The translations under genes were made by a program, and so were the position numbers. This document shows positions 1 to 64,000 of a DNA stretch of 64,000 bases, piece after piece (within the stretch, counting starts at the first letter, position 1; each line of letters begins with the position of its first letter). The DNA is taken from assembly GCF_900199705.1 (NCBI RefSeq), contig NZ_LT904908.1, positions 1,046,530 to 1,110,529 of the forward strand, written 5' to 3'. The notes beneath the pieces are model-generated. The model saw only the letters and a list, made by a program, of their open reading frames with translations, was not told where the DNA came from and made no database searches. Source of the DNA: Collinsella provencensis (GTDB lineage Bacteria; Actinomycetota; Coriobacteriia; Coriobacteriales; Coriobacteriaceae).

Positions 1-311
1 ACGTTCACCTCGGCGACACAACCCGGGGCACCCTTGACGAGCGCGAGGACATCCCTCATGCAGTTGGTGAGCGCGAAGATGCGCATGTCCTTCGCGCGGG
101 GATCGCTCGCCACGCGCGCTGCATCCTCAACGGTCTTCACCAAAAGCTTCTGCCCCGCAGGCGTCGCCATCTGCAGCGTCATGCGAAGGGCGTCATTTGC
201 CACCGCCGCATCATTCGCCACGATGATGTGTCGGGTATTGAGCTCCTTGCTCCACACCAACGCAACCTGCCCATGGATCAAGCGGTCATCGACTCGAACT
301 TGGACAATCAT
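1..311 (-). CDS. PTS system mannose/fructose/sorbose-family IIB component, C-terminus cut by window edge
   Basis: The gene runs off the left edge, leaving the first 103 residues. The ATG at 311 follows AAAGGAG. The start MIVQVRVDDRLIHGQV carries the IIB phosphorylation signature DDRLIHGQV with His13 as the likely phospho-acceptor, and the VIVANDAA-like stretch that follows is also typical of this family. The protein is cytoplasmic; it takes phosphate from IIA and passes it to the sugar during uptake through IIC/IID, which should lie beyond the window. It is the last visible gene of the minus-strand operon with IIA, an aldolase and an MFS transporter. The sugar cannot be read from sequence; the mannose-family assignment is firm. 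Confidence 0.92.
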   Translation of the reverse strand, partial: MIVQVRVDDRLIHGQVALVWSKELNTRHIIVANDAAVANDALRMTLQMATPAGQKLLVKTVEDAARVASDPRAKDMRIFALTNCMRDVLALVKGAPGCVAEVN

Positions 312-371
312 GCATTTCTCCTTTCCATACGCCTTATTGGCGCCGTATTCGTTCTGGGACTTGTAAGCGTG

Positions 372-809
372 CTACTCGAAAAACCCATCGTCGGACGAGG
401 AGTCCTCATCAGCAGCGGCAAGCTCTGAAACCGGCTTGACGCGCTGCATGAGAGCCGAGGCGCCAGACACGATCTCGTCCATCACCTCGGGCGTAAGCGG
501 GTCGGTGCGAATGAGGGCCTCGATGACCGCCGCTAAATTCACGCCCGTCACGTGGACGATGCCCTTCTTTTCGGGCTCGAGCAGCGCTACCTTTTGAAAC
601 ACGCTGCCACCGTAGATATCGGTGAAGATGACCGCGTCGTCTTCAGGGGCGACCGAGTCGATGAACTCCTGGATGCGCGGCGTGTAATCGCTCTCGTCCA
701 CATAGGCGTTGACCGCCGTGATGAGGTCTTGGTTGCCCGTGAGGATGCCCACCGAGCTCTTGATGCCGTCGGCAAGATAGCCGTGGGACGCCACAAGGAT
801 CTTTTTCAT
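372..809 (-). CDS. PTS system mannose-family IIA component
   Basis: This 145-residue protein matches a stand-alone EIIA-Man domain. The N-terminus MKKILVASHGYLADGI places the phospho-acceptor at His9, and the segment DDAVIFTDIYGGSVFQ is the second conserved EIIA-Man block. It accepts phosphate from HPr and hands it to the IIB encoded 61 bp downstream. About 20 C-terminal residues are acidic and serine-rich (AAADEDSSSDDGFFE), which looks like a disordered tail. The gene lies 11 bp after the aldolase stop, so it is almost certainly in the same transcript. Family assignment is secure; substrate is unknown. Confidence 0.93.
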   Translation of the reverse strand: MKKILVASHGYLADGIKSSVGILTGNQDLITAVNAYVDESDYTPRIQEFIDSVAPEDDAVIFTDIYGGSVFQKVALLEPEKKGIVHVTGVNLAAVIEALIRTDPLTPEVMDEIVSGASALMQRVKPVSELAAADEDSSSDDGFFE

Positions 810-820
810 GCCGCACCCCT

Positions 821-1675
821 TTACAGCGAATAGCCGTTGGGATTGAGCAGGCGAATCTTGCTCGCAACGAATGCCGTCATGTCGGCACCAATCTCGTTGA
901 AAAGCCCGAAGCCGTTGCCGTCATATACCTGGCTGTCGATGTTCTTCTCAAGCGAGCGGTACATGGCGCGGAAGTACTCCGTTGCGATGTTGTACTTGCT
1001 CATGCCCAGGTTCACGGTCTCCTGGAGCTGCTCATCGGGAATATCGGAACAGCCGTGCATGACCAACGGGACCTCGACCGCAGCACGGACATCCTTGATG
1101 CGCTGCATATCCAAGTTCGGGGTCTTGACGTACGGGCCATGGGCGTTTCCCACGGCGATAGCGAGCGAACCGCAGCCCGTGCGCTCGACGAACTCCGCCG
1201 CCTGATCCGGGTCGGTGTACATGTCAGAGCCGATGAAGTCATCTGCGTTGGAGCCATCGCCGACATGCCCGAGCTCGGCTTCTATGTCGACGTCGAAGAC
1301 CTTGCCGACTTCTGCGACCGCGCGGGTCAACGCCACGTTCTCCTCGTACGGGAGGGAGGAGCCGTCAACCATGACCGAGGGGAATCCGTCACGGATGCCG
1401 CCCACTGCGATGTCATAGCCGGCGGAGTGGTCGAGATGGACTGCCACGGGAACCGACGCGCGCTCCGCATAATGGCGGGCGATGGCGGAGACGAGTGCAA
1501 GCGGGACGTAGTCCTTGAATCCCGGATAGTACTGAACGATCACCGGCATGTGTTCCTGCTCGGCACCCGCGACGATATACTTGATCGTCTCGAAGTTGAA
1601 TGTGTTGATCGCCGGCACGCCATAGTGATGCTCCGTGGCATCTTTGAGCAGCTCGTTTACCTTTACAAGCGCCAT
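821..1675 (-). CDS. class II fructose/tagatose-bisphosphate aldolase family protein (GatY/KbaY/Fba type)
   Basis: I chose the ATG at 1675 (284 aa) because GGAAAGGAG precedes it; an upstream in-frame extension has no ribosome site. The protein shows the class II aldolase metal site: His80-Leu-Asp82-His83 (catalytic Asp82, zinc ligand His83), His179 in VGNAHG and His207 in VMHGCSD. The family cleaves ketose 1,6-bisphosphates or 1-phosphates to DHAP and an aldehyde. The usual HGGSG loop is HGCSD here, so substrate preference may differ from standard Fba. Its place between a sugar transporter and PTS genes points to a catabolic aldolase of the tagatose or ketohexose type rather than the glycolytic enzyme. 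Exact substrate is inference. Confidence 0.88.
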   Translation of the reverse strand: MALVKVNELLKDATEHHYGVPAINTFNFETIKYIVAGAEQEHMPVIVQYYPGFKDYVPLALVSAIARHYAERASVPVAVHLDHSAGYDIAVGGIRDGFPSVMVDGSSLPYEENVALTRAVAEVGKVFDVDIEAELGHVGDGSNADDFIGSDMYTDPDQAAEFVERTGCGSLAIAVGNAHGPYVKTPNLDMQRIKDVRAAVEVPLVMHGCSDIPDEQLQETVNLGMSKYNIATEYFRAMYRSLEKNIDSQVYDGNGFGLFNEIGADMTAFVASKIRLLNPNGYSL

Positions 1676-1771
1676 TGCAATCTCCTTTCCAGTTGCGATC
1701 TTTTGCCACCTACGACTATTGACAGACGGCCCAATAGAGCCGATTTGTCCAACAGGACCGGTTGTTCCCAC

Positions 1772-3070
1772 TCAACCTGTCGCCATCGATTGACGGTCGA
1801 CCCCGCTCATCCGATATGCGCAGAACACGACAAGCGTTCCAGCAAGAACCAGACCGGCAATGAGGAAAAACGCCGCCCGCATGCCGAACGCGTCTCCAAT
1901 CACCCCACCCACCAAATTGGCGACGAGCATGGCGACGCCGCTTTGGACCATGACGAGAATGCCCTGCGCCTGCGACTGATGACCGAAAAGCGCTTCTTTT
2001 GAGACGTATTGGGTGCAGGAATAGTAGACGGTCATGTACGTGATGCTTTGCATCAGCTGCCCCGCGACCATGGACGGGATTACGCCGAGCCCGATGAGGA
2101 CAACGCGCACCACCATGAAGAAACACGAGGCGATGAGCAGCTTGACCTCGCCAAAACGACGGACGATCGCATCGGCGAACAACAGGATGGGAAGCTCGCT
2201 CAAGGCGGAGATCATGCTGAGCGTGCCCACGAGGCCTTGGCCATATCCAAGCTCCACGACGTAGCGACCCAAAAAGCTCCCTGCAAAACCCAGACCAATT
2301 TGACTGACCAGGGCAAAAAGCAGCACGTAGATGACTTCGCGCGTGCGAAAAACTCCGAAAATAGGGCGCACGGACCGTTGGGATATCCGCTGCTTATCGG
2401 AACAGGCCGCCGACGCACATGAGGCTTCAGCGCCCCGGTCCTGCGAGTGCGGCGCGCCCGGCTTCGCGGGCAACAGGACTATGGCACCCAGGAATGCGAT
2501 GCACAACAGGGAGACGATTACAAACTGGACTTCGGGATGTCCCTCAAGATACATACCGATGACGAAAACGACGAATGCGTAGCCGAGTGTTCCGCCCATG
2601 CGGATACGGGCGAACTCGATGCCCCGCTCGGAACATCCCTCTATTACCAGGGCGTCGCACAGGGGAAGGAGCGCGGAGAAGAACGACGCAAACGCGATGG
2701 TCGCAATAAGGACGACCGAATAGCCGGTCCCGGCGTAATACGCCCAGACCGTAAGAGCCGAGAGCGCAGACAGCAGGGCCAAAACCGCTTTGCGTTTTCC
2801 CGTCCTATCGCTGAGGCGGGCCCAAAGCGGCTGAATGGCGATAACAGCGACGGGCTGGATGATGAGAAGCGCTCCGATTTGGGTCGCAGATAGCCCAATC
2901 GACGTAAAGTACGAGCTCAGGAATGGAGAGTATGCTCCCGCCACCATCCAATATGAGACATTCGCGGCAAGAAAACGAAGGGCTGTTCTAGGAGACCCCT
3001 CCCCCCGCGTGTCCGCCTTCAGACTGGAAGGATGCAGAACTGCTGGATTATTATGCTGACCTGCACTCAT
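1772..3070 (-). CDS. MFS transporter
   Basis: A 432-residue membrane protein with about 12 hydrophobic segments. The loop between helices 2 and 3 reads ARLSDRTGKRK, the MFS signature, and a second related motif (ADAIVRRFGE) follows the central loop. The overall pattern resembles the MFS_1-like/LacY-NupG branch. The central cytoplasmic loop (about residues 205-230) is polar. The ATG at 3070 follows AAGGGAGGG. It is the first gene of the minus-strand sugar operon and its stop lies 96 bp before the aldolase start, so it probably imports or exports a sugar or glycoside linked to the aldolase/PTS pathway. Substrate unknown. Confidence 0.85.
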   Translation of the reverse strand: MSAGQHNNPAVLHPSSLKADTRGEGSPRTALRFLAANVSYWMVAGAYSPFLSSYFTSIGLSATQIGALLIIQPVAVIAIQPLWARLSDRTGKRKAVLALLSALSALTVWAYYAGTGYSVVLIATIAFASFFSALLPLCDALVIEGCSERGIEFARIRMGGTLGYAFVVFVIGMYLEGHPEVQFVIVSLLCIAFLGAIVLLPAKPGAPHSQDRGAEASCASAACSDKQRISQRSVRPIFGVFRTREVIYVLLFALVSQIGLGFAGSFLGRYVVELGYGQGLVGTLSMISALSELPILLFADAIVRRFGEVKLLIASCFFMVVRVVLIGLGVIPSMVAGQLMQSITYMTVYYSCTQYVSKEALFGHQSQAQGILVMVQSGVAMLVANLVGGVIGDAFGMRAAFFLIAGLVLAGTLVVFCAYRMSGVDRQSMATG

Positions 3071-3223
3071 GCAATCCCTCCCTTAATCTTGGTGTACCAT
3101 TGTTTCATTCAAATCAGTTTCTACTAAACTGTGTTTCATATGGTATTCTACAGATGAAACAACAGTTCATTCCTTCCGCAAACGGTAGGAAATTGGCGGC
3201 GAGCGTTTTAGAAAGGTCGATAT
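3071..3223. promoter_or_regulatory. divergent promoter/operator region between MFS operon and rpiR-type regulator
   Basis: This AT-rich 153-bp interval separates two divergent transcription units. The octamer TGTTTCAT occurs at 3101-3108 and 3132-3139, and its reverse complement ATGAAACA lies at 3154-3161. The last two form an inverted pair with 14 bp between them. RpiR-family regulators bind palindromes, so these are candidate operators for the adjacent regulator on both promoters. A weak plus-strand promoter candidate is TTGTTT (3100-3105) with TACTAA (3122-3127), 16 bp apart. Operator function is inference. Confidence 0.55.
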
Positions 3224-4129
3224 ATGGGAACTAATCGTGACGTTATCGAGGCCCTCTGCACCTCATATGACAATCTCTCAAAAACCGATCAGAAAATTGC
3301 CGCGTTCATTCTTGATAACCGAAATAATGTTCCTCACATGGCGATGCGTGAAATTGCCCAGCAATGCGGTATTTCGAGCCCCACAATCTCACGTTTCATC
3401 AAACGGCTTGGCTATGCAGACTTTAATGACTTACGGCTTAATCTCGCACGGAGCTCGAACGGCGACGCCGCGGCGCCATCCCTAGTCGGCAAAAGCACCG
3501 GCACCATTTCGCTCGACCGTTTTCAGGAGTCGTTGCATTACATCCTGACGTGTAAAACTGCTGAGCTCGCTGATACCGTTGCACAAATTGACGAAAAAAC
3601 AATCGTTCACCTTGTAGAAAATCTAAAAAATGCAGGCACAATTGTGGTTACAGGCGTTGGAAACACTAAAACGTTGGCTGACAATATGGCTTTCAAGCTG
3701 AGGCATATCGGACTTCCAGGAATCTCGTTTTCAAGCGCATCTGACGCTATTGCATTCATCCCGACAATGACAAAAGAAGACATCTTGGTCATTATCAGCT
3801 CGTCCGGCATTTCGCGCAGACTTAACGTGCTTACCAAACTGGCAACAGAGCTCTCTGTCCCCATTGCGCTCATAACCTCAAATCCTGAGTCACCCCTCAT
3901 CGGCACAGCAAACTATCTCGTTATGTCAACACAACGTGATCGTTTGTTCGCATATGGAGTTCCGTTCTCACATAACTCGGTCAACTTCATCATTGAGATT
4001 CTCTTCCTGTTTATTCACGCAAGCAGCAAAGAGGCCCGTGAACACGTGCTGCGCTACTCGAACGTCCAGGGCCAAATCGACCGGAACTTGAACATGTCAA
4101 CAGGGGAATTCGTTCCCATCGAGAAATAA
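3224..4129 (+). CDS. MurR/RpiR family transcriptional regulator
   Basis: A 301-residue protein with an N-terminal HTH_6 domain (residues 1-77; CGISSPTISRFIKRLGYADF is the recognition helix region) and a SIS sugar-phosphate-binding domain (about 120-260; VVTGVGNTKTLADNMAFKLR and IIISSSGISR are the phosphosugar loops). Proteins of this family sense a sugar phosphate and control the neighbouring catabolic genes. It is divergent from the MFS-aldolase-PTS operon, which is the obvious target. The coding sequence is visibly richer in A/T than its neighbours, which could reflect transfer. The ATG at 3224 is preceded by AAAGG. Confidence 0.92.
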   Translation: MGTNRDVIEALCTSYDNLSKTDQKIAAFILDNRNNVPHMAMREIAQQCGISSPTISRFIKRLGYADFNDLRLNLARSSNGDAAAPSLVGKSTGTISLDRFQESLHYILTCKTAELADTVAQIDEKTIVHLVENLKNAGTIVVTGVGNTKTLADNMAFKLRHIGLPGISFSSASDAIAFIPTMTKEDILVIISSSGISRRLNVLTKLATELSVPIALITSNPESPLIGTANYLVMSTQRDRLFAYGVPFSHNSVNFIIEILFLFIHASSKEAREHVLRYSNVQGQIDRNLNMSTGEFVPIEK

Positions 4130-4163
4130 CCAGGCTCTTCTCTCACGTTTCGATAAAGTGCAG

Positions 4164-4196
4164 AAGGCCCGACTCCTACGAAGCCGGGCCATTTTA
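4164..4196 (+). terminator. intrinsic terminator after the RpiR-type regulator
   Basis: GGCCCG (4166-4171) pairs with CGGGCC (4185-4190) around a 13-nt loop and is followed by ATTTTAT. It lies 35 bp after the regulator stop. Confidence 0.7.
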
Positions 4197-4240
4197 TGCT
4201 CGGAAAGACACCTCGAGTTGCAGGACTTCAACACGGAGCG

Positions 4241-4395
4241 CCATTCGTTTCGAAATTCGGAAGCTATATCAAAACCCCTGGAGTAGCCGCCTGTTTTCGA
4301 CACTCATGCGACAATGTTTGACCAGATAACTGCTTTATCTGGCTAAAGTGTACTTCACCTCTCCTGCTTTATCTTCAGATTTTCGAAACGAATGG
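4241..4395. repeat. 155-bp inverted-repeat element (possible distant member of the palindromic family)
   Basis: CCATTCGTTTCGAAA (4241-4255) is repeated as a perfect reverse complement at 4381-4395, enclosing 125 bp. Inside are a GGAGTAG motif, a CACTCATG motif about 25 bp later, and an internal hairpin CCAGATAA/TTATCTGG (4322-4329 with 4334-4341). No coding potential is evident. Size and architecture resemble the elements at 24521, 60486 and 60779, but core similarity is weak, so membership is tentative. Confidence 0.5.
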
Positions 4396-4448
4396 TGCCT
4401 GGGTCGAGATGAGCGCACGTTGCAGAGACGTTTCGCGTACCTACATGG

Positions 4449-4534
4449 CAAATCGCCCTTGCGTAGCTAATTACTCTTGTGAACCCAATCGCCCTTACGC
4501 AGCCGGCTGCTCTTGTGCGCCCAATCGCTCTAGC
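4449..4534. repeat. 36-bp tandem repeat, about 2.4 copies
   Basis: Units begin at 4449, 4485 and 4521 (partial). Each starts with CAATCGCCCTT or a close variant, and the first two end with CTCTTGTG followed by A/C. The array sits 115-200 bp upstream of the CoA-disulfide reductase start. An in-frame reading through it exists but has no ribosome site, so I treat it as non-coding. Confidence 0.7.
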
Positions 4535-4649
4535 GCCAAATCACCTCCGTCTGCGACATGAAATGTCATCGCGTGGGTATACGAAACCCATACGTTACGC
4601 AAGGACGCCGCCCCTCCAGCGGGCCATCAGCACACTAAGGAGCTTGAAC

Positions 4650-6452
4650 ATGAAGGTTGTCATCATTGGAGGCGTCGCAGGTGGAGCCACTGCAGCCGCG
4701 CGTCTCAGACGTTTGGACGAGCAGGCGGAAATCGTCATCATCGAACGCACCGGATACGTCAGCTACGCCAACTGCGGCCTGCCCTATTACGTGGGCGGCA
4801 CCATCACCGACCGCCGCAAGCTCACGCTGCAAACGCCCGAAAGTTTCCGCAGCCGCTTCCGCATCGACGTGCGCGTGAACCAAGAAGCAACCGCAATTGA
4901 CCGCGCGGCCAAAACCGTCACGGTGCACCGCCTTGACACAGGCGAAACCTATACGGAAAGCTACGACAAACTCATCCTCTCACCCGGCGCACACGCCACG
5001 ATCCCCAACACCCCCGGCGTCGACGGCGAACGTGTATTTACCTTGCGCACCGTCGAAGACACCTTCCGCATCCATGACTTTGTAACAAGCGAGCAGCCGC
5101 GCTCCGCCATCGTGATCGGCGCCGGGTTTATCGGGCTCGAAATGGCCGAGAACCTGCGTGATCGCGGCGTGGACGTCACCGTAGTCCAACGCAGCGGCCA
5201 CGTCATGCCCACCCTCGATGAGGACATGGCCGCCATCGCCCACAATCACCTGCGCTCGCATGGCGTACGCCTGTTGCTTAACACGCAGGTCGAGCGCATC
5301 GAGAGCGAAGGCGGCCCTGCTCGCGCGCAGCTGGTGGGCGGCGGTGAGCTCGCAGCGGACATGCTCATTCTCTCCATCGGCGTCACACCCGAAAGCACGC
5401 TGGCGCGCGACGCCGGCCTTGAACTCGGCGTCCGCGGGGCCATCCGCGTTGACGAGCACATGCTCACGAGCGATCCCGACATCTACGCCGTGGGCGACGC
5501 CGTGCAGGTCAAGCACTACGTAACGGGCGACGACGCGCTCATCGCGCTTGCCGGCCCCGCCAACAAGCAGGGCCGCATTGCCGCCGACAACATCTGCGGC
5601 ATCGCGAGCACCTTCATGGGTAGCCAGGGCTCATCGGTCCTCAAGTTGTTCGACCTCACCGTTGCGACAACCGGCCTCACGCGACGCGCGGCCCAAGCCG
5701 CAGGTATCGACGCTGCACACGTGATCCTCTCGCCTGCCAGCCACGCCACGTACTATCCCGGCTTTGGCAACATGACCATGAAGGTCGTATATGAACCTGC
5801 AACGGGTCGTATTCTGGGTGCGCAGATCATCGGCACCGACGGCGTGGACAAGCGCGTCGACGTGGTGGCAACCGCCATCCACGCCAACATGACTGCCGCT
5901 GATCTCGCCGAACTCGACCTCGCCTATGCGCCGCCCTACTCGTCCGCCAAAGACCCGGTGAACATGGCAGGCTTTGTGATTGAGAACATCCGCGAAGGGC
6001 GCGTTGACCAGCTCACCTGGGAAGAGGCACTTGCGCTGCACGCCGCTGGAAATGGGGACGGCACCCAGAACGCCGCCACCCCGAACGACACCACAACCGA
6101 AGATGCCGAGAGCGCTGCAGCCGACATTGCCAAACACGCCGACACCGTCCTCCCAACGGTCTTCCTCGATACGCGCACGACCTATGAGTTCGACGCCGGG
6201 CACATCGCGCACGCGTTGCACATCCCCCTCGATGACCTGCGCGATCGCTTGGACGAACTGCCGCGCAACACGCGTCTGCTCACCTACTGTCAAAGCGGTC
6301 TACGCAGCTACGTTGCCTGCCGCATTCTCATGCAGCACGGTTTTGCGTGCACCAACATCGCAGGTGGCTACGGTTTCTATCAGGAAACGCTCCTGGATCA
6401 GGAAACCCGACGCGTCGGGGTGGCCGATTGCGGCATTGCTCTCGAGTCGTAG
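4650..6452 (+). CDS. FAD-dependent CoA-disulfide reductase / NADH oxidase-like protein fused to rhodanese domain
   Basis: The ATG at 4650 follows AAGGAGCTT and gives 600 aa; an upstream in-frame ATG at 4479 lies in tandem repeats and is rejected. Residues 1-450 are a pyridine nucleotide-disulfide oxidoreductase: FAD fold VVIIGGVAGGATAAARLRR, a single redox Cys42 in YANCGLPYY (typical of CoADR and Npsr/Nox), an NAD fold IVIGAGFIGLEMAENL, and a second FAD block DIYAVGDAV. Residues about 510-600 form a rhodanese domain with active Cys547 in TYCQSGLRS. This fusion (CoADR-RHD) is known to reduce CoA disulfides, persulfides or polysulfide with NAD(P)H, so a role in thiol or sulfane-sulfur balance and oxygen defence is likely. 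Confidence 0.9.
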   Translation: MKVVIIGGVAGGATAAARLRRLDEQAEIVIIERTGYVSYANCGLPYYVGGTITDRRKLTLQTPESFRSRFRIDVRVNQEATAIDRAAKTVTVHRLDTGETYTESYDKLILSPGAHATIPNTPGVDGERVFTLRTVEDTFRIHDFVTSEQPRSAIVIGAGFIGLEMAENLRDRGVDVTVVQRSGHVMPTLDEDMAAIAHNHLRSHGVRLLLNTQVERIESEGGPARAQLVGGGELAADMLILSIGVTPESTLARDAGLELGVRGAIRVDEHMLTSDPDIYAVGDAVQVKHYVTGDDALIALAGPANKQGRIAADNICGIASTFMGSQGSSVLKLFDLTVATTGLTRRAAQAAGIDAAHVILSPASHATYYPGFGNMTMKVVYEPATGRILGAQIIGTDGVDKRVDVVATAIHANMTAADLAELDLAYAPPYSSAKDPVNMAGFVIENIREGRVDQLTWEEALALHAAGNGDGTQNAATPNDTTTEDAESAAADIAKHADTVLPTVFLDTRTTYEFDAGHIAHALHIPLDDLRDRLDELPRNTRLLTYCQSGLRSYVACRILMQHGFACTNIAGGYGFYQETLLDQETRRVGVADCGIALES

Positions 6453-6651
6453 CGCCCGAACAAAACAATTAATCCGATGACGTAACGTGCTGGAGTCTGG
6501 GTACATGCTGGACGATTTCTTCCAGATTGACTCCGGCACTGTGCCACGCTATCAAGACACACACTCTCATTTTTTGAAGCGCAGTAGCCTAGCGACGTGA
6601 CGTACCGCCCGTACGACTACGACCGTCGCCTGAGCACCTTACGCCAAGCCC

Positions 6652-9600
6652 CTAATCGTCGTCCCCGCTTGCACCGAGCTGGATGAGGATGGCAAGTGCC
6701 GCCTGAACCGGTCCCATGCCGCCGTTCGCGGTATCGGCGTTGATACCGCGCCCAATGCCCGATCCGTTGCCCACGCCCACGCGATACGGCACCGAGAACT
6801 TACGCGACTTGGGAAAGTTCACCGCCCCCAGCTTGGTCCGCAGCTCGAAAGCAACGTCCTTGGGTACATCAACGCCCTGGTAGGTGAGCTTGCCCGCCGA
6901 AAGCATCACGCTCTCGAGCCCCAGCCTGTCCGCGCGAATGCGGATGCGCGTGCGGTCTAACAGGTTTTGGGCGGCCTCGGGCAACGCTCCAAACGTCTCC
7001 TCGCACTCCTCCTGCAACTCGTCCACGGTTTCGAGCAAATCGGCCGCAGCAAGTTTGCGGTACATCAAAACGCGCTGGTCAACAGCGGGCACATAGTCCT
7101 CCGCTAAGTAGAAATCAGCCGGCAGGTTGATGCCCACGCTCGCCTGCTCCACATCCGTACCAACCTCGCCGCGTGCCTCTGCCACTGCCTGACCGAGCAT
7201 CTGCGTAAATAAATCGAAGCCCACGCTCGACAAATTGCCATGCTGTTCGGCGCCCATGAGCGAGCCCGCACCGCGAATCTCAAGGTCGCGCATGGCGATA
7301 CGCATACCGCTGCCCAGATCCTGGAACTCTGAAAGCGCGGTCAAACGAGCCGTCGCTTCTTCGGTAAGCGGAATCTCGCCGGGGAACATAAAGTACGCGT
7401 ACGCCTGCGTTGCCGAACGGCCCACACGTCCCTTCAACTGGTAAAGCTGCGCCAAACCCAAACGTTGCGAGTCCTCGATGATCAGTGTGTTAGCACGCGA
7501 GTTGTCGATGCCGCTTTCCACAATCGTGGTCGCGATAAGCACGTCGATTTTCTTGGTGGCGAACTGCACCATCACGTCTTCGACCTCGCGCGGGCTCATC
7601 TTACCGTGCGCCACACCGATGCGCGCCTCAGGTGCCGCCTCAAGCACGCGCTCAACAGCGTCGTCGATGGTCTTCACGCGGTTCGAAACGTAATACACCT
7701 GGCCGCCGCGTCCGATTTCCAAGCGAATCGCAGCCGAAACCACATCGGGATCGTACTCACCCACATGCACCGCAACGGGACGTCTGCCCGTGGGCGGCGT
7801 GGTAATGAGGCTCATATCGCGAACGCCGCTCATCGCCATCTGCATGGTGCGCGGGATAGGCGTTGCCGAAAGCGTGAGCACGTCAATCTGCTCACGCAGG
7901 TTCTTGAGCTGCTCCTTGTGTTGAACGCCGAACCGCTGCTCCTCGTCGATGATGACCAGGCCGAGGTCGTGCGGATTCACATCCGCAGAGAGCAGGCGAT
8001 GTGTGCCGATGAGCACGTCCACACGTCCCTCTGCAAACGCCGCAAGGGCCTTGCGCTGCTGCGCAGGTGTGCGGAAGCGAGAGAGCACCTCGACCTCTAC
8101 GCCAAACGGTGCGAAGCGCTCGAAGAAAGTCTCGAAATGCTGTTGAGCCAAAATCGTCGTGGGGCAAAGCACCATGACCTGACGTCCGCCATCCACGCAT
8201 TTGAACGCGGCGCGCAAAGCAACCTCCGTCTTGCCAAAGCCCACATCGCCGCAGAGCAGGCGATCCATCGGCTTGCTTGACTCCATATCAGCCTTGATGT
8301 CGGTGATGGCGTCGAGCTGATCGCGCGTTTCCTCGTAGGGGAAGCTCTCCTCCATCTCGATTTGCGCGGGACTGTCCGGCCCGAACGAAAAACCAGTGAT
8401 AGAGCTGCGGCGCGTATAAAGATCCACCAGGTCAAATGCGAGTTTCTTCGCGCTCTTGCGCGCCTTGGTGGTCGCGCGGCTCCAGTCGGCGGTGTTCAAG
8501 CGCGTAAGACGCGGACTGTCGCCGTCCGGGCCCACGTAGCGCGAGATGCGGTCGACCTGCTCGAGCGGAACATAAAGCTTGTCCCCGCCCGCATACTCCA
8601 GCAGGAAGTAATCGCGCTCTTTGCCCGCGACTTCCTGACGCACGATTTCGGAAAACAATGCCACGCCATGCGTGCTGTGCACCACGTAATCGCCCGGCTT
8701 GAAGGGAAACGTCACCTCAGTGATATCCACCCGTCTGCGCGCACGCCCGCGATGGGCGCTCATACGCGCGTTGAGGTCGGCAACGGAAAAAACGGCCAGG
8801 TGAGCGCTGGGAATCACCACGCCTGAGGGAATGGGCAGATCGATAAAGGTCACGCGCCCGCGCGTAATGGTGGGCACGGTGATGCGGGAACCGTCTTCGA
8901 TATCGCGCGCGTTGATCTTGTCGGCATCGCGCTTGAGCAGTGCAACAGAAACCTCGCCCTTTCCAACCACACCCGAATTTTCAGGTGCGGCCTGCAGCGA
9001 CTCCTCAAATGGAATCAACTCGTCGGTAAACGTAAGTTCCATCGACTCGCGAGCACCGCGGTCGGGAATGGCGAATACGCAGGCAAACCGATTGTTGACC
9101 ACCTCCTGAATGCGGCTGATAAACCGATTGTCGGATCCGGCGAGTGCAGGCTGCTCAATCTTGAGCTCCGCCGTAACGGAACCGCCCGCGCGGATAAGGC
9201 TCACATAGTTCAAACGCTGTTGACGACCGAAGTCGAGCTCTTGCGGGCGCACGTACAACCCATCAAGGCGCGTGATTCTCGCCTCGCCCGCACGACGTTC
9301 AAGATCCTCATACGCACGCGCGCAATCGTCAAACAACGAACGCGGCTCGGATAGGATCACCAACGCGTCCTTATGCACATGCACCAGCGGACTCACCGTG
9401 TTCTCGTACATAAGCGGTAAGAACCGTTCAAGTTCGGGAGTGACCACGCGTGCCTGGACAAGCTCGAGCAGGGCGGCAAGCTCCGTATCGTCCTGGGCGG
9501 GCAGGTACAGCGCCGCCGAGATGCGCTTTACCGCGTCATCGGTGAGCGCAAGCTCACGCACGGGGCTGATTTCAACTTGCCGTTCGTCGCCGATGGTCTG

Positions 9601-10236
9601 ACCAGTCGAGGGAACCATGAGGCGGATGCGGTCAATCTCATCGCCGAAGAATTCCATGCGCACCGGCGCCGTTGCCTGCGCCGCCCAAATATCAACCGTG
9701 TCGCCATGTACGTTGAACAGGCCGGGGGCGTCCGCCGCCTCGGCTCGCGTATACCCCATGCCCACCAGACATTCAGGCACGTTCTCAAACGGCACTTCTT
9801 GCCCCACGGCAAACGTGGACGAAGCCCAATAACGACTCGAGACGGGAGGCACGCAGCGCAAAAGCGCGCGGGCAGATGTCACCATGATGCACGATTCGCC
9901 CCGGGCAATACGCGACAAAGCGGCACAACGAGCGGCAACTATTACGTCATCAGGCTGCGTGCTTTTCCAGGGATAATCTTTACGCTCAGGGAAGCGTGCG
10001 ACGCGCTCCAATCCTACGTACGCGGCAAGCGCTCGGGCGGCACGGTCGGCAGTCTCCTCCCCCGAAACGATGTACACCGTCGGGCGAGGATTGCGTGCAA
10101 ACTGGGCGGCGACCATAAGTGTGCGCCCAGACTGCGACACCGCAAGCGTCGCGTCATCACCCGCCGCAAGCACAGACTCGATTGTTTGCATCGACTCGTC
10201 GGTATAGAGTTGCGCAGCGATACGATGAATCAGCAT
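6652..10236 (-). CDS. mfd: transcription-repair coupling factor Mfd
   Basis: The ATG at 10236 (1194 aa) is preceded by GGGAG; a TTG at 10299 would add 21 residues and is less likely. The order is UvrB-like N-terminal modules, the RNA polymerase interacting CarD/RID-type domain (VTFPFKPGDYVVHSTHGVAL), then the RecG-like translocase: Walker A GDVGFGKTEVALRAAF, DEEQ box VIIDEEQRFGVQH, motif III LTLSATPIPRTMQ, motif VI QLKGRVGRS, and the TRCF C-terminal domain. Mfd pushes stalled RNA polymerase off lesions and recruits UvrA. Length is slightly above the usual 1150. It lies downstream of nth, separated by a terminator hairpin, giving a small DNA-repair neighbourhood. Confidence 0.97.
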   Translation of the reverse strand: MLIHRIAAQLYTDESMQTIESVLAAGDDATLAVSQSGRTLMVAAQFARNPRPTVYIVSGEETADRAARALAAYVGLERVARFPERKDYPWKSTQPDDVIVAARCAALSRIARGESCIMVTSARALLRCVPPVSSRYWASSTFAVGQEVPFENVPECLVGMGYTRAEAADAPGLFNVHGDTVDIWAAQATAPVRMEFFGDEIDRIRLMVPSTGQTIGDERQVEISPVRELALTDDAVKRISAALYLPAQDDTELAALLELVQARVVTPELERFLPLMYENTVSPLVHVHKDALVILSEPRSLFDDCARAYEDLERRAGEARITRLDGLYVRPQELDFGRQQRLNYVSLIRAGGSVTAELKIEQPALAGSDNRFISRIQEVVNNRFACVFAIPDRGARESMELTFTDELIPFEESLQAAPENSGVVGKGEVSVALLKRDADKINARDIEDGSRITVPTITRGRVTFIDLPIPSGVVIPSAHLAVFSVADLNARMSAHRGRARRRVDITEVTFPFKPGDYVVHSTHGVALFSEIVRQEVAGKERDYFLLEYAGGDKLYVPLEQVDRISRYVGPDGDSPRLTRLNTADWSRATTKARKSAKKLAFDLVDLYTRRSSITGFSFGPDSPAQIEMEESFPYEETRDQLDAITDIKADMESSKPMDRLLCGDVGFGKTEVALRAAFKCVDGGRQVMVLCPTTILAQQHFETFFERFAPFGVEVEVLSRFRTPAQQRKALAAFAEGRVDVLIGTHRLLSADVNPHDLGLVIIDEEQRFGVQHKEQLKNLREQIDVLTLSATPIPRTMQMAMSGVRDMSLITTPPTGRRPVAVHVGEYDPDVVSAAIRLEIGRGGQVYYVSNRVKTIDDAVERVLEAAPEARIGVAHGKMSPREVEDVMVQFATKKIDVLIATTIVESGIDNSRANTLIIEDSQRLGLAQLYQLKGRVGRSATQAYAYFMFPGEIPLTEEATARLTALSEFQDLGSGMRIAMRDLEIRGAGSLMGAEQHGNLSSVGFDLFTQMLGQAVAEARGEVGTDVEQASVGINLPADFYLAEDYVPAVDQRVLMYRKLAAADLLETVDELQEECEETFGALPEAAQNLLDRTRIRIRADRLGLESVMLSAGKLTYQGVDVPKDVAFELRTKLGAVNFPKSRKFSVPYRVGVGNGSGIGRGINADTANGGMGPVQAALAILIQLGASGDDD

Positions 10237-10310
10237 GTCGCTCCCGTTTCTTTGACTTCCCAATTCGTCTGGTGCACGCTCGGCAAATTTAATCGGCAAT
10301 CGAGCGCCAA

Positions 10311-10339
10311 AACCCGCCCAAAAATACTTTTGGGCGGGT
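10311..10339 (-). terminator. intrinsic terminator between nth and mfd
   Basis: ACCCGCCCAAAA (from 10312) pairs with TTTTGGGCGGGT (ending 10339); reading on the minus strand the stem is followed by TTTTGG. It separates endonuclease III from mfd, so mfd likely has its own promoter. Confidence 0.65.
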
Positions 10340-10486
10340 GATTTCGTTTCGTTGTGTCGGTTATTCTACCGCAGAATCAACCTTGTAATTAGGGTCCTAC
10401 ATGGTAGAACCCCACGCAGCGCGATCCTATGCTTTGGCCTCCAACATCGTAGGCTCCACGTCGCATCGTGTCGCCCCTCGCAAACG

Positions 10487-11143
10487 TCACCGTGCGCTCG
10501 GGCAGATATCGGCAAGAGGGCATTCCCCGCACAGGGGTTTTCGCGCGTCGCAAATCTCACGACCAAGCATGATCCACTGATGGTTCACGTCGTTCCAATA
10601 CTCGCGCGGCAAAATCTTGAGCAGATCCTGCTCGGTTTTAAGCGGCTCCTTCTCATGCGTTTTGGGAGAAAGTGCCAAACGATGCGCGATACGGTTCACA
10701 TGCGTATCAACCGCAATGCCCTCTACGATGCCATAACCCACGTTGAGCACGATGTTCGCCGTTTTGCGTCCAACACCCGGTAGCTTTACGAGCTCCTTCA
10801 TGTCAGCGGGGACCACGCCGTCATAATCGGCAACGATCATCTGAGCGCATTCAATGCAATGCTTCGCCTTGGTTTTGTAAAAACCAAGCGACCTGATCAC
10901 GCCCGAAAGCTCCTCATACGTTGCGCTCGCCATCGCCTCGGGCGTAGGCCAACGCCGGAACAGCTCAGGTGTCACTTTGTTGACCTGGGCATCGGTCGTC
11001 TGAGCCGAAAGCAGTACCGCGATGACCAGCCTAAACGGATTCTCATGGTCGAGGAAACACTCAACGGGACCGTATCGATCGTTCAGGCGCTTGCACACCT
11101 CAATAGCCCGCTCACGTTTCACAGCATTCGATTCGCGCGGCAT
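10487..11143 (-). CDS. nth: endonuclease III
   Basis: A 218-residue DNA glycosylase/AP lyase for oxidised pyrimidines. It has the helix-hairpin-helix LPGVGRKTANIVL with the catalytic Lys, the catalytic Asp in AVDTHVNR, and a C-terminal [4Fe-4S] site Cys198-X6-Cys205-X2-Cys208-X5-Cys214. All key residues are present and the length is normal. It lies upstream of mfd on the same strand. Base excision repair role is well established for the family. Confidence 0.97.
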   Translation of the reverse strand: MPRESNAVKRERAIEVCKRLNDRYGPVECFLDHENPFRLVIAVLLSAQTTDAQVNKVTPELFRRWPTPEAMASATYEELSGVIRSLGFYKTKAKHCIECAQMIVADYDGVVPADMKELVKLPGVGRKTANIVLNVGYGIVEGIAVDTHVNRIAHRLALSPKTHEKEPLKTEQDLLKILPREYWNDVNHQWIMLGREICDARKPLCGECPLADICPSAR

Positions 11144-11240
11144 ATTGCCTCTCCCTCCGCATCAAGCGTCCAACGGCAAACGCGTTTAATACGCGCCTGC
11201 ACGGTGTCCCCATCTTAGCGGAAAGCGAAACGCACCATGC

Positions 11241-11738
11241 TCACGAGGCAAATGCGTTGGCGAGCACGTCCCGTCCGTTGGCAAATAGGCCCTGCAGAGC
11301 GAGCATAACCTCCTCGGGACTTGCACCGTTGAGAATAAACGTCAGCGCATAGGAAGCAACAAATACCGCAATCACCGCTAACGGCACCGCTACAACAAGT
11401 GCCAACAAACGCAAAGCATGTCCGAGCTTGGAGTGGAAAACTCGCTTCTTGTCGTAAGCGAGCTCGGCGCGGTATGCGTCCGCCGCGCAAGACGCATATG
11501 AATCCGTTTCCGTCGATTCGGAATACGCGCCATCCCGCCCTGATCGGCTCCATGCAAAACCGCGTCGTCCGACATGCCCTTTCAAAGCGGCTGCAGCATC
11601 ATCCCCAGTGGATGCATGCATATTCGGTTCATCCAAATCCATGCAGTCGGAAATCGCCGCCTGTCGTGCTGTGCCTGCGCGACGTTTCCACTCCTCGCGC
11701 TCTCTTGCGCGCCGAGGTGACTCAATGAAAAGCTCCAT
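11241..11738 (-). CDS. hypothetical protein with C-terminal membrane segment
   Basis: A 165-residue protein not recognised as any family. The ATG at 11738 follows a strong AAGGAGG. Residues 1-100 are polar, charged and probably disordered (start MELFIESPRRAREREEWKRR). One long hydrophobic segment lies at about 110-135 (LGHALRLLALVVAVPLAVIA onward), followed by a short tail. It could be a single-pass inner-membrane protein with a cytoplasmic N-terminus. Neighbours (rubrerythrin upstream, nth downstream) give no functional clue. Confidence 0.6.
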   Translation of the reverse strand: MELFIESPRRAREREEWKRRAGTARQAAISDCMDLDEPNMHASTGDDAAAALKGHVGRRGFAWSRSGRDGAYSESTETDSYASCAADAYRAELAYDKKRVFHSKLGHALRLLALVVAVPLAVIAVFVASYALTFILNGASPEEVMLALQGLFANGRDVLANAFAS

Positions 11739-11776
11739 GCAAAAGCCTCCTTCAAGCGGGGGCGCGCATAGAGGAA

Positions 11777-11810
11777 GACCCCCAGCATGACGCTTGTCAA
11801 GCTGGGGGTC
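11777..11810 (-). terminator. intrinsic terminator after rubrerythrin
   Basis: GACCCCCAGC (11777-11786) pairs perfectly with GCTGGGGGTC (11801-11810) around a 14-nt loop. It lies 40 bp past the rubrerythrin stop. Confidence 0.7.
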
Positions 11811-11850
11811 AATCGGTCATATGGCTTTCTCGGTTACCGAAAACTACCAA

Positions 11851-12390
11851 TTAGTAGTTGACGACATGCTCCTCGAAGTGAGCCTGCGGATGAGCGCACA
11901 CCGGGCACATCTCAGGGGCGGTCGGGCCAACATGCAGATGGCCGCAGTTGAGGCACTTCCACACCTTCACGCCCGGGCGATCAAAGACCTCGCCGCGCTC
12001 GACGCGCTCGGCGAGCTTGTTGTAGCGCTCCTCATGAGCCTTCTCAACGGCGCCGACACCACGGAACTTAGCGGCAATAGCAGTGAAGCCCTCTTCCTCG
12101 GCGGTCTTGGCGAACTCGTCGTACATGGTGGTCCACTCATAGTTCTCACCAGCAGCGGCGTCGCGCAGGTTGTCCAGCGTACCGGGAACAGCGCCACCAT
12201 GCAGCTCCTTGAACCACAGCTTGGCATGCTCGGACTCGTTCTGGGCGGTCTCCATGAAGATGTTGGAGATCTGAACATAGCCGTCCTTCTTGGCCTTGGA
12301 TGCATAGTAACGATACTTAGTGTGGGCCTGGGACTCGCCAGCAAACGCAGCCTCAAGGTTCTTCTTAGTCTGAGAGTTCTCGAAATCCAT
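11851..12390 (-). CDS. rubrerythrin
   Basis: A 179-residue non-haem di-iron protein. Residues 1-135 form the ferritin-like four-helix domain with the iron ligands in [17 protein letters not shown] and [13 protein letters not shown]; the C-terminal rubredoxin-like domain has paired cysteines in WKCLNCGH and [10 protein letters not shown]. Rubrerythrins reduce hydrogen peroxide in anaerobes using electrons from rubredoxin or NAD(P)H oxidoreductases. The ATG at 12390 follows GAAGGAGG. It appears monocistronic, with a terminator behind it. Confidence 0.96.
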
Positions 12391-12611
12391 TGGTGCCTCC
12401 TTCTTTGGTGCGCGGGACTTAGCTGAATAGACGCACCGTATCTACTCGTCCTTACTCGGTGGCGCCAAGTTAACGCCATCTTACTGAGAAAGGTGTACCC
12501 GAATTTTGGAACTCATAACTCAGAAGTACGATTCTTTTCAAATCCAAATTGCGTGACATCTCGCCGGTAAAATCTTTTGAGGCAACCCGATACCAAACGG
12601 CCTTCAGACAC

Positions 12612-13562
12612 CTAGCAAATCTGCCACAAACCATCTCGATCGGTGCAAAATCCCTCACGTTTGAGATCGGCCAGAATTGAAAGCACCACATCGTCCTCAA
12701 CCGCAGGACGCGTGGCCTTTAGCTCCTGCTCGTTAAGCAGTATGCACACCGCATGCGTCTCAAGCATCTCTCCATGCGTCTGAGCATCGAGCAGGATTCT
12801 GACGATTTCCGCGCGTTTCTGACGGCGCGAGCCTTCGAACTTGGACTGCCTCGCATAGGTCTTGGAGCGTCGAGACGGATTGGGCACAGTCTTCTTGAGA
12901 TATGCGCCGTAGTCGAGCAGTGCGTAGTACCACGAACGAGGTGTATCGTCGTCATCTTGCGGTGGAGCAAAGCGCAGGCCGTCAACTTCAACCACATTTC
13001 CCGCATTAGCCGCACCGTCAACTCCATCATCTACGCTCGCCAAGCCCGCAGGCAGAGGACACGCAGCCTCAATCAGCGGAATCAGCTCCTTGTCAGGCAC
13101 AGCCGGGACATCCGGGAAGAAATGGTGCAAAAAGACCGTGCGCACATTGGTCTCGAGATACACACCAGGCAGATCAAAGGCAAATGAGCGAATACCCTGA
13201 GCCGTCGCGGGACCGATGCCCGGGAGAGACACCAGATCGCGCGTGTCTCGGAGGAACTCCCCATCAAAATCCCGAACGATCGCCTCCGCCGCCGCCTTGA
13301 GAGCAAGCGCACGACGGTTGTAGCCCATGCCCTGCCATGCGGCTAGAACGTCAGCCGTACTTGCTTCCGCAAGCGAAAAAACACTTGGAAAGCGATCGAG
13401 CCATTCAGCCCAACGCGTCTGTACACGAGCCACCTGCGTCTGCTGCAGCATGACCTCCGAGAGCCAAATCTCGTACGGGTCGCGCGTCCGACGCCACGGT
13501 AAATCGCGATAGAGACGAGCTCCCTCCGCACGGACCAACGTTCGGAAGGGTTCATTCGTCAT
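12612..13562 (-). CDS. MutY-like A/G-specific adenine glycosylase lacking the Fe-S cluster motif
   Basis: A 316-residue HhH-GPD protein. The MutY catalytic Glu is present (Glu36 in LSEVMLQQTQV) and the helix-hairpin-helix is LPGIGPATAQGI. Two features are unusual. The position of the MutY catalytic Asp reads Glu137 (VYLETNVRTVF instead of a DGNV form), and the C-terminal Cys-X6-Cys-X2-Cys-X5-Cys cluster is absent, the region reading DYGAYLKKTVPNPSRRSK. There is also a poorly conserved 40-residue acidic insert at about 170-215. The ATG at 13562 follows AGGAGATC. MutY normally removes A opposite 8-oxoG; whether this clade does so is not certain. Confidence 0.8.
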   Translation of the reverse strand: MTNEPFRTLVRAEGARLYRDLPWRRTRDPYEIWLSEVMLQQTQVARVQTRWAEWLDRFPSVFSLAEASTADVLAAWQGMGYNRRALALKAAAEAIVRDFDGEFLRDTRDLVSLPGIGPATAQGIRSFAFDLPGVYLETNVRTVFLHHFFPDVPAVPDKELIPLIEAACPLPAGLASVDDGVDGAANAGNVVEVDGLRFAPPQDDDDTPRSWYYALLDYGAYLKKTVPNPSRRSKTYARQSKFEGSRRQKRAEIVRILLDAQTHGEMLETHAVCILLNEQELKATRPAVEDDVVLSILADLKREGFCTDRDGLWQIC

Positions 13563-13601
13563 AAGATCTCCTGCTATGGGTGCTTACGAAATAAAGAGAG
13601 A

Positions 13602-14099
13602 CTACTCGACGTTGTTGAAAATGCGAGGAGCATTTGCACAACCGGCGTATTCAGCGAAGCAGTCCCTGTTTGCAAACTTGGGATCGACCGCAGGGAACGC
13701 ACGGCAGTTCACCACATCATCGAGGGTAACGGAATCCAAATAGCTCCGGAGAAGCGCCTGTGCACCCACCCAAATGGGATGATAGCAACAGCCCTCCATA
13801 CGCCCACACACACCGCCTTCGGCCGTGCAATCGTTCATGACGAGCGGACCTTGAACTGCCTCGACAATTTGGCGAATCGTCACCTCTTTGGGGTCAACTT
13901 TCAGGCGCATGCCGCCGCGAACGCCGCGCAGGCTTTCGATAATCCCCGCCTGAACAAGCCCATGCTGAATGGAGCGCGCAAACGAATAAGGCACGTCGAC
14001 CTGATCAGCAGCCGAGCGGACGGACATAAGTCCATCCTGACCGCTGGCGAGCATGGAGAGTAAGCGAAGGGCATAATCGGTTTTGCGAGAAATGTCCAT
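13602..14099 (-). CDS. Rrf2 family transcriptional regulator
   Basis: The ATG at 14099 follows AAGGAG and gives 165 aa; an upstream TTG/ATG extension lacks a ribosome site. The start MDISRKTDYALRLLSMLA is the Rrf2 signature, followed by a winged helix with the wing GLVQAGIIESLRGVRGG. Four cysteines (91, 98, 104, 105) in the CTAEGGVCGRMEGCCYH region match the Fe-S ligand area of IscR/NsrR-type members, so it may sense Fe-S status, NO or redox. The neighbours (MutY-like, rubrerythrin) are compatible with an oxidative-stress context, but targets are unknown. Confidence 0.9.
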   Translation of the reverse strand: MDISRKTDYALRLLSMLASGQDGLMSVRSAADQVDVPYSFARSIQHGLVQAGIIESLRGVRGGMRLKVDPKEVTIRQIVEAVQGPLVMNDCTAEGGVCGRMEGCCYHPIWVGAQALLRSYLDSVTLDDVVNCRAFPAVDPKFANRDCFAEYAGCANAPRIFNNVE

Positions 14100-14240
14100 G
14101 TTTGCTCCTTGTGGCATAACGACCGCGAGGGACAACAGCTACTGACCCTAGGTTTGTGTAATAACACGTCCCCAACTATAAGCCTAGAAGGCCGACCTGC
14201 ACAAATATTGCCGACTCTTACCAATGTTGCATAACCTAAC

Positions 14241-14265
14241 AAAAAAGGCGCTCCGAAGAGCGCCC
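14241..14265 (-). terminator. intrinsic terminator after tRNA-Arg
   Basis: GGCGCTC (14247-14253) pairs with GAGCGCC (14258-14264); on the minus strand it is followed by six T residues (14241-14246). It sits directly downstream of the tRNA. Confidence 0.85.
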
Positions 14266-14276
14266 TAAAATTCGAC

Positions 14277-14353
14277 TGGTGCGGCGTACAGGATTCGAAC
14301 CTGTGACGTTCTGATTCGTAGTCAGACCCTCTATCCAGCTGAGGTAACGCCGC
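14277..14353 (-). tRNA. tRNA-Arg(ACG)
   Basis: Read on the minus strand the gene starts GCGGCGTTACCTCAGCTGG and ends with an encoded ACCA. The anticodon arm is TCTGA-CTACGAA-TCAGA, giving anticodon ACG. The T-arm loop GGTTCGAATCC and a seven-base acceptor stem (GCGGCGT/ACGCCGC) are intact. Total length is 77 nt including CCA. Confidence 0.95.
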
Positions 14354-14622
14354 AACGCAAGGAGTATATTCGCACACGACCCCATGAGAGTCAAGGGTAT
14401 TTCTCAGAAAAATGTAAAGTTTCAAGTCCGTTTCCAAACACCTGTCTTCCATATCGAAAACAACGGAGCAAAGGACGCTCTATAATTTGGACACCCTCTA
14501 TGCTATTGTCAAAGAACTCGCAGGTAAACAAACTGGTTATGTCTGCCTGCACACGGGCAAACAGCCGATCTCGTCGTCGTAAAACCAAGCTGTCTGTTTG
14601 TTAACCCATCTGAACAACGGCG

Positions 14623-14970
14623 CTATCGCGCAATTGCATGCTCGTAAACGGAGTAGGGAATCTCGAGATCCTTCATCAGCCGACGCAAGCGACGAAAACA
14701 GTTGTAGCCCGTGAACTCCATACGCAATACGGCGGGCAGCATGCGCGCCTCATCCACGTGAAAATAGGAAAGCAATTCTCCGACGCCCTCCGGCGAAACC
14801 TCCACCTCAATGCGATGGGGCGTTTCCTCAAAACACCAATCGGTAAGCGGGCCGTCGCTCTCTTGCATAACCCTTAGGGATCCATCGCTCGCCACCGCAC
14901 ACTCTATGCGCATCGCCTCCTCATCGTCTGCACTCTCGAACAATACCGCTCCGCAATCGAATACATCCAT
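14623..14970 (-). CDS. hypothetical protein
   Basis: A 115-residue soluble protein from the ATG at 14970, which follows GGGGAG. It begins MDVFDCGAVLFESADDEEAM and is rich in acidic residues, with no membrane segment and no motif I recognise. The tail FRRLRRLMKDLEIPYSVYEH may be helical. No operon partner is evident; serS lies about 190 bp away behind its terminator. The longer upstream reading to 15030 has no ribosome site. Confidence 0.6.
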   Translation of the reverse strand: MDVFDCGAVLFESADDEEAMRIECAVASDGSLRVMQESDGPLTDWCFEETPHRIEVEVSPEGVGELLSYFHVDEARMLPAVLRMEFTGYNCFRRLRRLMKDLEIPYSVYEHAIAR

Positions 14971-15104
14971 AAACTGCTCCCCTCTTCTGCCGTCTGCCCG
15001 TATCAAGAGTATACCCAAAAAATAGAACATATGTTCGTGTATTCAATATGAACATGACGTTTTCGGAAAGGGAATTTGTCCAATTGAAGTGCTAGCGAAG
15101 ACGA

Positions 15105-15133
15105 AAGGGCGGCCGCATAACGCGACCGCCCTT
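15105..15133 (-). terminator. intrinsic terminator after serS
   Basis: AAGGGCGG (15105-15112) pairs with CCGCCCTT (15126-15133), 30 bp past the serS stop; the minus-strand run-out is TTTCGTCTT. Confidence 0.6.
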
Positions 15134-15162
15134 GTAAGCGCTTTGATTTTCGATGCGGCTTT

Positions 15163-16455
15163 CTACGCCAGCGGCTCGATTTTCTCAATGCCGCCCATGT
15201 AGGGACGCAGGACCTCGGGCACCGTGATAGAACCGTCGGCGTTTTGGTAGTTCTCCATGATGGCAGCCATAGTGCGGCCCGTGGGCAGGCCGGAGCCGTT
15301 CAGCGTGTGCACGAAGCGCGTGCCCTTGAAGTTCTCGGGGTCGCGGTACTTGATGTTGGCACGACGCGCCTGGAAGTCGCCGCAGTTCGAACAGGAGGAG
15401 ATCTCCTTGTAGGCGTTGTAGCTCGGCAGCCACACCTCGATATCGTAGGTCTGACGTGCGGAGAAGCCCAGATCGCCCGTGCACAGGGAGATCACGCGAT
15501 ACGGAAGCTCGAGCTGCTGCAGGAGGTACTCAGCCTCGGCAACCATGCTCTCGAGCTCGGCATCGGACTCCTCCGGCTTGGCAAACTTGACCATCTCGAC
15601 CTTGGTGAACTGGTGCTGGCGAATGATGCCGCGCGTGTCGCGGCCGGCCGAGCCCGCCTCCTCGCGGAAGCAAGGCGTGCCGGCGGTGTAGCGCAGCGGC
15701 AGTTGGGCACCGTCGAGGACCTCACCAGCATGGAGATTGGTCAGCGCAACCTCGGCGGTGGGGATCAGGAACTGGTCGACGCCCGTGTGATAGGCGTCTT
15801 CCTCGAACTTGGGCAGCTGGCCCGTGCCGTACATGATTTCGCGATTGACAATCACCGGCGGGATGAACTCGGTGAACCCGCGGGAGATGTGCGTGTTGAG
15901 GAAGAAGCTCTGCAGCGCGCGATCGAGCGTGGCACCCGCGCCGGCAAGCACGGTAAAGCGCGCGCCAGACAGCTTGGCACCGCGATCGAAGTCGAGGATG
16001 CCCGTGTCGGTGCCCAGGTCCCAGTGCGCCTTGGCCTCAAAGCCCTCGGCAGCGAAATCGCGCGGGACACCCCAGCGGCGACGCTCGGGGTTCTCGTTCT
16101 CGTCCACGCCCACCGGAGTGGCATCGCACGGAATGTTGGGGATACGGCACATGAAGTCGGCAAGTTCTGAATCCAGGGCGCTGCGGCGATCGGCCAGGCC
16201 CTCGATCTGGTCGTTGACCTGGCGCACCGCTTCCTTGGCGGCCTCTGCCTCGTCCTTTTTGCCCTCTTTCATGAGGACGCCGATCTTCTTGGATTCGGCG
16301 TTGCGCGTGGCCTGGAGCTCCTCCACTTGGGCGATGACAGAGCGGCGCTCCTCATCCAGCTGGAAGAACTTCTCGCGATCCCAGCTGCCCTGGCGATTTG
16401 CCATGGCGGTGTCAAGCACCTCGGGATTCTCGCGGACGAATTTGATGTCGAGCAT
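15163..16455 (-). CDS. serS: seryl-tRNA synthetase
   Basis: The ATG at 16455 follows ACGGAGG and gives 430 aa, the normal SerRS length. Residues 1-110 are the long antiparallel coiled-coil that grips the tRNA-Ser variable arm ([20 protein letters not shown] onward). The class II catalytic core has motif 2 [20 protein letters not shown] and motif 3 [15 protein letters not shown]. It charges tRNA-Ser with serine. No T-box leader is visible upstream. An upstream extension of the reading frame overlaps the divergent small gene's promoter and is not used. Confidence 0.97.
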
Positions 16456-16576
16456 GATGCCTCCGTGTTCAATTTCTGGCGTATATGCATGCGCATGACT
16501 GACGGTTGTGCAGTGCAAGTATATACTGGTGGGCAAATTTGCGAACACGGTTCAGCCAAGAAAGCAGGACGTAACC

Positions 16577-16744
16577 ATGGATCAGATCTTCAATTTCCTT
16601 TTCGGCACCCGCGAGGGCGTGGCAGTCCTGTTCTTTTCGGGCCTTGTAATCTTTGGCATCGCGGCGGCTGTGCTCGAAAAACGCACGAGCAAGATCTATG
16701 TCGACCGCGGCCCCAAAAAAGACGACGAGGACTCCTGGTTCTAG
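16577..16744 (+). CDS. small single-pass membrane protein, hypothetical
   Basis: A 55-residue product starting MDQIFNFLFGTREGVAVLFF at the ATG at 16577; AGCAGGAC is a weak ribosome site. A transmembrane segment spans about residues 14-34 and is followed by a charged cytoplasmic tail (EKRTSKIYVDRGPKKDDEDS). It is divergent from serS with about 120 bp between starts. No family recognised. Support is the compact hydrophobic-plus-charged design and the lack of any other gene here; it could still be spurious. Confidence 0.5.
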   Translation: MDQIFNFLFGTREGVAVLFFSGLVIFGIAAAVLEKRTSKIYVDRGPKKDDEDSWF

Positions 16745-16853
16745 CCCCTCTGCCGCACATTTAGGCAGGTAAAAGCGCGGTTCCCTTTTGCCGCTCCGCC
16801 AAATTCCATGTCCTATGACGCCATAGGCAGCCGGGCACGGTAAAACCTCGACT

Positions 16854-17642
16854 CTAGCCCTCGATCACGTCAATCGCGCGAATGAAGGCCGAACGCATGC
16901 CGGCGGCCTCGAGCTCCGCGACGCCCTTGATGGTCGTACCACCGGGCGAGCACACGGCGTCCTTCATCACGCCCGGATGCACACCGCTTGCAAGCTGCAG
17001 CTTTGCCGTACCGGCAACCATCTGGCTCACCATCTTGTATGCCTGGGCGCGCGGAATGCCGTATTTCACCGCCGCGTCCCCCAATGCCTCGATCACCATG
17101 GCGATAAACGCAGGCGAGCAACCGCCCACCGTCCCCGCCACCGAAAGCAACTTCGTCTCAACCTCGACCACCGTGCCGAGCAAGCCCAGCAGCTCGTGCA
17201 CCAATACGCGCTCGTCCTCACCGAGCGTCGAGATGTTTTCGCAGGCGATCACGCCCTCATCAATTGACACCGGCGTGTTCGGGATCGTCGACACGTGACG
17301 CGTGCCGGGCAAGACCTTATCGAATTCCGCACAATCCCAACCCGCGGCCACGGAGATGAACGGAACGTTGGCAAGCGCATCGGCAATGGGCGTGAGCACG
17401 GGCTCGATCATGTACGGTTTGATGGCAACTACCACCAGGTCGACTTTGCCCACCAGCTCGGCGGCATCCTTGCACGCGTGCATGTTGCGCCACTCCGTGC
17501 GCTCCAGTAGGCGCTCGTACGAGCCCGAGCATGCATACATCTGCTCGCCGGCGATCTCGTTCGATGCCAACCAGCCGTCCGCCATGGCGCTCGCCATATT
17601 GCCAAATCCGATAAAACCGATTTTGACGTCCTTCAGCTCCAT
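16854..17642 (-). CDS. proC: pyrroline-5-carboxylate reductase
   Basis: From the ATG at 17642 (262 aa, AAAGGTGG upstream; a GTG at 17651 is the alternative). The N-terminal Rossmann fold reads VKIGFIGFGNMASAMADGW. The C-terminal dimerisation domain carries the P5CR signature (SPGGTTIKGVAELEAAGMR) and GGCSPAFIAMVIEALGDAAV. It reduces P5C to proline with NAD(P)H. The conserved core is intact and the length normal. It stands alone between a small membrane gene and a divergent acyltransferase. Confidence 0.96.
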   Translation of the reverse strand: MELKDVKIGFIGFGNMASAMADGWLASNEIAGEQMYACSGSYERLLERTEWRNMHACKDAAELVGKVDLVVVAIKPYMIEPVLTPIADALANVPFISVAAGWDCAEFDKVLPGTRHVSTIPNTPVSIDEGVIACENISTLGEDERVLVHELLGLLGTVVEVETKLLSVAGTVGGCSPAFIAMVIEALGDAAVKYGIPRAQAYKMVSQMVAGTAKLQLASGVHPGVMKDAVCSPGGTTIKGVAELEAAGMRSAFIRAIDVIEG

Positions 17643-17810
17643 GTGAGCCACCTTTCCGCATTCCAGCGCGCACCATGTCGCACTCTCTATTCGCTGCTAT
17701 TTTACGAGAATCTTGTTCGCCCCCACACATGACCGCGGCAACTGCACGCAATGCGCAGTAGAATGCACGACGCGACGACGCGAGGAACAGGCGATTGGAG
17801 GGGTCAACCG

Positions 17811-18920
17811 GTGAGCGAGTTGCTGGAAAGAGCGGCAAACACCCCTATCTCCCTGCCCGGACGTCGAGCTAATACGCAAGCTGGAACAACGAACACCGGC
17901 ATCTCCCATGAACGCATAGCTCTGTACGACAACATCAAGGGAGTGCTCATGCTCCTTGTGGTGTTCGGGCACGTCGCACACCCCGTCCACAACTCCAACC
18001 CCGTACTGAGCGCCTGTTTCGACGTTATCTACCTGTTCCACATGCCGCTGTTCGTATTTGTATCCGGCATGTTCGCCAAAGGGGCGTACCGCGACGGCAA
18101 ACTCAACGTCAACCGGATCATCAGCTTCCTGGTGCTGGGCTTCGCCTTCCAACTCGCCCTTGCATATGTCAACGGTGCACGATTTACGCTCGCGCGCATC
18201 TGCGCCTTCACCTCGGCACCCTGGTATCTGCTCGCCATGGCCTATTGGTATGCGCTCATACCTCTGCTCTGCGTGTTGAAAGCGCGGAAAGGCATCGCGC
18301 TTTCGGTTGTCATCTCTCTGTTGAGCGGCTTTGTCGATTTTTCGGATGGTTTTCTTGCCATCGGGCGAGCAGCCGCATTCCTGCCCTATTTCGCGCTGGG
18401 CTATTACCTCGATCTCCGAAGCGTTCCGGCAGTGCGACATACGCGCGCCGCATACGCGGCAGTGTTCGTCGCAGGGCTCATCGTGCTTGCGCGCCTCTGC
18501 AACGCCAACGCATATGGATGGTTCTTCCCCTTGGTCTATGGCGACAACCCCTACCAAGCGGGACCGGTCATTGGCGTGCTACAACGCGCCTGTACATTCT
18601 GCATCGCCGTCATATGCTCGCTTGCCTGCCTGAGGCTTACCCCATCCCGAACAAACATGCTCACCACGCTGGGAAGACGCACGCTCCAAGTGTACATTCT
18701 GCATCGCCTTATCCGCGCATGGCTCACCTTCCACACGCCGCTTTACACCTTCCCGTTCATGGACGACCCTGTAGCTGAAACGCTGGTCGCTCTTGCGCTA
18801 TCGTTTGCCATCGCAGCATGCTGCACCATCTCTGTTTTTGAGAGGCCCCCCTCGCGGCTCCTCAAAATACAGTGGATTGGCCAGCGGCAGGGAGCGCGTC
18901 GCTCAGGGGCGTCAGGATAA
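17811..18920 (+). CDS. acyltransferase 3 family membrane protein
   Basis: I place the start at GTG 17811, which follows TTGGAGGGG at good spacing, giving 369 aa; an ATG at 17763 in frame has no ribosome site. About ten transmembrane segments are visible. The first helix contains YDNIKGVLMLLVVFGHVAHP, the family motif with the conserved His, and FHMPLFVFVSGMFAKG follows. Family members transfer acyl groups to extracytoplasmic sugars of polysaccharides, glycans or lipids. The acceptor cannot be inferred; the gene converges on the SPFH/small membrane operon. Confidence 0.82.
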   Translation: MSELLERAANTPISLPGRRANTQAGTTNTGISHERIALYDNIKGVLMLLVVFGHVAHPVHNSNPVLSACFDVIYLFHMPLFVFVSGMFAKGAYRDGKLNVNRIISFLVLGFAFQLALAYVNGARFTLARICAFTSAPWYLLAMAYWYALIPLLCVLKARKGIALSVVISLLSGFVDFSDGFLAIGRAAAFLPYFALGYYLDLRSVPAVRHTRAAYAAVFVAGLIVLARLCNANAYGWFFPLVYGDNPYQAGPVIGVLQRACTFCIAVICSLACLRLTPSRTNMLTTLGRRTLQVYILHRLIRAWLTFHTPLYTFPFMDDPVAETLVALALSFAIAACCTISVFERPPSRLLKIQWIGQRQGARRSGASG

Positions 18921-18941
18921 TCCAGATGCCAGGCGCCAAGC

Positions 18942-19370
18942 CTAGTGCCAGGCCTCATATTCCTTCTTGACGCTGTTCGCAAAGACAAACGCGCCGGCCG
19001 TGCACGCCAGGCTGAGCACCGCGCTGATCGTGCGCACCATGTCGACGCCAAAGCCCTGGAAGACGCAGAGCACCACATTGACGAGCGCAACCACCAAGCC
19101 GATAAGGGCAAGCGTGCAGGCGGAGCCAACCCTGGACGGCACGTTGGCCGCGCGCATACCGGCAAGGCCGAGCACCAGGTTGATGCCCGCGCCGAAGCCG
19201 GCGGCGAGCGACAGTACGATGCGGGCAGTGTCGGCAGACATCTCAAACGGCGCGTTCTCCAACGCGACACGCGGGTCGCCAAAACCCAAAACGACGACAA
19301 CGATGCAGAGCACCGCCGCGAGAAGCGTAACCATCGAAACGATTTTGAGATACTTGCGAGAAGAACTCAT
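18942..19370 (-). CDS. hypothetical four-helix membrane protein
   Basis: A 142-residue protein with four hydrophobic segments (about 8-30, 48-70, 82-104, 112-132). The ATG at 19370 follows GAAAGGAAAGAG. It starts 51 bp after the SPFH gene and is likely cotranscribed. No specific family is recognised. The tail KKEYEAWH is charged and cytoplasmic by the positive-inside rule. Confidence 0.65.
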   Translation of the reverse strand: MSSSRKYLKIVSMVTLLAAVLCIVVVVLGFGDPRVALENAPFEMSADTARIVLSLAAGFGAGINLVLGLAGMRAANVPSRVGSACTLALIGLVVALVNVVLCVFQGFGVDMVRTISAVLSLACTAGAFVFANSVKKEYEAWH

Positions 19371-19421
19371 CTCTTTCCTTTCAAGAAACGGTATGCAGGC
19401 AACGACATTGCCCGCGTAGCC

Positions 19422-20402
19422 TTACTTCTTTTGAGGCGCAGGCGGAGCAGGAACCGGCGGTACCGGGGCGGAATCGTTGGCCTGCGAGGCAGTGACCATC
19501 TGCTCGAATATGCTCGCGGACTGCGTGAAATCGGCGGGCAGCACCACGGTGCTCGCACGACCGCTCTTAGCGAACTCGTTCATCATCTCGGTCCACTGCG
19601 TGAACATAAACAGCTGGTTAGCCTCGTCGTTTCCCACGCCCGTCTCTTGAATGATCTCGAGCGAATCCTTGATGCCCAAGGCGATCGCCTTGCGCTGATT
19701 GGCGATACCCTCGCCCGCTTTCTCCATCGCCTCTGCCTCGGCTTTTGCCTCGGTCACGCGACGGATACGGTCCGCTTCGGCCAAGTCCTGCGCCGCCGCC
19801 TTGGTGCGCTGCGCAGCATTGATTTGGTTCATGGAATCCTCGACCTCGGACGGCAGCGCGATCTTGGTAATCAGCGTGCTCACGAGCGTAAAGCCATAGG
19901 CGTCCATCTGCTCGGACACGGTGGCGTTCACGTCCTTGGCGATGTCATCTTTCTTGGCAAAGACCTCATCGAGCGTGTACACGGGGATGGAAGAGCGCAA
20001 CGCGTCGGTGATGAAGTCGCGCATCTGGGCAACGGGCTGCTGCAGCATGTAGTAGCTCTTGTACACACCGGACTCCGAGGGGCGCGTGCCCATCTCGTAG
20101 CTCACGTGATACTGCGCGGACACCTCGAGGCCGATGGTCACGTTGTCCTGGGTTTTAACGTCGATGTCAAAGCCGTTCTTCATGGTGCGCAGACTCACCG
20201 TGGCTGCCTTGCGATCGATAAACGGGATTTTGGCGTGGAAGCCCGCACCAACGATCCGCTTGAATTTGCCCAGGCGCTCGATAATCACAGCGTGCTGCTG
20301 TTTGACCACGAAAAAGAGGTTTCCGGTAACCGCACCAACAAACAGCACCAAAATGGCGATACCTATCAGCCCGCTAATAAGCTGAGTGATGGCAAAGAGC
20401 AT
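19422..20402 (-). CDS. SPFH/band 7 (stomatin/HflK-C-like) membrane protein
   Basis: A 326-residue protein with one N-terminal membrane segment (about residues 5-29) followed by the SPFH core: FFVVKQQHAVIIERLGKFKR, IDVKTQDNVTIGLEVSAQYH and ALRSSIPVYTLDEVFAKKDD are diagnostic of the stomatin-like branch. A coiled-coil (about 195-245, rich in Ala/Glu/Lys) then leads to a Pro-rich tail (PVPPVPAPPAPQKK). These proteins form oligomeric membrane microdomains and modulate proteases or other membrane enzymes. ATG 20402 follows AAGGACAG. The downstream four-helix protein is its likely partner. Confidence 0.9.
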   Translation of the reverse strand: MLFAITQLISGLIGIAILVLFVGAVTGNLFFVVKQQHAVIIERLGKFKRIVGAGFHAKIPFIDRKAATVSLRTMKNGFDIDVKTQDNVTIGLEVSAQYHVSYEMGTRPSESGVYKSYYMLQQPVAQMRDFITDALRSSIPVYTLDEVFAKKDDIAKDVNATVSEQMDAYGFTLVSTLITKIALPSEVEDSMNQINAAQRTKAAAQDLAEADRIRRVTEAKAEAEAMEKAGEGIANQRKAIALGIKDSLEIIQETGVGNDEANQLFMFTQWTEMMNEFAKSGRASTVVLPADFTQSASIFEQMVTASQANDSAPVPPVPAPPAPQKK

Positions 20403-20687
20403 GTTCTGTCCTTAGAACGAGGAATACACATGGAGAAATGATACCCGTTTGTCACGCACTTCGTGCAGAGAGGCCGCGCGGTTCCCGCAGACGGACATCG
20501 TGCAGCTCGTCGATCGGCGGACAACGCCGTGGGTCGTTTCGCAGCAAGAAGTGCGCACCCACAACGAATGCAATATCGAAACGTCGTTCGCCCCCATGAG
20601 TTGCCGGCCAACCGACCGCCTGCCTGTCGAGTCCATTCAGGAAGGCGGTATACTTAACCAACGGGTCAACATATCGGGAGGTTCGCC

Positions 20688-21662
20688 ATGGCAACGCGCA
20701 GGAAGCACGACGTTGAGGTCGATCCATTCAACGCAGGCGAACCAACGTTACCGTGGGATGAACCTGACGCGTATATCGGCAACGAAGGCGACGATTGCGC
20801 CTTTGGCGATGCCCCGTACAAGAGCCCCGTCAAAACCCGTGACAATTACGACGCGCCCATCTCGAAATCCACTGGTGCACGGGTAAAAACCGAAGACCGT
20901 CAAACCAGCAAAGCGGCTCGTAAGGCGGCAAAAGCCGCTGCAAAACAGGCACGCGCCCATGCGAGCAAAACGGCGGACAAGCCGGTTCATGTCATTAGGA
21001 CGGTCCTCATCATCTTTATCCTGGTCAACGTTGTGGGGGCACTTTTCGACCTCGTGTTCGATCAGATCATTCCTGCTTTCTTTTTCGATGAGCCTGCAAT
21101 GGAAGAGGACTACAGCACAGATCCCGTGGTCTACGACGAAGATGAACAGGCGTGCGTCGATATCGTGAGCGCCCGCCTCGACCAGCTGACCTCAGCAGAA
21201 GGGCCCGAGAGGTCCACAGTCGCGGACGCCTTTGACAAAAATCTCTCCGATTCACTCGGCTACTCCGCCGAAGAGCTGGGCCTCGACGCCAACGGCTACG
21301 CCGGCTGGCTGCTCACAAACTGCTCGTACAAGGTTTCCTCGGTTTATACCTTTGATGATGGCACGGCGAGCCTCTACTGCGACATATGGTGCCCCGCATC
21401 CTATGAGGTAGAGAACGACTTGATGGACGAGCTTGTCGAGTATTTTTCCGACGAGGGAATTTCAACAGACCCAAATCATCAAGCCGCCCTGTCCGAAGGG
21501 CAAAAGGCCGAGATACGAGAAATCTTTGGTGACGTGCTCGCTAAAACGGACCTCGACCACAATTCCTACGCGCACTTTGCCCTCAACAACATCGACAGCG
21601 TCTGGACGATTGACGAAGAAGAGTATGCATCCCAAATTGAGATATCATTGGGCATCTTTTAG
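20688..21662 (+). CDS. hypothetical single-pass membrane protein with extracytoplasmic domain
   Basis: A 324-residue protein; the ATG at 20688 follows GGGAGG. Residues 1-95 are polar, then basic and Ala/Lys-rich (SKAARKAAKAAAKQARAHAS). A transmembrane helix spans about 101-123 (VIRTVLIIFILVNVVGALFD). The rest (about 125-324) is acidic and probably outside the cell, with three cysteines. No family recognised. LemA follows 79 bp downstream on the same strand, so the two may be functionally linked at the membrane. Confidence 0.7.
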   Translation: MATRRKHDVEVDPFNAGEPTLPWDEPDAYIGNEGDDCAFGDAPYKSPVKTRDNYDAPISKSTGARVKTEDRQTSKAARKAAKAAAKQARAHASKTADKPVHVIRTVLIIFILVNVVGALFDLVFDQIIPAFFFDEPAMEEDYSTDPVVYDEDEQACVDIVSARLDQLTSAEGPERSTVADAFDKNLSDSLGYSAEELGLDANGYAGWLLTNCSYKVSSVYTFDDGTASLYCDIWCPASYEVENDLMDELVEYFSDEGISTDPNHQAALSEGQKAEIREIFGDVLAKTDLDHNSYAHFALNNIDSVWTIDEEEYASQIEISLGIF

Positions 21663-21741
21663 AGGGTATATTTAGTATGTCCGCGAGTCTCGAGAGCCCG
21701 AACACGTGGGAACGCCGAGATTCCTGTAGAACGGAGCTATT

Positions 21742-22293
21742 TTGATTTCTATGATTATCGGCATCATCATCGTTGTCGGCATCATCATGGCCATCGCCGG
21801 CATTTACAACAACCTCGTCACCCTCCGCAACCGCGTTGACAACGCGTGGCAAAACATCGACACGCAGCTGCAGCGCCGCAGCGACATGATTCCCAACCTG
21901 GTCGAGACAGTCAAGGGCTACGCCGCGCACGAGAAGGAGACGCTTGCCGCCGTTGTCTCCGCGCGCAACGCCGCTGCTTCTGCCACGACGCCCGACGAGA
22001 AGATGGCCGCCGACAACGTGCTCTCCGGAGCCCTACGTCAGCTCTTCGCCGTTGCCGAGGCATATCCCGACCTCAAGGCAAATTCGAACTTCATGCAGCT
22101 CCAGGCCTCGCTCGAGGAAACTGAGAACAAGATTTCCTACGCACGTCAGAGCTACAACGACTGCGTGCTGAACTATAACAACGGTATTCAGACGTTCCCC
22201 GGAAACATCTTTGCCGGCATTTTCCAGTTCAAGCCGCGCACCGGCTTTGAGGCTGCCGAGGCGGCGCGAGAGGTCCCGCAGGTCAAGTTCTAA
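21742..22293 (+). CDS. LemA family protein
   Basis: A 183-residue LemA protein: an N-terminal membrane helix (about 3-21) followed by the signature YNNLVTLRNRVDNAWQNIDT, the block RRSDMIPNLVETVKGYAAHE and the ending YNNGIQTFPGNIFAG. The start is decided by the ribosome site: GGAG at 21733-21736 lies 5 bp from a TTG at 21742 but 14 bp from the next ATG at 21751, so a TTG start is favoured. LemA function is poorly known; members face the cytoplasm or periphery and often sit with membrane genes. Its stop overlaps the start of the acyltransferase gene (TAATG). Confidence 0.93.
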   Translation: MISMIIGIIIVVGIIMAIAGIYNNLVTLRNRVDNAWQNIDTQLQRRSDMIPNLVETVKGYAAHEKETLAAVVSARNAAASATTPDEKMAADNVLSGALRQLFAVAEAYPDLKANSNFMQLQASLEETENKISYARQSYNDCVLNYNNGIQTFPGNIFAGIFQFKPRTGFEAAEAAREVPQVKF

Positions 22294-24500
22294 TGCCCTC
22301 TGCTCCGTCGCCATTCGGCCAAAACGAACAGAATATGCGAGCCGTTCAGGGCGGCGTTGCTGATGGCGGCGTAAAGGGCGAGCAGGTCGGCGTTGGCGAC
22401 CGCACCGCGGCCGACGCGTCCGACGGCGCGCGCTTCCAGCGTCCAGAGCGGCGACCCCGCTCCCGTTATATCCCCGCGCTCGACGGCATCCGCACGCTGG
22501 CGGTTGCCTTTGTTGTGCTCTACCACATCAACCCGGTGTTCGCCCCCGGCGGTATGCAGGGCGTGACCATCTTCTTCGTACTTTCGGGATATCTCATCAC
22601 ACATCTGCTGCTCACCGAATTTGACGGAACGGGCCGCATCGACCTTAAAGATTTCTGGAAACGACGCCTGCGTCGCCTCGTCCCTGCTACTGTTGTCGTG
22701 GTTGTGGTAACCGCTGCGCTTTGCACGCTGCTCAATCACGTGATGCTCACCAAGATGCGCCCCGACATCATTCCGTCGCTGCTCTATCTGAACAATTGGT
22801 GGCAGATCTTCAACAACATGAGCTACTTCAGCGCGGTGGGCGATCCCTCGCCGCTCACGCATTTCTGGTCACTCGCCATCGAAGCGCAGTTTTACCTGGT
22901 TTGGCCCGGTCTACTGCTCCTCATCTTGCGTAGCGGCAAGTCGCGCACCTCTATCCGCCGCGTCGCACTCGCACTTGCCGCGATTTCCGCTCTCGAAATG
23001 GCAATCCTGTACAACCCCGCAGCCGACCCGAGTCGCGTGTACTACGGCACCGACACGCGCGTCTTCTCCCTGTTGCTGGGCGCATGGCTTGCATTCATCC
23101 CGTTGCAGGCTGTTCCCGAGCGCCTCGAGCTTGCCGCCGCGCACTTCAAGCAGACGAGCGGTAAGCAGCTGGGCCATGTAACGCACGGTCTGCGGGCTGC
23201 GCGCACCAAGCAGCCAGCGCCCACGATGCGCAAGACCCAGCCTGCGAACACGCCGCGTATTCCAAGCGCCAATCTGCTCGACGTGCTTGGTGCCCTTGGA
23301 TTGCTCGGCACGTTCCTGCTCGTGCTCTTCACCAACGGCTACACGGCGTTCCCCTATCGCGGCGGCATCCTGTTGGCATCGCTGTTCGCCGTCATGCTCG
23401 TCGCTGCCTGCGCGCACCCCGAAAGCAACCTTGCCAGGCTCTTCGGCCTCAAACCGCTCGCATGGCTGGGCCAGCGCTCCTATGGCATTTACCTGTGGCA
23501 TTATCCGTTGCTGCTGCTCATGAACCCTGTGAGCGATATCTCCGAGAAGCCTTGGTGGGTCTATCTGATTCAAATCGCAATCGTCGTTGCAGTTGCCGCC
23601 ATCTCGTATCGCGTGATCGAAACGCCGTTCCGTCACGGGGCTTTGAGCTCGTTCCTCCAGCGCGTCTCCGGCAACCGGCACGAGCTTGGAGCTTGGATGA
23701 AGCGCAATGCCATCTTGCTGGCAGCCTGCTGCGCGGTAACCCTAGTCGCCATCGGCGGACTTGTCTTTGTGCCCGACACCTCTGCGCTAAGCGAAGAAGG
23801 TGCCGTGATGCTTCAAGGCGGCGACTCCGGAGAGCAGGGCGGCTCGGAAGTCGTCATCAAAGACGGTAGCGCGGACGATGGGTCTGCCGTTGATTCGTCG
23901 GGATTCCCCGAGAACGCCTACGATGTCACGATGCTCGGCGACTCCGTATCCTTGCGCGCGGTCGACGTATTCCAGCAAACCTTTGAACACGGCTACATCG
24001 ACGCCCAAATGAACCGCCAGTTCACCACTGGTACGGAAATCTACCGTTCAATGCTCGACCAGAACATGTGCGGGCGTGTTGCGGTGTTTGCGCTTGGCAC
24101 AAACGGCCCCATCAGCGATGCACAAATCGACGAGCTCATGGGGCTTGTGGGAGAAAAGCGCATCGCCGTGTTTGTGAACAACCGCTGCCCGCAGCCCTGG
24201 ATTGCCCCCAATAACGAGGTGTTCGCACGTGCCGCCGAGCGCTATAAGAACGTCATCCTCATCGACTGGTACAACTACAGCGCAAATAACAACGCGCTGT
24301 TCGACGGAGACGGCACACACCTCAGCTCCGAAGGCGCCCAAGCATACGTGCAGCTCATCTACGATACGGTTAAACCCTACCTGCCCATTCACCTTGACGA
24401 CGGCGACGACCCGCGTCTGCTTGCGGCACAACATATGCTCGACAGCATGCGCAATGCCGCAAAACTTGATCTTCCGACAATCAAAATCGAGGAAAAATAA
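22293..24500 (+). CDS. acyltransferase 3 / SGNH-hydrolase fusion (OatA/OafA type)
   Basis: A 735-residue integral membrane O-acyltransferase. Residues 1-50 are a polar cytoplasmic head; about 50-500 is the acyltransferase-3 domain with ten or more helices, starting RYIPALDGIRTLAVAFVVLY and FFVLSGYLITHLL. After a final helix (about 470-492) the extracytoplasmic part carries a SGNH fold: block I VTMLGDSVSLRAV with the nucleophilic Ser and the C-terminal DGTHLSSEGA with the Asp-X-X-His pair. This layout is that of OatA peptidoglycan O-acetyltransferases and OafA-type glycan acetylases, so cell-wall or capsule acetylation is likely. The start overlaps the LemA stop, implying translational coupling. 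Confidence 0.9.
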   Translation: MPSAPSPFGQNEQNMRAVQGGVADGGVKGEQVGVGDRTAADASDGARFQRPERRPRSRYIPALDGIRTLAVAFVVLYHINPVFAPGGMQGVTIFFVLSGYLITHLLLTEFDGTGRIDLKDFWKRRLRRLVPATVVVVVVTAALCTLLNHVMLTKMRPDIIPSLLYLNNWWQIFNNMSYFSAVGDPSPLTHFWSLAIEAQFYLVWPGLLLLILRSGKSRTSIRRVALALAAISALEMAILYNPAADPSRVYYGTDTRVFSLLLGAWLAFIPLQAVPERLELAAAHFKQTSGKQLGHVTHGLRAARTKQPAPTMRKTQPANTPRIPSANLLDVLGALGLLGTFLLVLFTNGYTAFPYRGGILLASLFAVMLVAACAHPESNLARLFGLKPLAWLGQRSYGIYLWHYPLLLLMNPVSDISEKPWWVYLIQIAIVVAVAAISYRVIETPFRHGALSSFLQRVSGNRHELGAWMKRNAILLAACCAVTLVAIGGLVFVPDTSALSEEGAVMLQGGDSGEQGGSEVVIKDGSADDGSAVDSSGFPENAYDVTMLGDSVSLRAVDVFQQTFEHGYIDAQMNRQFTTGTEIYRSMLDQNMCGRVAVFALGTNGPISDAQIDELMGLVGEKRIAVFVNNRCPQPWIAPNNEVFARAAERYKNVILIDWYNYSANNNALFDGDGTHLSSEGAQAYVQLIYDTVKPYLPIHLDDGDDPRLLAAQHMLDSMRNAAKLDLPTIKIEEK

Positions 24501-24520
24501 GGGCACGACCCCGCTCCGCT

Positions 24521-24664
24521 CCAAAATGCGCGAAGTGAGAAGATTGCCGGGGGCATGCCGAGTACACAGAAAAACATCGATTCTGCTACCTGGAGTTTCT
24601 TTGGTGCAAAGCCCCGGTCTACTCACCATGCCCCGATAAAACTTCTCACTTCGCGCATTTTTGG
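24521..24664. repeat. 144-bp nested palindromic element, copy A
   Basis: Outer arms of 22-23 bp at 24521-24542 and 24642-24664 (CCAAAATGCGCGAAGT with its reverse complement, one extra T) enclose a second pair GGGGCATG/CATGCCCC and a core bounded by GAGTACAC and GTCTACTC. The core interior (CTACCTGGAGTTTCTTTGG) matches copy B at 60486-60633. No reading frame of note. It lies between converging genes (OatA-like and aldose epimerase) and may serve both as terminator. Confidence 0.85.
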
Positions 24665-24742
24665 ACGCGAGTGGTGCAAAAGCAATGTCAACCGAGGTGC
24701 ATGAGCAAACAAAGCACGCCAACAAAAACTGAAAATCGCGGG

Positions 24743-25636
24743 TTACAGCAGCGTAATCTCGAACGAGCGCTCGTCCACCTCGCCGGGGGCGAGAATGGTG
24801 ATGTTGTCGCGGTGCTCGAAAACGTCGTCTTCGACGTCGAGCGCGGCATGGCCCGTCCAAGGTTCAACGGCAACGAAAGGCGCATCGGGAGCCGCCGACC
24901 AGATGCCCACGAAGTCAAAATCGGGGAAGTCCACGCGCACACCGTGGCCAGACTTCTTTCCCACCAATTCGATGCGCGCCCCGGGAACATCTCTGAACAC
25001 CACCGTATCAAAAACGAACAGATCGCGCGAAACGGACAGCGCATCCGCGTTCTGAAGCACATGGAACGGATCCGCATAAGACATGATGCCGTCCACGGAA
25101 ATCTTGGGGGAATCCGCAGTCCACGCCTCGGTAAAACGCAGCTCGTAATCCTCGAAGGTCTCCCCTTCGACGCCAGACACCGGAACGTTGAACGCAGGAT
25201 GGCCTCCCACCGAGAACGGCATGGGAACGTCGCCCGCATTCTCAACACGGAAAGTCTGCTTGAGCGTAGCGGGTCCCGTAATCGCGTAGGTCATACGAAG
25301 GGAGAAGGGGTACGGATAACGAGCAAGCGTGTATTCGCTCTCGCTCAGCTCGAAGGCCACCGACGCGCCATCCTCGGATTGTTCGACGAGATGAAACTCG
25401 ACATCGCGGGCAAAGCCGTGCTTGGGCACGGGCGCTGGACCTGCGGCCGTTTGCAAGACATCGTATCCTGTGGCACCTACCAGCGGAAAGAGCACCGGAG
25501 CGCTCTTGCCCCACCACTTCGGATTGCCCTGCCAGAGATACTCACGACCGTCCAGCGCAAGGCTTTTCAGCTCGGCGCCCATAGTTGAAATAACGGCGCT
25601 CAATGTTCCCTGAGAAATCGTGACGTTACTCGGCAT
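24743..25636 (-). CDS. aldose 1-epimerase family protein (LacX-like)
   Basis: A 297-residue galactose-mutarotase-fold protein. The ATG at 25636 follows AGGAGC. Family landmarks are YLWQGNPKWWGKSAPVLFP near the N-terminus, FSVGGHPAFNVP with the catalytic His, and the late Glu region FVAVEPWTGH. Members interconvert sugar anomers or act on phosphorylated or oligomeric sugars. It stands alone between a palindromic element and the MarR-ABC operon, so the specific sugar is unknown. Confidence 0.88.
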   Translation of the reverse strand: MPSNVTISQGTLSAVISTMGAELKSLALDGREYLWQGNPKWWGKSAPVLFPLVGATGYDVLQTAAGPAPVPKHGFARDVEFHLVEQSEDGASVAFELSESEYTLARYPYPFSLRMTYAITGPATLKQTFRVENAGDVPMPFSVGGHPAFNVPVSGVEGETFEDYELRFTEAWTADSPKISVDGIMSYADPFHVLQNADALSVSRDLFVFDTVVFRDVPGARIELVGKKSGHGVRVDFPDFDFVGIWSAAPDAPFVAVEPWTGHAALDVEDDVFEHRDNITILAPGEVDERSFEITLL

Positions 25637-25838
25637 CAGAAGCTCCTATCCGCATGACTGGGGCAAGGTGCCCCCCTGTTTTTCCGCACGTCTCAATAAT
25701 ATCCATTTTGCATTACGGCAACTTTGGAGCGGAAAACTGGGCGGTTGTTTGCATAGGAAAATGAACGCTGCAACGTGCCTGATGCGTTCTCGGTTAACGC
25801 TCTCGAAATATTTATTAGGTTCCTGATTATTCGGTACC

Positions 25839-25867
25839 TTGACTTATTTTTTACACCTGTGTATTCT
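25839..25867 (+). promoter_or_regulatory. sigma-70-type promoter for the marR-ABC exporter operon
   Basis: TTGACT at 25839-25844 and TATTCT at 25862-25867 are separated by 17 bp, about 45 bp upstream of the regulator start. MarR regulators usually repress their own operon, so an operator probably overlaps this site. Confidence 0.75.
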
Positions 25868-25909
25868 CATTCGCATCAAAAGAAAACGGATGAAAAGGAG
25901 GGCTACACG

Positions 25910-26512
25910 TTGAAGGCAACAACACACGGAGACGTGAGCGCTTCTAACGAGCGCCATGCCACACCCGCGCCGAACACTGCGGAAACGCCCCTGCAAAACG
26001 TGCCCGAATCCTGCCCGGAACTCGAGGTTCTTGAGGCTGCGACCAGGCCCACGGCCATCGACCAGATCACAAGCGAAGAAGAACGCGAATCCGCCGAAGC
26101 CGAGCGTGCCAAGCGCATCTTGGAGGGACTCGGTTTTTGCGGTCACTACATGCACTTCCACGGAGGCGGACGTTCGGGCCAGGTGCCCATTCTGTGCATG
26201 CTCGACCGCAGTGGCGGCAAGCTTTCCCAGCTTGAGCTCGGCTCGCGTCTTGAGCTCAAACCCGGTTCCCTCTCCGAGATCCTCTCGAAGATGGAGGCCG
26301 CTGGGGTTATCGAACGCATACGCGACACCAAAGATCGCCGCCAGTTGCTCGTGAGCATCACCGAGCAGGGGGCCGCCATCGCCCAGCGTGAGCATGAGCG
26401 CCGCCGGGAATTCCGTCTCAAGGCGTTCACCGCGCTCACTGACGCAGAGCAGGACCAGCTTGCCGACATGCTGCAAAAAATCCGTACCACGTGGGAGGAG
26501 CTTGATGAATAA
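25910..26512 (+). CDS. MarR family transcriptional regulator
   Basis: The start is a TTG at 25910, directly behind AAAAGGAGGG and downstream of the promoter; a longer frame from 25775 crosses the promoter and is rejected. The product has 200 aa. After about 85 polar residues comes the winged helix: ILCMLDRSGGKLSQLELGSR, the recognition helix KPGSLSEILSKMEAAGVIER and the wing DTKDRRQLLVSITEQG. The long N-terminal extension is unusual for MarR (normally about 140-150 aa total). It overlaps the first ABC gene by 8 bp, so it most likely represses the exporter and responds to its substrate. Confidence 0.9.
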   Translation: MKATTHGDVSASNERHATPAPNTAETPLQNVPESCPELEVLEAATRPTAIDQITSEEERESAEAERAKRILEGLGFCGHYMHFHGGGRSGQVPILCMLDRSGGKLSQLELGSRLELKPGSLSEILSKMEAAGVIERIRDTKDRRQLLVSITEQGAAIAQREHERRREFRLKAFTALTDAEQDQLADMLQKIRTTWEELDE

Positions 26513-28361
26513 TATCTTCAAAACACTTGCGGGCTCCATTCGCCAATATAAGAAAGCCACCATCGCAACGTCGCTTCTCGTGACGGGCGAGGTCGTCTTT
26601 GAGGCGCTCATCCCCTTCGGAACCGCCTCACTCATCGACAGCGTCAAAGCCGGAGCCGACCTGCCCACGCTCCTCACCTATGGCGGCATGCTCGCCGCCA
26701 TGGCAATCATCTCGCTCATGTTTGGCGCGGCGGCCGGTCTTACATGCGCCAAAGCATCCTGCGGCTTCTCACGCAACCTCCGCCTGGACATGTTCCGCGC
26801 CATTCAGACCTTCGACTTTGCCACCATCGACCGCTTCTCCAACTCGTCGCTGGTCACGCGTCTCACCACGGATGTCCAAAACGTGCAGATGGCCTTCATG
26901 ATGCTCATCCGTGCTGCCATCCGCAGCCCACTGATGATCATCTGCGCCTTCACCATGGCATACATCATGGGCGGATGGCTGTCGTTCATCTACCTGGCAA
27001 TCATGCCGTTCCTCGGTATTGCCCTGTTCACCATCGTGCGCAAGGTGCACCCCGTCTTCCAGCGCATCTTCCATAAGTACGATGCCCTGAACGAGTCCGC
27101 TGAGGAGAACCTCTCCGCCATCCGCGTGGTCAAGAGCTACGTGCGCGAGGACTACGAGATCGATAAGTTCTCACGTGCTGCCGAGGAGGTCGCCCACGAC
27201 TTCACGTTCGCCGAGCGCATCCTTGCCCTCAACGCGCCGATCATGAACTTCTGCATGTACACCGTCATGACCTTCGTCATCGGCGTGGGCTCGTACGCCA
27301 TCATCGACACCCAGGGCACGCTCATCGACGTGGGACAGTTCTCCAGCCTTATCACCTACGGCATCCAGATTCTCATGAACCTGATGATGCTCTCCCAGGT
27401 ATTCGCGCTGTGCACCATCGCCGAAGAGGGCGCAAACCGCATCTGCGAAGTGCTGTCTGCAAAGTCCGAAATCGTCAACCCCGAAAACCCCGTAACCGAG
27501 GTGCCCGACGGCTCCATCGACTTCGAAAACGTGGGCTTTGCCTATGCATCCCGCAGCAGCGCCGAAGCGCTCTCCGACATCGACCTGCATATCAAGAGCG
27601 GTGAGGTTATCGGCATCATCGGATCCACGGGTTCGGCCAAGTCGAGTCTTGTGCAGCTGATTCCGCGCCTGTACGACACCACGCGCGGAACGGTGCGCGT
27701 AGGTGGCATCGACGTGCGTGACTACGACCTGGACACGCTGCGCAACGAGGTTGCCATGGTGCTGCAGAAAAACGTGCTGTTCAGTGGCACTATTGCAGAG
27801 AACCTGCGCTGGGGCAACGCCGAGGCAACGGACGAGGAAGTCATCGAGGCGGCGCGCTTGGCACAAGCCGACGAGTTCATTCAAGGCTTCTCCGACGGCT
27901 ACGAGCACCACATCGAGCAGGGCGGCGCGAACGTCTCCGGCGGCCAGAAGCAGCGTCTATGCATCGCCCGCGCACTGCTCAAGCGTCCCAAAATCCTGAT
28001 TTTGGACGACTCCACGTCCGCCGTGGATACCAAGACGGACAAGCTGATCCGCGCCGGTTTGCGCTCGTATCTGCCCGAAACAACCAAGATCATCATTGCG
28101 CAGCGCACGGGCTCGGTGGAGGACGCTGACCGCATCATCGTTATGGACAGCGGACGCATCTCGGCCGTTGGCACGCATGACGAGCTGCTGCGTCGTAGCG
28201 AGATTTACCGCGCCGTGTACATGTCCCAGAACAAGCAAAGCCACGACGAGAAGCAAATCGACATCGAAGACGAGACTATGGAAGCGGTTGCGGAGGTAAC
28301 CATGGAGGCGCCCGCGACCGAAGACCAAACCTCCCGAGAGGAGGCGAACGCCCATGAGTAA
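26505..28361 (+). CDS. heterodimeric ABC exporter, half-transporter with degenerate ATP site
   Basis: A 618-residue type IV ABC exporter half: six-helix membrane domain (about 1-320) then the nucleotide-binding domain. The ATG at 26505 follows GGGAGGAG inside the marR end. Catalytic motifs deviate: Walker A is GSTGSAKSS (Ala for the usual Gly before Lys), Walker B ends ILILDDST (Asp for the catalytic Glu), and the H-loop is IIAQRTGS (Gln for His), while the signature VSGGQKQR is intact. This is the pattern of the non-catalytic partner in heterodimers such as TM287/288 or BmrCD. It overlaps the second half-gene by 8 bp. Drug, peptide or lipid export is possible; substrate unknown. Confidence 0.93.
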   Translation: MNNIFKTLAGSIRQYKKATIATSLLVTGEVVFEALIPFGTASLIDSVKAGADLPTLLTYGGMLAAMAIISLMFGAAAGLTCAKASCGFSRNLRLDMFRAIQTFDFATIDRFSNSSLVTRLTTDVQNVQMAFMMLIRAAIRSPLMIICAFTMAYIMGGWLSFIYLAIMPFLGIALFTIVRKVHPVFQRIFHKYDALNESAEENLSAIRVVKSYVREDYEIDKFSRAAEEVAHDFTFAERILALNAPIMNFCMYTVMTFVIGVGSYAIIDTQGTLIDVGQFSSLITYGIQILMNLMMLSQVFALCTIAEEGANRICEVLSAKSEIVNPENPVTEVPDGSIDFENVGFAYASRSSAEALSDIDLHIKSGEVIGIIGSTGSAKSSLVQLIPRLYDTTRGTVRVGGIDVRDYDLDTLRNEVAMVLQKNVLFSGTIAENLRWGNAEATDEEVIEAARLAQADEFIQGFSDGYEHHIEQGGANVSGGQKQRLCIARALLKRPKILILDDSTSAVDTKTDKLIRAGLRSYLPETTKIIIAQRTGSVEDADRIIVMDSGRISAVGTHDELLRRSEIYRAVYMSQNKQSHDEKQIDIEDETMEAVAEVTMEAPATEDQTSREEANAHE

Positions 28362-30399
28362 GCAGACGGAAACCATGCTGAATCAGCAAAACGCATCGCA
28401 GGTCGCTGACGCACAGGCAGCATCTCAATCGTCGCAGTCTGCCAACGCGCAGGCCGCCAAGCGAGCATCACAGGTCACCCACGACCCCCAGGGCGCATCC
28501 GCCAATCGCGGTAAGCGCACGGCAAACATGGGCAAGACCGCCCGTCGAACCCTCAAGATGCTTTTCGGGTTCTTCCCCGTGCTCCTGCCGACCGTCATTG
28601 CCGCCATCGTCTTCAACGCCATCGTTCAGGCGATTCCCAACGTATTCATGGAACGCGTGCTCGCCATCGTGGAGGACTCCTGGCAGACCGGTGCATGGGA
28701 CCCCGTTGCCGGCGAAATCATCCACAACGTGATTATGCTCGTGATCTTCTACCTGCTCGGACTTATCTGCAACGCCTTCTGGCAGCAGGCAATGGCCGTC
28801 ATCACGCAAGGCGCGCTCAAGAACTTCCGCACCGCCATGTTCGAGCACATGCAGCGCCTGCCGATCCGGTACTTCGACACGCACCTGCACGGTGACGTGA
28901 TGAGCCATTACACCAACGACGTCGACGCCATGCGTCAGATGATCTCCCAGAGCATCCCGCAGCTCACGCTCACGTCTCTCATCATGGTCGCCGTGGTGTG
29001 CATCATGTTCTACTACAGCATCACGCTGGCCATCGTGGTGATCCTGGGCGTTATCGTCATGGCGCTCGCCACACGCTACCTGGGCAGCCGCTCGGCCCGC
29101 AACTTCCTGCGTCAGCAACGCGCCGTCGCCGCGCTTGAGGGCCATGTGGAAGAGGTCATGGGCGGCGAGAAGGTCATCAAGGTCTTCTGCCACGAGCGCG
29201 AGGCTGAGGAGGACTTCGACCGCATCAACAGTGAGTGGGAAACCGCCGCGCGCACCGCGAACAGCTATGCCAACACGCTCATGCCGATTCTCATGAACAT
29301 GGGCAACCTCCTGTATGTAATCGTGGCGATTATGAGCGGCGTGTTCATCTTCCTGGGCGTGCCCAACTTCTCGATCTCAGGCATGCCGCTGAGCATCGCC
29401 GTGGCGGTTCCGTTCCTCAACATGACCAAACAGCTTGCCGGCCAGGTGGGACAGATCTCCAACCAGATCAACTCCGTGGTCATGGGCCTCGCCGGTGCCG
29501 AGCGCATCTTCGAGCTGCTCGACGAGGAAGTTGAGCAGGATGCCGGCTATGTGACGCTCGTGAATCTTGCCGTTAAGGACAACGAGCTGGTTGAGAGCGC
29601 CGAGCGTACGGGCCTGTGGGGCTGGAAGCACCCGCACCACGACGGCACCGTCACCTACACTCCGCTGCGCGGCGATGTTCGCATGGAGCACGTGAACTTT
29701 GGCTACCGTCCCGACCACGAGATCCTGCACGACGTTTCGGTGTATGCAAAGCCCGGCCAGAAGGTCGCGTTCGTGGGCGCCACGGGTGCCGGCAAGACCA
29801 CCATCACGAACCTCATCAACCGCTTCTACGACATTTCCGACGGCAAGATCCGCTATGACGGCATCAACGTGAGCAAGATTCGCAAGAGCGACCTGCGCCG
29901 CTCCCTTGGCGTGGTGTTGCAGGACGTGAACCTCTTCACCGGTACCGTGATGGACAACATCCGCTATGGCAAGCTCGACGCCACCGACGAGGAGTGCATC
30001 AAGGCGGCAAAGCTTGCAGGCGCCGATACGTTCATCAACATGTTGCCGCAGGGCTACGACACTGTGCTCACCGACAACGGTGCGCAGATTTCGCAAGGTC
30101 AGCGTCAGCTGCTCTCCATCGCACGCGCTGCAGTTGCCGACCCGCCCGCGATGATTTTGGACGAGGCGACCTCAAGCATCGACACGCGCACCGAGGCCAT
30201 CGTGCAGAAGGGCATGGACGCCCTCATGCAGGGGCGCACCACGTTTGTGATTGCGCACCGCCTCTCCACCGTGCGCAACTCCGATGTGATCATCTGCCTC
30301 GACCATGGTCGCGTGATCGAGCGCGGCACGCACGACGAGCTCATCGCGCAAAAGGGCATGTACTACCAGCTCTACACCGGCGCATTTGAGCTGGAGTAA
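28354..30399 (+). CDS. heterodimeric ABC exporter, catalytic half-transporter
   Basis: A 681-residue partner of the preceding half-transporter. A Gln/Ala/Ser-rich cytoplasmic head of about 60 residues precedes the six-helix membrane domain. The ATPase motifs are canonical: Walker A GATGAGKTT, Walker B MILDEATSS with the catalytic Glu and H-loop IAHRLSTV; the signature reads ISQGQRQ instead of LSGGQ. That weak signature pairs with the degenerate Walker motifs of the partner, so each heterodimer should have one active and one inactive ATP site. Start overlaps the upstream stop region, so the two are translationally coupled. Confidence 0.94.
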   Translation: MSKQTETMLNQQNASQVADAQAASQSSQSANAQAAKRASQVTHDPQGASANRGKRTANMGKTARRTLKMLFGFFPVLLPTVIAAIVFNAIVQAIPNVFMERVLAIVEDSWQTGAWDPVAGEIIHNVIMLVIFYLLGLICNAFWQQAMAVITQGALKNFRTAMFEHMQRLPIRYFDTHLHGDVMSHYTNDVDAMRQMISQSIPQLTLTSLIMVAVVCIMFYYSITLAIVVILGVIVMALATRYLGSRSARNFLRQQRAVAALEGHVEEVMGGEKVIKVFCHEREAEEDFDRINSEWETAARTANSYANTLMPILMNMGNLLYVIVAIMSGVFIFLGVPNFSISGMPLSIAVAVPFLNMTKQLAGQVGQISNQINSVVMGLAGAERIFELLDEEVEQDAGYVTLVNLAVKDNELVESAERTGLWGWKHPHHDGTVTYTPLRGDVRMEHVNFGYRPDHEILHDVSVYAKPGQKVAFVGATGAGKTTITNLINRFYDISDGKIRYDGINVSKIRKSDLRRSLGVVLQDVNLFTGTVMDNIRYGKLDATDEECIKAAKLAGADTFINMLPQGYDTVLTDNGAQISQGQRQLLSIARAAVADPPAMILDEATSSIDTRTEAIVQKGMDALMQGRTTFVIAHRLSTVRNSDVIICLDHGRVIERGTHDELIAQKGMYYQLYTGAFELE

Positions 30400-30449
30400 T
30401 CGCTGAATACGTGCGCTTGGGCGGGCGGACAAAAGAGGACGCCGCCCGG

Positions 30450-30522
30450 GCGCGCAGCCAATTTCCCTCGGGTGTGGTTCCGCTTCGCTCCACAAAACAC
30501 CCTCGGGAAGCAGCCTGCGCGC
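30450..30522. repeat. 73-bp imperfect palindrome
   Basis: GCGCGCAG (30450-30457) pairs with CTGCGCGC (30515-30522); inside, TTCCCTCGGGTGT pairs with ACACCCTCGGGAA apart from one central mismatch, and TGTGG with CCACA near the loop. It lies 50 bp after the ABC operon stop. Together with the next hairpin it fills the space before coaX. Confidence 0.65.
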
Positions 30523-30542
30523 CAAAACATTGACTCCGTACT

Positions 30543-30612
30543 CGCCGCCCCATTCTTCTAAAGAGCGCTTTGCCAAGTCGCTCTCGAAAGAAGGATGGGG
30601 CGGCGTTTATTT
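30543..30612 (+). terminator. long hairpin with T-rich tail after the ABC operon
   Basis: CGCCGCCCCATTCTTC pairs with GAAGGATGGGGCGGCG (bulged A) and an inner AGAGCG/CGCTCT adds to the stem; the right arm ends at 30605 and is followed by TTTATTT. Probably the terminator of the marR-ABC operon. Confidence 0.65.
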
Positions 30613-30679
30613 GCCCTCCGCACGTGAACGGTGCAAAATGTACGCCGAGAATCTGAACACACGCTCATGGGAGACAGCC

Positions 30680-31444
30680 ATGTTATTAGCCATCGATATG
30701 GGAAACACGCAAACGGTATTGGGCCTGTTCGATGACGATGAGTTGATTCACGCATGGCGTATGCCCACCGACCGCACCCTCACCATGGACGAGGTGCACC
30801 TGCGTCTGCTCGGCTATTTCCAAAAAGACGGGCTGTCGCTCGACAGCGTTGACGCCATCGCCTTCGCGGGCGTGGTACCCCAACTCGTGCGCGCATGGAG
30901 GGGCGTGGCCGACGCGCTGGGCGTCCGCGTCGTGATCGTGGGTCGCGAGACGGCGGCGGTCACCAACGTCAAGGCGGACAACCCCGCCGAAGTCGGCGCC
31001 GACCGCATTGCCAACGCAACCGCAGCGGCGCTGGAATATGGCGCGCCGAGCATCGTGGTCGATTTTGGAACCGCAACGAATATCGACGTCGTGGACGCGA
31101 GCGGAGCCTATATCGGCGGCTGCATCGCCCCGGGCCTTCGCCTTTCACTTGACGCGCTCACGTCGCGCGCTGCCAAACTGGCGAGCGTTCCGCTTGAGGC
31201 ACCCGCGCATACCATTGGTCGAAACACCGTTGAGGCCGTTCAAAGCGGCGCCGTGGTGGGTGCCGCCGCCATGGCGGAGGGCTTGATCGCACGCATACGC
31301 GAAGAGCTCGGCGCCCCCGATGCGCCGGTCATCGCCACGGGCGGACTCGCCAGCATCGTCGCCACAGCCACCGACGCCTTCGACGTCGTCGATCCGCAGC
31401 TCACCATCAAGGGCATCTGCGAGATTTACCACCGCATGCGATAG
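30680..31444 (+). CDS. coaX: type III pantothenate kinase
   Basis: The ATG at 30680 follows GGGAG and gives 254 aa, the usual CoaX length; an ATG at 30638 is a weaker alternative. Motifs: LLAIDMGNTQTVLGLF (phosphate-1 loop), NPAEVGADRIANATAA (pantothenate-binding and catalytic Asp region) and VVDFGTATNIDVVDASG. It phosphorylates pantothenate, the first step of CoA synthesis, and is insensitive to CoA feedback. Neighbours are not CoA genes, so it seems monocistronic. Confidence 0.96.
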   Translation: MLLAIDMGNTQTVLGLFDDDELIHAWRMPTDRTLTMDEVHLRLLGYFQKDGLSLDSVDAIAFAGVVPQLVRAWRGVADALGVRVVIVGRETAAVTNVKADNPAEVGADRIANATAAALEYGAPSIVVDFGTATNIDVVDASGAYIGGCIAPGLRLSLDALTSRAAKLASVPLEAPAHTIGRNTVEAVQSGAVVGAAAMAEGLIARIREELGAPDAPVIATGGLASIVATATDAFDVVDPQLTIKGICEIYHRMR

Positions 31445-31468
31445 CGGGCGGGAGGAATACCCTCCGCC
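31443..31468 (+). terminator. hairpin after coaX
   Basis: GGGCGGGAGG pairs with CCCTCCGCCC around AATA, directly behind the coaX stop. The T-run TTTTT comes about 20 bp later, so termination efficiency is uncertain. The remaining 260 bp to the folP-folK stop are AT-rich and show nothing else I can name. Confidence 0.5.
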
Positions 31469-31731
31469 CACTATCGCTCAACCTACTTTTTCTCATGAAA
31501 AGAGAATAAGTGGCAATTTTTGCCAGAAAATAGTCTTTCGCAAGCAAGAAAAACTCAGCAGCAAGGTTGTAATGAAACGAGGAGGCGCGCCTGCCTCCTC
31601 GCCACCTGGTCTTTTTGCAACATGCATTGCGCGAGAACATCTGACAGCAGACCAACGATCTCCAAAAGGCCAACCAAAACACTACAATCTGGCATTTTTT
31701 GCCATTCTCGCACCGTTTTGAGAAAAAACCG

Positions 31732-33495
31732 CTAGAACGTGCCGAGCTCCGCGACCACGTGACCCACGCGCTCTTCGGGCTCTTTGACGTCAATGCCCTC
31801 GTAGCGGAAGAAGCGCGCCGGATTGTGCATCAGGTCCTCAAGCGGCACGAGCACGAAGTCGCGCTCGCCCAGACCGGGGTGCGGCAGGCGCAGCTTGTTG
31901 CCGCCGTGCGTCTCGTTGTCCATCCAAATGAGGTCACAGTCGATAACGCGCGGCCCGTTGGCGCGCGTGCCCGCACCGCGCTTGCGGCCGAGCTTGTTCT
32001 CGATTTTGAGAAGCTCTTCCAGCAGGATAAGCGGGGCGAGTTCGGTCTTGATCTCGATAACGGCATTGGCGAACGGCTGCTGACGCGTCACATATGCTGG
32101 TTCACTCTCATAGATGCGCGAGCAGCTGGACACGCAAGTCATGGGAATCTCGGCAATGAGATCGCGCGCGGCGCGGAGGTTATCCTCACGCTCGCCCTTG
32201 TTGGAGCCAAGTGCGATGTACGCGCGGCGCGGCATGGGGCGCGCGATGGCCCAAAAACCGTTCAGGAACTGGTAAAAGCCCGCAACGTCATGAACGCGCA
32301 CGATATTGGCACCTTGCTCGATGGCACCGAGGCACACGCCGAATGTGGCGATGTCGCGGTCGGCGGCATCGGCAACACCCGAGATGGCGCCCACCACGCG
32401 TTTGCGCGAGACAGCGCACAGCGTGGGATACCCGAGTGAGGCGATCTTGCCCATCTCGCGCTGAATCACGATGTCCTCGTTGGCGTCCTTGCCAAATCCC
32501 GGACCCGGGTCAAGGCAGATGCGCTCGCGGTCAACGCCCGCGTGCACCAGGGCTCGCGCCTGGTCTGACAGGAAGCCCATGATGCGGCGCATGATGGGCG
32601 CGGAGTCGGGCAAGGTGAAGCGGCGCAGCTGCGAAGTACGCGCATGTGCTCCGGCGCGAGCGGCGGAGCGAGCCATGATAGAAGCGAGGTCATCGCCGGT
32701 CGCCGTCTTTTGTGCATCGGGGCTTGCGGCGTTCACGCCAACTACAGCGACTTCGGCATCGGAGGCGACCGCCTCCGTGGCGCGCGCCTCGGCAGGAGCG
32801 AAGGCGGCAATGGCGGCCCGACGCTCGGCCTCAGCGGCATCCGATCCGTTGGGCGTTGCATCAAACGGCAGCTGGGGCTGCATCATGCCCGAAATGAGCT
32901 TTGCCTTCGCAGCGCGCTTGGACTTGCCGGTGGCGCCCAACGCGCGAGCTGCCTCTTCGGCCTCGCGGGCTTTTTCGGCCATAAACGCCGCTGCCGAGGT
33001 GTCGAGCTGCACCGGCGTATGCGTGCGTACGGAAGCCCCGTCCGCGCCGTCAATCTCGCCGGCATGCATGACAACCACGCCGCAATCGCTATTGGCAACG
33101 AACTCGACCATGCGCGGGTCGGTAAAGCCCGTCACGTCGTTTACGATGGAAGCGCCCACGCGCACGGCGGCCTTGGCAACCTCGACATGACGCGTGTCAA
33201 TGGAGACGATGGCGCCCTCTTTTGCCAGTGCTTTTACCACGGGCAGGACACGCTTCGCCTCTTCGTCGATATCGACCGGCGTAAAGCCCGGACGCGTCGA
33301 CTCGCCACCCACGTCGATGATGTCGGCGCCGGCGTCGAGCATCTCCATGCCAAACGCAATCGCGGAGTTAACATCAAAGTGCTCCCCGCCGTCGCTAAAC
33401 GAGTCGGGAGTGACGTTCAAAACACCCATGATGCGCGGACGGTCGAACTTGAGCTCAAACTTGCCGCAGAGCCAAACCTTTGTATCGCGTGCCAT
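31732..33495 (-). CDS. dihydropteroate synthase - HPPK fusion (FolP-FolK) with large insertion
   Basis: A 587-residue fusion from the ATG at 33495 (AAGGAG upstream). Residues 20-420 are dihydropteroate synthase: IMGVLNVTPDSFSDGG, DVGGESTRPG, LDPGPGFGKD and IVRVHDV. Residues 423-587 are HPPK: AYIALGSNKGEREDNL, ANGPRVIDCDLIW and LRLPHPGLGERDFVLVPL. The two enzymes catalyse consecutive folate steps. Between VVMHAGEIDG and APIMRRIMGFL the TIM barrel carries about 150 extra Ala/Glu/Ser-rich residues (about 148-297) that normal FolP lacks; the region keeps frame and looks disordered. FolB and FolE are not nearby. Function of both halves is well supported by intact motifs. Confidence 0.93.
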   Translation of the reverse strand: MARDTKVWLCGKFELKFDRPRIMGVLNVTPDSFSDGGEHFDVNSAIAFGMEMLDAGADIIDVGGESTRPGFTPVDIDEEAKRVLPVVKALAKEGAIVSIDTRHVEVAKAAVRVGASIVNDVTGFTDPRMVEFVANSDCGVVVMHAGEIDGADGASVRTHTPVQLDTSAAAFMAEKAREAEEAARALGATGKSKRAAKAKLISGMMQPQLPFDATPNGSDAAEAERRAAIAAFAPAEARATEAVASDAEVAVVGVNAASPDAQKTATGDDLASIMARSAARAGAHARTSQLRRFTLPDSAPIMRRIMGFLSDQARALVHAGVDRERICLDPGPGFGKDANEDIVIQREMGKIASLGYPTLCAVSRKRVVGAISGVADAADRDIATFGVCLGAIEQGANIVRVHDVAGFYQFLNGFWAIARPMPRRAYIALGSNKGEREDNLRAARDLIAEIPMTCVSSCSRIYESEPAYVTRQQPFANAVIEIKTELAPLILLEELLKIENKLGRKRGAGTRANGPRVIDCDLIWMDNETHGGNKLRLPHPGLGERDFVLVPLEDLMHNPARFFRYEGIDVKEPEERVGHVVAELGTF

Positions 33496-33742
33496 AACGG
33501 CTCCTTGCATTCCCCGTGCAGCGAGACCGTATGCCCCGCATGCATGAAACCTTATTGTATAGCGTGATTGCCCTGTTAACCAAAGCAAGGTGCAAGAACC
33601 GCGTTGCGCATACATTCTTTCAAGGTTCAGAGCTGATACACTGAGCCAAAAGCAACTGTCCCGAAACTGGTGCGCGTTTTGTCGAAGTGCGCACCGAGCG
33701 AAGAAAAGTAAACGTACCCGCACAAACACTTGGAGTACCAGC

Positions 33743-34573
33743 ATGTCCCAGCTTTACCGTTTTGCCTCGTGGAACGTCAACGGTCTACGCGCCGTCCTCA
33801 AAAAGGAGCCGAGCTTCACCGAAATCGCCGCTGAGCTTGATGCCGATATCCTCGCCATCCAGGAAACGAAGCTACAGCAGGGTCAGGCCGAAATCGACCT
33901 TCCCGGCTACCACGAGGTATGGAGTTACGCCGAGCGCAAAGGCTACTCTGGTACCGCCGTGTTCACACGCGAGGAACCACTCTCCGTCCGCCATGCCGAT
34001 GCTGTCCTCGAAGCAGGCCGCAACGCCGGCCTTTCAGATGATGCGTTGGAGCTCGTTGCCGCCGCGGCCACCGAAGGTCGCGTATGCGCCCTCGAGTTCG
34101 AGCGCTTTTGGTTCGTGAACGTGTACACGCCCAATGCGCAAAACGAGCTCGCGCGCATCGACGTGCGCATGGCTTGGGACGACGCCTATCGCGCGTTTTT
34201 GCTCTCGCTTGAAGCCGAAACGGGAAAACCGGTCATTACCTGCGGAGACTTTAACGTTGCGCACAACGAAATCGACCTCAAGAACCCCAAGAGCAACCGC
34301 GGCAACGCAGGCTTTTCCGATGAGGAGCGCGCAAAATTTACCAAGCTGCTCGAAGCGGGTTACACCGACACGTTCCGCATGGTGCACCCCGACCTCGAGG
34401 GCGCCTACAGCTGGTGGAGTTATCGCTTCAACGCCCGCAAGAACAACGCGGGCTGGCGCATCGACTACTTCCTCGTGAGCGACGCAATCGCGGGTCGCGT
34501 GCACAGCGCGGGAATCCGCAACGACATCTTTGGCAGCGACCACTGCCCCGTCACGCTGGAGATAGAACTCTAG
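33743..34573 (+). CDS. exodeoxyribonuclease III (ExoA/XthA family)
   Basis: The ATG at 33743 follows TTGGAG and gives 276 aa. The endonuclease/exonuclease/phosphatase fold shows FASWNVNGLRAVLKK (Asn), LAIQETKLQ (catalytic Glu, Mg ligand), NVYTPNAQ, TCGDFNVAHNEIDLKN (Asp/Asn pair) and the ending IFGSDHCPVTLEI (Asp-His). It cleaves abasic sites and has 3'-5' exonuclease activity, completing repair begun by the glycosylases in the same window. A 20-residue loop (AVLEAGRNAGLSDDALELVA) is longer than in E. coli XthA. Convergent with the antiporter gene. Confidence 0.94.
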   Translation: MSQLYRFASWNVNGLRAVLKKEPSFTEIAAELDADILAIQETKLQQGQAEIDLPGYHEVWSYAERKGYSGTAVFTREEPLSVRHADAVLEAGRNAGLSDDALELVAAAATEGRVCALEFERFWFVNVYTPNAQNELARIDVRMAWDDAYRAFLLSLEAETGKPVITCGDFNVAHNEIDLKNPKSNRGNAGFSDEERAKFTKLLEAGYTDTFRMVHPDLEGAYSWWSYRFNARKNNAGWRIDYFLVSDAIAGRVHSAGIRNDIFGSDHCPVTLEIEL

Positions 34574-34675
34574 CCCAAGCGAACGCCGTTCGATTCAAGG
34601 AGACGGCAGCGGCCAAACCGTCACGCCACATCAAAAGGCCTGGCGCAGTGGCCCCGCCCGCGCCGAAAGCCCGGT

Positions 34676-36322
34676 CTAACGCAAGAGCTCCTCGGCGGCC
34701 CGAATCTGCTCGGGCGAGCCCAGCAACCCGAGCCTGTCGTCAACGCACAGGGGCATATCCGGCTCGATCGCGAGTTCCAAGTCGCCATCGCGATGCATGG
34801 CAATGGCACGCGCGCCGGTCTTGGCGCGCACGTTGAGCTCCGCAAGCGTGGAGCCCGCGGCGGCGCTGTGGGCCCTCACCGCAACCCAGTGCAACTCAAC
34901 GCCGGGGAACGCGCCGAACAGCTCGTCAAGCGCACCGAATGCGGACTTGGGGACAAACTCGCCCACAGGCGCGTCGGACGTGGCGGGAGCCATGGCAGCC
35001 TGCGCGGGCACATTCACGGGTGCGTTCGCGGGCACGGCGGCGGATGCAGCAGCGACGGGAGCAACTCCGGTGCCGGCGCCGCTATACCCAAAAACCGCCC
35101 TCTGGGACGCGCGGCGCTCGTACAGGGACGCAAGCGAGGGATGTGCGGCAAACCAGCGCTCGAGCAGCGGATTCAACTTAAACACAAACGAATTCAAAGC
35201 GATGGAGACCACGGCGGCGCCCAGGATCAGGCCGTACTGATCGGAGTTCAAAACCCCAAGCGCCATGCCCGTCTGCCCGATGAGAAACGAGAACTCGCCA
35301 ATCTGCGACAGCCCCGCGGCGATGACAATCGAGGCGCTCACACCGGCCGACAACGCCAGGCCGAGCGCCATGTTGATGACCCACTTCCCCACCATGATAA
35401 GCAGCACGAGCACGAGCAGCTCGGGCAGATGGGCCATCAGAAATCCCGGATTGACCATCATGCCCACGCTGGCGAAGAAGATGATGGAGAACAGGTCTTG
35501 GAATGGGATAGACTCTGCCGCCACGCGATGCGCGATCTTGGACCCTCCCACCACGACGCCGGCCAGAAACGCGCCAAGCGCGAAGGACAGGTCAAACGTC
35601 ACCGCGGCGACCATCGCTGTGCCGAGTGCGACCACGATCACGGCGAGCTGGAACAATTCGCGCGGACAAAAGCGCGCGATGCGCGTGAGCAGGGTCGGCA
35701 AGACGCGCGAACCGATCTCGAACATGATCAGCACGAACGCGGCGGTCTTGAGCAACGCGCGAGCCAAACCGACGGCGACGGCGCGCACCGTCGTCTCGCC
35801 CGGGCCAAACACCACGGGCAGCACCACGATGATCACCACGGTGACCAAGTCCTCGATGATGAGTCGGCCCGTGGCGATGCGCCCTCCCTCGGTTTTGTCG
35901 AGACCCGTATCGGACAGGTTTTTGATGAGGACCACCGTCGAAGCGATCGACACCGACAAACCGAGGATGACGCCCGCCTCGACGCTCCAGCCCAGCGCAA
36001 GCGCCAGGGCGCAGCCCGCCGCCGTGCCGAGCACGATCTGCAGCGCCGCCCCGGGGACCGCCACGTTCTTGACCGCCTTGAGGTCGTCGAATGAGAAGTG
36101 CAAGCCCGTTCCGAACATCATGAACATGATGCCGATCTCGGCGAGCTGGTTCATGGCATGCGAGTCCCCGATGAATCCGGGAGTGAACGGACCGACCGCC
36201 AGGCCGCCCAGCAGATACCCCACGATGGGCGGCAGACGGACGGCCCGGGCGGCCATGCCGCCTGCAAATGCGGCAACGAGGGCAAGGACGAAAGTTGTGA
36301 GTAGGATGCTGTCTCCGTGCAT
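34676..36322 (-). CDS. CPA2-family cation:proton antiporter (Kef/YbaL type)
   Basis: A 548-residue protein. Residues 1-390 form about 12 transmembrane helices of the Na/H exchanger fold; GYLLGGLAVGPFTPG near the start and the TM5-region GRLIIEDLVTVVIIV carry the conserved acidic residue typical of Kef/YbaL proteins. After a low-complexity Ala/Pro/Val linker (about 410-455) a C-terminal TrkA-C-like domain follows (VELHWVAVRAHSAAAGSTLA to LLGSPEQI). No TrkA-N/RCK domain is present. It probably exchanges K or Na for protons with regulation by the RCK-C domain. ATG 36322 follows ACGGAGG. Confidence 0.9.
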   Translation of the reverse strand: MHGDSILLTTFVLALVAAFAGGMAARAVRLPPIVGYLLGGLAVGPFTPGFIGDSHAMNQLAEIGIMFMMFGTGLHFSFDDLKAVKNVAVPGAALQIVLGTAAGCALALALGWSVEAGVILGLSVSIASTVVLIKNLSDTGLDKTEGGRIATGRLIIEDLVTVVIIVVLPVVFGPGETTVRAVAVGLARALLKTAAFVLIMFEIGSRVLPTLLTRIARFCPRELFQLAVIVVALGTAMVAAVTFDLSFALGAFLAGVVVGGSKIAHRVAAESIPFQDLFSIIFFASVGMMVNPGFLMAHLPELLVLVLLIMVGKWVINMALGLALSAGVSASIVIAAGLSQIGEFSFLIGQTGMALGVLNSDQYGLILGAAVVSIALNSFVFKLNPLLERWFAAHPSLASLYERRASQRAVFGYSGAGTGVAPVAAASAAVPANAPVNVPAQAAMAPATSDAPVGEFVPKSAFGALDELFGAFPGVELHWVAVRAHSAAAGSTLAELNVRAKTGARAIAMHRDGDLELAIEPDMPLCVDDRLGLLGSPEQIRAAEELLR

Positions 36323-36425
36323 GGTCCTCCGTTTGGTGCTATATCATCAAGCGTGCGTACCGTCCACTTTATGATGGCACGGACACCGCGCTTATCGGCA
36401 ACTCAAATGCACAGGGAGAACCCAC

Positions 36426-37826
36426 ATGGACGTCACTGCAATCATCTTGGCCGCGGGCGAGGGCACGCGCATGAAGTCGAATCATGCCAAAGTGTCGCAC
36501 CAAATCCTGGGCAAACCGATGGCCTGCTGGGTTATCGACGCCGCGCTTGCCGCGGGCTGCACACGCGTGGTCGTCGTGGTGGGCAGCCATTCCGATGAGG
36601 TTCGTGCGCTCATCAGCGCCGCTTACAAGGACACGCCGCACGCCGCCGCCATCGAGTGCGTTGAGCAGATCGAGCGCTTGGGCACCGGCCATGCCGTCCG
36701 CGTGGCACTCGAGGAGACGGGCATCGCTGAGGGCCCCGTCGTGGTACTCAACGGCGACCTGCCCCTCATCCAGGCGGAAACCATCCGCACCTTCGCCAGC
36801 ACGGTCGCCGAGGGCGGACATGCGGGCGCCATTCTCACCTTCACGCCGCCTGAGCCCTTTGGATACGGTCGCATCGAGCTTGCGGAGAACGGCTCCGTCA
36901 ACCGTATCATCGAGCAGAAGGACTGCACGCCCGAGCAGGCAGCCGAGCTGACCGAATGCAACGCCGGTTGCTACGCATTCGACGGCGCACTGCTCGCCGC
37001 TCATGTGGGCGAAATCACCAGCGACAACGCCCAGTCCGAGTACTACCTCCCCGACATGGTCGAGATTCTTAAAGACCACGGCCACAGTGTGACCATCTTC
37101 CATTGCGACGATTACCGTGATGGCTTGGGCGTGAACTCACGCGCACAGCTCGCAGAGCTCACCGGCATCGCGCGCGGCCGCATCAACGCGCGCCTCATGG
37201 CCGAGGGCGTCACGTTCATCGACCCCGCACAGGCGTGGATCTCCCCCGATGCGCAGATCGGCCGCGACTCCGTCGTCTGGCCGCAGACCCACCTCATCGG
37301 CGCCTGCCGCATCGGCGAGGACTGCCAGGTTGGCCCCAACACGCGCCTCACCAACGTGGTCGCCGGCAATGGCTGCACCATCGACGAGACGGTTGCCATC
37401 GACGTCGTGCTCGAGAACAACGTCTCGTGCGGCCCGCGCTGCTACCTGCGCCCCGGGACGCACATGCTCGACGGCTCCAAGGCCGGTACGCACGTGGAGA
37501 TCAAGAAATCCACCATCGGCGAGGGCTCCAAGGTCCCGCATCTCTCCTACATCGGCGACACCACCATGGGCTCCGGTGTCAACGTGGGCGCGGGCTCCAT
37601 CACCTGCAATTACGACGGCAAGAACAAGCACGCCACCACCATCGGCGATCGCACGTTCATCGGCTCGGACACCATGATGGTCGCCCCCGTGAACATCGGC
37701 GCAGACGCCATCACGGGCGCGAGCAGCTGCATCACGCGCGACGTTCCCGACGGCGCACTGGCCATCGAAAGATCTGATCAGCGTGTGTTGGAAGGATACA
37801 CCGAGCGTCGTCGCGCTCGCCTATAA
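36426..37826 (+). CDS. glmU: bifunctional UDP-N-acetylglucosamine pyrophosphorylase / glucosamine-1-phosphate N-acetyltransferase
   Basis: A 466-residue two-domain enzyme. The N-terminal uridyltransferase has LAAGEGTRMKS and the following AKVSH, where most GlmU read PKVLH (the Lys is kept), then VVLNGDLPLI. The C-terminal left-handed beta-helix shows hexapeptide repeats and the acetyltransferase block GAGSITCNYDGKNKHATTIG with the catalytic His/Lys region RPGTHMLDGSKAGTHVEIKK. It makes UDP-GlcNAc for peptidoglycan. The ATG at 36426 follows GGGAG. prs begins 49 bp after the stop, and glmU-prs is a common actinobacterial and firmicute gene pair. Confidence 0.97.
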   Translation: MDVTAIILAAGEGTRMKSNHAKVSHQILGKPMACWVIDAALAAGCTRVVVVVGSHSDEVRALISAAYKDTPHAAAIECVEQIERLGTGHAVRVALEETGIAEGPVVVLNGDLPLIQAETIRTFASTVAEGGHAGAILTFTPPEPFGYGRIELAENGSVNRIIEQKDCTPEQAAELTECNAGCYAFDGALLAAHVGEITSDNAQSEYYLPDMVEILKDHGHSVTIFHCDDYRDGLGVNSRAQLAELTGIARGRINARLMAEGVTFIDPAQAWISPDAQIGRDSVVWPQTHLIGACRIGEDCQVGPNTRLTNVVAGNGCTIDETVAIDVVLENNVSCGPRCYLRPGTHMLDGSKAGTHVEIKKSTIGEGSKVPHLSYIGDTTMGSGVNVGAGSITCNYDGKNKHATTIGDRTFIGSDTMMVAPVNIGADAITGASSCITRDVPDGALAIERSDQRVLEGYTERRRARL

Positions 37827-37875
37827 TATAGTGTGTTATGACAGGCAGTGAGGCGTTTTAGAAGGAGAGAACGAC

Positions 37876-38862
37876 ATGCCGCTAACTGATCCTAAGAAGA
37901 CTATGGACGTCAGCAAGATTCTGCGTATCTATTCCGGTTCTTCCAACCGTCCGCTCGCTGAGAAGATTGCGAACATCCTTGGCGTGGAGCTCTCCGGCCT
38001 CACCCTGAAGCAGTTTGCCAATGGCGAGATCTATGCTCGTTATGACGAGACTGTCCGTGGCGCCGACGTATTCTTCATTCAGTCCGTTGCGGGTGAGAAC
38101 GTCAACGACATGCTCATGGAGCTGCTCATCGCCACCGACGCCGCCAAGCGCGCCTCTGCTCGCTCCATCACCGCCGTCATCACGCACTACGGCTACTCGC
38201 GCCAGGATCGCAAGGCCGCTCCGCGTGAGCCCATCACCGCCCGTCTTGTGGCCAACCTGCTCGAGTGCGCCGGCGTCGACCGCGTTATCACGCTCGACCT
38301 GCACCAGGGTCAGATCCAGGGCTTCTTCGACATCCCGGTCAATCACCTGTCTGCTCTGCCGCTGTTCGCTGACTATTACAACGCGATGAACTTCGATACT
38401 GAGAACCTGGTCGTCGTCTCCCCCGACGTGGGTCGCGCCAAGGCAGCCAAGAAGCTCTCCGACATGCTCGACTGCAGCCTCGCTATCGCCCACAAGGGCC
38501 GTCCGCGTCACAACGCGGCCGAGGTCATGGGCATCATCGGCGACATCAAGGGCAAGACCTGCATCATCAACGACGACATGATCGACACGGCGGGCACCCT
38601 GTGCGCCAACGTCAAGGAGCTCAAGGCCATGGGCGCCGGCGACATCTACGTGTGCGCCACCCACGGCATCTTCTCCGGCCCCGCAATTGAGCGCCTGAAC
38701 GACGCCCCCATTGTGGAGTGCGTTGTCACCGACGCCATCCCCGTTGAGGAGCAGGGCAAGATCAAGACCATAACCGTGGCGGGTGAGTTTGCCGAGACCA
38801 TCTCTGCCGTGTATCGCGAGCAGCCCGTCTCCTGCCTCATCGGCGGCGACTTCGCGATGTAA
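37876..38862 (+). CDS. prs: ribose-phosphate pyrophosphokinase
   Basis: A 328-residue PRPP synthetase; the ATG at 37876 follows AAGGAGAG. The start SKILRIYSGSSNRPLAEKIA, the flexible-loop segment GYSRQDRKAAPREPITA, the divalent-cation site DLHQGQIQGFF and the PRPP signature IINDDMIDTAGTL are all present. It supplies PRPP for purine, pyrimidine, NAD, His and Trp synthesis. Codon choice is visibly more biased than in neighbouring genes, as expected for a highly expressed enzyme. Cotranscription with glmU is likely. Confidence 0.97.
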   Translation: MPLTDPKKTMDVSKILRIYSGSSNRPLAEKIANILGVELSGLTLKQFANGEIYARYDETVRGADVFFIQSVAGENVNDMLMELLIATDAAKRASARSITAVITHYGYSRQDRKAAPREPITARLVANLLECAGVDRVITLDLHQGQIQGFFDIPVNHLSALPLFADYYNAMNFDTENLVVVSPDVGRAKAAKKLSDMLDCSLAIAHKGRPRHNAAEVMGIIGDIKGKTCIINDDMIDTAGTLCANVKELKAMGAGDIYVCATHGIFSGPAIERLNDAPIVECVVTDAIPVEEQGKIKTITVAGEFAETISAVYREQPVSCLIGGDFAM

Positions 38863-38905
38863 TTGCATCGAGCCACATCCAGTAGCTCGAATGTCTTCAC
38901 GCAAC

Positions 38906-38942
38906 GAAGGGGGACACGATGCAAATCGTGTCCCCCTTTTCA
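38906..38942 (+). terminator. intrinsic terminator after prs
   Basis: GGGGGACACGAT pairs with ATCGTGTCCCCC around GCAA and is followed by TTTTC. Strong, simple rho-independent terminator for the glmU-prs unit. Confidence 0.92.
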
Positions 38943-38989
38943 TGAGTATGTTGGATTCTGGCTACGCCTTGTTAGGCGCCTTTGGCCGC

Positions 38990-39337
38990 CTACGCTACGG
39001 ATTCCTCCAGGCGATTTGCGCCGAATCTTTCTTCATACAAGCGGGCAATCTCCATGCCCAGAGCCGTAACGCAATATGCGTTGGCAACCTGGGCCCCATT
39101 TTCCGCATGGCGAACATCCGCGGAAACAAGCCCCTTTTCCTCAAGGGCGGCGCAGGACCTCAGAGTCGTCTGCGCTGAGCATCCCACTGCAAGCGAAAGG
39201 CTACGGCGGCTCAATCCAACGGGATCACAACCAAGTCCGCGCTGCTCACGCGCACGGTGCACGATATATGCCAGGATTTCGCACTCAGTCTCATTGACGC
39301 GAAGCCCTTGAATGCCCAAATTGACTCGTTTTGCCAC
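38990..39337 (-). CDS. putative winged-helix (MarR-like) regulator, small
   Basis: A 115-residue protein. I choose a GTG at 39337 preceded by GCGAGGAA; the frame extends upstream to 39388 without a ribosome site. The segment CEILAYIVHRAREQRGLGCD with SLSLAVGCSAQTTLRSCAAL and EEKGLVSADVR reads as helix, recognition helix and wing of a MarR-like fold, and ALGMEIARLYEERFG would be a dimer helix. Target unknown; the surface-protein gene ends just upstream on the same strand, so a link to it is possible but unproven. Confidence 0.55.
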   Translation of the reverse strand: MAKRVNLGIQGLRVNETECEILAYIVHRAREQRGLGCDPVGLSRRSLSLAVGCSAQTTLRSCAALEEKGLVSADVRHAENGAQVANAYCVTALGMEIARLYEERFGANRLEESVA

Positions 39338-39360
39338 TATTCCTCGCCAACGAAAAAGTA

Positions 39361-39392
39361 AATGGTGCGCGCCCCGGAAAGGACGCACACCA
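39361..39392 (-). terminator. intrinsic terminator after the surface protein gene
   Basis: On the minus strand GGTGTGCG...CGCGCACC forms a hairpin followed by ATTTACTTTTTC. It ends the LPQTG protein transcript 18 bp past its stop. Confidence 0.65.
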
Positions 39393-39409
39393 CATTGCCA
39401 ATAGAAGTT

Positions 39410-41161
39410 CTATGCGCGACGACGCGAGACGTAAGCAACGCCTGCACCAGCGCCAACCAGGCCAGTCAGCACAACGGCGGCCATGACGGCGTCACCGGTC
39501 TGCGGCAGGGTGCCGGACGGCTTCTTGGTGGGCTTAGCCGGCTTCTCGGGCTGCTCAGGCTTAGCCGGCTTCTCGGGCTGCTCAGGCTTAGCAGGCTCCT
39601 CGGGCACGACGGGCGCCTCGGCTACGGTGTAGGAAACCGTGGGCTTAGCAAAGTCCTCAGCAGCGCCCGGGGTCTGATTCGTGTCAACGGGATACAGCGT
39701 TGCGCTGTCGTTGGTGTAGAGCGCGCTCTTTCCAGCAGCGCCATTAGCGTCGTACTCGCCGTAGGTACCAGCCTTGGTCTGGGGGTTCATCAGCTTCACG
39801 GTGTAAGTAAGGGCAACAGGATCAAAGTTGCTTACTGCCTCATTGATCTCCCACACGAAGTGCTCGCCAGGGACCTCAGGGGTGCCCTCGGGGCAGTAGG
39901 TCACCTTGAAGCGGAAGCCGTTATCGGTCTTGCCGAAGCCGTAGGTGTTCTCGTCAATCTTGACCCTGTCGAGTACCTGATCGCCAACCTCCAGCTCAAG
40001 CTTTTCGACGTCGTTGACGAAATCGAAGTCGTAGGCGTTGCCCTTGTCGTCAGTACCCTTGCCCATAACGTCAACGACCTTGGAGCCGCTGTCAAGCAGG
40101 TAGTACACATCCTTCTGAATATCGTCGAAGTCGACGGTGTTCTCGCCACCCATCCACTTCATGAACGAAGGACCATAGGGGAAACTTGCCATTTCACCTG
40201 GAACACCCTCGCATACAACGTACGCGTTGTAGCCCTCAGCTTTGATGCTCTGATACACCTGGTAGGACTTATACAAAGCAACGTCGACCGTAGAGGCGTA
40301 ATTGTCTTTTTCGCCGTAATGAACAAACTTATCACCAGAGATATCTGCGTCGCGATCATAGGTAGAAGGCTTCTCATCAATGGTCTTCTTGGCAAGACCG
40401 CCGTTCATCTCGGCATACCATTCGTTCCAGTCGTCGGGAGTGTATCCATTGTAATAACGAACATCCCAGCCGTCGGGACTGGCAAGCATCGGTTTATTCG
40501 GAGCGTCACCATTAGCAAAGTTCACGCCGTAGTTCTCATACACGTCTTTCGTATCTTCGTCATCCCAAATGTACGTAAGGCCGTCGCTCACAACAATCAA
40601 GTACTTGCGGCTGGGTTCTTTCACCCTAGTGTCATTGTCAAGCATCGCTTTGCCTGCATTCAAACCAGCACTCATGTTGCTGCCGCCCACCGTGGGACGA
40701 GTATTCATGAAATTAGCAACTTTCTCACCAGTGCTGGCATCAAGCTCGGTCAGAGGAAACGTAGTGACCTCACCACGGAATTGCACAACGCCGACCTGAA
40801 TGGTGGCACCGGACTTCGCGATACTTTCATTAAGGTCATTCAGCATCGCGGTAACTTTTGCTCTAATCAACGGGGCATTGCCAGGACCACCTGATCCTTG
40901 TTGATCATTGCAGCTTGATTCGTCCATAACGAAAACGATGTCGCTGACCAGCTCTTCCTCGGCGGAAGGCAGAGACAGCGTCACCTGAGACTCGTAGTTC
41001 TCATCCAAGTTCGTTGCCGTCTTGGACTTAGAAATGTTCCAGATGTCGGCAGTCGCGCCCATGGCAGGTGTTGCCACAAACACCATGGCCAAGAAAACCG
41101 AGGTCATCACAGCTGTGAAAGCTCTAATCAACCCCTTTTTTCTAAACAGATTTGTTTTCAT
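39410..41161 (-). CDS. VWA-domain cell-wall-anchored surface protein (LPQTG)
   Basis: The ATG at 41161 follows AAAGGAGAAGG and gives 583 aa. Residues 1-35 are a signal peptide (cleavage near AMG-ATA). A von Willebrand A domain starts at about 72: the MIDAS reads DIVFVMDESSC, so the DxSxS motif has Cys84 at the third position; further ligands appear as GGSNMSAGL (Ser161) and VVSDG (Asp193). A Cna-B/pilin-like C-terminal part follows, then a Pro/Lys/Glu repeat (two PEQPEKPAK units) as wall spacer, and the sorting signal LPQTG at 552-556 with hydrophobic helix and RRRA tail. It resembles adhesive tip pilins or adhesins. The promoter region is an apparent invertible segment (41216-41459). The coding sequence has lower GC than neighbours. 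Confidence 0.9.
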   Translation of the reverse strand: MKTNLFRKKGLIRAFTAVMTSVFLAMVFVATPAMGATADIWNISKSKTATNLDENYESQVTLSLPSAEEELVSDIVFVMDESSCNDQQGSGGPGNAPLIRAKVTAMLNDLNESIAKSGATIQVGVVQFRGEVTTFPLTELDASTGEKVANFMNTRPTVGGSNMSAGLNAGKAMLDNDTRVKEPSRKYLIVVSDGLTYIWDDEDTKDVYENYGVNFANGDAPNKPMLASPDGWDVRYYNGYTPDDWNEWYAEMNGGLAKKTIDEKPSTYDRDADISGDKFVHYGEKDNYASTVDVALYKSYQVYQSIKAEGYNAYVVCEGVPGEMASFPYGPSFMKWMGGENTVDFDDIQKDVYYLLDSGSKVVDVMGKGTDDKGNAYDFDFVNDVEKLELEVGDQVLDRVKIDENTYGFGKTDNGFRFKVTYCPEGTPEVPGEHFVWEINEAVSNFDPVALTYTVKLMNPQTKAGTYGEYDANGAAGKSALYTNDSATLYPVDTNQTPGAAEDFAKPTVSYTVAEAPVVPEEPAKPEQPEKPAKPEQPEKPAKPTKKPSGTLPQTGDAVMAAVVLTGLVGAGAGVAYVSRRRA

Positions 41162-41215
41162 ATCCTTCTCCTTTGATCCAGCTGCATTTGCAGGTGAAGA
41201 CAACGAGAAGGCAAA

Positions 41216-41239
41216 GCAACGGAATATTCGTTCCGTTGC
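41216..41239. repeat. left recombination site of invertible promoter segment
   Basis: The 24-bp site consists of 9-bp inverted arms GCAACGGAA and TTCCGTTGC around an asymmetric 6-bp spacer TATTCG. This is the geometry of tyrosine-recombinase core sites. 18 bp (41217-41234) recur as exact reverse complement at 41441-41458. It lies 55 bp upstream of the surface protein ATG. Confidence 0.85.
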
Positions 41240-41435
41240 TTAAAGCAGGGGAAATCCAGCGGAAAAGGGAGTAAAGCTATTCAATTGAAGAGAAAGGGGG
41301 CGCGCTTGCGCTTTCGCCGTACTGGGCGAAAAGTGAAAGCGTTTGGGGAAGGTTTACCTTATGAACGGCATCGGTTTCGCGGTTGTAGGACTTCTAACCA
41401 TCTATCTGTGCTATCATTCATCGAAGGAAGGTAGG
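41240..41435. promoter_or_regulatory. putative invertible promoter segment (phase switch) controlling the LPQTG surface protein
   Basis: This stretch of 196 bp lies between two inversely oriented recombination sites. The best promoter-like motif is on the plus strand: extended -10 TG-C-TATCAT at 41409-41417, pointing away from the surface gene. I find no comparable motif on the minus strand. Inversion would aim it at the surface gene, so the assembled orientation is probably OFF. A plus-strand ATG at 41361 with GGAAGG in front starts a short hydrophobic frame that continues across the right site. Promoter strength is inference. Confidence 0.7.
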
Positions 41436-41459
41436 ACAATGGAACGAATATTCCGTTGT
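41436..41459. repeat. right recombination site of invertible promoter segment
   Basis: Arms ACAATGGAA and TTCCGTTGT surround the spacer CGAATA, which is the reverse complement of the left spacer TATTCG. Opposed spacers predict inversion rather than deletion. It lies 66 bp from the recombinase stop. Confidence 0.85.
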
Positions 41460-41524
41460 CTTTTTTCATTTGCTCCCCATGCGTTGAGAACAAACTGGCG
41501 CGTCCGGCAGGAGCGGTTTTGCGC

Positions 41525-42376
41525 CTATGTTAATAAATTCAAACAAGAAACCTGTTTTTTGCGGCGAGCCACATCCGCAGCAAGATATAACCGCGTTGTC
41601 TCCACGCGCGTATGTCCGAGTACAGCGCTCAGGGAATCGATGTCGTTGTGCTTGCGATAGAACACGGTTGCAAACAGGTGACGCAGGTTGTGCGGGAACA
41701 CCTTCCGAGCGTCTATCCCCGCTTGCTTCGCCAACGCTTTTAGAATGCGCCAGATGCGCGTGCGATCAAGCGGCTTGCCGGTCTTGCTTACGAATACAGG
41801 ACCACTGGTAATGCGATGCTTACGGGCAAACCTCGCGATGCGTCGGCAAAGCTCCTCTGGAAGCCAAACGCGACGGACTTTGCCTTTGTTGGCAATCACG
41901 GCAACCTGCTCCTTCGCAGCCTCAACGGTAATCGCCTGCACCTCGCTCACGCGCACGCCCGTTGAGCCGATGGCTTGCACAAGCAAGGCATCCCGCTCGC
42001 TGCTGCACTTCGTTGCCGCCCGCACAAGCTTTTGATATTCACCTTTCGTGAGGTTACGCGTAGCGCTGCGAAACTCGTCTGCCTGAACGCGAAGGCGCTT
42101 TGCCCTCAGCTCGAACGCACCGCAGCACATGAGATAGCTGTTGATTGCCGCGATTCCCACATTAACCGTGGCGGGAGCGTATTCCTTGATGAGCGTCGCT
42201 TTGAAATCGAGCACGGAGGCTTTGTCCAAAACACGTCCTTCGTTCGAAAGGAACGTGATAAAGCGGTTTACGAAACGCGTGTACTTCTCAACAGTTGCCG
42301 GCGCCGACTCTCGTTCTCGTAAAAACGCCTCATATTCCTCAACCGATCGAATCTGGTAGCTGCGTAGTCGAAACAT
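41525..42376 (-). CDS. tyrosine recombinase, probable DNA invertase for the adjacent switch
   Basis: A 283-residue phage-integrase/XerC-D-like recombinase with every catalytic residue: Arg142 (STGVRVSEV), Lys166 (ANKGKVRRVW), His229-X-X-Arg232 (PHNLRHLFA), His255 (LGHTRVETT) and Tyr264 (RLYL). Residues 10-95 are the core-binding SAM-like domain. The size matches stand-alone invertases such as those that flip promoters in Clostridioides and Bacteroides rather than large phage integrases. Its stop lies 66 bp from the right recombination site and its reading direction is the same as the surface gene. Neighbours include no other mobile-element genes. Region upstream (42377-42600) is markedly AT-rich. 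Confidence 0.92.
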   Translation of the reverse strand: MFRLRSYQIRSVEEYEAFLRERESAPATVEKYTRFVNRFITFLSNEGRVLDKASVLDFKATLIKEYAPATVNVGIAAINSYLMCCGAFELRAKRLRVQADEFRSATRNLTKGEYQKLVRAATKCSSERDALLVQAIGSTGVRVSEVQAITVEAAKEQVAVIANKGKVRRVWLPEELCRRIARFARKHRITSGPVFVSKTGKPLDRTRIWRILKALAKQAGIDARKVFPHNLRHLFATVFYRKHNDIDSLSAVLGHTRVETTRLYLAADVARRKKQVSCLNLLT

Positions 42377-42749
42377 AGGCTTCCTTTCTCTAAAACGTGA
42401 AAAGAAGTATGGCGCACTATTATTTTTATTCGAGCATTCCTAATTTGATAGCGTTATATATCGTCTAATATATTTACAGAAAAGTATCCTTAGCAGTAAA
42501 TTTTAAGTCGCGATGAATTGTTAAAGATTATGTAAACCCCTGCCATTTAATAAAATATTTCTGAAATGGGGGTTATTACGCGCAACGAAAATGGGTTAAA
42601 CAAGTGCCGAGGAACACACCGATGCGCGTCTGCACAAGGAGCCGTTGATTCAATTGATTCAGAGGGCTTTTCCGACTTGGAGGTTTCTCCCGCCACATTC
42701 GCGCCTGCGGTATCATGGGACAGTTCGCACACAATCAAGGAAGGCCCCC
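42377..42749. other. AT-rich intergenic region upstream of recombinase and pth
   Basis: The first 220 bp are strikingly AT-rich compared with the rest of the window and should hold the recombinase promoter, although no single site stands out. A hairpin AACCCCTGCCATTT (about 42535-42548) with AAATGGGGGTT (42564-42574) lies in the middle. The last 150 bp return to normal composition ahead of pth. Confidence 0.5.
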
Positions 42750-43379
42750 ATGGCTGCTGCACAACCAAAACCGATCCGTCTGGTCGCTGGGCTGGGCAAC
42801 CCCGGAGAAGAATACGCCGCCACGCGTCACAACGCGGGCTTTCGCTCCATCGACATCCTCGCCAGTCAGGCGGGCGTGTCCTACTGGAAAAACCAATCCG
42901 GTGCCGAAGTCGCGCTCATAAAAGTCAACGACCCCGAAGCCGAGGGCGGCAAACGCGAGGTCGTGCTTGTTAAGCCGCAGTCTTATATGAACACGAGTGG
43001 CGGCCCCATCTCCAAGCTGTGCGCGCAATACAAAATCAAGCCCGAGGAAATGCTCGTCATCCATGATGAACTCGACATACCCGAGGGCGACGTGCGCATC
43101 AAAGTGGGCGGTGGGCACGCCGGGCACAACGGGTTGCGTTCCATCATCGACAAGACGGGAAGCCGTGACTTCAGCCGCGTGCGCGTGGGCATCGGCGATC
43201 CCCCGGGACGCATGGCCGTTGCCGATTACGTGCTCAAACAGCTGCGTTCACGCGAAGCCGAGGATTTTGAAATCACCTGCGCACATGCCGCCGAGGCGGC
43301 CGCGCTCGCAGTGACACGCGGCGTAGTGTTCGCCCGCGACCACGTCAACGGCGGAGCGGCGAGCAACGGAAAGCACTAG
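42750..43379 (+). CDS. pth: peptidyl-tRNA hydrolase
   Basis: The ATG at 42750 follows AAGGAAGG and gives 209 aa. Bacterial Pth motifs are complete: LVAGLGNPGEEYAATRHNAGF with the catalytic His27, VKPQSYMNTSG, VIHDELDIPEGDVRIKVGGG and GHNGLRSIIDKTG. It frees peptides from stalled peptidyl-tRNA and is essential in most bacteria. The C-terminus is slightly extended (GVVFARDHVNGGAASNGKH). No clear operon partner; nfnA begins 175 bp downstream. Confidence 0.96.
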   Translation: MAAAQPKPIRLVAGLGNPGEEYAATRHNAGFRSIDILASQAGVSYWKNQSGAEVALIKVNDPEAEGGKREVVLVKPQSYMNTSGGPISKLCAQYKIKPEEMLVIHDELDIPEGDVRIKVGGGHAGHNGLRSIIDKTGSRDFSRVRVGIGDPPGRMAVADYVLKQLRSREAEDFEITCAHAAEAAALAVTRGVVFARDHVNGGAASNGKH

Positions 43380-43554
43380 CTGTAGCAACTTGATAGAACA
43401 CGGACTCTGTAAGTATTCGTATAGAATCGCTGGAGTATACTAAACGCCGTATGCGCATGCTCGCGCACGCGCGTCGCATAATGGTTGTAAGCGGAATGCA
43501 TCTGACCCGCTACCTGCGAGAACGATGGATTCCGAACAGTCAGAGAGGGGTTCT

Positions 43555-44391
43555 ATGTTTGAGATCCTGAAAAAGACGCAGTTCTCGGAGAAGGTCTTCG
43601 AGTTCCGCGTCCACGCCCCGAGGATGGCTAAGAAGGCTCACGCCGGCCAGTTCCTCATGGTGCGTGTCGACGAGACGGGCGAGCGCGTGCCGTTCACCTT
43701 CGCCAACTGGAATGCCGAAGAGGGCTGGATTGAGTTCATCTTCATGGTAGTTGGCAAGACCACCGAGTGCCTGTCCCAGCTCAACGAGGGTGACTTCATC
43801 CAGGACGTCACCGGTCCGCTGGGTTGCCCCACCGAGATCGAGGGCGATTCCGTCGCCGTCGTGGGCGGCGGCGTTGGCTTGGCCATCGCCTACCCCGTGG
43901 CACGCATGCTGTGCGAGCAGGGCAAGAACGTGTACGTCATCATGGGCGCCCGAACCAAGGACCTCATGATCCTGCACGACCAGTTCGACGCGCTGCCGCT
44001 CGCCGGCCTGTACGTCACCACCGATGACGGCTCCATGGGCGAGAAGGGTGTTGTCACCCTGCCTCTGGCCCGTCTGTGCGAGACCAACTCCATCGACCAC
44101 GCCTTCTGCGTCGGCCCCGTGCCCATGATGAAGTTCTCCGCCAAGACCTGCCGCGAGCACAAGATTCCCATCATCGCCAGCCTGAACCCCATCATGGTCG
44201 ACGGCACCGGCATGTGCGGTTGCTGCCGCGTCGAGGTAAACGGCGAGACCAAGTTCGCCTGCGTCGACGGCCCCGACTTCGACGCCAGTGCTGTTGACTG
44301 GGACGACCTTGCCGCACGTCAGGCGAGCTATCGCGCCGAAGAGGCAACGTCCACCCAGCACCACAAGGAGGCTTGCGCATGCCAGAAGTAA
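43555..44391 (+). CDS. NADH-dependent reduced ferredoxin:NADP+ oxidoreductase, small (NfnA-type) subunit
   Basis: The ATG at 43555 follows GAGAGGGG, 278 aa. It has the ferredoxin-NADP reductase fold: FAD-binding RVPFTFANWN, the NAD domain VAVVGGGVGLAIAYPVARML, and a C-terminal [2Fe-2S] site GMCGCCRVEVNG plus FACVDGPDFD. With the next gene it forms an NfnAB electron-bifurcating transhydrogenase, which links NADH, NADPH and ferredoxin pools in anaerobes; a sulfide dehydrogenase-like role is the older annotation. The final 20 residues (ATSTQHHKEACACQK) are an odd Cys-containing tail. Stop overlaps the start of the partner gene. Confidence 0.9.
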   Translation: MFEILKKTQFSEKVFEFRVHAPRMAKKAHAGQFLMVRVDETGERVPFTFANWNAEEGWIEFIFMVVGKTTECLSQLNEGDFIQDVTGPLGCPTEIEGDSVAVVGGGVGLAIAYPVARMLCEQGKNVYVIMGARTKDLMILHDQFDALPLAGLYVTTDDGSMGEKGVVTLPLARLCETNSIDHAFCVGPVPMMKFSAKTCREHKIPIIASLNPIMVDGTGMCGCCRVEVNGETKFACVDGPDFDASAVDWDDLAARQASYRAEEATSTQHHKEACACQK

Positions 44392-45785
44392 AGAAGTATC
44401 GCCCCAACATTGGCGCTCCCCGTACCGCTCCCAACGAGGAGCCGCCTGCGGAGCGCGCGTGCGATTTCCGCCCCGTTGACACGGGCTTCACCAAGGAAGA
44501 CGCCATCGCCGAGGCCAACCGCTGCCTCGACTGCAAGAAGCCCCTCTGCATGGAGGGCTGCCCGGTGGGCGTGCATATCCCCAACTTCATCGCCAAGATT
44601 CGCGAAGAGGACTGGACCGGTGCGCTCGAGACCATCAAGGGCGACAACCTGCTTCCCTCCGTCTGCGGCCGCGTGTGCCCGCAGGAGAACCAGTGCGAGG
44701 GCAAGTGCATCCTGGGCCGTAAGGGCGAGCCGGTGGCTATCGGCCAGCTCGAGCGCATGGTGGGCGACATGGCCGGCGAGGTCGGCAAGGCGCCCGTGTG
44801 CAAGCCCAAGAACGGCAAGAAGGTCGCCATCGTGGGTTCCGGCCCCTCCGGCATCGCCTGCGCCGGCGAGCTCGCTCGCGAGGGCTTTGACGTCACCGTG
44901 TTCGAGGCGTTCTTCACCGGCGGCGGCGTGCTCACCTACGGCATCCCCGAGTTCCGTCTGCCCAAGGCGATCGTGAAGCGCGAGATCGACGGTCTCGAGC
45001 AGCTCGGCGTTCACTTTGAGTACAACTCCGTTGCCGGCCGTCTGTTCGACGCTGACGAGCTCTTCAACGAGGAGGGCTTCGACGCCCTGTACCTCGCCGT
45101 GGGCGCTGGCCTCCCCCGCTTCCTGCATGTCCCGGGCGAGAACCTCCCCGGCGTGTACTGCGCCAACGAGTACCTCACGCGCACCAACCTCATGCACGCC
45201 TACAACTTCCCCGAGTACGACACCCCCATCCGTCACGGCAAGAACGTCGTGGTGTTTGGTGGCGGAAACGTCGCTATGGACGCTGCCCGTACCGCGCTGC
45301 GCCTGGGCGCCGAGAGCGTTACCCTCGCGTATCGCCGCACCGAAGCCGAGATGCCCGCGCGTCTGGCTGAGGTCCACCATGCCAAGCAGGAGGGCGTGAA
45401 GATCCTCGAGCTCGTCAGCCCGCTGCGTTTCAACGCTGGCGAGGACGGCTTCGTGAAAGAGGTCGAGCTTGAGCGCATGGAGCTCGGCGAGCCGGATGCC
45501 TCCGGTCGTCGTCGTCCCGTCGCCGTGGCGAACTCCGAGTTCAGCATCCCCTGCGACGTTGCCGTCACGGCTATCGGCACGCGCGCGAACCCGTTCGCCA
45601 AGCTCTGCGCCGACGTCGAGCTCAACCGCTGGGGCCTCATCGAGGCCGACGAGGACGGCCGTACGTCCAACCCCAAGGTGTGGGCTGGCGGCGACATCGT
45701 GACCGGCGCCGCTACGGTTATTCTCGCCATGGGCGCCGGCAAGAAGGCCGCCGCTTCCATGAAGAAGGAGCTCCTGGGCGAGTAA
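44379..45785 (+). CDS. NADPH-dependent glutamate synthase small-subunit-like protein, NfnB-type subunit
   Basis: The ATG at 44379 (468 aa) follows AAGGAGG and overlaps the nfnA end. An N-terminal region binds two [4Fe-4S] clusters (NRCLDCKKPLCMEGCPVGVH and CGRVCPQENQCEGKCILG), then FAD site VAIVGSGPSGIACAGELA, NADPH site VVVFGGGNVAMDAARTALRL and a final FAD block KVWAGGDIVTGAATV. The family includes GltD, but no large glutamate synthase subunit is present, and pairing with an FNR-like partner identifies an Nfn complex. It should transfer electrons between NADPH and NADH plus ferredoxin. Confidence 0.92.
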   Translation: MPEVKKYRPNIGAPRTAPNEEPPAERACDFRPVDTGFTKEDAIAEANRCLDCKKPLCMEGCPVGVHIPNFIAKIREEDWTGALETIKGDNLLPSVCGRVCPQENQCEGKCILGRKGEPVAIGQLERMVGDMAGEVGKAPVCKPKNGKKVAIVGSGPSGIACAGELAREGFDVTVFEAFFTGGGVLTYGIPEFRLPKAIVKREIDGLEQLGVHFEYNSVAGRLFDADELFNEEGFDALYLAVGAGLPRFLHVPGENLPGVYCANEYLTRTNLMHAYNFPEYDTPIRHGKNVVVFGGGNVAMDAARTALRLGAESVTLAYRRTEAEMPARLAEVHHAKQEGVKILELVSPLRFNAGEDGFVKEVELERMELGEPDASGRRRPVAVANSEFSIPCDVAVTAIGTRANPFAKLCADVELNRWGLIEADEDGRTSNPKVWAGGDIVTGAATVILAMGAGKKAAASMKKELLGE

Positions 45786-45943
45786 TAGCGCGCGGTTGGG
45801 TTGCTTCGCTGGATGGGCCGCTGGACGAGCGATACCCGGGTTTGATTGAGCCTGAACAGGTTTGATCGGGCTGAATTGGGCAGTCGCCGGCTTGACCAGA
45901 CAGTCGCCATTCGGCCTGGACAAGCGAACATATCCAAGCTTTC

Positions 45944-45979
45944 GAAGCCCGTCGATCCACAAGGTCGGCGGGCTTTTTG
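45944..45979 (+). terminator. intrinsic terminator after nfnAB
   Basis: AAGCCCGTCGA pairs with TCGGCGGGCTT and runs into five T residues. It stands about 160 bp past the nfnB stop; the gap in between holds only degenerate GC-rich sequence. Confidence 0.75.
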
Positions 45980-46175
45980 TTGGTGTTTGCGATTCGAAAA
46001 ATGTCGCTGCGCCACCCAATGCCGCCACTTTTTCGCATGGGCCTTTCCCTGCGCTGCAGCACACCGACAATCTCCGCTTCTTCACCTCCCACACCCGTCA
46101 ACTTCGTGCCTTGGCAACACGTTCATCCGCATTCTCGCACTGTTTTTCGCCCCCCAACAGTTGTATGCACCGCTC

Positions 46176-46264
46176 TGGTATGATGTATCGAATTGCCCAC
46201 CAACGCTGTCTTACCGTACCCCTCGGCCACGGAACACGCGCGGGCATCATGTATCAGATTGCCC
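46176..46264 (+). promoter_or_regulatory. promoter region with direct repeats upstream of the CmpB-type membrane gene
   Basis: ATGATGTATCGAATTGCCC (46180-46198) recurs as ATCATGTATCAGATTGCCC (46246-46264), 16 of 19 identical and 66 bp apart. The first copy overlaps an extended -10 (TGG-TATGAT, 46176-46184). These may be regulator sites or duplicated promoter parts. Confidence 0.45.
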
Positions 46265-46294
46265 GTCTCCGCAGACCCAAACGTTAGGAGCGAC

Positions 46295-47638
46295 ATGGCA
46301 GATATCGACAGCAACATCTCGAGCGCCACTTCGGAGCCATCCGCCTCCGATGCCTCGACTTCTCCGCAGCACTTTGCGCCCAAACCCAAAGGCTCCAAGC
46401 CTGCCGTGAGCACCTCATCCACCACGCTGGCAAACAAAAAAGTCCCCATTTATCTGAAGATATTTGCCGCGCTGTGCTTCCTTGATGGCGCACTTTCGCT
46501 TCCGGCCTTGATTCTGTTTTACGGCCTGATCATCCTCGCGCTGTATACGGGCGTTGACGGTGTCACCATCGGCACCGACATCACACTCACCATCACGGTC
46601 GCGTTGGTTGGCGCGGTGCTCGAACTTGTGACTTCAATCGTTCTCATCATCTTTGGCCGTAAGCTGTGGAAAAGTGAGCGACGCCATGCCGCACGTTGGG
46701 CAAACGTGCTTGCCGTTCTCACCGTGGGCCAGATCCTCGTGCAAATCATGCTGGGCGGCTTTAACGTTCAGCTCGTCCGCCCCGGTATCCAGCTCGTCAT
46801 CCTGATCGTTATTTCCACCACGGTCGATCCGACCCTGCACCAGGAGCGCGAATTCCAGCGTCACCTGCAGGACTATATCGACCGCGAGGCGGCGGAAGAG
46901 GGCATGCTCGGACGCGACCTTTCCGGCGAGGGCTACATCAAACTCAACTTCTTCAACCTGTTCTGGGTGTTCTTCGTCTGCTGCATACTCGGCCTGATCC
47001 TCGAGGTCATCTACCACATGGCAGTGGTGGACCCAGGCGTGTACCAAGACCGCGCTGGTATGCTCTACGGTCCGTTCTCCCCGATTTACGGATTTGGCGC
47101 CGTGCTGCTCACCATCGCGCTCAATCGCTTTTACGACAAGAACTTCCTGCTCATCTTTGTGGTCAGCGCCGTTATCGGCGGTACGTTTGAAGCGGCGGTA
47201 AGCTGGTGGATGCAGACCTCGTTTGGCGCAATTGCCTGGAGCTACCCCTTTGAGCTGATGCCCGGCGTTCCCGATCCGGTTGCTATCCTGTATGCGGGCC
47301 GCACGTCGCTGCCATTTGCCTGCATGTGGGGTGCGCTTGGCGTAGTGTGGATCAAGATTTGCCTGCCGCGCCTGCTTTCGCTCATCAACCTGATTCCTTG
47401 GAAGATGCGCTACTCGCTCACAACGATTACCGCAGCCCTCATGATTCTCAATGGCTGCCTCACGCTGGGTGCGCTCGACTGCTGGTTCTCGCGCGAGAGC
47501 GGACTTGCACCAACATCGCCGGTCGAGCAGTTCTTTGCCGACCACTACGACAACGAGTACATGGCCAATCGTTTCCAGAGCATGACTATTCACCCCGATA
47601 CCACCAGTCGCGTGGAGAATCACGCCACGAGCGCGTAG
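46295..47638 (+). CDS. multi-pass membrane protein, putative ABC-transporter permease of the CmpB/YpbD type
   Basis: The ATG at 46295 follows TTAGGAG, 447 aa. About 50 polar Ser/Ala residues at the N-terminus precede roughly ten transmembrane helices. The C-terminal half (from about 220) matches the family named ABC_trans_CmpB: GLILEVIYHMAVVDPGVYQD, GMLYGPFSPIYGFGAVLLT and SWWMQTSFGAIAWSYPFELM. The first half is a separate four-helix module of unknown type. Despite the family name no ATP-binding partner is nearby and function is not established. Confidence 0.78.
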   Translation: MADIDSNISSATSEPSASDASTSPQHFAPKPKGSKPAVSTSSTTLANKKVPIYLKIFAALCFLDGALSLPALILFYGLIILALYTGVDGVTIGTDITLTITVALVGAVLELVTSIVLIIFGRKLWKSERRHAARWANVLAVLTVGQILVQIMLGGFNVQLVRPGIQLVILIVISTTVDPTLHQEREFQRHLQDYIDREAAEEGMLGRDLSGEGYIKLNFFNLFWVFFVCCILGLILEVIYHMAVVDPGVYQDRAGMLYGPFSPIYGFGAVLLTIALNRFYDKNFLLIFVVSAVIGGTFEAAVSWWMQTSFGAIAWSYPFELMPGVPDPVAILYAGRTSLPFACMWGALGVVWIKICLPRLLSLINLIPWKMRYSLTTITAALMILNGCLTLGALDCWFSRESGLAPTSPVEQFFADHYDNEYMANRFQSMTIHPDTTSRVENHATSA

Positions 47639-47671
47639 GCGAAACTATGCGACAGCTGGATCATAGCCGAA

Positions 47672-47811
47672 ACTGTACGACAGCCGGCGCTGCCTATGGC
47701 AGCTTGCCGTTGCCTATGGCCGATTACCATTGCCTATGGCAGATTGCCGTTGCCTGCGGTTTTCTGCGTTTTGGGACGCCCATAATGCAGAAAAACATAG
47801 ACAACAGCAGG
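47672..47811. repeat. TGCCTATGGC direct repeats and long hairpin, copy 1 of second repeat family
   Basis: TGCCTATGGC occurs three times at about 30-bp spacing, then an imperfect hairpin follows: the arm CCGTTGCCTGCGGTTTTC... (47747-47772) with its partner ending AACATAGACAAC (47783-47805). The same order recurs at 60669-60755. No coding potential. Confidence 0.75.
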
Positions 47812-47842
47812 ACGGCATAGTCAACCAAAAGGAATCACAAAC

Positions 47843-47885
47843 AAATCCCCCGCTTCCCTTCAGTGAGAAACGGGGGATTTTTTAG
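47843..47885. terminator. bidirectional intrinsic terminator
   Basis: AAATCCCCCG (about 47843-47851) pairs with CGGGGGATTT (47871-47880), followed by TTT on the plus strand and preceded by an A-rich stretch, between converging genes. Confidence 0.8.
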
Positions 47886-47915
47886 CAACGTGCTTATATT
47901 GTGGCAGGTCAGCAA

Positions 47916-49268
47916 CTAGTTCTCGAAGCTGTCGACAACCTCGCACACCATACCGGCGCGCGTCGTACGCGGAATGATTTCACCGGCGCACGTGATAAGC
48001 GTCATAACGTGATCGACGTTGTCAATCCGATCCGAAGCGTTTTTGGCCTTTGCGCGAGCCTTACCCAGCGACGTATTCAGGTACTGATGGAACTCGTCGA
48101 TGCTCTCGAAATTGGGAGTGCGAGCGTCCAGGTAGGTGTCCTCCACCACCATGGTGAACAGCGGCTTTAAGACATACGTCTTTCCGTCGGTGATGTAGTA
48201 GAGCTCGTCTATGGTATCGAACACCTTTTGGTCCTGCGTTTGGTCGATGAACTTGAACATCGAGCCATCTTCCATGTGATGACCGTAGAGTGTCGTTTGC
48301 TGATCGATCATGCCCGGAGCAGTGTCAGCCACGTCCATGAACACGGTGCCGTTTTGGTTGTATTCGCCATTGAGCATGTGGCGCAGATACGTCTCGTTGC
48401 TTTCGCCCTGGGCAACCACATAGTTGACGGGGGTATCGGGAATGTAAATCCAACCAACAACGTCGTCGCTGATTTCCTTGAGCGCTGCGAAATCAATCTC
48501 GGGAATGCCACCCGTATCCGTAAGCACATCGTCAGCGATGCTGTTGTAGTAATCAGACGCCTGTTTGTAGCCCATCCGAGCGTAGACAAACAACCCTCCT
48601 GCAATCAGAAGCAGAGCCAATCCAATACCGAGCAGCACCTTCGAAATTATGTCTCGCTTGCCCTTGGGTTTCTTGGGAACACGCTTGGAACCCGTGTCAG
48701 CATACGGAGAACGGTTGGAGCTGCCCATGAAACCCGCGCGCTGCGCATTGCGAGTTTTTTCGGAACGGTTGGTAACGTTCCCACGCGTAACGCCCGCAAC
48801 AGGGTTGACTCCGCTCACCGTGCCGCTGTTTTGTGCACGGGAAGCGCTGTTGGGGCGCTGGGCACCTGCATTGGCACCATTGTTTGCACGGGAAACGACA
48901 CCGAGTCGCTGCGTGCCGGCAACAGGCTGAACACCGTGCGCGCGGCTAGCCTGCGCGTGGCCTCCAGCGCTGCGTGCAGGTTGCGCGCCATTTGCATGCG
49001 AGCGCTTAAACTTGTGCCCTGAGCTACTGGGAGTTGCAGCTTTTTTGAACCGACTTCCTTGCGCGGCTTTTTCCCCATGCAGAGCAGACACGCTCTCTAG
49101 CTGGGAAGATGCTGCATGAGAAGGCACCCTTCTCGTAGGGGCATTCACGGAATTCGGTTCAATTTTATGGGCAGCGTGACTAGCACCCCCCGCCTGAGGG
49201 GCGGCATTTTCATGGGACGGAACCGATTCGGGCTTTGCCTTGAAATGCCGTCCTTCAGTCTCAGCCAT
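47916..49268 (-). CDS. class B sortase with long N-terminal cytoplasmic extension
   Basis: A 450-residue transpeptidase. The catalytic domain has His330 in TTLYGHHMEDGSMF, Cys427 in TLITCAG and a following Arg (RTTRAGMV), plus class B-type features such as DVVGWIYIPDTPVNYVV. A membrane helix lies at about 209-231. Unusually, residues 1-205 are a basic Ser/Ala/Asn/Gln-rich tail in the cytoplasm; normal class B sortases have fewer than 20 residues before the helix. It begins 3 bp after purE. It is the only sortase in the window and a plausible anchor enzyme for the LPQTG protein at 39410-41161, though the motif preference of class B enzymes varies. Confidence 0.9.
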   Translation of the reverse strand: MAETEGRHFKAKPESVPSHENAAPQAGGASHAAHKIEPNSVNAPTRRVPSHAASSQLESVSALHGEKAAQGSRFKKAATPSSSGHKFKRSHANGAQPARSAGGHAQASRAHGVQPVAGTQRLGVVSRANNGANAGAQRPNSASRAQNSGTVSGVNPVAGVTRGNVTNRSEKTRNAQRAGFMGSSNRSPYADTGSKRVPKKPKGKRDIISKVLLGIGLALLLIAGGLFVYARMGYKQASDYYNSIADDVLTDTGGIPEIDFAALKEISDDVVGWIYIPDTPVNYVVAQGESNETYLRHMLNGEYNQNGTVFMDVADTAPGMIDQQTTLYGHHMEDGSMFKFIDQTQDQKVFDTIDELYYITDGKTYVLKPLFTMVVEDTYLDARTPNFESIDEFHQYLNTSLGKARAKAKNASDRIDNVDHVMTLITCAGEIIPRTTRAGMVCEVVDSFEN

Positions 49269-49271
49269 AAC

Positions 49272-49748
49272 CTACGCCTCTGCCATTTCTTTTTTAAGCT
49301 GCACCACGACCTCGCGGTATTCAGGCATGGTGGCGCCCAGAATCTGCGTGGCATAAATTGCGGCGTTCTTGGCACCGTTAATGGCAACGCAGGCAACCGG
49401 CACGCCGGAAGGCATCTGCACCATGGAAAGCAGCGAGTCCATACCGCCCAGATCGCTGGTCTTCATGGGAACGCCAATGACCGGCAGTGGCGTAAACGCG
49501 GCAACGACTCCGCCCAGATGAGCAGCCTTGCCAGCTGCGGCGATGATGACCTTGATGCCACGGTCGGCGGCGGTCGAAGCCCATTCGTGAACCTTCTCAG
49601 GAGTGCGATGCGCGCTGGCAATTACCAGTTCGTACGGCACACCAAGAGCCTCGAGCTCGGCAGTGCAGCCCTCCATAACGGGCATGTCGGACTTCGATCC
49701 CATAATGATGCCCACAAGCGGGGTTTTTTCGTTCTGCTTTTCGGCCAT
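49272..49748 (-). CDS. purE: N5-carboxyaminoimidazole ribonucleotide mutase (class I PurE)
   Basis: The ATG at 49748 follows AGGGGAGG; 158 aa is the normal PurE length. Motifs [14 protein letters not shown], the catalytic-site loop [15 protein letters not shown] and [20 protein letters not shown] are intact. It converts N5-CAIR to CAIR in purine synthesis. purC lies 3.5 kb away on the same strand and the other pur genes are not in the window. The sortase gene starts directly downstream, an unexpected partner that suggests shared transcription. Confidence 0.96.
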
Positions 49749-49917
49749 GGTGCCTCCCCTGTCGGTTTTATGCAGTACCACATGCAAGTATAGCCACCTG
49801 AAGCGTCAAAGGAAAAGGCGCTAAAGAAGTGCACGGTTTTCTCGAGTGGTTGGGCCTCCCCCGCGCGGTTCCCATCATCTTTCCGGTGCGGGTTAGCCTT
49901 AATTTGCGTGACTGCGT

Positions 49918-49938
49918 CCCAAATCGCGCGAAGTATGG
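49918..49938. repeat. solo arm of the palindromic element family
   Basis: CCCAAATCGCGCGAAGTATG is nearly identical to the outer arm of copy B (60486-60507) but no facing arm or core is present within 300 bp. A remnant or independent motif. Confidence 0.6.
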
Positions 49939-49958
49939 GGCGGGAACAGAAAATCTGA

Positions 49959-50049
49959 GCAGGGTTCGAACCCCTGCAAGGTAAACAAAAACGCGAGGGG
50001 CGAAACCGCTCCTCGCGTTCTCTTGTACGGGTGGGCCGTCAGGGGTTCG
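49959..50049 (-). pseudogene. duplicated tail of tRNA-Lys with terminator (relic)
   Basis: A T-arm-like palindrome GCAGGGTTCGAACCCCTGC (49959-49977), a terminator hairpin ACGCGAGGGGCG/CGCTCCTCGCGT (49991-50018) and a 22-bp piece (50028-50049) identical to the 3' end of the intact tRNA-Lys. The piece stops inside the T-loop at GGTTCG. The same order is repeated at 50146-50237 with the real tRNA, so this is a partial tandem duplication. Confidence 0.75.
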
Positions 50050-50145
50050 CCGGGCGGCGCGGCCGCCCTCCTTTCGCTTCGGGCCTCTCGGCCCTCGCGC
50101 GCTGCGCTGGGAAACGGCTTCGCGTTTCCTCAGCTCCGCGCCCTG
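50050..50145. repeat. hairpin-rich element abutting a tRNA T-loop, copy 1
   Basis: Starts CCGGGCGGC right after a T-loop sequence and contains GCCGCCCTCC, CGCTTCGGGCCT, GGCCCTCGCGCGCTGCGCTG and CTCAGCTCCGCGCCC in order. The same string of motifs occurs at 60975-61075 next to tRNA-Ala. A reading frame passes through but its residues are repeat-derived. Confidence 0.7.
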
Positions 50146-50178
50146 ATCAGGGTTCGAACCCCTGCGCGGGTAACAAAA

Positions 50179-50206
50179 ACGCGAGGGGCGTCTTCGCTCC
50201 TCGCGT
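50179..50206 (-). terminator. intrinsic terminator after tRNA-Lys
   Basis: ACGCGAGGGGCG pairs with CGCTCCTCGCGT around TCTT; on the minus strand the stem is followed by TTTTTG. Confidence 0.8.
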
Positions 50207-50219
50207 CCTCAATTGCGGG

Positions 50220-50292
50220 TGGGCCGTCAGGGGTTCGAACCCTGGGCCTTGGGATTAAAAGTCCCCTGCTCTGCCAGCTGAGCTAACGGCCC
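50220..50292 (-). tRNA. tRNA-Lys(TTT)
   Basis: Minus-strand sequence starts GGGCCGTTAGCTCAGCTGG; the anticodon loop is CTTTTAA within GGGA...TCCC, giving TTT. T-arm GGGTTCGAACCCC and acceptor stem GGGCCGT/ACGGCCC are intact. CCA is not encoded. 73 nt. Confidence 0.95.
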
Positions 50293-50389
50293 GCGCGAAA
50301 CATTGTACCACTTCCTCCGTCATGCACAGCTAATCCGTAAGCAGCGTATCTCAGACGTTTCGCCCTTCGCTCTCGCCTAAAACCCGGCT

Positions 50390-51670
50390 CTACTCCCAGG
50401 TCCACTGGCCGTTCACGAAAATCGGAATCTCCTCGCCATCGGCCGTAACGCCTGTGATGTCAAGGTCGTCGGCGCCGATCATAAAGTCGACGTGCGTGGC
50501 GCTCTGATTCACGCCGCGCTCACGCAACTCGACGGCCGTCATGTCAAATCCGCCCTCATAGCAGTCGGCAAAACCTGCGCCGAGCGCCAAATGGCAGCTG
50601 GCGTTCTCGTCGTACAGCGTGTCATAGAACAGCGTGCCGCTCTCTCGAATCGGCGTGTTCTTGGAAATGAGTGCTACCTCGCCGAGCCTACGCGCGCCCT
50701 CGTCCGTATCCAAAATGCTCGCAAGCGCATCGCGACCGACCTCGGCATCGAAATCGACCACGCTTCCGTTTTCAAACCGCAGCCAGAAGCGGTCGATCTT
50801 GTTTCCCAAGCGTACCAGCGGCAAGGCGGAATACACGATGCCGTTCACGCGCTCGCAGTGCGGCGAGGAGAAGACCTCCTCGGTCGGAATGTTGGGGAAG
50901 TACGAAACGCCACCGACAGTGCTCGAGGAGCCGCCCTCCCATATATGATGATCGGTCATACCGACCCACAAATCGGTGCCGTTTCCAGACGTGTAGTGCA
51001 GGCGGTCGAAATGCTTTTCGTTGAGGAAGCGCAGGTTCTTCTCAAACGTGGCGTTATGCAGCTCCCAAGCGGCCTCGGGGTCCTCACCGTCCGCGCGCGA
51101 AACCGACAGGATGGCGCACCACAGCTCATACACTGCGACCTCGTCCTCCACGCCCGGAAACACCTGGCGTGCCCATGCGGCAACAGGCGCACCGGCAATG
51201 CACCACGGGTTGATGAGGAAATCCATGCCATGACGGAATTTATCGCACTGGGTGTTTCGCGCCTTGGATGCCGCCGCGGGCTTTGCCGGGTCGATGCCCT
51301 TGAGCGCCTCGGGGTCGGTTCCCTCGACGAAGATGAAACAAGCACCCGACTCTGCCAGTGAATTGAGCTGCTCGCGCTGCCAAGCGGGAACCGTCTCAAA
51401 CCAGGAAGTCTCAACGTTCTCGTACGTTAGGCGCGTCACCACGTCGTCAGTCCAAATCATCGTGACATGACTGGCACCCGCAGCGTACGCACGTGCCACG
51501 AGCATGCGCGAAAAATCCGCCGTCTCGACCGGAGCCTGAACGACGACCTCTTGACCGGGCTGCACATTTACACCCTTGCGCACCACCAAGTCGGCATAGC
51601 GCTCGAGCGTGGGACGTAGTTTTTTCATTCCCGCGCGAGCATCCTCAACGGTCAGTTCTGCTTGAAACAT
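50390..51670 (-). CDS. M29 family aminopeptidase
   Basis: The ATG at 51670 gives 426 aa; its ribosome site (GAGAG) is weak, and a TTG 42 bp upstream is worse. The sequence matches the AmpS/AmpT/PepS metallopeptidases: ERYADLVVRKGVNVQPGQEV at the start, LWVGMTDHHIWEGGSS, FPNIPTEEVFSSPH with metal-binding Glu, SGTLFYDTLYDENASCHLAL and HVDFMIGADDLDITG. It removes N-terminal residues using two metal ions and acts in cytoplasmic peptide turnover. It appears monocistronic. Confidence 0.93.
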   Translation of the reverse strand: MFQAELTVEDARAGMKKLRPTLERYADLVVRKGVNVQPGQEVVVQAPVETADFSRMLVARAYAAGASHVTMIWTDDVVTRLTYENVETSWFETVPAWQREQLNSLAESGACFIFVEGTDPEALKGIDPAKPAAASKARNTQCDKFRHGMDFLINPWCIAGAPVAAWARQVFPGVEDEVAVYELWCAILSVSRADGEDPEAAWELHNATFEKNLRFLNEKHFDRLHYTSGNGTDLWVGMTDHHIWEGGSSSTVGGVSYFPNIPTEEVFSSPHCERVNGIVYSALPLVRLGNKIDRFWLRFENGSVVDFDAEVGRDALASILDTDEGARRLGEVALISKNTPIRESGTLFYDTLYDENASCHLALGAGFADCYEGGFDMTAVELRERGVNQSATHVDFMIGADDLDITGVTADGEEIPIFVNGQWTWE

Positions 51671-51829
51671 ATGAAGCCAATCTCTCAAAAGCACGAAACG
51701 ATACGTATCCAATCACGAGGATCCATCTAGAGCAAAACGGCGCACAGGCTGTTCCGTGCGCCGTCAATACCCGTCAATTTGCAACGGACGTCCAAGGTTT
51801 ACCCAAAACGTACCGCCCGCAACACATCG

Positions 51830-52387
51830 CTACTTCTCGGCGCGACGCTTGAGCACCTCATCCTTGCGCGACTCGCTCATACCCTGTGCCTCGGCACGGG
51901 CGGCATTGCGGATGGGACGAATCTTCGCCATGTCAAAGATAAACGCACCGATAATCGAAGCGTACGCCACGACGATGAGCGACAGTTGGAGCGGGGCGAA
52001 GTTCGAATCGCCCTTACCGATGCTCATCACAATCCAAGCAATTACAATCGACACGACGCCCAGGATCATCAGCATCCACCAAACGCGGCGATAGTTGCGA
52101 TAATCGAGGTTCTCCTTCATGATCTGATCGGCCACCGCGTACACGCGGTCCTCGGCGCGATTGATCTCGGCTTTGCGGGCCTTGCGCTCCTCTTTGGAAA
52201 GTTTGGACAGGTCCTCACCACGCTCGAGCTGGGCTCGCTTTGCCTTGGAAGAAGCCGGGACGACGCGCACGGAACCAGCGGCCTCACGTGCGGGCTTAGC
52301 AGAAGAAGCCGACTTGCGCGCCATGCCGGTTCGATTGCCCTGGGCCATCTCCTGGCTGCGCTTGTTTTGCGGACTACGAGTACTCAC
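51830..52387 (-). CDS. hypothetical two-helix membrane protein
   Basis: A 185-residue product with a GTG start at 52387, immediately next to the purC stop (TAAGTG), so it is almost certainly translated from the purC message. Residues 1-95 are basic and polar with a probable coiled-coil (ERKARKAEINRAEDRVYAVA). Two transmembrane helices lie at about 105-125 and 135-153. The tail is charged. I do not recognise a family; link to purine synthesis is not implied by anything other than position. Confidence 0.72.
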   Translation of the reverse strand: MSTRSPQNKRSQEMAQGNRTGMARKSASSAKPAREAAGSVRVVPASSKAKRAQLERGEDLSKLSKEERKARKAEINRAEDRVYAVADQIMKENLDYRNYRRVWWMLMILGVVSIVIAWIVMSIGKGDSNFAPLQLSLIVVAYASIIGAFIFDMAKIRPIRNAARAEAQGMSESRKDEVLKRRAEK

Positions 52388-53281
52388 TTACTTGCTCTCC
52401 TTTGTTTTCATAGGCTCGAATTTCTCGCCTGTGATTATCTCATACGCTTCGATGTAACGCTCGGACGTCTCCTTGATGACCTCGGGGGGCAGCGCCGGTG
52501 CGGGCCCTTTGAAATCCCAGTTGGCAAGCAGCCAATTGCGCACGTACTGCTTATCGTAGCTATTTTGGGCTGTACCTTCTTCGTACTCGTCGGCAGGCCA
52601 AAATCGGCTGGAATCGGGGGTCATGCACTCGTCGATGAGCGTAACCTTCCCATCAATGATACCGAATTCGAACTTGGTATCCGCGACAATAATGCCGCGC
52701 GTTGCCGCATACTCGGCGCCCGCCTGATAGATTTTGAGCGAGAAATCGCGGATTTGCTCCGCCACGTCCTCGCCCACGAGCTCGCAGCAACGCTCGAACG
52801 TGATGTTTTCGTCGTGATCGCCCAAGGCCGCCTTGGTTGACGGGGTAAACAGCGGCTCGGGAAGCTTGGATGCCTCTGTAAGGCCGTCGGGCAGCTTAAT
52901 GCCGCAATCTGTATGGTCGATGTCGTAGGTCTTCTTGCCAGAACCGGTGAGGTAGCCGCGCACGATGCATTCGATCATGATGGGCTTCGCCTTCTTGACC
53001 AGCATGGCGCGTCCAGACAGATAGTCGCTGTATTCGGCAAACTCGACGGGGAACTCAGACGTTGAAATGCTCACCAAGTGGTTGGGAACCAAGTCGGCAA
53101 ATTTGTTGAACCAAAATGCAGAAATGCGGTTGAGGATCTCGCCCTTGTAGGGAACCTCGCTCGGCAAGATATAGTCAAACGCCGAAATGCGGTCAGAGGC
53201 CACAATGAGCAGATTGTCACCGGCATCATAGATGTCGCGAACCTTACCGCTGGAATCCGGACGACGTTCCATAGAATTCAT
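52388..53281 (-). CDS. purC: phosphoribosylaminoimidazole-succinocarboxamide synthase
   Basis: From the ATG at 53281 (297 aa, GAGGAG upstream; a GTG nine bases earlier is possible). SAICAR synthetase motifs: GKVRDIYDAGDNLLIVASDR, MLVKKAKPIMIECIVRGYLTG (split here) and VADTKFEFGIIDGKVTLIDE. It joins CAIR and aspartate, the step after PurE. The length of about 297 is that of the longer actinobacterial/eukaryote-like form rather than the 237-residue E. coli type. The downstream membrane protein abuts its stop. Confidence 0.96.
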   Translation of the reverse strand: MNSMERRPDSSGKVRDIYDAGDNLLIVASDRISAFDYILPSEVPYKGEILNRISAFWFNKFADLVPNHLVSISTSEFPVEFAEYSDYLSGRAMLVKKAKPIMIECIVRGYLTGSGKKTYDIDHTDCGIKLPDGLTEASKLPEPLFTPSTKAALGDHDENITFERCCELVGEDVAEQIRDFSLKIYQAGAEYAATRGIIVADTKFEFGIIDGKVTLIDECMTPDSSRFWPADEYEEGTAQNSYDKQYVRNWLLANWDFKGPAPALPPEVIKETSERYIEAYEIITGEKFEPMKTKESK

Positions 53282-53381
53282 GCATACCACTCCTCACAAA
53301 TCGTTGCGCCAGATAAATCCGTACGCCGACGCATACTTATAGGCGAGGCGACGGAGGTGCCCCTCCTTGATCGCCCGTCGA

Positions 53382-55142
53382 TTAGTATGTCACTACAGAG
53401 GAGGGGTCATCCACCTCCAACCTACGTGGTAAATGAATTGTAAAAGTCGTGCCCTTTTCGAGTTCGCTTTCTACCGCAATGAAGCCCTGATGACGCTCGA
53501 CGATCTGCTTGGTCACGGCAAGACCGACACCCAGGCCGCCCGCCTCACGTGCGCGACTCGCGTCGGCGCGCCAGAAGCGTCCGAAAATACGGGCCAAATC
53601 CTCTTTGGCGATGCCGATGCCCGTGTCGGACACGGAAACCATCACATGTTTGCGATCGCCGAACACCGAAACCGCAACCCATCCTCCCTCGGGTGTATAG
53701 CGCATAGCGTTGCTCATGAGGTTGATGATGCACTGCGTGATCATGTCCGAATCGCACGTGATGATGGCGGGTCGGCCTTGGGTTTCGTCAACAAAGCGCA
53801 GATGGATGTCCTTATTGTGGAACAGCTGATGCTGGTTGTTCACGATGGTCTGCGTGAGTTGGAGCATGTCGACCTGGTCGAGCCGCAGGGGCGCCGTGTG
53901 GTTTTCCAAGCGCGAGAGGTCGAGCGTCTGCTGCACGAGGCGCGCCAAACGACGCGTCTCGGAGGCGATCGTCTCCAGGTGCTCGTAATCGGTGGGATAC
54001 ACGCCGTCTTGCATCGCCTCGACCGTGGCCTGCATGGCCATGAGCGGCGTACGCAGCTCGTGGGCAACGTCGGAGGTGAGGCGGCGTTCGCGCTTAAGGT
54101 CGCTCTCGAGGCTCGCCGCCATTTCGTCGAACGTCTCGCCCAGTTGCTCGATCTCGTCGTCGCCGCGCATGCTGGTACGCGCGGAAAGGTCGCCTTCGCG
54201 GATGCGACGCGCCGTGTCGGTGATGGTGCGCACGGGGTGCGTGAACATGGTCGAGACCACAAAGCCCACGGCGATGGAGGCGACCACCGCCACAACGGCA
54301 GCCAGGCTCACCGCGTTAAAGGTACGCTCGCGAAACGCCGTATCCGCCTTGGTGAGCAGGGCATCTGATCCCAGCACCCACAGGCGGATCTGACCCACCG
54401 TCGAACCGTCCTGGCTCACGATGGGCAAGTTGACGGCGGACTCGGAGTCCGTCGGGGCGGTCGAAACCGGGCTATGGGAAAGGTCGTGGCTCGTGCCACC
54501 GGAAGGGGCGCTGCCCTCGGGCTGATTTGTCAATGCGGATGCAGATGAGGTGTTGCCCTCGCCCTCTGCGCTCGCCTCGGCTGCCGCATCATCGGACGCG
54601 GTGCCGTTTTGCGCCCCCGCTTCCCCAGCGGAAACACCATCATCAGCGGCGTTGCCCTCTGTGGCCTCCTCCCCTTCCTGACCGGCAGAAACATCCACAG
54701 GCTCATCCTTGGAGGGTTTCTTTTCCAGCCAGGTTGCCATCGATGCGGCAGGCCACGTGTCGTCATACATAATCCGACCGTCGGCGTCCGTGACCTGCAT
54801 ACCGATATCGTCCGAAATCGTGCTGGACTCGGTCACCGCGAGGATCGCTTCCTTTGTCCAAGTGCCCTTCTCGTCATATCCCTCGGCGAGGTTTTCGGCC
54901 GCGACCTGCGCGATCAGCTCAACGTTGGCGCGCGTGTAGTCGGAAAAGGCGCCGCCCCACACAACAGTGACCACACCGCCCAAGATTCCCACCGTGAGCA
55001 GCGACGTCAACGCAAAGGCGAGCGCCATGCGCCCACCGTACGTCATGCCGTGACGCGGCTCAGAATGCGGCGTGTTCCAACTCGCCTTGGCGGAGGCGTC
55101 GCGCTCATTTTGCTTGTTAAACCCGATGATCAGACGTGCCAT
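53382..55142 (-). CDS. sensor histidine kinase
   Basis: A 586-residue membrane kinase: TM1 about 40-63, an extracytoplasmic sensor region to about 272, TM2 275-298, HAMP 299-351, dimerisation domain with His361 (DVAHELRTPL), then the ATPase domain with the N box INLMSNAMRYTPEGG, G1 SDTGIGIAKED and G2 GGLGVGLAV. The sensor region is split by about 90 Ala/Gly/Ser/Glu/Asp-rich residues (about 145-235) that look disordered. The response regulator lies upstream on the same strand, but a terminator and repeats (55143-55322) separate them. Stimulus unknown. Confidence 0.93.
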   Translation of the reverse strand: MARLIIGFNKQNERDASAKASWNTPHSEPRHGMTYGGRMALAFALTSLLTVGILGGVVTVVWGGAFSDYTRANVELIAQVAAENLAEGYDEKGTWTKEAILAVTESSTISDDIGMQVTDADGRIMYDDTWPAASMATWLEKKPSKDEPVDVSAGQEGEEATEGNAADDGVSAGEAGAQNGTASDDAAAEASAEGEGNTSSASALTNQPEGSAPSGGTSHDLSHSPVSTAPTDSESAVNLPIVSQDGSTVGQIRLWVLGSDALLTKADTAFRERTFNAVSLAAVVAVVASIAVGFVVSTMFTHPVRTITDTARRIREGDLSARTSMRGDDEIEQLGETFDEMAASLESDLKRERRLTSDVAHELRTPLMAMQATVEAMQDGVYPTDYEHLETIASETRRLARLVQQTLDLSRLENHTAPLRLDQVDMLQLTQTIVNNQHQLFHNKDIHLRFVDETQGRPAIITCDSDMITQCIINLMSNAMRYTPEGGWVAVSVFGDRKHVMVSVSDTGIGIAKEDLARIFGRFWRADASRAREAGGLGVGLAVTKQIVERHQGFIAVESELEKGTTFTIHLPRRLEVDDPSSVVTY

Positions 55143-55322
55143 TGCTCTCTCACAAATCTACCCCGCATGCTGCCGCGACCCCGCTCGCCGTCGCAATCCC
55201 ACAAACCGAAACGGTCACGCAAACCACACCGAAACGGTCCCGCACACCGAAGCGACTTCGCGAATGCATGCGCAAAAGAAAAAAGCCGGGCGCCTGTGTT
55301 TGACGCCCGGCTGTGCTCGGTC
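55143..55322 (-). repeat. short tandem repeats between response regulator and histidine kinase
   Basis: CCGAAACGGTC occurs at two neighbouring positions around 55199 and 55231 within units of roughly 25-32 bp beginning CACA(AA)CCGAAACGG, followed by a degenerate third unit CACCGAAGCG. The block lies between the regulator's terminator and the kinase start. Confidence 0.6.
55278..55312 (-). terminator. intrinsic terminator after the response regulator gene
   Basis: AGCCGGGCG (55284-55292) pairs with CGCCCGGCT (55304-55312); the minus-strand tail is TTTTTTCTTTT. Strong terminator, placed before the cognate kinase gene. Confidence 0.9.
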
Positions 55323-56039
55323 TTACTTGTCGGCCGCCGGCTGTGCGGGAGCCTCGAAGCGATAGCCCACGCCGTGAACCGTGTAGAGCCACTTGGGCTT
55401 CTTGGGGTCATCCCCCAGCTTGGCGCGCAGGTTCTTCACGTGCGAGTCGATGGTGCGCTCGTAGCCCTCGAAGTCGTAGCCCAGGACCTTCTCCACGAGC
55501 TCCATGCGGTTGTACACGCGGCCCGGATGACGCGCCAGCGTGGTGAGGAGCTTGAACTCGGAAGCGGTGAGGTCGACCTCGCGGCCCTCGACCAGGATCT
55601 TGTGGCCAGAGATGTCAATCACCAAGTCACCGAAGTCGAGCACCTCGACCTGCGGCTCGTCGGCCAGGTGGGTGCGACGGAACAGCGCGCGCACGCGGGC
55701 GACCAGCTCGCGCGGGGAGAACGGCTTGATGAGGTAGTCGTCGGCGCCGAGCTCGAGTCCGATGATGCGGTCCTCGACCTCACCCTTGGCGGTCAGCATA
55801 ATGATAGGCACATCGGAGGTATCGCGAATGGCTCGGCACACGCGCTCGCCCGACAGCTTGGGAAGCATAAGGTCCAAAACGATGAGGTCGAACTGGTGCT
55901 TCTCGAACTCCTCGACGGCGGACTGGCCATCGCCAACGCCCACAACCCAATAACCCTCGCGCTCGAGGTACGCGGCAACGGCATCACGAATGGCTTTCTC
56001 GTCTTCGACCAACAAAATCTTACGTGCATCTGAAGCCAT
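55323..56039 (-). CDS. OmpR/PhoB family response regulator
   Basis: A 238-residue two-domain regulator. Receiver: acidic pocket LLVEDEKAIRDA, phospho-acceptor Asp56 in VLDLMLPKLSG, Thr in IMLTAKGE and Lys in DDYLIKPFSP. DNA-binding winged helix: LTASEFKLLTTLARHPGRVY, RTIDSHVKNLRAKLGDDP and LYTVHGVGYRFE. The ATG at 56039 follows GAGGAGG. It should pair with the kinase encoded downstream. Target genes are not evident here. Confidence 0.96.
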   Translation of the reverse strand: MASDARKILLVEDEKAIRDAVAAYLEREGYWVVGVGDGQSAVEEFEKHQFDLIVLDLMLPKLSGERVCRAIRDTSDVPIIMLTAKGEVEDRIIGLELGADDYLIKPFSPRELVARVRALFRRTHLADEPQVEVLDFGDLVIDISGHKILVEGREVDLTASEFKLLTTLARHPGRVYNRMELVEKVLGYDFEGYERTIDSHVKNLRAKLGDDPKKPKWLYTVHGVGYRFEAPAQPAADK

Positions 56040-56377
56040 AGTCGGCCTCCTCGTCTCGCATAATAACCTGTCGTCCTATATTACTACACATGGACGACAC
56101 ATAACTTACCAGCAGTATTCCCAATTCGCCTTTGAATCAAACAGAAATGTGGACACGATAAACCCGACACAAAGCAGGATGTGTGCAAGGCCTTTGAAAA
56201 GCCGCCGCAGGGTTATTCCATCGCGAAGCCATCAGAGGTTAACGCAAAACTGTCGCTGCGTTGCCAAAACACCACCAAGGGACACCGCAAGAACTGTCGC
56301 TGCGCCGTCGCAAAACCGCCGCGAGGCCGGGCCAGAGCAGGAACAAGCCGTTCCAAGGCCGCCACTCTCCCTGGCAG
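56040..56377. other. intergenic region with degenerate repeats
   Basis: Between the response regulator start and the lipoprotein stop. The first 120 bp (promoter side) are AT-rich. From about 56185 on, AACTGTCGCTGCG appears twice (around 56248 and 56293) in a GC-rich, degenerate tandem context. No coding sequence with a ribosome site is seen. Confidence 0.5.
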
Positions 56378-57577
56378 CTATAGCGCGAAAACCCTCACAC
56401 GCACCGATGCGGCAAGCCCATCGTCCCCGCGCACCGTAGCGTACGTGACAAAGCGGTCGGTGGTTCCCTCACTGGCGGGATAATCCCCGTACTCGAGCGT
56501 TTTGTCAGGCGCGGAAAGATATCCGAGCGTCTCCTTGTCGGTGTCGAGTACAAAGTGCGAAGAGCGCACCTTGACGAAGTAACGGCTTCCCTTTCCCGCA
56601 ATGCAGGCCAACGGCTCGCGCGGAATGGATACAAACGGACCGTCCTCGCGGCCAATGAACGAACCCATGCTGCCCAGACTTCCGCCGTAGCCGTAGTTCG
56701 CCTCAACGGAGAATGCGAAGCTCGAACCCATGTAGACTGCCTCGAACGGACGGACGTTTTCGGGCATAACCATCTGGTCGAGCACCTTGGAATCGTGCTT
56801 GAGGTCGAGCGCGGTTATGCCGTAGAACGTGCCCTCGTCCGCCTTGACGCGCGGGACGATGGTCAAAATACCCTCGCAGGTGCGCGGGGCCGTGGCAAAA
56901 CGTCCGGGGCTCTCAAACAGGTCGGTGCTCTCGGAATCCCCCACCGACCACATGAGGCAATGCGAGTGCTCGGCGCGTTTGCTGCCGGACGCCGTGGGCA
57001 TCTTCTGCCAAATCACGGAGCTACCGGTCGCGGTGAGACGCGCGGGCTCCCAGTCAACGTTGCCCTTGTCCAGCTGCACGGCGTCGCCCAACAACTCGCC
57101 GTTCGACATCTCTTGGGCGATAAGTACCCACGCCCCAGACGCGTAGTCCATCTCGACCCAGGCAAACACGCCGTCGCCGCAGCGGACGTCATGAAATCCA
57201 AAAGATTTTCCCTGCGTGGGACCCGCAATCAGCGTGTTCCAGTTGCCGCTTGCAAGGGAAATGACACCAAGCGTGTTAACCGAATGAGCGCTTTCGGGGG
57301 CCATGAACAGCGCCGCCCAAGCGCCGTCGCAGTGAAATGGGATGGTGCCCACAGGCAGGTCCCACGAGAACTGCGGTTCAATGATCTCCTCGGAGCTCTC
57401 ATAAACATCGGTGACGTCTATCGTCTTCGACTCGTCGACAACCTGCGGCTCACCCGAAAACTGCTGACCGGCGTCCTCGCCCGCGTCGTTTGAGCAGCCC
57501 ACCAGACCGGCAGCGGCCATCGCCGCGCCGGCAAAGGCGGTGCCTTTCACAAGGTTACGACGAGAGATGGTGGGCAT
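56378..57577 (-). CDS. Tat-type lipoprotein, hypothetical (possible beta-propeller)
   Basis: A 399-residue exported protein. The signal has the twin-arginine motif SRRNLVKG and a lipobox AAGLVGC, predicting lipidation at Cys28 after Tat export. The ATG at 57577 follows GAGGAG. The mature part has Trp-containing segments at fairly regular intervals (WDLP, WAALF, WNTLI, WVEMD, WEPARL, WQKMP), as in six- or seven-bladed propellers, and is acidic. No enzyme motif recognised. The TSCPD gene lies just upstream on the same strand (22 bp), suggesting cotranscription. Confidence 0.75.
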   Translation of the reverse strand: MPTISRRNLVKGTAFAGAAMAAAGLVGCSNDAGEDAGQQFSGEPQVVDESKTIDVTDVYESSEEIIEPQFSWDLPVGTIPFHCDGAWAALFMAPESAHSVNTLGVISLASGNWNTLIAGPTQGKSFGFHDVRCGDGVFAWVEMDYASGAWVLIAQEMSNGELLGDAVQLDKGNVDWEPARLTATGSSVIWQKMPTASGSKRAEHSHCLMWSVGDSESTDLFESPGRFATAPRTCEGILTIVPRVKADEGTFYGITALDLKHDSKVLDQMVMPENVRPFEAVYMGSSFAFSVEANYGYGGSLGSMGSFIGREDGPFVSIPREPLACIAGKGSRYFVKVRSSHFVLDTDKETLGYLSAPDKTLEYGDYPASEGTTDRFVTYATVRGDDGLAASVRVRVFAL

Positions 57578-57598
57578 GGTGCTCCTCGGTTTTTAAGC

Positions 57599-57871
57599 CT
57601 AGGCCTGAGTTGGAGCCTGCGCCTGCGCCTCGCGCAGCGCACGCGTGAGCTGGTCGGCACAGGAAGTCTTGCGCGGGCCGCAGGTGTTACCCTCAAGCAG
57701 CTCCACGATGTGCTCGACCGGCTGACCGGCCACAAGCTTACCGATCGCCTTAAGGTTGCCGTTGCAGCCGCCCTCAAAGCTCACATGCTCGATCGTGGCG
57801 CCATCGTCCGAAATCTCAACGTGAATGTTGCGCGAGCACACACCACGCGGCTTGAAATCAAGCTGGATCAT
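57599..57871 (-). CDS. TSCPD domain-containing protein (TIGR03905-type)
   Basis: A 90-residue protein; ATG at 57871 with GGGAG eight bases upstream (a TTG one codon earlier is the alternative). The sequence follows the small TSCPD family: GVCSRNIHVEISDDGATIEH, GGCNGNLKAIGKLVAGQ and GNTCGPRKTSCADQLTRAL. The domain is also found at the C-terminus of class II ribonucleotide reductases, where its Cys residues bind metal; the role of stand-alone versions is not established. It lies between typA (12 bp upstream) and the lipoprotein. Confidence 0.88.
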   Translation of the reverse strand: MIQLDFKPRGVCSRNIHVEISDDGATIEHVSFEGGCNGNLKAIGKLVAGQPVEHIVELLEGNTCGPRKTSCADQLTRALREAQAQAPTQA

Positions 57872-57883
57872 CAAAGGTCTCCC

Positions 57884-59713
<1,830 letters not shown>

Positions 59714-59826
59714 GTGGTCCCCTATTCCTCAATGGGTCGGCGCGGCGTACGCAACCGCGGCGCCGACGAAAACATGGGCCTTTCGGCCTTTAGATACGAA
59801 CTTTTACGGACGGTATTGTACTCGCT

Positions 59827-60282
59827 CTAGAAAAGCGCGGGCTCCTCACCAGCAGGTTCAGGGTCGCTCCACATAAAGTTTTCCCCTTGACCGGCGTTGG
59901 CGTACAGCACGTATGCGGAATAGCCGCACGTCATACCACGCTGGTAAAAGCTCACGATAATGGCGTCCTGGAACTCGCAATCGAGCTCGACGCCACCTGC
60001 GTACGCGATGGCATAACGGTCGAGCGGGCCCACGTGATCGGACTGGATGCCGGCAACGTTGGTCTCCACAAAATGGCGTGCGCCCTCAAGGCACTCCTCG
60101 GGGCCGTCCTCAGTGAAAGATGCCTGGTAACGATTGGCATTTGCGTCCTCGGCAATGAGCACGACACCCAGGTCCTCGCCGTCGGCGAGCGCGTTGAGCA
60201 GGTCATCCAGCAAATCGCACACCATAGCATCCAGCTCAGGAGATACTTCGTCCCGAGGTGCATCGTTCAAATCTTGTGCCAT
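59827..60282 (-). CDS. hypothetical protein, acidic, soluble
   Basis: The ATG at 60282 follows AAAAGGAG and gives 151 aa. The protein is strongly acidic (DEVSPELDAMVCDLLDDLLN near the start), without membrane segment or signal. The middle region VVLIAEDANANRYQASFTED followed by IAYAGGVELD may be a small alpha/beta fold. No family recognised. It is separated from typA by 113 bp on the same strand. Confidence 0.65.
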   Translation of the reverse strand: MAQDLNDAPRDEVSPELDAMVCDLLDDLLNALADGEDLGVVLIAEDANANRYQASFTEDGPEECLEGARHFVETNVAGIQSDHVGPLDRYAIAYAGGVELDCEFQDAIIVSFYQRGMTCGYSAYVLYANAGQGENFMWSDPEPAGEEPALF

Positions 60283-60374
60283 GGGGCAACTCCTTTTGGT
60301 TCTGCTCATCATTTTTGCAGCTCATAGCTTACCACGTCAGCGTTCGTTTGCCGCGCTTTGTGACCTTGGCAACG

Positions 60375-60452
60375 CAGCAGCGGCCCAAATCGCGAGAAGT
60401 ACAGGACATGGCGGCAGAGTCATGCCCCAAAATCGCACGAAGCAGGAGGCAT
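60375..60452. repeat. two solo arms of the palindromic element family
   Basis: CCCAAATCGCGAGAAGTAC (from about 60383) and CCCCAAAATCGCACGAAGC (from about 60425) are variants of the outer arm of copy B, 100 and 60 bp upstream of it, in the same orientation. Neither has a facing arm. Confidence 0.65.
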
Positions 60453-60485
60453 CGACAGTTTTTACCGAAGGTAAGATGGGGTCGC

Positions 60486-60633
60486 GCCCCAAATCGCGCG
60501 AAGTATGGGATTTCAAGCCGACACCCCGAGTAGACCGCAAAATGCCGACTCCCCCACCTGCGGTTTCTTTGCGCAAAATCCCTGTCTACTCGACGTCTCT
60601 CCAACAAACCACATACTTCGCACGATTTGGGGC
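60486..60633. repeat. 148-bp nested palindromic element, copy B
   Basis: GCCCCAAATCGCGCGAAGTA (60486 on) faces its reverse complement ending 60633 with one mismatch over 22 bp. The core is bounded by GAGTAGAC and GTCTACTC and shares CACCTGCGGTTTCTTTG with copy A and, in reverse, with copy C. Confidence 0.88.
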
Positions 60634-60668
60634 GAGGCGCAATGCGCTCAGGCGAGAAAACTTGGGAG

Positions 60669-60755
60669 AAGTCGCCATTGCCTATGGCGACGGGCCGTTG
60701 CCTATGCTTTTCTGCCTTTTCAGGCTCCCAAAACGCAGAAAAGCATAGGCAACGG
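60669..60755. repeat. long hairpin, copy 2 of second repeat family
   Basis: TTGCCTATGGC is followed by a 26-bp stem (60695-60720 with 60730-60755, one mismatch, 9-nt loop) starting CCGTTGCCTATGC. The arrangement matches 47672-47811. Located between palindromic copies B and C. Confidence 0.85.
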
Positions 60756-60778
60756 AAGAAGAGCTCCGTGCGCGAAAA

Positions 60779-60920
60779 CAAAAATGACGGAAATGCATAA
60801 ATTGTTTCCGTCTTCCCGAGTAGACGGTGATTTTAAATAGCAAAACCGCAGGTAGAACGGGTGCCGAATCTACCTATACTCAGCATGTCGAAAAAGATTT
60901 GCGCATTTCCGTCATTTTTG
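60779..60920. repeat. 142-bp nested palindromic element, copy C (core reversed, different arms)
   Basis: CAAAAATGACGGAAATGC (60779-60796) faces a perfect reverse complement at 60903-60920. The core begins GAGTAGACGGTGATTTT and contains AAACCGCAGGTAG, which is the reverse complement of the core motif in copies A and B. The outer arms are unrelated to those of A and B. Confidence 0.85.
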
Positions 60921-60974
60921 AAAAAGCAGGCCACACGGACCTGCCCATCAACTCAAATAGTGGCGAAGGAAAGG

Positions 60975-61080
60975 GATCGCCGGGCGGCCTGAATGCCGCC
61001 CTCCCTCCGCTTCGGGCCTTGCGGCCCTCGCGCGCTGCGCTGGCCGCCGCTCGCGCGGCGCCTCAGCTCCACGCCCCAAA
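60975..61080. repeat. hairpin-rich element abutting a tRNA T-loop-like sequence, copy 2
   Basis: Begins CCGGGCGGCC directly after GGGATCG, the T-loop sequence of the adjacent tRNA-Ala, and shares CGCTTCGGGCCT, GCGGCCCTCGCGCGCTGCGC and CTCAGCTCC with copy 1 at 50050-50145. It ends before a T-arm-like GGGGTTCGATCCCGTGC. Confidence 0.7.
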
Positions 61081-61106
61081 CGGGGTTCGATCCCGTGCAC
61101 CGGAAA

Positions 61107-61136
61107 CAAAAAAGCCGGGGCGCCACGGCCCCGGCC
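61107..61136 (-). terminator. intrinsic terminator after tRNA-Ala
   Basis: GCCGGGGC (61114-61121) pairs with GCCCCGGC (ending about 61135); on the minus strand followed by a run of six T residues. Confidence 0.8.
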
Positions 61137-61147
61137 TCAATCTCGTG

Positions 61148-61223
61148 TGGTGGAGGTTAGGGGGATCGAACCCCTGACCTCAGGCTTGCAAAGCCCGCGC
61201 TCTCCCAGCTGAGCTAAACCCCC
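61148..61223 (-). tRNA. tRNA-Ala(TGC)
   Basis: Minus strand starts GGGGGTTTAGCTCAGCTGG; anticodon loop CTTTGCAAG in GGG...CCT gives TGC. T-arm AGGGGTTCGATCCCC, acceptor pairing GGGGGTT/AACCTCC (one G-T), encoded CCA. 76 nt. Confidence 0.95.
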
Positions 61224-61231
61224 ACTGTAGT

Positions 61232-61276
61232 AATAAACACCCCAGCGGCGACTCGGCTCTCGCTGGGGTGTTTATT
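61232..61276 (-). terminator. perfect 16-bp hairpin between tRNA-Ile and tRNA-Ala
   Basis: AATAAACACCCCAGCG (61232-61247) and CGCTGGGGTGTTTATT (61261-61276) are exact reverse complements around a 13-nt loop. It fills the gap between the two tRNAs and can act as terminator for tRNA-Ile or as a processing site. Confidence 0.75.
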
Positions 61277-61285
61277 GCGAAAGGA

Positions 61286-61362
61286 TGGTGGACCTGACAA
61301 GGCTCGAACTTGTGACCTCCCGGTTATCAGCCGGACGCTCTGACCAACTGAGCTACAGGTCC
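61286..61362 (-). tRNA. tRNA-Ile(GAT)
   Basis: Minus strand starts GGACCTGTAGCTCAGTTGG; anticodon loop within CCGGCTGATAACCGG gives GAT. T-arm AAGTTCGAGCC, acceptor GGACCTG/CAGGTCC, encoded CCA. 77 nt. Not linked to rRNA genes in this window. Confidence 0.95.
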
Positions 61363-61568
61363 AACGCAGGGGTCATAATATCGCAAGACGCCTGTATGAG
61401 TCAACACATTTTTTTGGAGATTTTTCTCAATAAAGGCACCTATAACGGCAGAGCTAGCAAGACCTATATGAAGTCCCACCAGCTCTGCATAACTAATATA
61501 TATGCACTATCCAAGCACGGCTCGGACCGGATCAAGCGAACGTGAACCACGACGACTCAGCGCATCAC

Positions 61569-63422
61569 CTACGCCATGGCTCCTTCGCCGGAGACCGGCG
61601 CTTCGGCGAAGCGCCTCTGGGAAGCAGCCACGTGCTCACGGCCCAACTCAGTCCACTCGGGTTCCTCGTCGGGCATGGAGCCAGGCTTCTTGGTGACCAG
61701 CTCACGCAGGCAGTTCCACGAAACGATAACGCCCAGAGCCATCAAGAGCACGGCAAACACGAGCTGCAGACCCGAGGTGGCAAGTACCTCAGGGGCGGCG
61801 CTGACCATAAGCGCGTTGACGCAGCCCATCGTGCTCTGGGCCAGCGAGGTAAAGGTGCACACCAGCAGGAAGGCAATGGGAACGTAGAGCATCCAACCCT
61901 TGCGGCCCGTGCAACGGCAGAACACTGCCAGCGTGATCATACACATACCGCCGAGCAGCTGGTTGGAAGCGCCGAACAACGGCCAGATATTGGTGTAGCC
62001 GCCAAAGGTCAGGGCGAGGCCCGGAACCAGCGTGACCACAGTCGCGAACCAGGGGTTGCCGAATACGCGCATAACGCCCGTTCGCTCGTTCTCAACGGCG
62101 ATCACATCGTTGCTTGAGGCGAAGAACTCCGTAAAGGACGCACGAGCGATGCGGGCCACCGCATCAAGCGAGGTCAGAGCCAGTGCGGAAACGCACATGG
62201 TCATGAAGACCGTAGCGAGCGTGGCATTGACGCCAAAGGAGGTCATGCCACGGGCAATACCGGCGGAGAAGATCTGGAACGGCGTGCCGACGGCAGCGCC
62301 GCCAGCGCCGGAGGTGTTCATCGTGGAGAACATGATACCGGCGATGATAACGGCAAGCACACCCACGAAAGACTCGATGACCATGGCGCCATAGGCAACC
62401 GGCAACGCATCGGACTCCTTCTCGACCTGCTTGGACGAGGTGCCGGAAGAAACCAGGCTGTGGAAGCCGGACAGGGCACCGCAGGCAACGGACACGAACA
62501 AAACCGGGAAGACATGCGTGCCGTTAGCGGCAAGGGCGTTCATGGTGTCGGCGTCGACGACCATGGGGGCGGTCATGACGGCCTCGCCCTTTGCGTCCAG
62601 CACCACGATGCCCACCACGGCACACGCGATCATGACGATCATCATGATACTGGTGAGGTAATCGCGCGGCTGCTTGAGCGTCTGGATGGGCATGGCGGCG
62701 GCAAACACCAGGTACACCATGACCACGGCGATCCAGCCATTGACATCGAGGTAGATGGGGAACTGCATGCCAACAGCAAACATCGCAACCATCAGTGCAA
62801 CGGCAACGACGAACTCGCGCACACCGCTGAGGCTCCACGTGCGGCACGCCCAACCGAAGGCGATTGCCACAAACGTAAAGAGCATCGAGATGGTGCCCGC
62901 GCAACCGGCGGCGTACGATGCAGCCGTGTCAACCGCGCCCGTGGCATCCGGCGTCATCTTGAACGTACCGGAAACCATCGAGGTGAAGGCGGCGATGACG
63001 ATGATGCAGAACATCCAGGAGAACAGCAGGAATAGGCGGCGACCCGTTCGACCAATGTACTTCTCGATAATCTGCGCCAGCGACTTGCCGTTATTCTTCA
63101 TCGAGGCGACCAGCGCACCGAAATCGTGCACGGCGCCGAAAAAGATGCCGCCCACCATGACCCACAGCAGCACGGGCAACCAGCCGAACATCATCGCGAC
63201 GATGGTGCCCGTAACAGGACCCGCGCCGCAGATCGAGCTGAACTGGTGCGAGAATACCGTAAAGCGCGAGGCGGGAGAAAAGTCCTGCCCATCCTCCATG
63301 CGACGCGCAGGCGTCAGGGCGTCAGTGTCGACGCCCCAAGTAGCCGCAAGCCATCGGCCATACCCAACGTAGCCGGCGGCGAGCACCACCGCAGCTACCA
63401 CCATAACCATGATTCCGTTCAT
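61569..63422 (-). CDS. cstA: carbon starvation protein CstA family transporter
   Basis: A 617-residue polytopic membrane protein with about 16 helices. Family blocks: the N-terminal YVGYGRWLAATWGVD, HQFSSICGAGPVTGTIVAMM, GGIFFGAVHDFGALVASM and LPVAYGAMVIESFVGVLAV. E. coli CstA imports peptides and pyruvate, and BtsT is a pyruvate transporter; which of these applies here is open. The ATG at 63422 follows GGAAGGAAAAGG. A leader peptide and attenuator (63472-63618) precede it. Its upstream neighbour on the same strand is a branched-chain aminotransferase gene. Confidence 0.93.
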   Translation of the reverse strand: MNGIMVMVVAAVVLAAGYVGYGRWLAATWGVDTDALTPARRMEDGQDFSPASRFTVFSHQFSSICGAGPVTGTIVAMMFGWLPVLLWVMVGGIFFGAVHDFGALVASMKNNGKSLAQIIEKYIGRTGRRLFLLFSWMFCIIVIAAFTSMVSGTFKMTPDATGAVDTAASYAAGCAGTISMLFTFVAIAFGWACRTWSLSGVREFVVAVALMVAMFAVGMQFPIYLDVNGWIAVVMVYLVFAAAMPIQTLKQPRDYLTSIMMIVMIACAVVGIVVLDAKGEAVMTAPMVVDADTMNALAANGTHVFPVLFVSVACGALSGFHSLVSSGTSSKQVEKESDALPVAYGAMVIESFVGVLAVIIAGIMFSTMNTSGAGGAAVGTPFQIFSAGIARGMTSFGVNATLATVFMTMCVSALALTSLDAVARIARASFTEFFASSNDVIAVENERTGVMRVFGNPWFATVVTLVPGLALTFGGYTNIWPLFGASNQLLGGMCMITLAVFCRCTGRKGWMLYVPIAFLLVCTFTSLAQSTMGCVNALMVSAAPEVLATSGLQLVFAVLLMALGVIVSWNCLRELVTKKPGSMPDEEPEWTELGREHVAASQRRFAEAPVSGEGAMA

Positions 63423-63471
63423 TTCCTTTTCCTTCCCTCAGATCTTGGTCTCAAACCACATCGCGCCATAG

Positions 63472-63568
63472 AAAAAGGGGCCGTCGCATACAACGACGGC
63501 CCCCTCGAAACAACCTATCGGTTCGCGACCGCCCACGAAAGCGTGGGCGGCCATACGTCAGCCCACGC
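63472..63568 (-). promoter_or_regulatory. transcription attenuator of cstA (alternative hairpins and terminator)
   Basis: On the minus strand the leader stop codon is followed by segment 1 (63561-63568), segment 2 (63541-63550) and segment 3 (63529-63537). GCGTGGGC of segment 2 can pair with segment 1 (GCCCACGC) or with segment 3 (CCGCCCACG), not both. Then comes a terminator: GGGGCCGTCG/CGACGGCCCC (63477-63503) with a T5 tail. Direct competition of segment 3 with the terminator stem is not obvious, so the exact switching is uncertain. Confidence 0.75.
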
Positions 63569-63618
63569 TAAACAATCGAAATAATCTCAAGTAGTAGCTC
63601 GTGGCGACGCATGCTCAT
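63568..63618 (-). CDS. leader peptide MSMRRHELLLEIISIV upstream of cstA
   Basis: A 16-codon reading frame (ATG 63618, stop TAG 63568-63570) with AAAGGG seven to twelve bases upstream. Its second half is Leu-Leu-Leu-Glu-Ile-Ile-Ser-Ile-Val, and two of the three Leu codons are CTA, which is infrequent in high-GC genomes. This matches leader peptides of leucine/branched-chain amino acid attenuators. The stop codon abuts a GC-rich hairpin and an intrinsic terminator, as expected for ribosome-controlled attenuation. It is too short to be a conventional gene; support comes from codon content, promoter and terminator geometry. Confidence 0.78.
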   Translation of the reverse strand: MSMRRHELLLEIISIV

Positions 63619-63678
63619 GGTGAAAACCCTTTCTGTTACCGCTGCGCCCATTCCTTCAGGCGCCCCAAACGGTTGGGC

Positions 63679-63709
63679 AGTATAGTACGCTTTATCAAAG
63701 TGGAGTCAA
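63679..63709 (-). promoter_or_regulatory. sigma-70-type promoter of the leader-cstA transcript
   Basis: On the minus strand TTGACT (63704-63709) and TATACT (63679-63684) are 19 bp apart; an alternative -10 TACTAT gives 16 bp. Transcription would start near 63672, about 54 nt before the leader ATG. Confidence 0.65.
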
Positions 63710-63805
63710 CGGGCGCGCACAAATGTTTCGTCCGCATTTCGATTGCGAAACGATGCAGCAGGCGAGCTTGCATTGCCATGTGACACCCGGATGTACATGG
63801 CTCGG

Positions 63806-63844
63806 AACAAAACGAGACCCGCCTGTAGTGTGCAAGCGGGTCTC
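63806..63844 (-). terminator. intrinsic terminator after the aminotransferase gene
   Basis: GAGACCCGC (63814-63822) pairs with GCGGGTCTC (63836-63844); minus-strand tail GTTTTGTT. It isolates cstA from the upstream gene. Confidence 0.8.
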
Positions 63845-63884
63845 AAATTATCACGTATGCGCAGGTAAAATGCGACGACAAGCG

Positions 63885-64000
63885 CTATGCGATAGAGAAT
63901 ACCCAGCCATGCTGGTCCTCGACCACGCCGTCCTGGATGCCCCTGAGCGTCTCGCGCAGGCGCGCCATAACCGGACCGATCTCGTCGTGACCGGCCGGGA
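63885..64000 (-). CDS. ilvE: branched-chain amino acid aminotransferase, C-terminal fragment
   Basis: The gene enters from the right edge; only the last 37 residues and the TAG (63885-63887) are visible. The sequence includes DEIGPVMARLRETLRGIQDG and ends DQHGWVFSIA, which matches the end of class IV branched-chain aminotransferases (typical GPVTxxLxxxLxGIQxG...DxHGW). These transfer amino groups between Leu/Ile/Val and 2-oxoglutarate. The assignment rests on a short segment but the pattern is distinctive. Proximity to the Leu/Ile/Val leader of cstA is suggestive. Confidence 0.8.
   Translation of the reverse strand, partial: PAGHDEIGPVMARLRETLRGIQDGVVEDQHGWVFSIA

Follow-up and report, generated by a model that had tools for sequence, protein, structure and literature searches.

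The locus analysed here raises the question of whether a short non-coding segment between a recombinase gene and a surface protein gene of Collinsella provencensis is an invertible promoter. The window, i.e., the whole stretch of 64,000 nucleotides that was analysed, carries on its minus strand, in this order, the recombinase gene, a recombinase-proximal site, a 198-bp segment, a gene-proximal site and the gene of a VWA-domain protein with an LPQTG anchor. From the sequence, it is highly likely that positions 41216-41459 form a site-specific DNA inversion switch, in which the flipping of a promoter controls the VWA/LPQTG gene.

The putative target (39410..41161, minus strand) encodes a secreted, LPQTG-anchored surface protein of 583 aa, with a VWA domain (PF00092, 1e-7) and a Gram-positive anchor (PF00746, 1.3e-4); comparison by sequence with solved structures found no resemblance. 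The gene has its own strong Shine-Dalgarno sequence and an ATG preceded by AAAGGAGAAGGAT, both outside the segment. A sortase-domain protein is encoded at 47916-49268 of the window (minus strand) and could anchor the LPQTG protein. The genes flanking the locus are prs and pth. In many relatives, the two are near neighbours, and pth there was not found to have a recombinase or VWA gene at its side, so the locus between them looks like an accessory insertion.

The two facing 24-bp dyads given in the preliminary description were recovered in full. The gene-proximal site (41216..41239) reads GCAACGGAA-TATTCG-TTCCGTTGC with perfect 9-bp arms, and the recombinase-proximal site (41436..41459) reads ACAATGGAA-CGAATA-TTCCGTTGT with arms that pair at 8/9 positions. 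As had been described, the asymmetric 6-bp spacers are reverse complements of each other. The 22-bp cores (41217-41238 and 41437-41458) match at 21/22 positions (95%) in inverted orientation, the first 18 bp being the exact reverse complement claimed earlier. They are separated by 198 bp, and the putative invertible segment is placed at 41240..41435. When a degenerate site pattern allowing up to 3 mismatches was run over the whole 1.74-Mb genome, it occurred at these two places only, with 0 hits for the controls. The proximal site lies 66 bp from the recombinase stop, a placement like that in relatives. Both sites fold into strong hairpins. A T-run comes after the proximal (right) one on the plus strand, and together they form a terminator-like hairpin (41433..41466, plus strand) of −14 kcal/mol with a z-score of −4.8; neither strand carries a T-run at the left site. 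An A-rich stretch ahead of the first site, which is the same feature on the other strand, was found in 11/55 relatives. An Rfam search of the region gave no RNA family.

The gene next to the proximal site (41525..42376, minus strand) encodes a tyrosine recombinase of 283 aa, presumed to be the invertase of the segment. It was complete, as first proposed, with a Phage_integrase domain (PF00589, E = 1.4e-26), a SAM-like N-domain and an intact reading frame, and the residues named as catalytic (R142, K166, H229, R232, H255 and Y264) are invariant when the enzyme is aligned with two relatives from the genus. Among models and solved structures, those closest to it in sequence are XerA/XerD-like. 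A FimB/FimE-type invertase was also considered and rejected, with 29.5 and 33.2 bits against PRK09870/09871, whose cut-offs are 221-222. In the tree, the enzyme is placed with inverton-linked recombinases, in a group of 91 rows that is separate from the HsdS-linked and Xer-type enzymes, although the branch of the window enzyme is long and its position unsure; the three recombinases of the genus do not cluster. This is the enzyme that would act on the two dyad sites.

The dyad arrangement was then compared across 89 loci encoding relatives of the recombinase, mostly from gut Clostridia, 73 of which had enough downstream sequence. With a pair defined as an inverted repeat of at least 16 bp starting no more than 130 bp from the recombinase stop, inverted dyads were found 3' of the recombinase at 55/73 loci, compared with 0 in the mirror-image upstream position and 0 in dinucleotide shuffles; since the relatives were picked for their likeness to the three enzymes of the genus, this share describes the sample alone. 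Common sites in relatives read ACATAAT-NNNN-ATTATGT, while others (ACGGAAT-NNNN-GTTCCGT) are window-like. The 4-bp spacer is non-palindromic at all 55 loci, which fits inversion, since inversion requires asymmetry. Segments are mostly about 120-500 bp long, and a single arm mismatch is common. Arms and spacers vary across the relatives, and the inverted pair beside the recombinase is kept. No recognisable pair was present in the genus relative G034, in which the recombinase lies beside a secreted protein, nor at several Clostridia loci. Three successive dyad sites follow the recombinase at L042, L045, L047, L065, L088 and L099, so more than two arrangements, by inversions and deletions, are possible there.

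Related genomes with the same flanks and a reversed middle, which had been suggested as a check on the switch, were found among these loci. In L040 and L056, the recombinases are collinear (87%) and the downstream sequence is 94% identical, but the segment is identical at 226/257 positions when reversed (88%) and at only 102/232 as read (44%). For L050 and L068, the corresponding values are 235/258 reversed and 117/231 as read, and the same pattern of a reversed segment was seen for L050/L056, L040/L068 and L043/L067. In the Coriobacteriales loci L187 and L188, a promoter TTGCAA-N15-TGCATAAT lies 30-34 bp from the segment end and aims at the gene, while in L189 the same promoter lies 35 bp from the opposite end and aims away. 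By scoring, most segments carry a sigma-70 promoter near one end, with 11 directed towards the target, 26 away from it and 4 ambiguous; in Clostridia segments, these promoters are strong and lie about 40-50 bp from the end.

In addition, the ends of metagenome contigs are unevenly placed, with 11 loci ending 0-150 bp 3' of the recombinase and 0 within 150 bp 5' of it, some of the loci being near-duplicates. This is the pattern of assembly forks expected if both orientations coexist. Contig breaks within bases of the first site were observed in L078, L082, L122, L124, L125 and others, and such breaks may offer an easy way to screen fragmented assemblies for active invertons. From these sequence comparisons, the segment does invert in relatives of the locus, and the proposal of recombinase-driven promoter inversion is supported by their paired dyads, opposite orientations and outward promoters. 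Since related copies face both ways in gut bacteria, the locus is a well-supported switch of a known sort. The window species itself is represented by one assembly, with a single orientation. A search of a viral contig collection with the 22-mer of the segment and the window recombinase gave no match.

The state shown by the assembly is less certain. The preliminary description held that the sole good promoter motif of the segment points away from the surface gene and that the assembly therefore shows the OFF state. The direction stood, since the extended -10 TGCTATCAT (41409..41417) is on the plus strand and aims away from the gene. The motif TG.TAT.AT has 3 occurrences in the 64 kb on both strands, one of them, near 13787, being an identical TGCTATCAT, and about 0.009 would be expected per 198 bp. 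Its quality as a promoter did not stand equally well. No good -35 was found at 17 ± 1 bp upstream of the extended -10, and the best sigma-70 scores in the window segment were 1.7 and 5.3, compared with mostly >12 in Clostridia segments. Moreover, the -10 sits 24 bp from the segment end, compared with about 36-54 bp in most relatives. The assembly orientation is probably OFF because the only extended -10 in the segment points away from the surface gene, and the call is probable at most because that motif lacks a -35 and lies nearer the segment end than those of relatives. No terminator was found that would clearly block read-through into the surface gene from the recombinase gene, its upstream neighbour on the same strand.

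In the proposed mechanism, the adjacent recombinase would bind both dyad sites and recombine them inside the asymmetric 6-bp spacers. Since the spacers are reverse-complementary, the exchange would flip the 198-bp segment instead of deleting it. One outward-facing promoter within the segment would transcribe the VWA/LPQTG gene in one orientation and fire towards the recombinase 3' end in the other, where the proximal site with its T-run may act as a terminator and stop the OFF-state transcript before it enters the recombinase gene antisense. Inversion in the window species, the identity of the promoter and phase variation of the surface protein are the predicted parts of this mechanism.

Other explanations of the paired dyads were weighed against this mechanism. 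If they were look-alike transcription terminators or RNA hairpins, with no inversion, the strong folding of both dyads and the T-run of the right one on the plus strand would be accounted for. Terminators, however, do not need loops of 6 bp that are exact reverse complements, the left site has no T-run, relatives keep the pair beside the recombinase despite changing arms and spacers, and orthologues carry the segment both ways, which makes this explanation very improbable. That the pair is a scar left by a mobile element on integration or excision, with the recombinase as its integrase, is the least probable of the explanations considered: membership of the enzyme in the lambda-integrase superfamily and the accessory character of the insertion between prs and pth speak for it, but the sites are inverted and not direct, they enclose 198 non-coding bases and not the recombinase, and unrelated loci have the same arrangement.

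Two further explanations accept the sites as recombination sites, and both were judged unlikely. A switch that was formerly invertible and is now decayed or locked in one orientation in this lineage would agree with the arm mismatch of the right site, the weak promoter and the genus relative without recognisable sites, and it is given slightly more weight than the other three; the recombinase frame and its catalytic residues are nevertheless intact, 21/22 core bases match, and the single arm mismatch is of a kind common in relatives. Marginally less probable is that the flip would also alter the protein, by joining a segment frame (MNGIGFAVVGLLTIYLCYHSSKEGR..., 41361-41435) to the VWA frame in an N-terminally extended form. 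In the flipped sequence, the open frame ahead of the VWA ATG spans 59 codons, compared with 26 as assembled, but an equally long open frame arises in 13% of shuffled segments, the genus offered no convincing relative of the peptide, a strong Shine-Dalgarno sequence stands at the native ATG, and the target genes of relatives begin outside the segment. Inversion of a promoter segment by the adjacent recombinase is therefore retained as the preferred explanation.

Recombinases of this class were found in 18/397 Coriobacteriales genomes. Outside the three genus members, a downstream inverted pair was present at 9/15 Coriobacteriales loci, one of which (L185) is atypical. In other genera, L195 (CAACGGAATGGGCGTTCCGTTG) and L192 (GCAACGGAACGCCAATTCCGTTGC) have the arms of the window with different spacers, upstream of secreted proteins, and in G016, of the same genus, an inverted pair separates the recombinase from an LPXTG pilus operon (LPXTG protein, pilin backbone gene and sortase). 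By a crude test, 21/49 genes past the second site begin with a signal-peptide-like segment. Pfam domains of the targets include SLH, BspA-type LRR, Listeria-Bacteroides repeats, collagen repeats and FctA pilin, as well as MCP, GGDEF/EAL, sugar transferase and TetR regulators. The targets of relatives are mostly surface or regulatory genes, as is usual for phase variation. A SAM-like integrase N-domain was seen in 4/49 targets (L046:7116-7976, L096:7143-7949, L102:7135-7977 and L120:7150-8004), and such recombinase-like targets beyond the segment could possibly form a cascade of switches.

Recombinase-adjacent invertible promoters of surface genes are well known, and the window locus adds a member and not a mechanism. 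In the fim switch of E. coli (FimB/FimE), short inverted repeats bound a promoter flip that controls a surface adhesin, with the recombinase genes nearby; the layout is alike, but the window enzyme is XerA/XerD-like rather than FimB/FimE-like. RecV of C. difficile acts on several distant loci, and control of cwpV falls after the transcription start, whereas the window has its recombinase next to the segment and a predicted promoter flip. What the cwpV and flagellar switches (RecV; PMC2784873, PMC5386303) share with the window is a tyrosine recombinase paired with a short segment, inverted by the enzyme in those systems, ahead of a surface-structure gene. Among published groups, the nearest is probably inverton group 139 and its invertase group 35 (PMC11892184, Microbiome 2025), with which class distribution and dimensions agree and in which a tyrosine recombinase lies beside a short inverton in gut Clostridia. 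Its published examples have inverted repeats of 26 and 14 bp and a whole element of 254-257 bp, a size like that of the family studied here, and reads show orientation shifts over time, in one case with surface attachment (PMC11892184). Of its members, 32/33 are Clostridia (PMC11892184), while the window belongs to the Coriobacteriales. Within the genus, recombinases that probably shuffle HsdS (G022, L035) are also of a phase-variation type and about 33% identical to the window enzyme, but they are set among large inverted coding repeats and occupy a separate tree branch. At about 6.3-10 kb of L035 (G022), such repeats surround a related tyrosine recombinase in what is probably a phase-variable type I restriction hsdS locus. 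A literature search found no paper linking Collinsella with invertons and no invertible promoter for Coriobacteriia.

Homologues of the VWA protein point to a parallel system. Upstream of those in G036 (47%; L145:4775-5676) and G013 (39%; L142:3857-4907) is a serine recombinase of the Mpi/resolvase superfamily, unrelated to the tyrosine recombinase. That serine enzyme is followed, in only these two among 45 genomes, by short inverted repeats, GTAGACCTTT and AAAGGTCTAC, with about 126 bp between them. Two more VWA homologues, in G017 and G026, have no recombinase nearby. Between the serine-invertase repeats and the VWA homologue, a small gene (L142:4940-5584) starts like a NusG/RfaH antiterminator (MQRWYALSARRGREQ). 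It is conceivable, at somewhat less than even probability, that the tyrosine recombinase and its segment are a portable cassette that entered the Coriobacteriia more than once and captured various surface genes, and that one adhesin family was made phase-variable independently by the tyrosine recombinase here and by an Mpi-like serine invertase in G013 and G036.

The locus adds the Coriobacteriia to the range of a recombinase-coupled inverton family whose loci seen here are mainly from gut Clostridia, and offers an exact, testable segment and enzyme. In this family, the architecture stays while site arms and spacers vary. Together, these loci suggest that the genus bet-hedges its wall-anchored adhesins through interchangeable recombinase modules.
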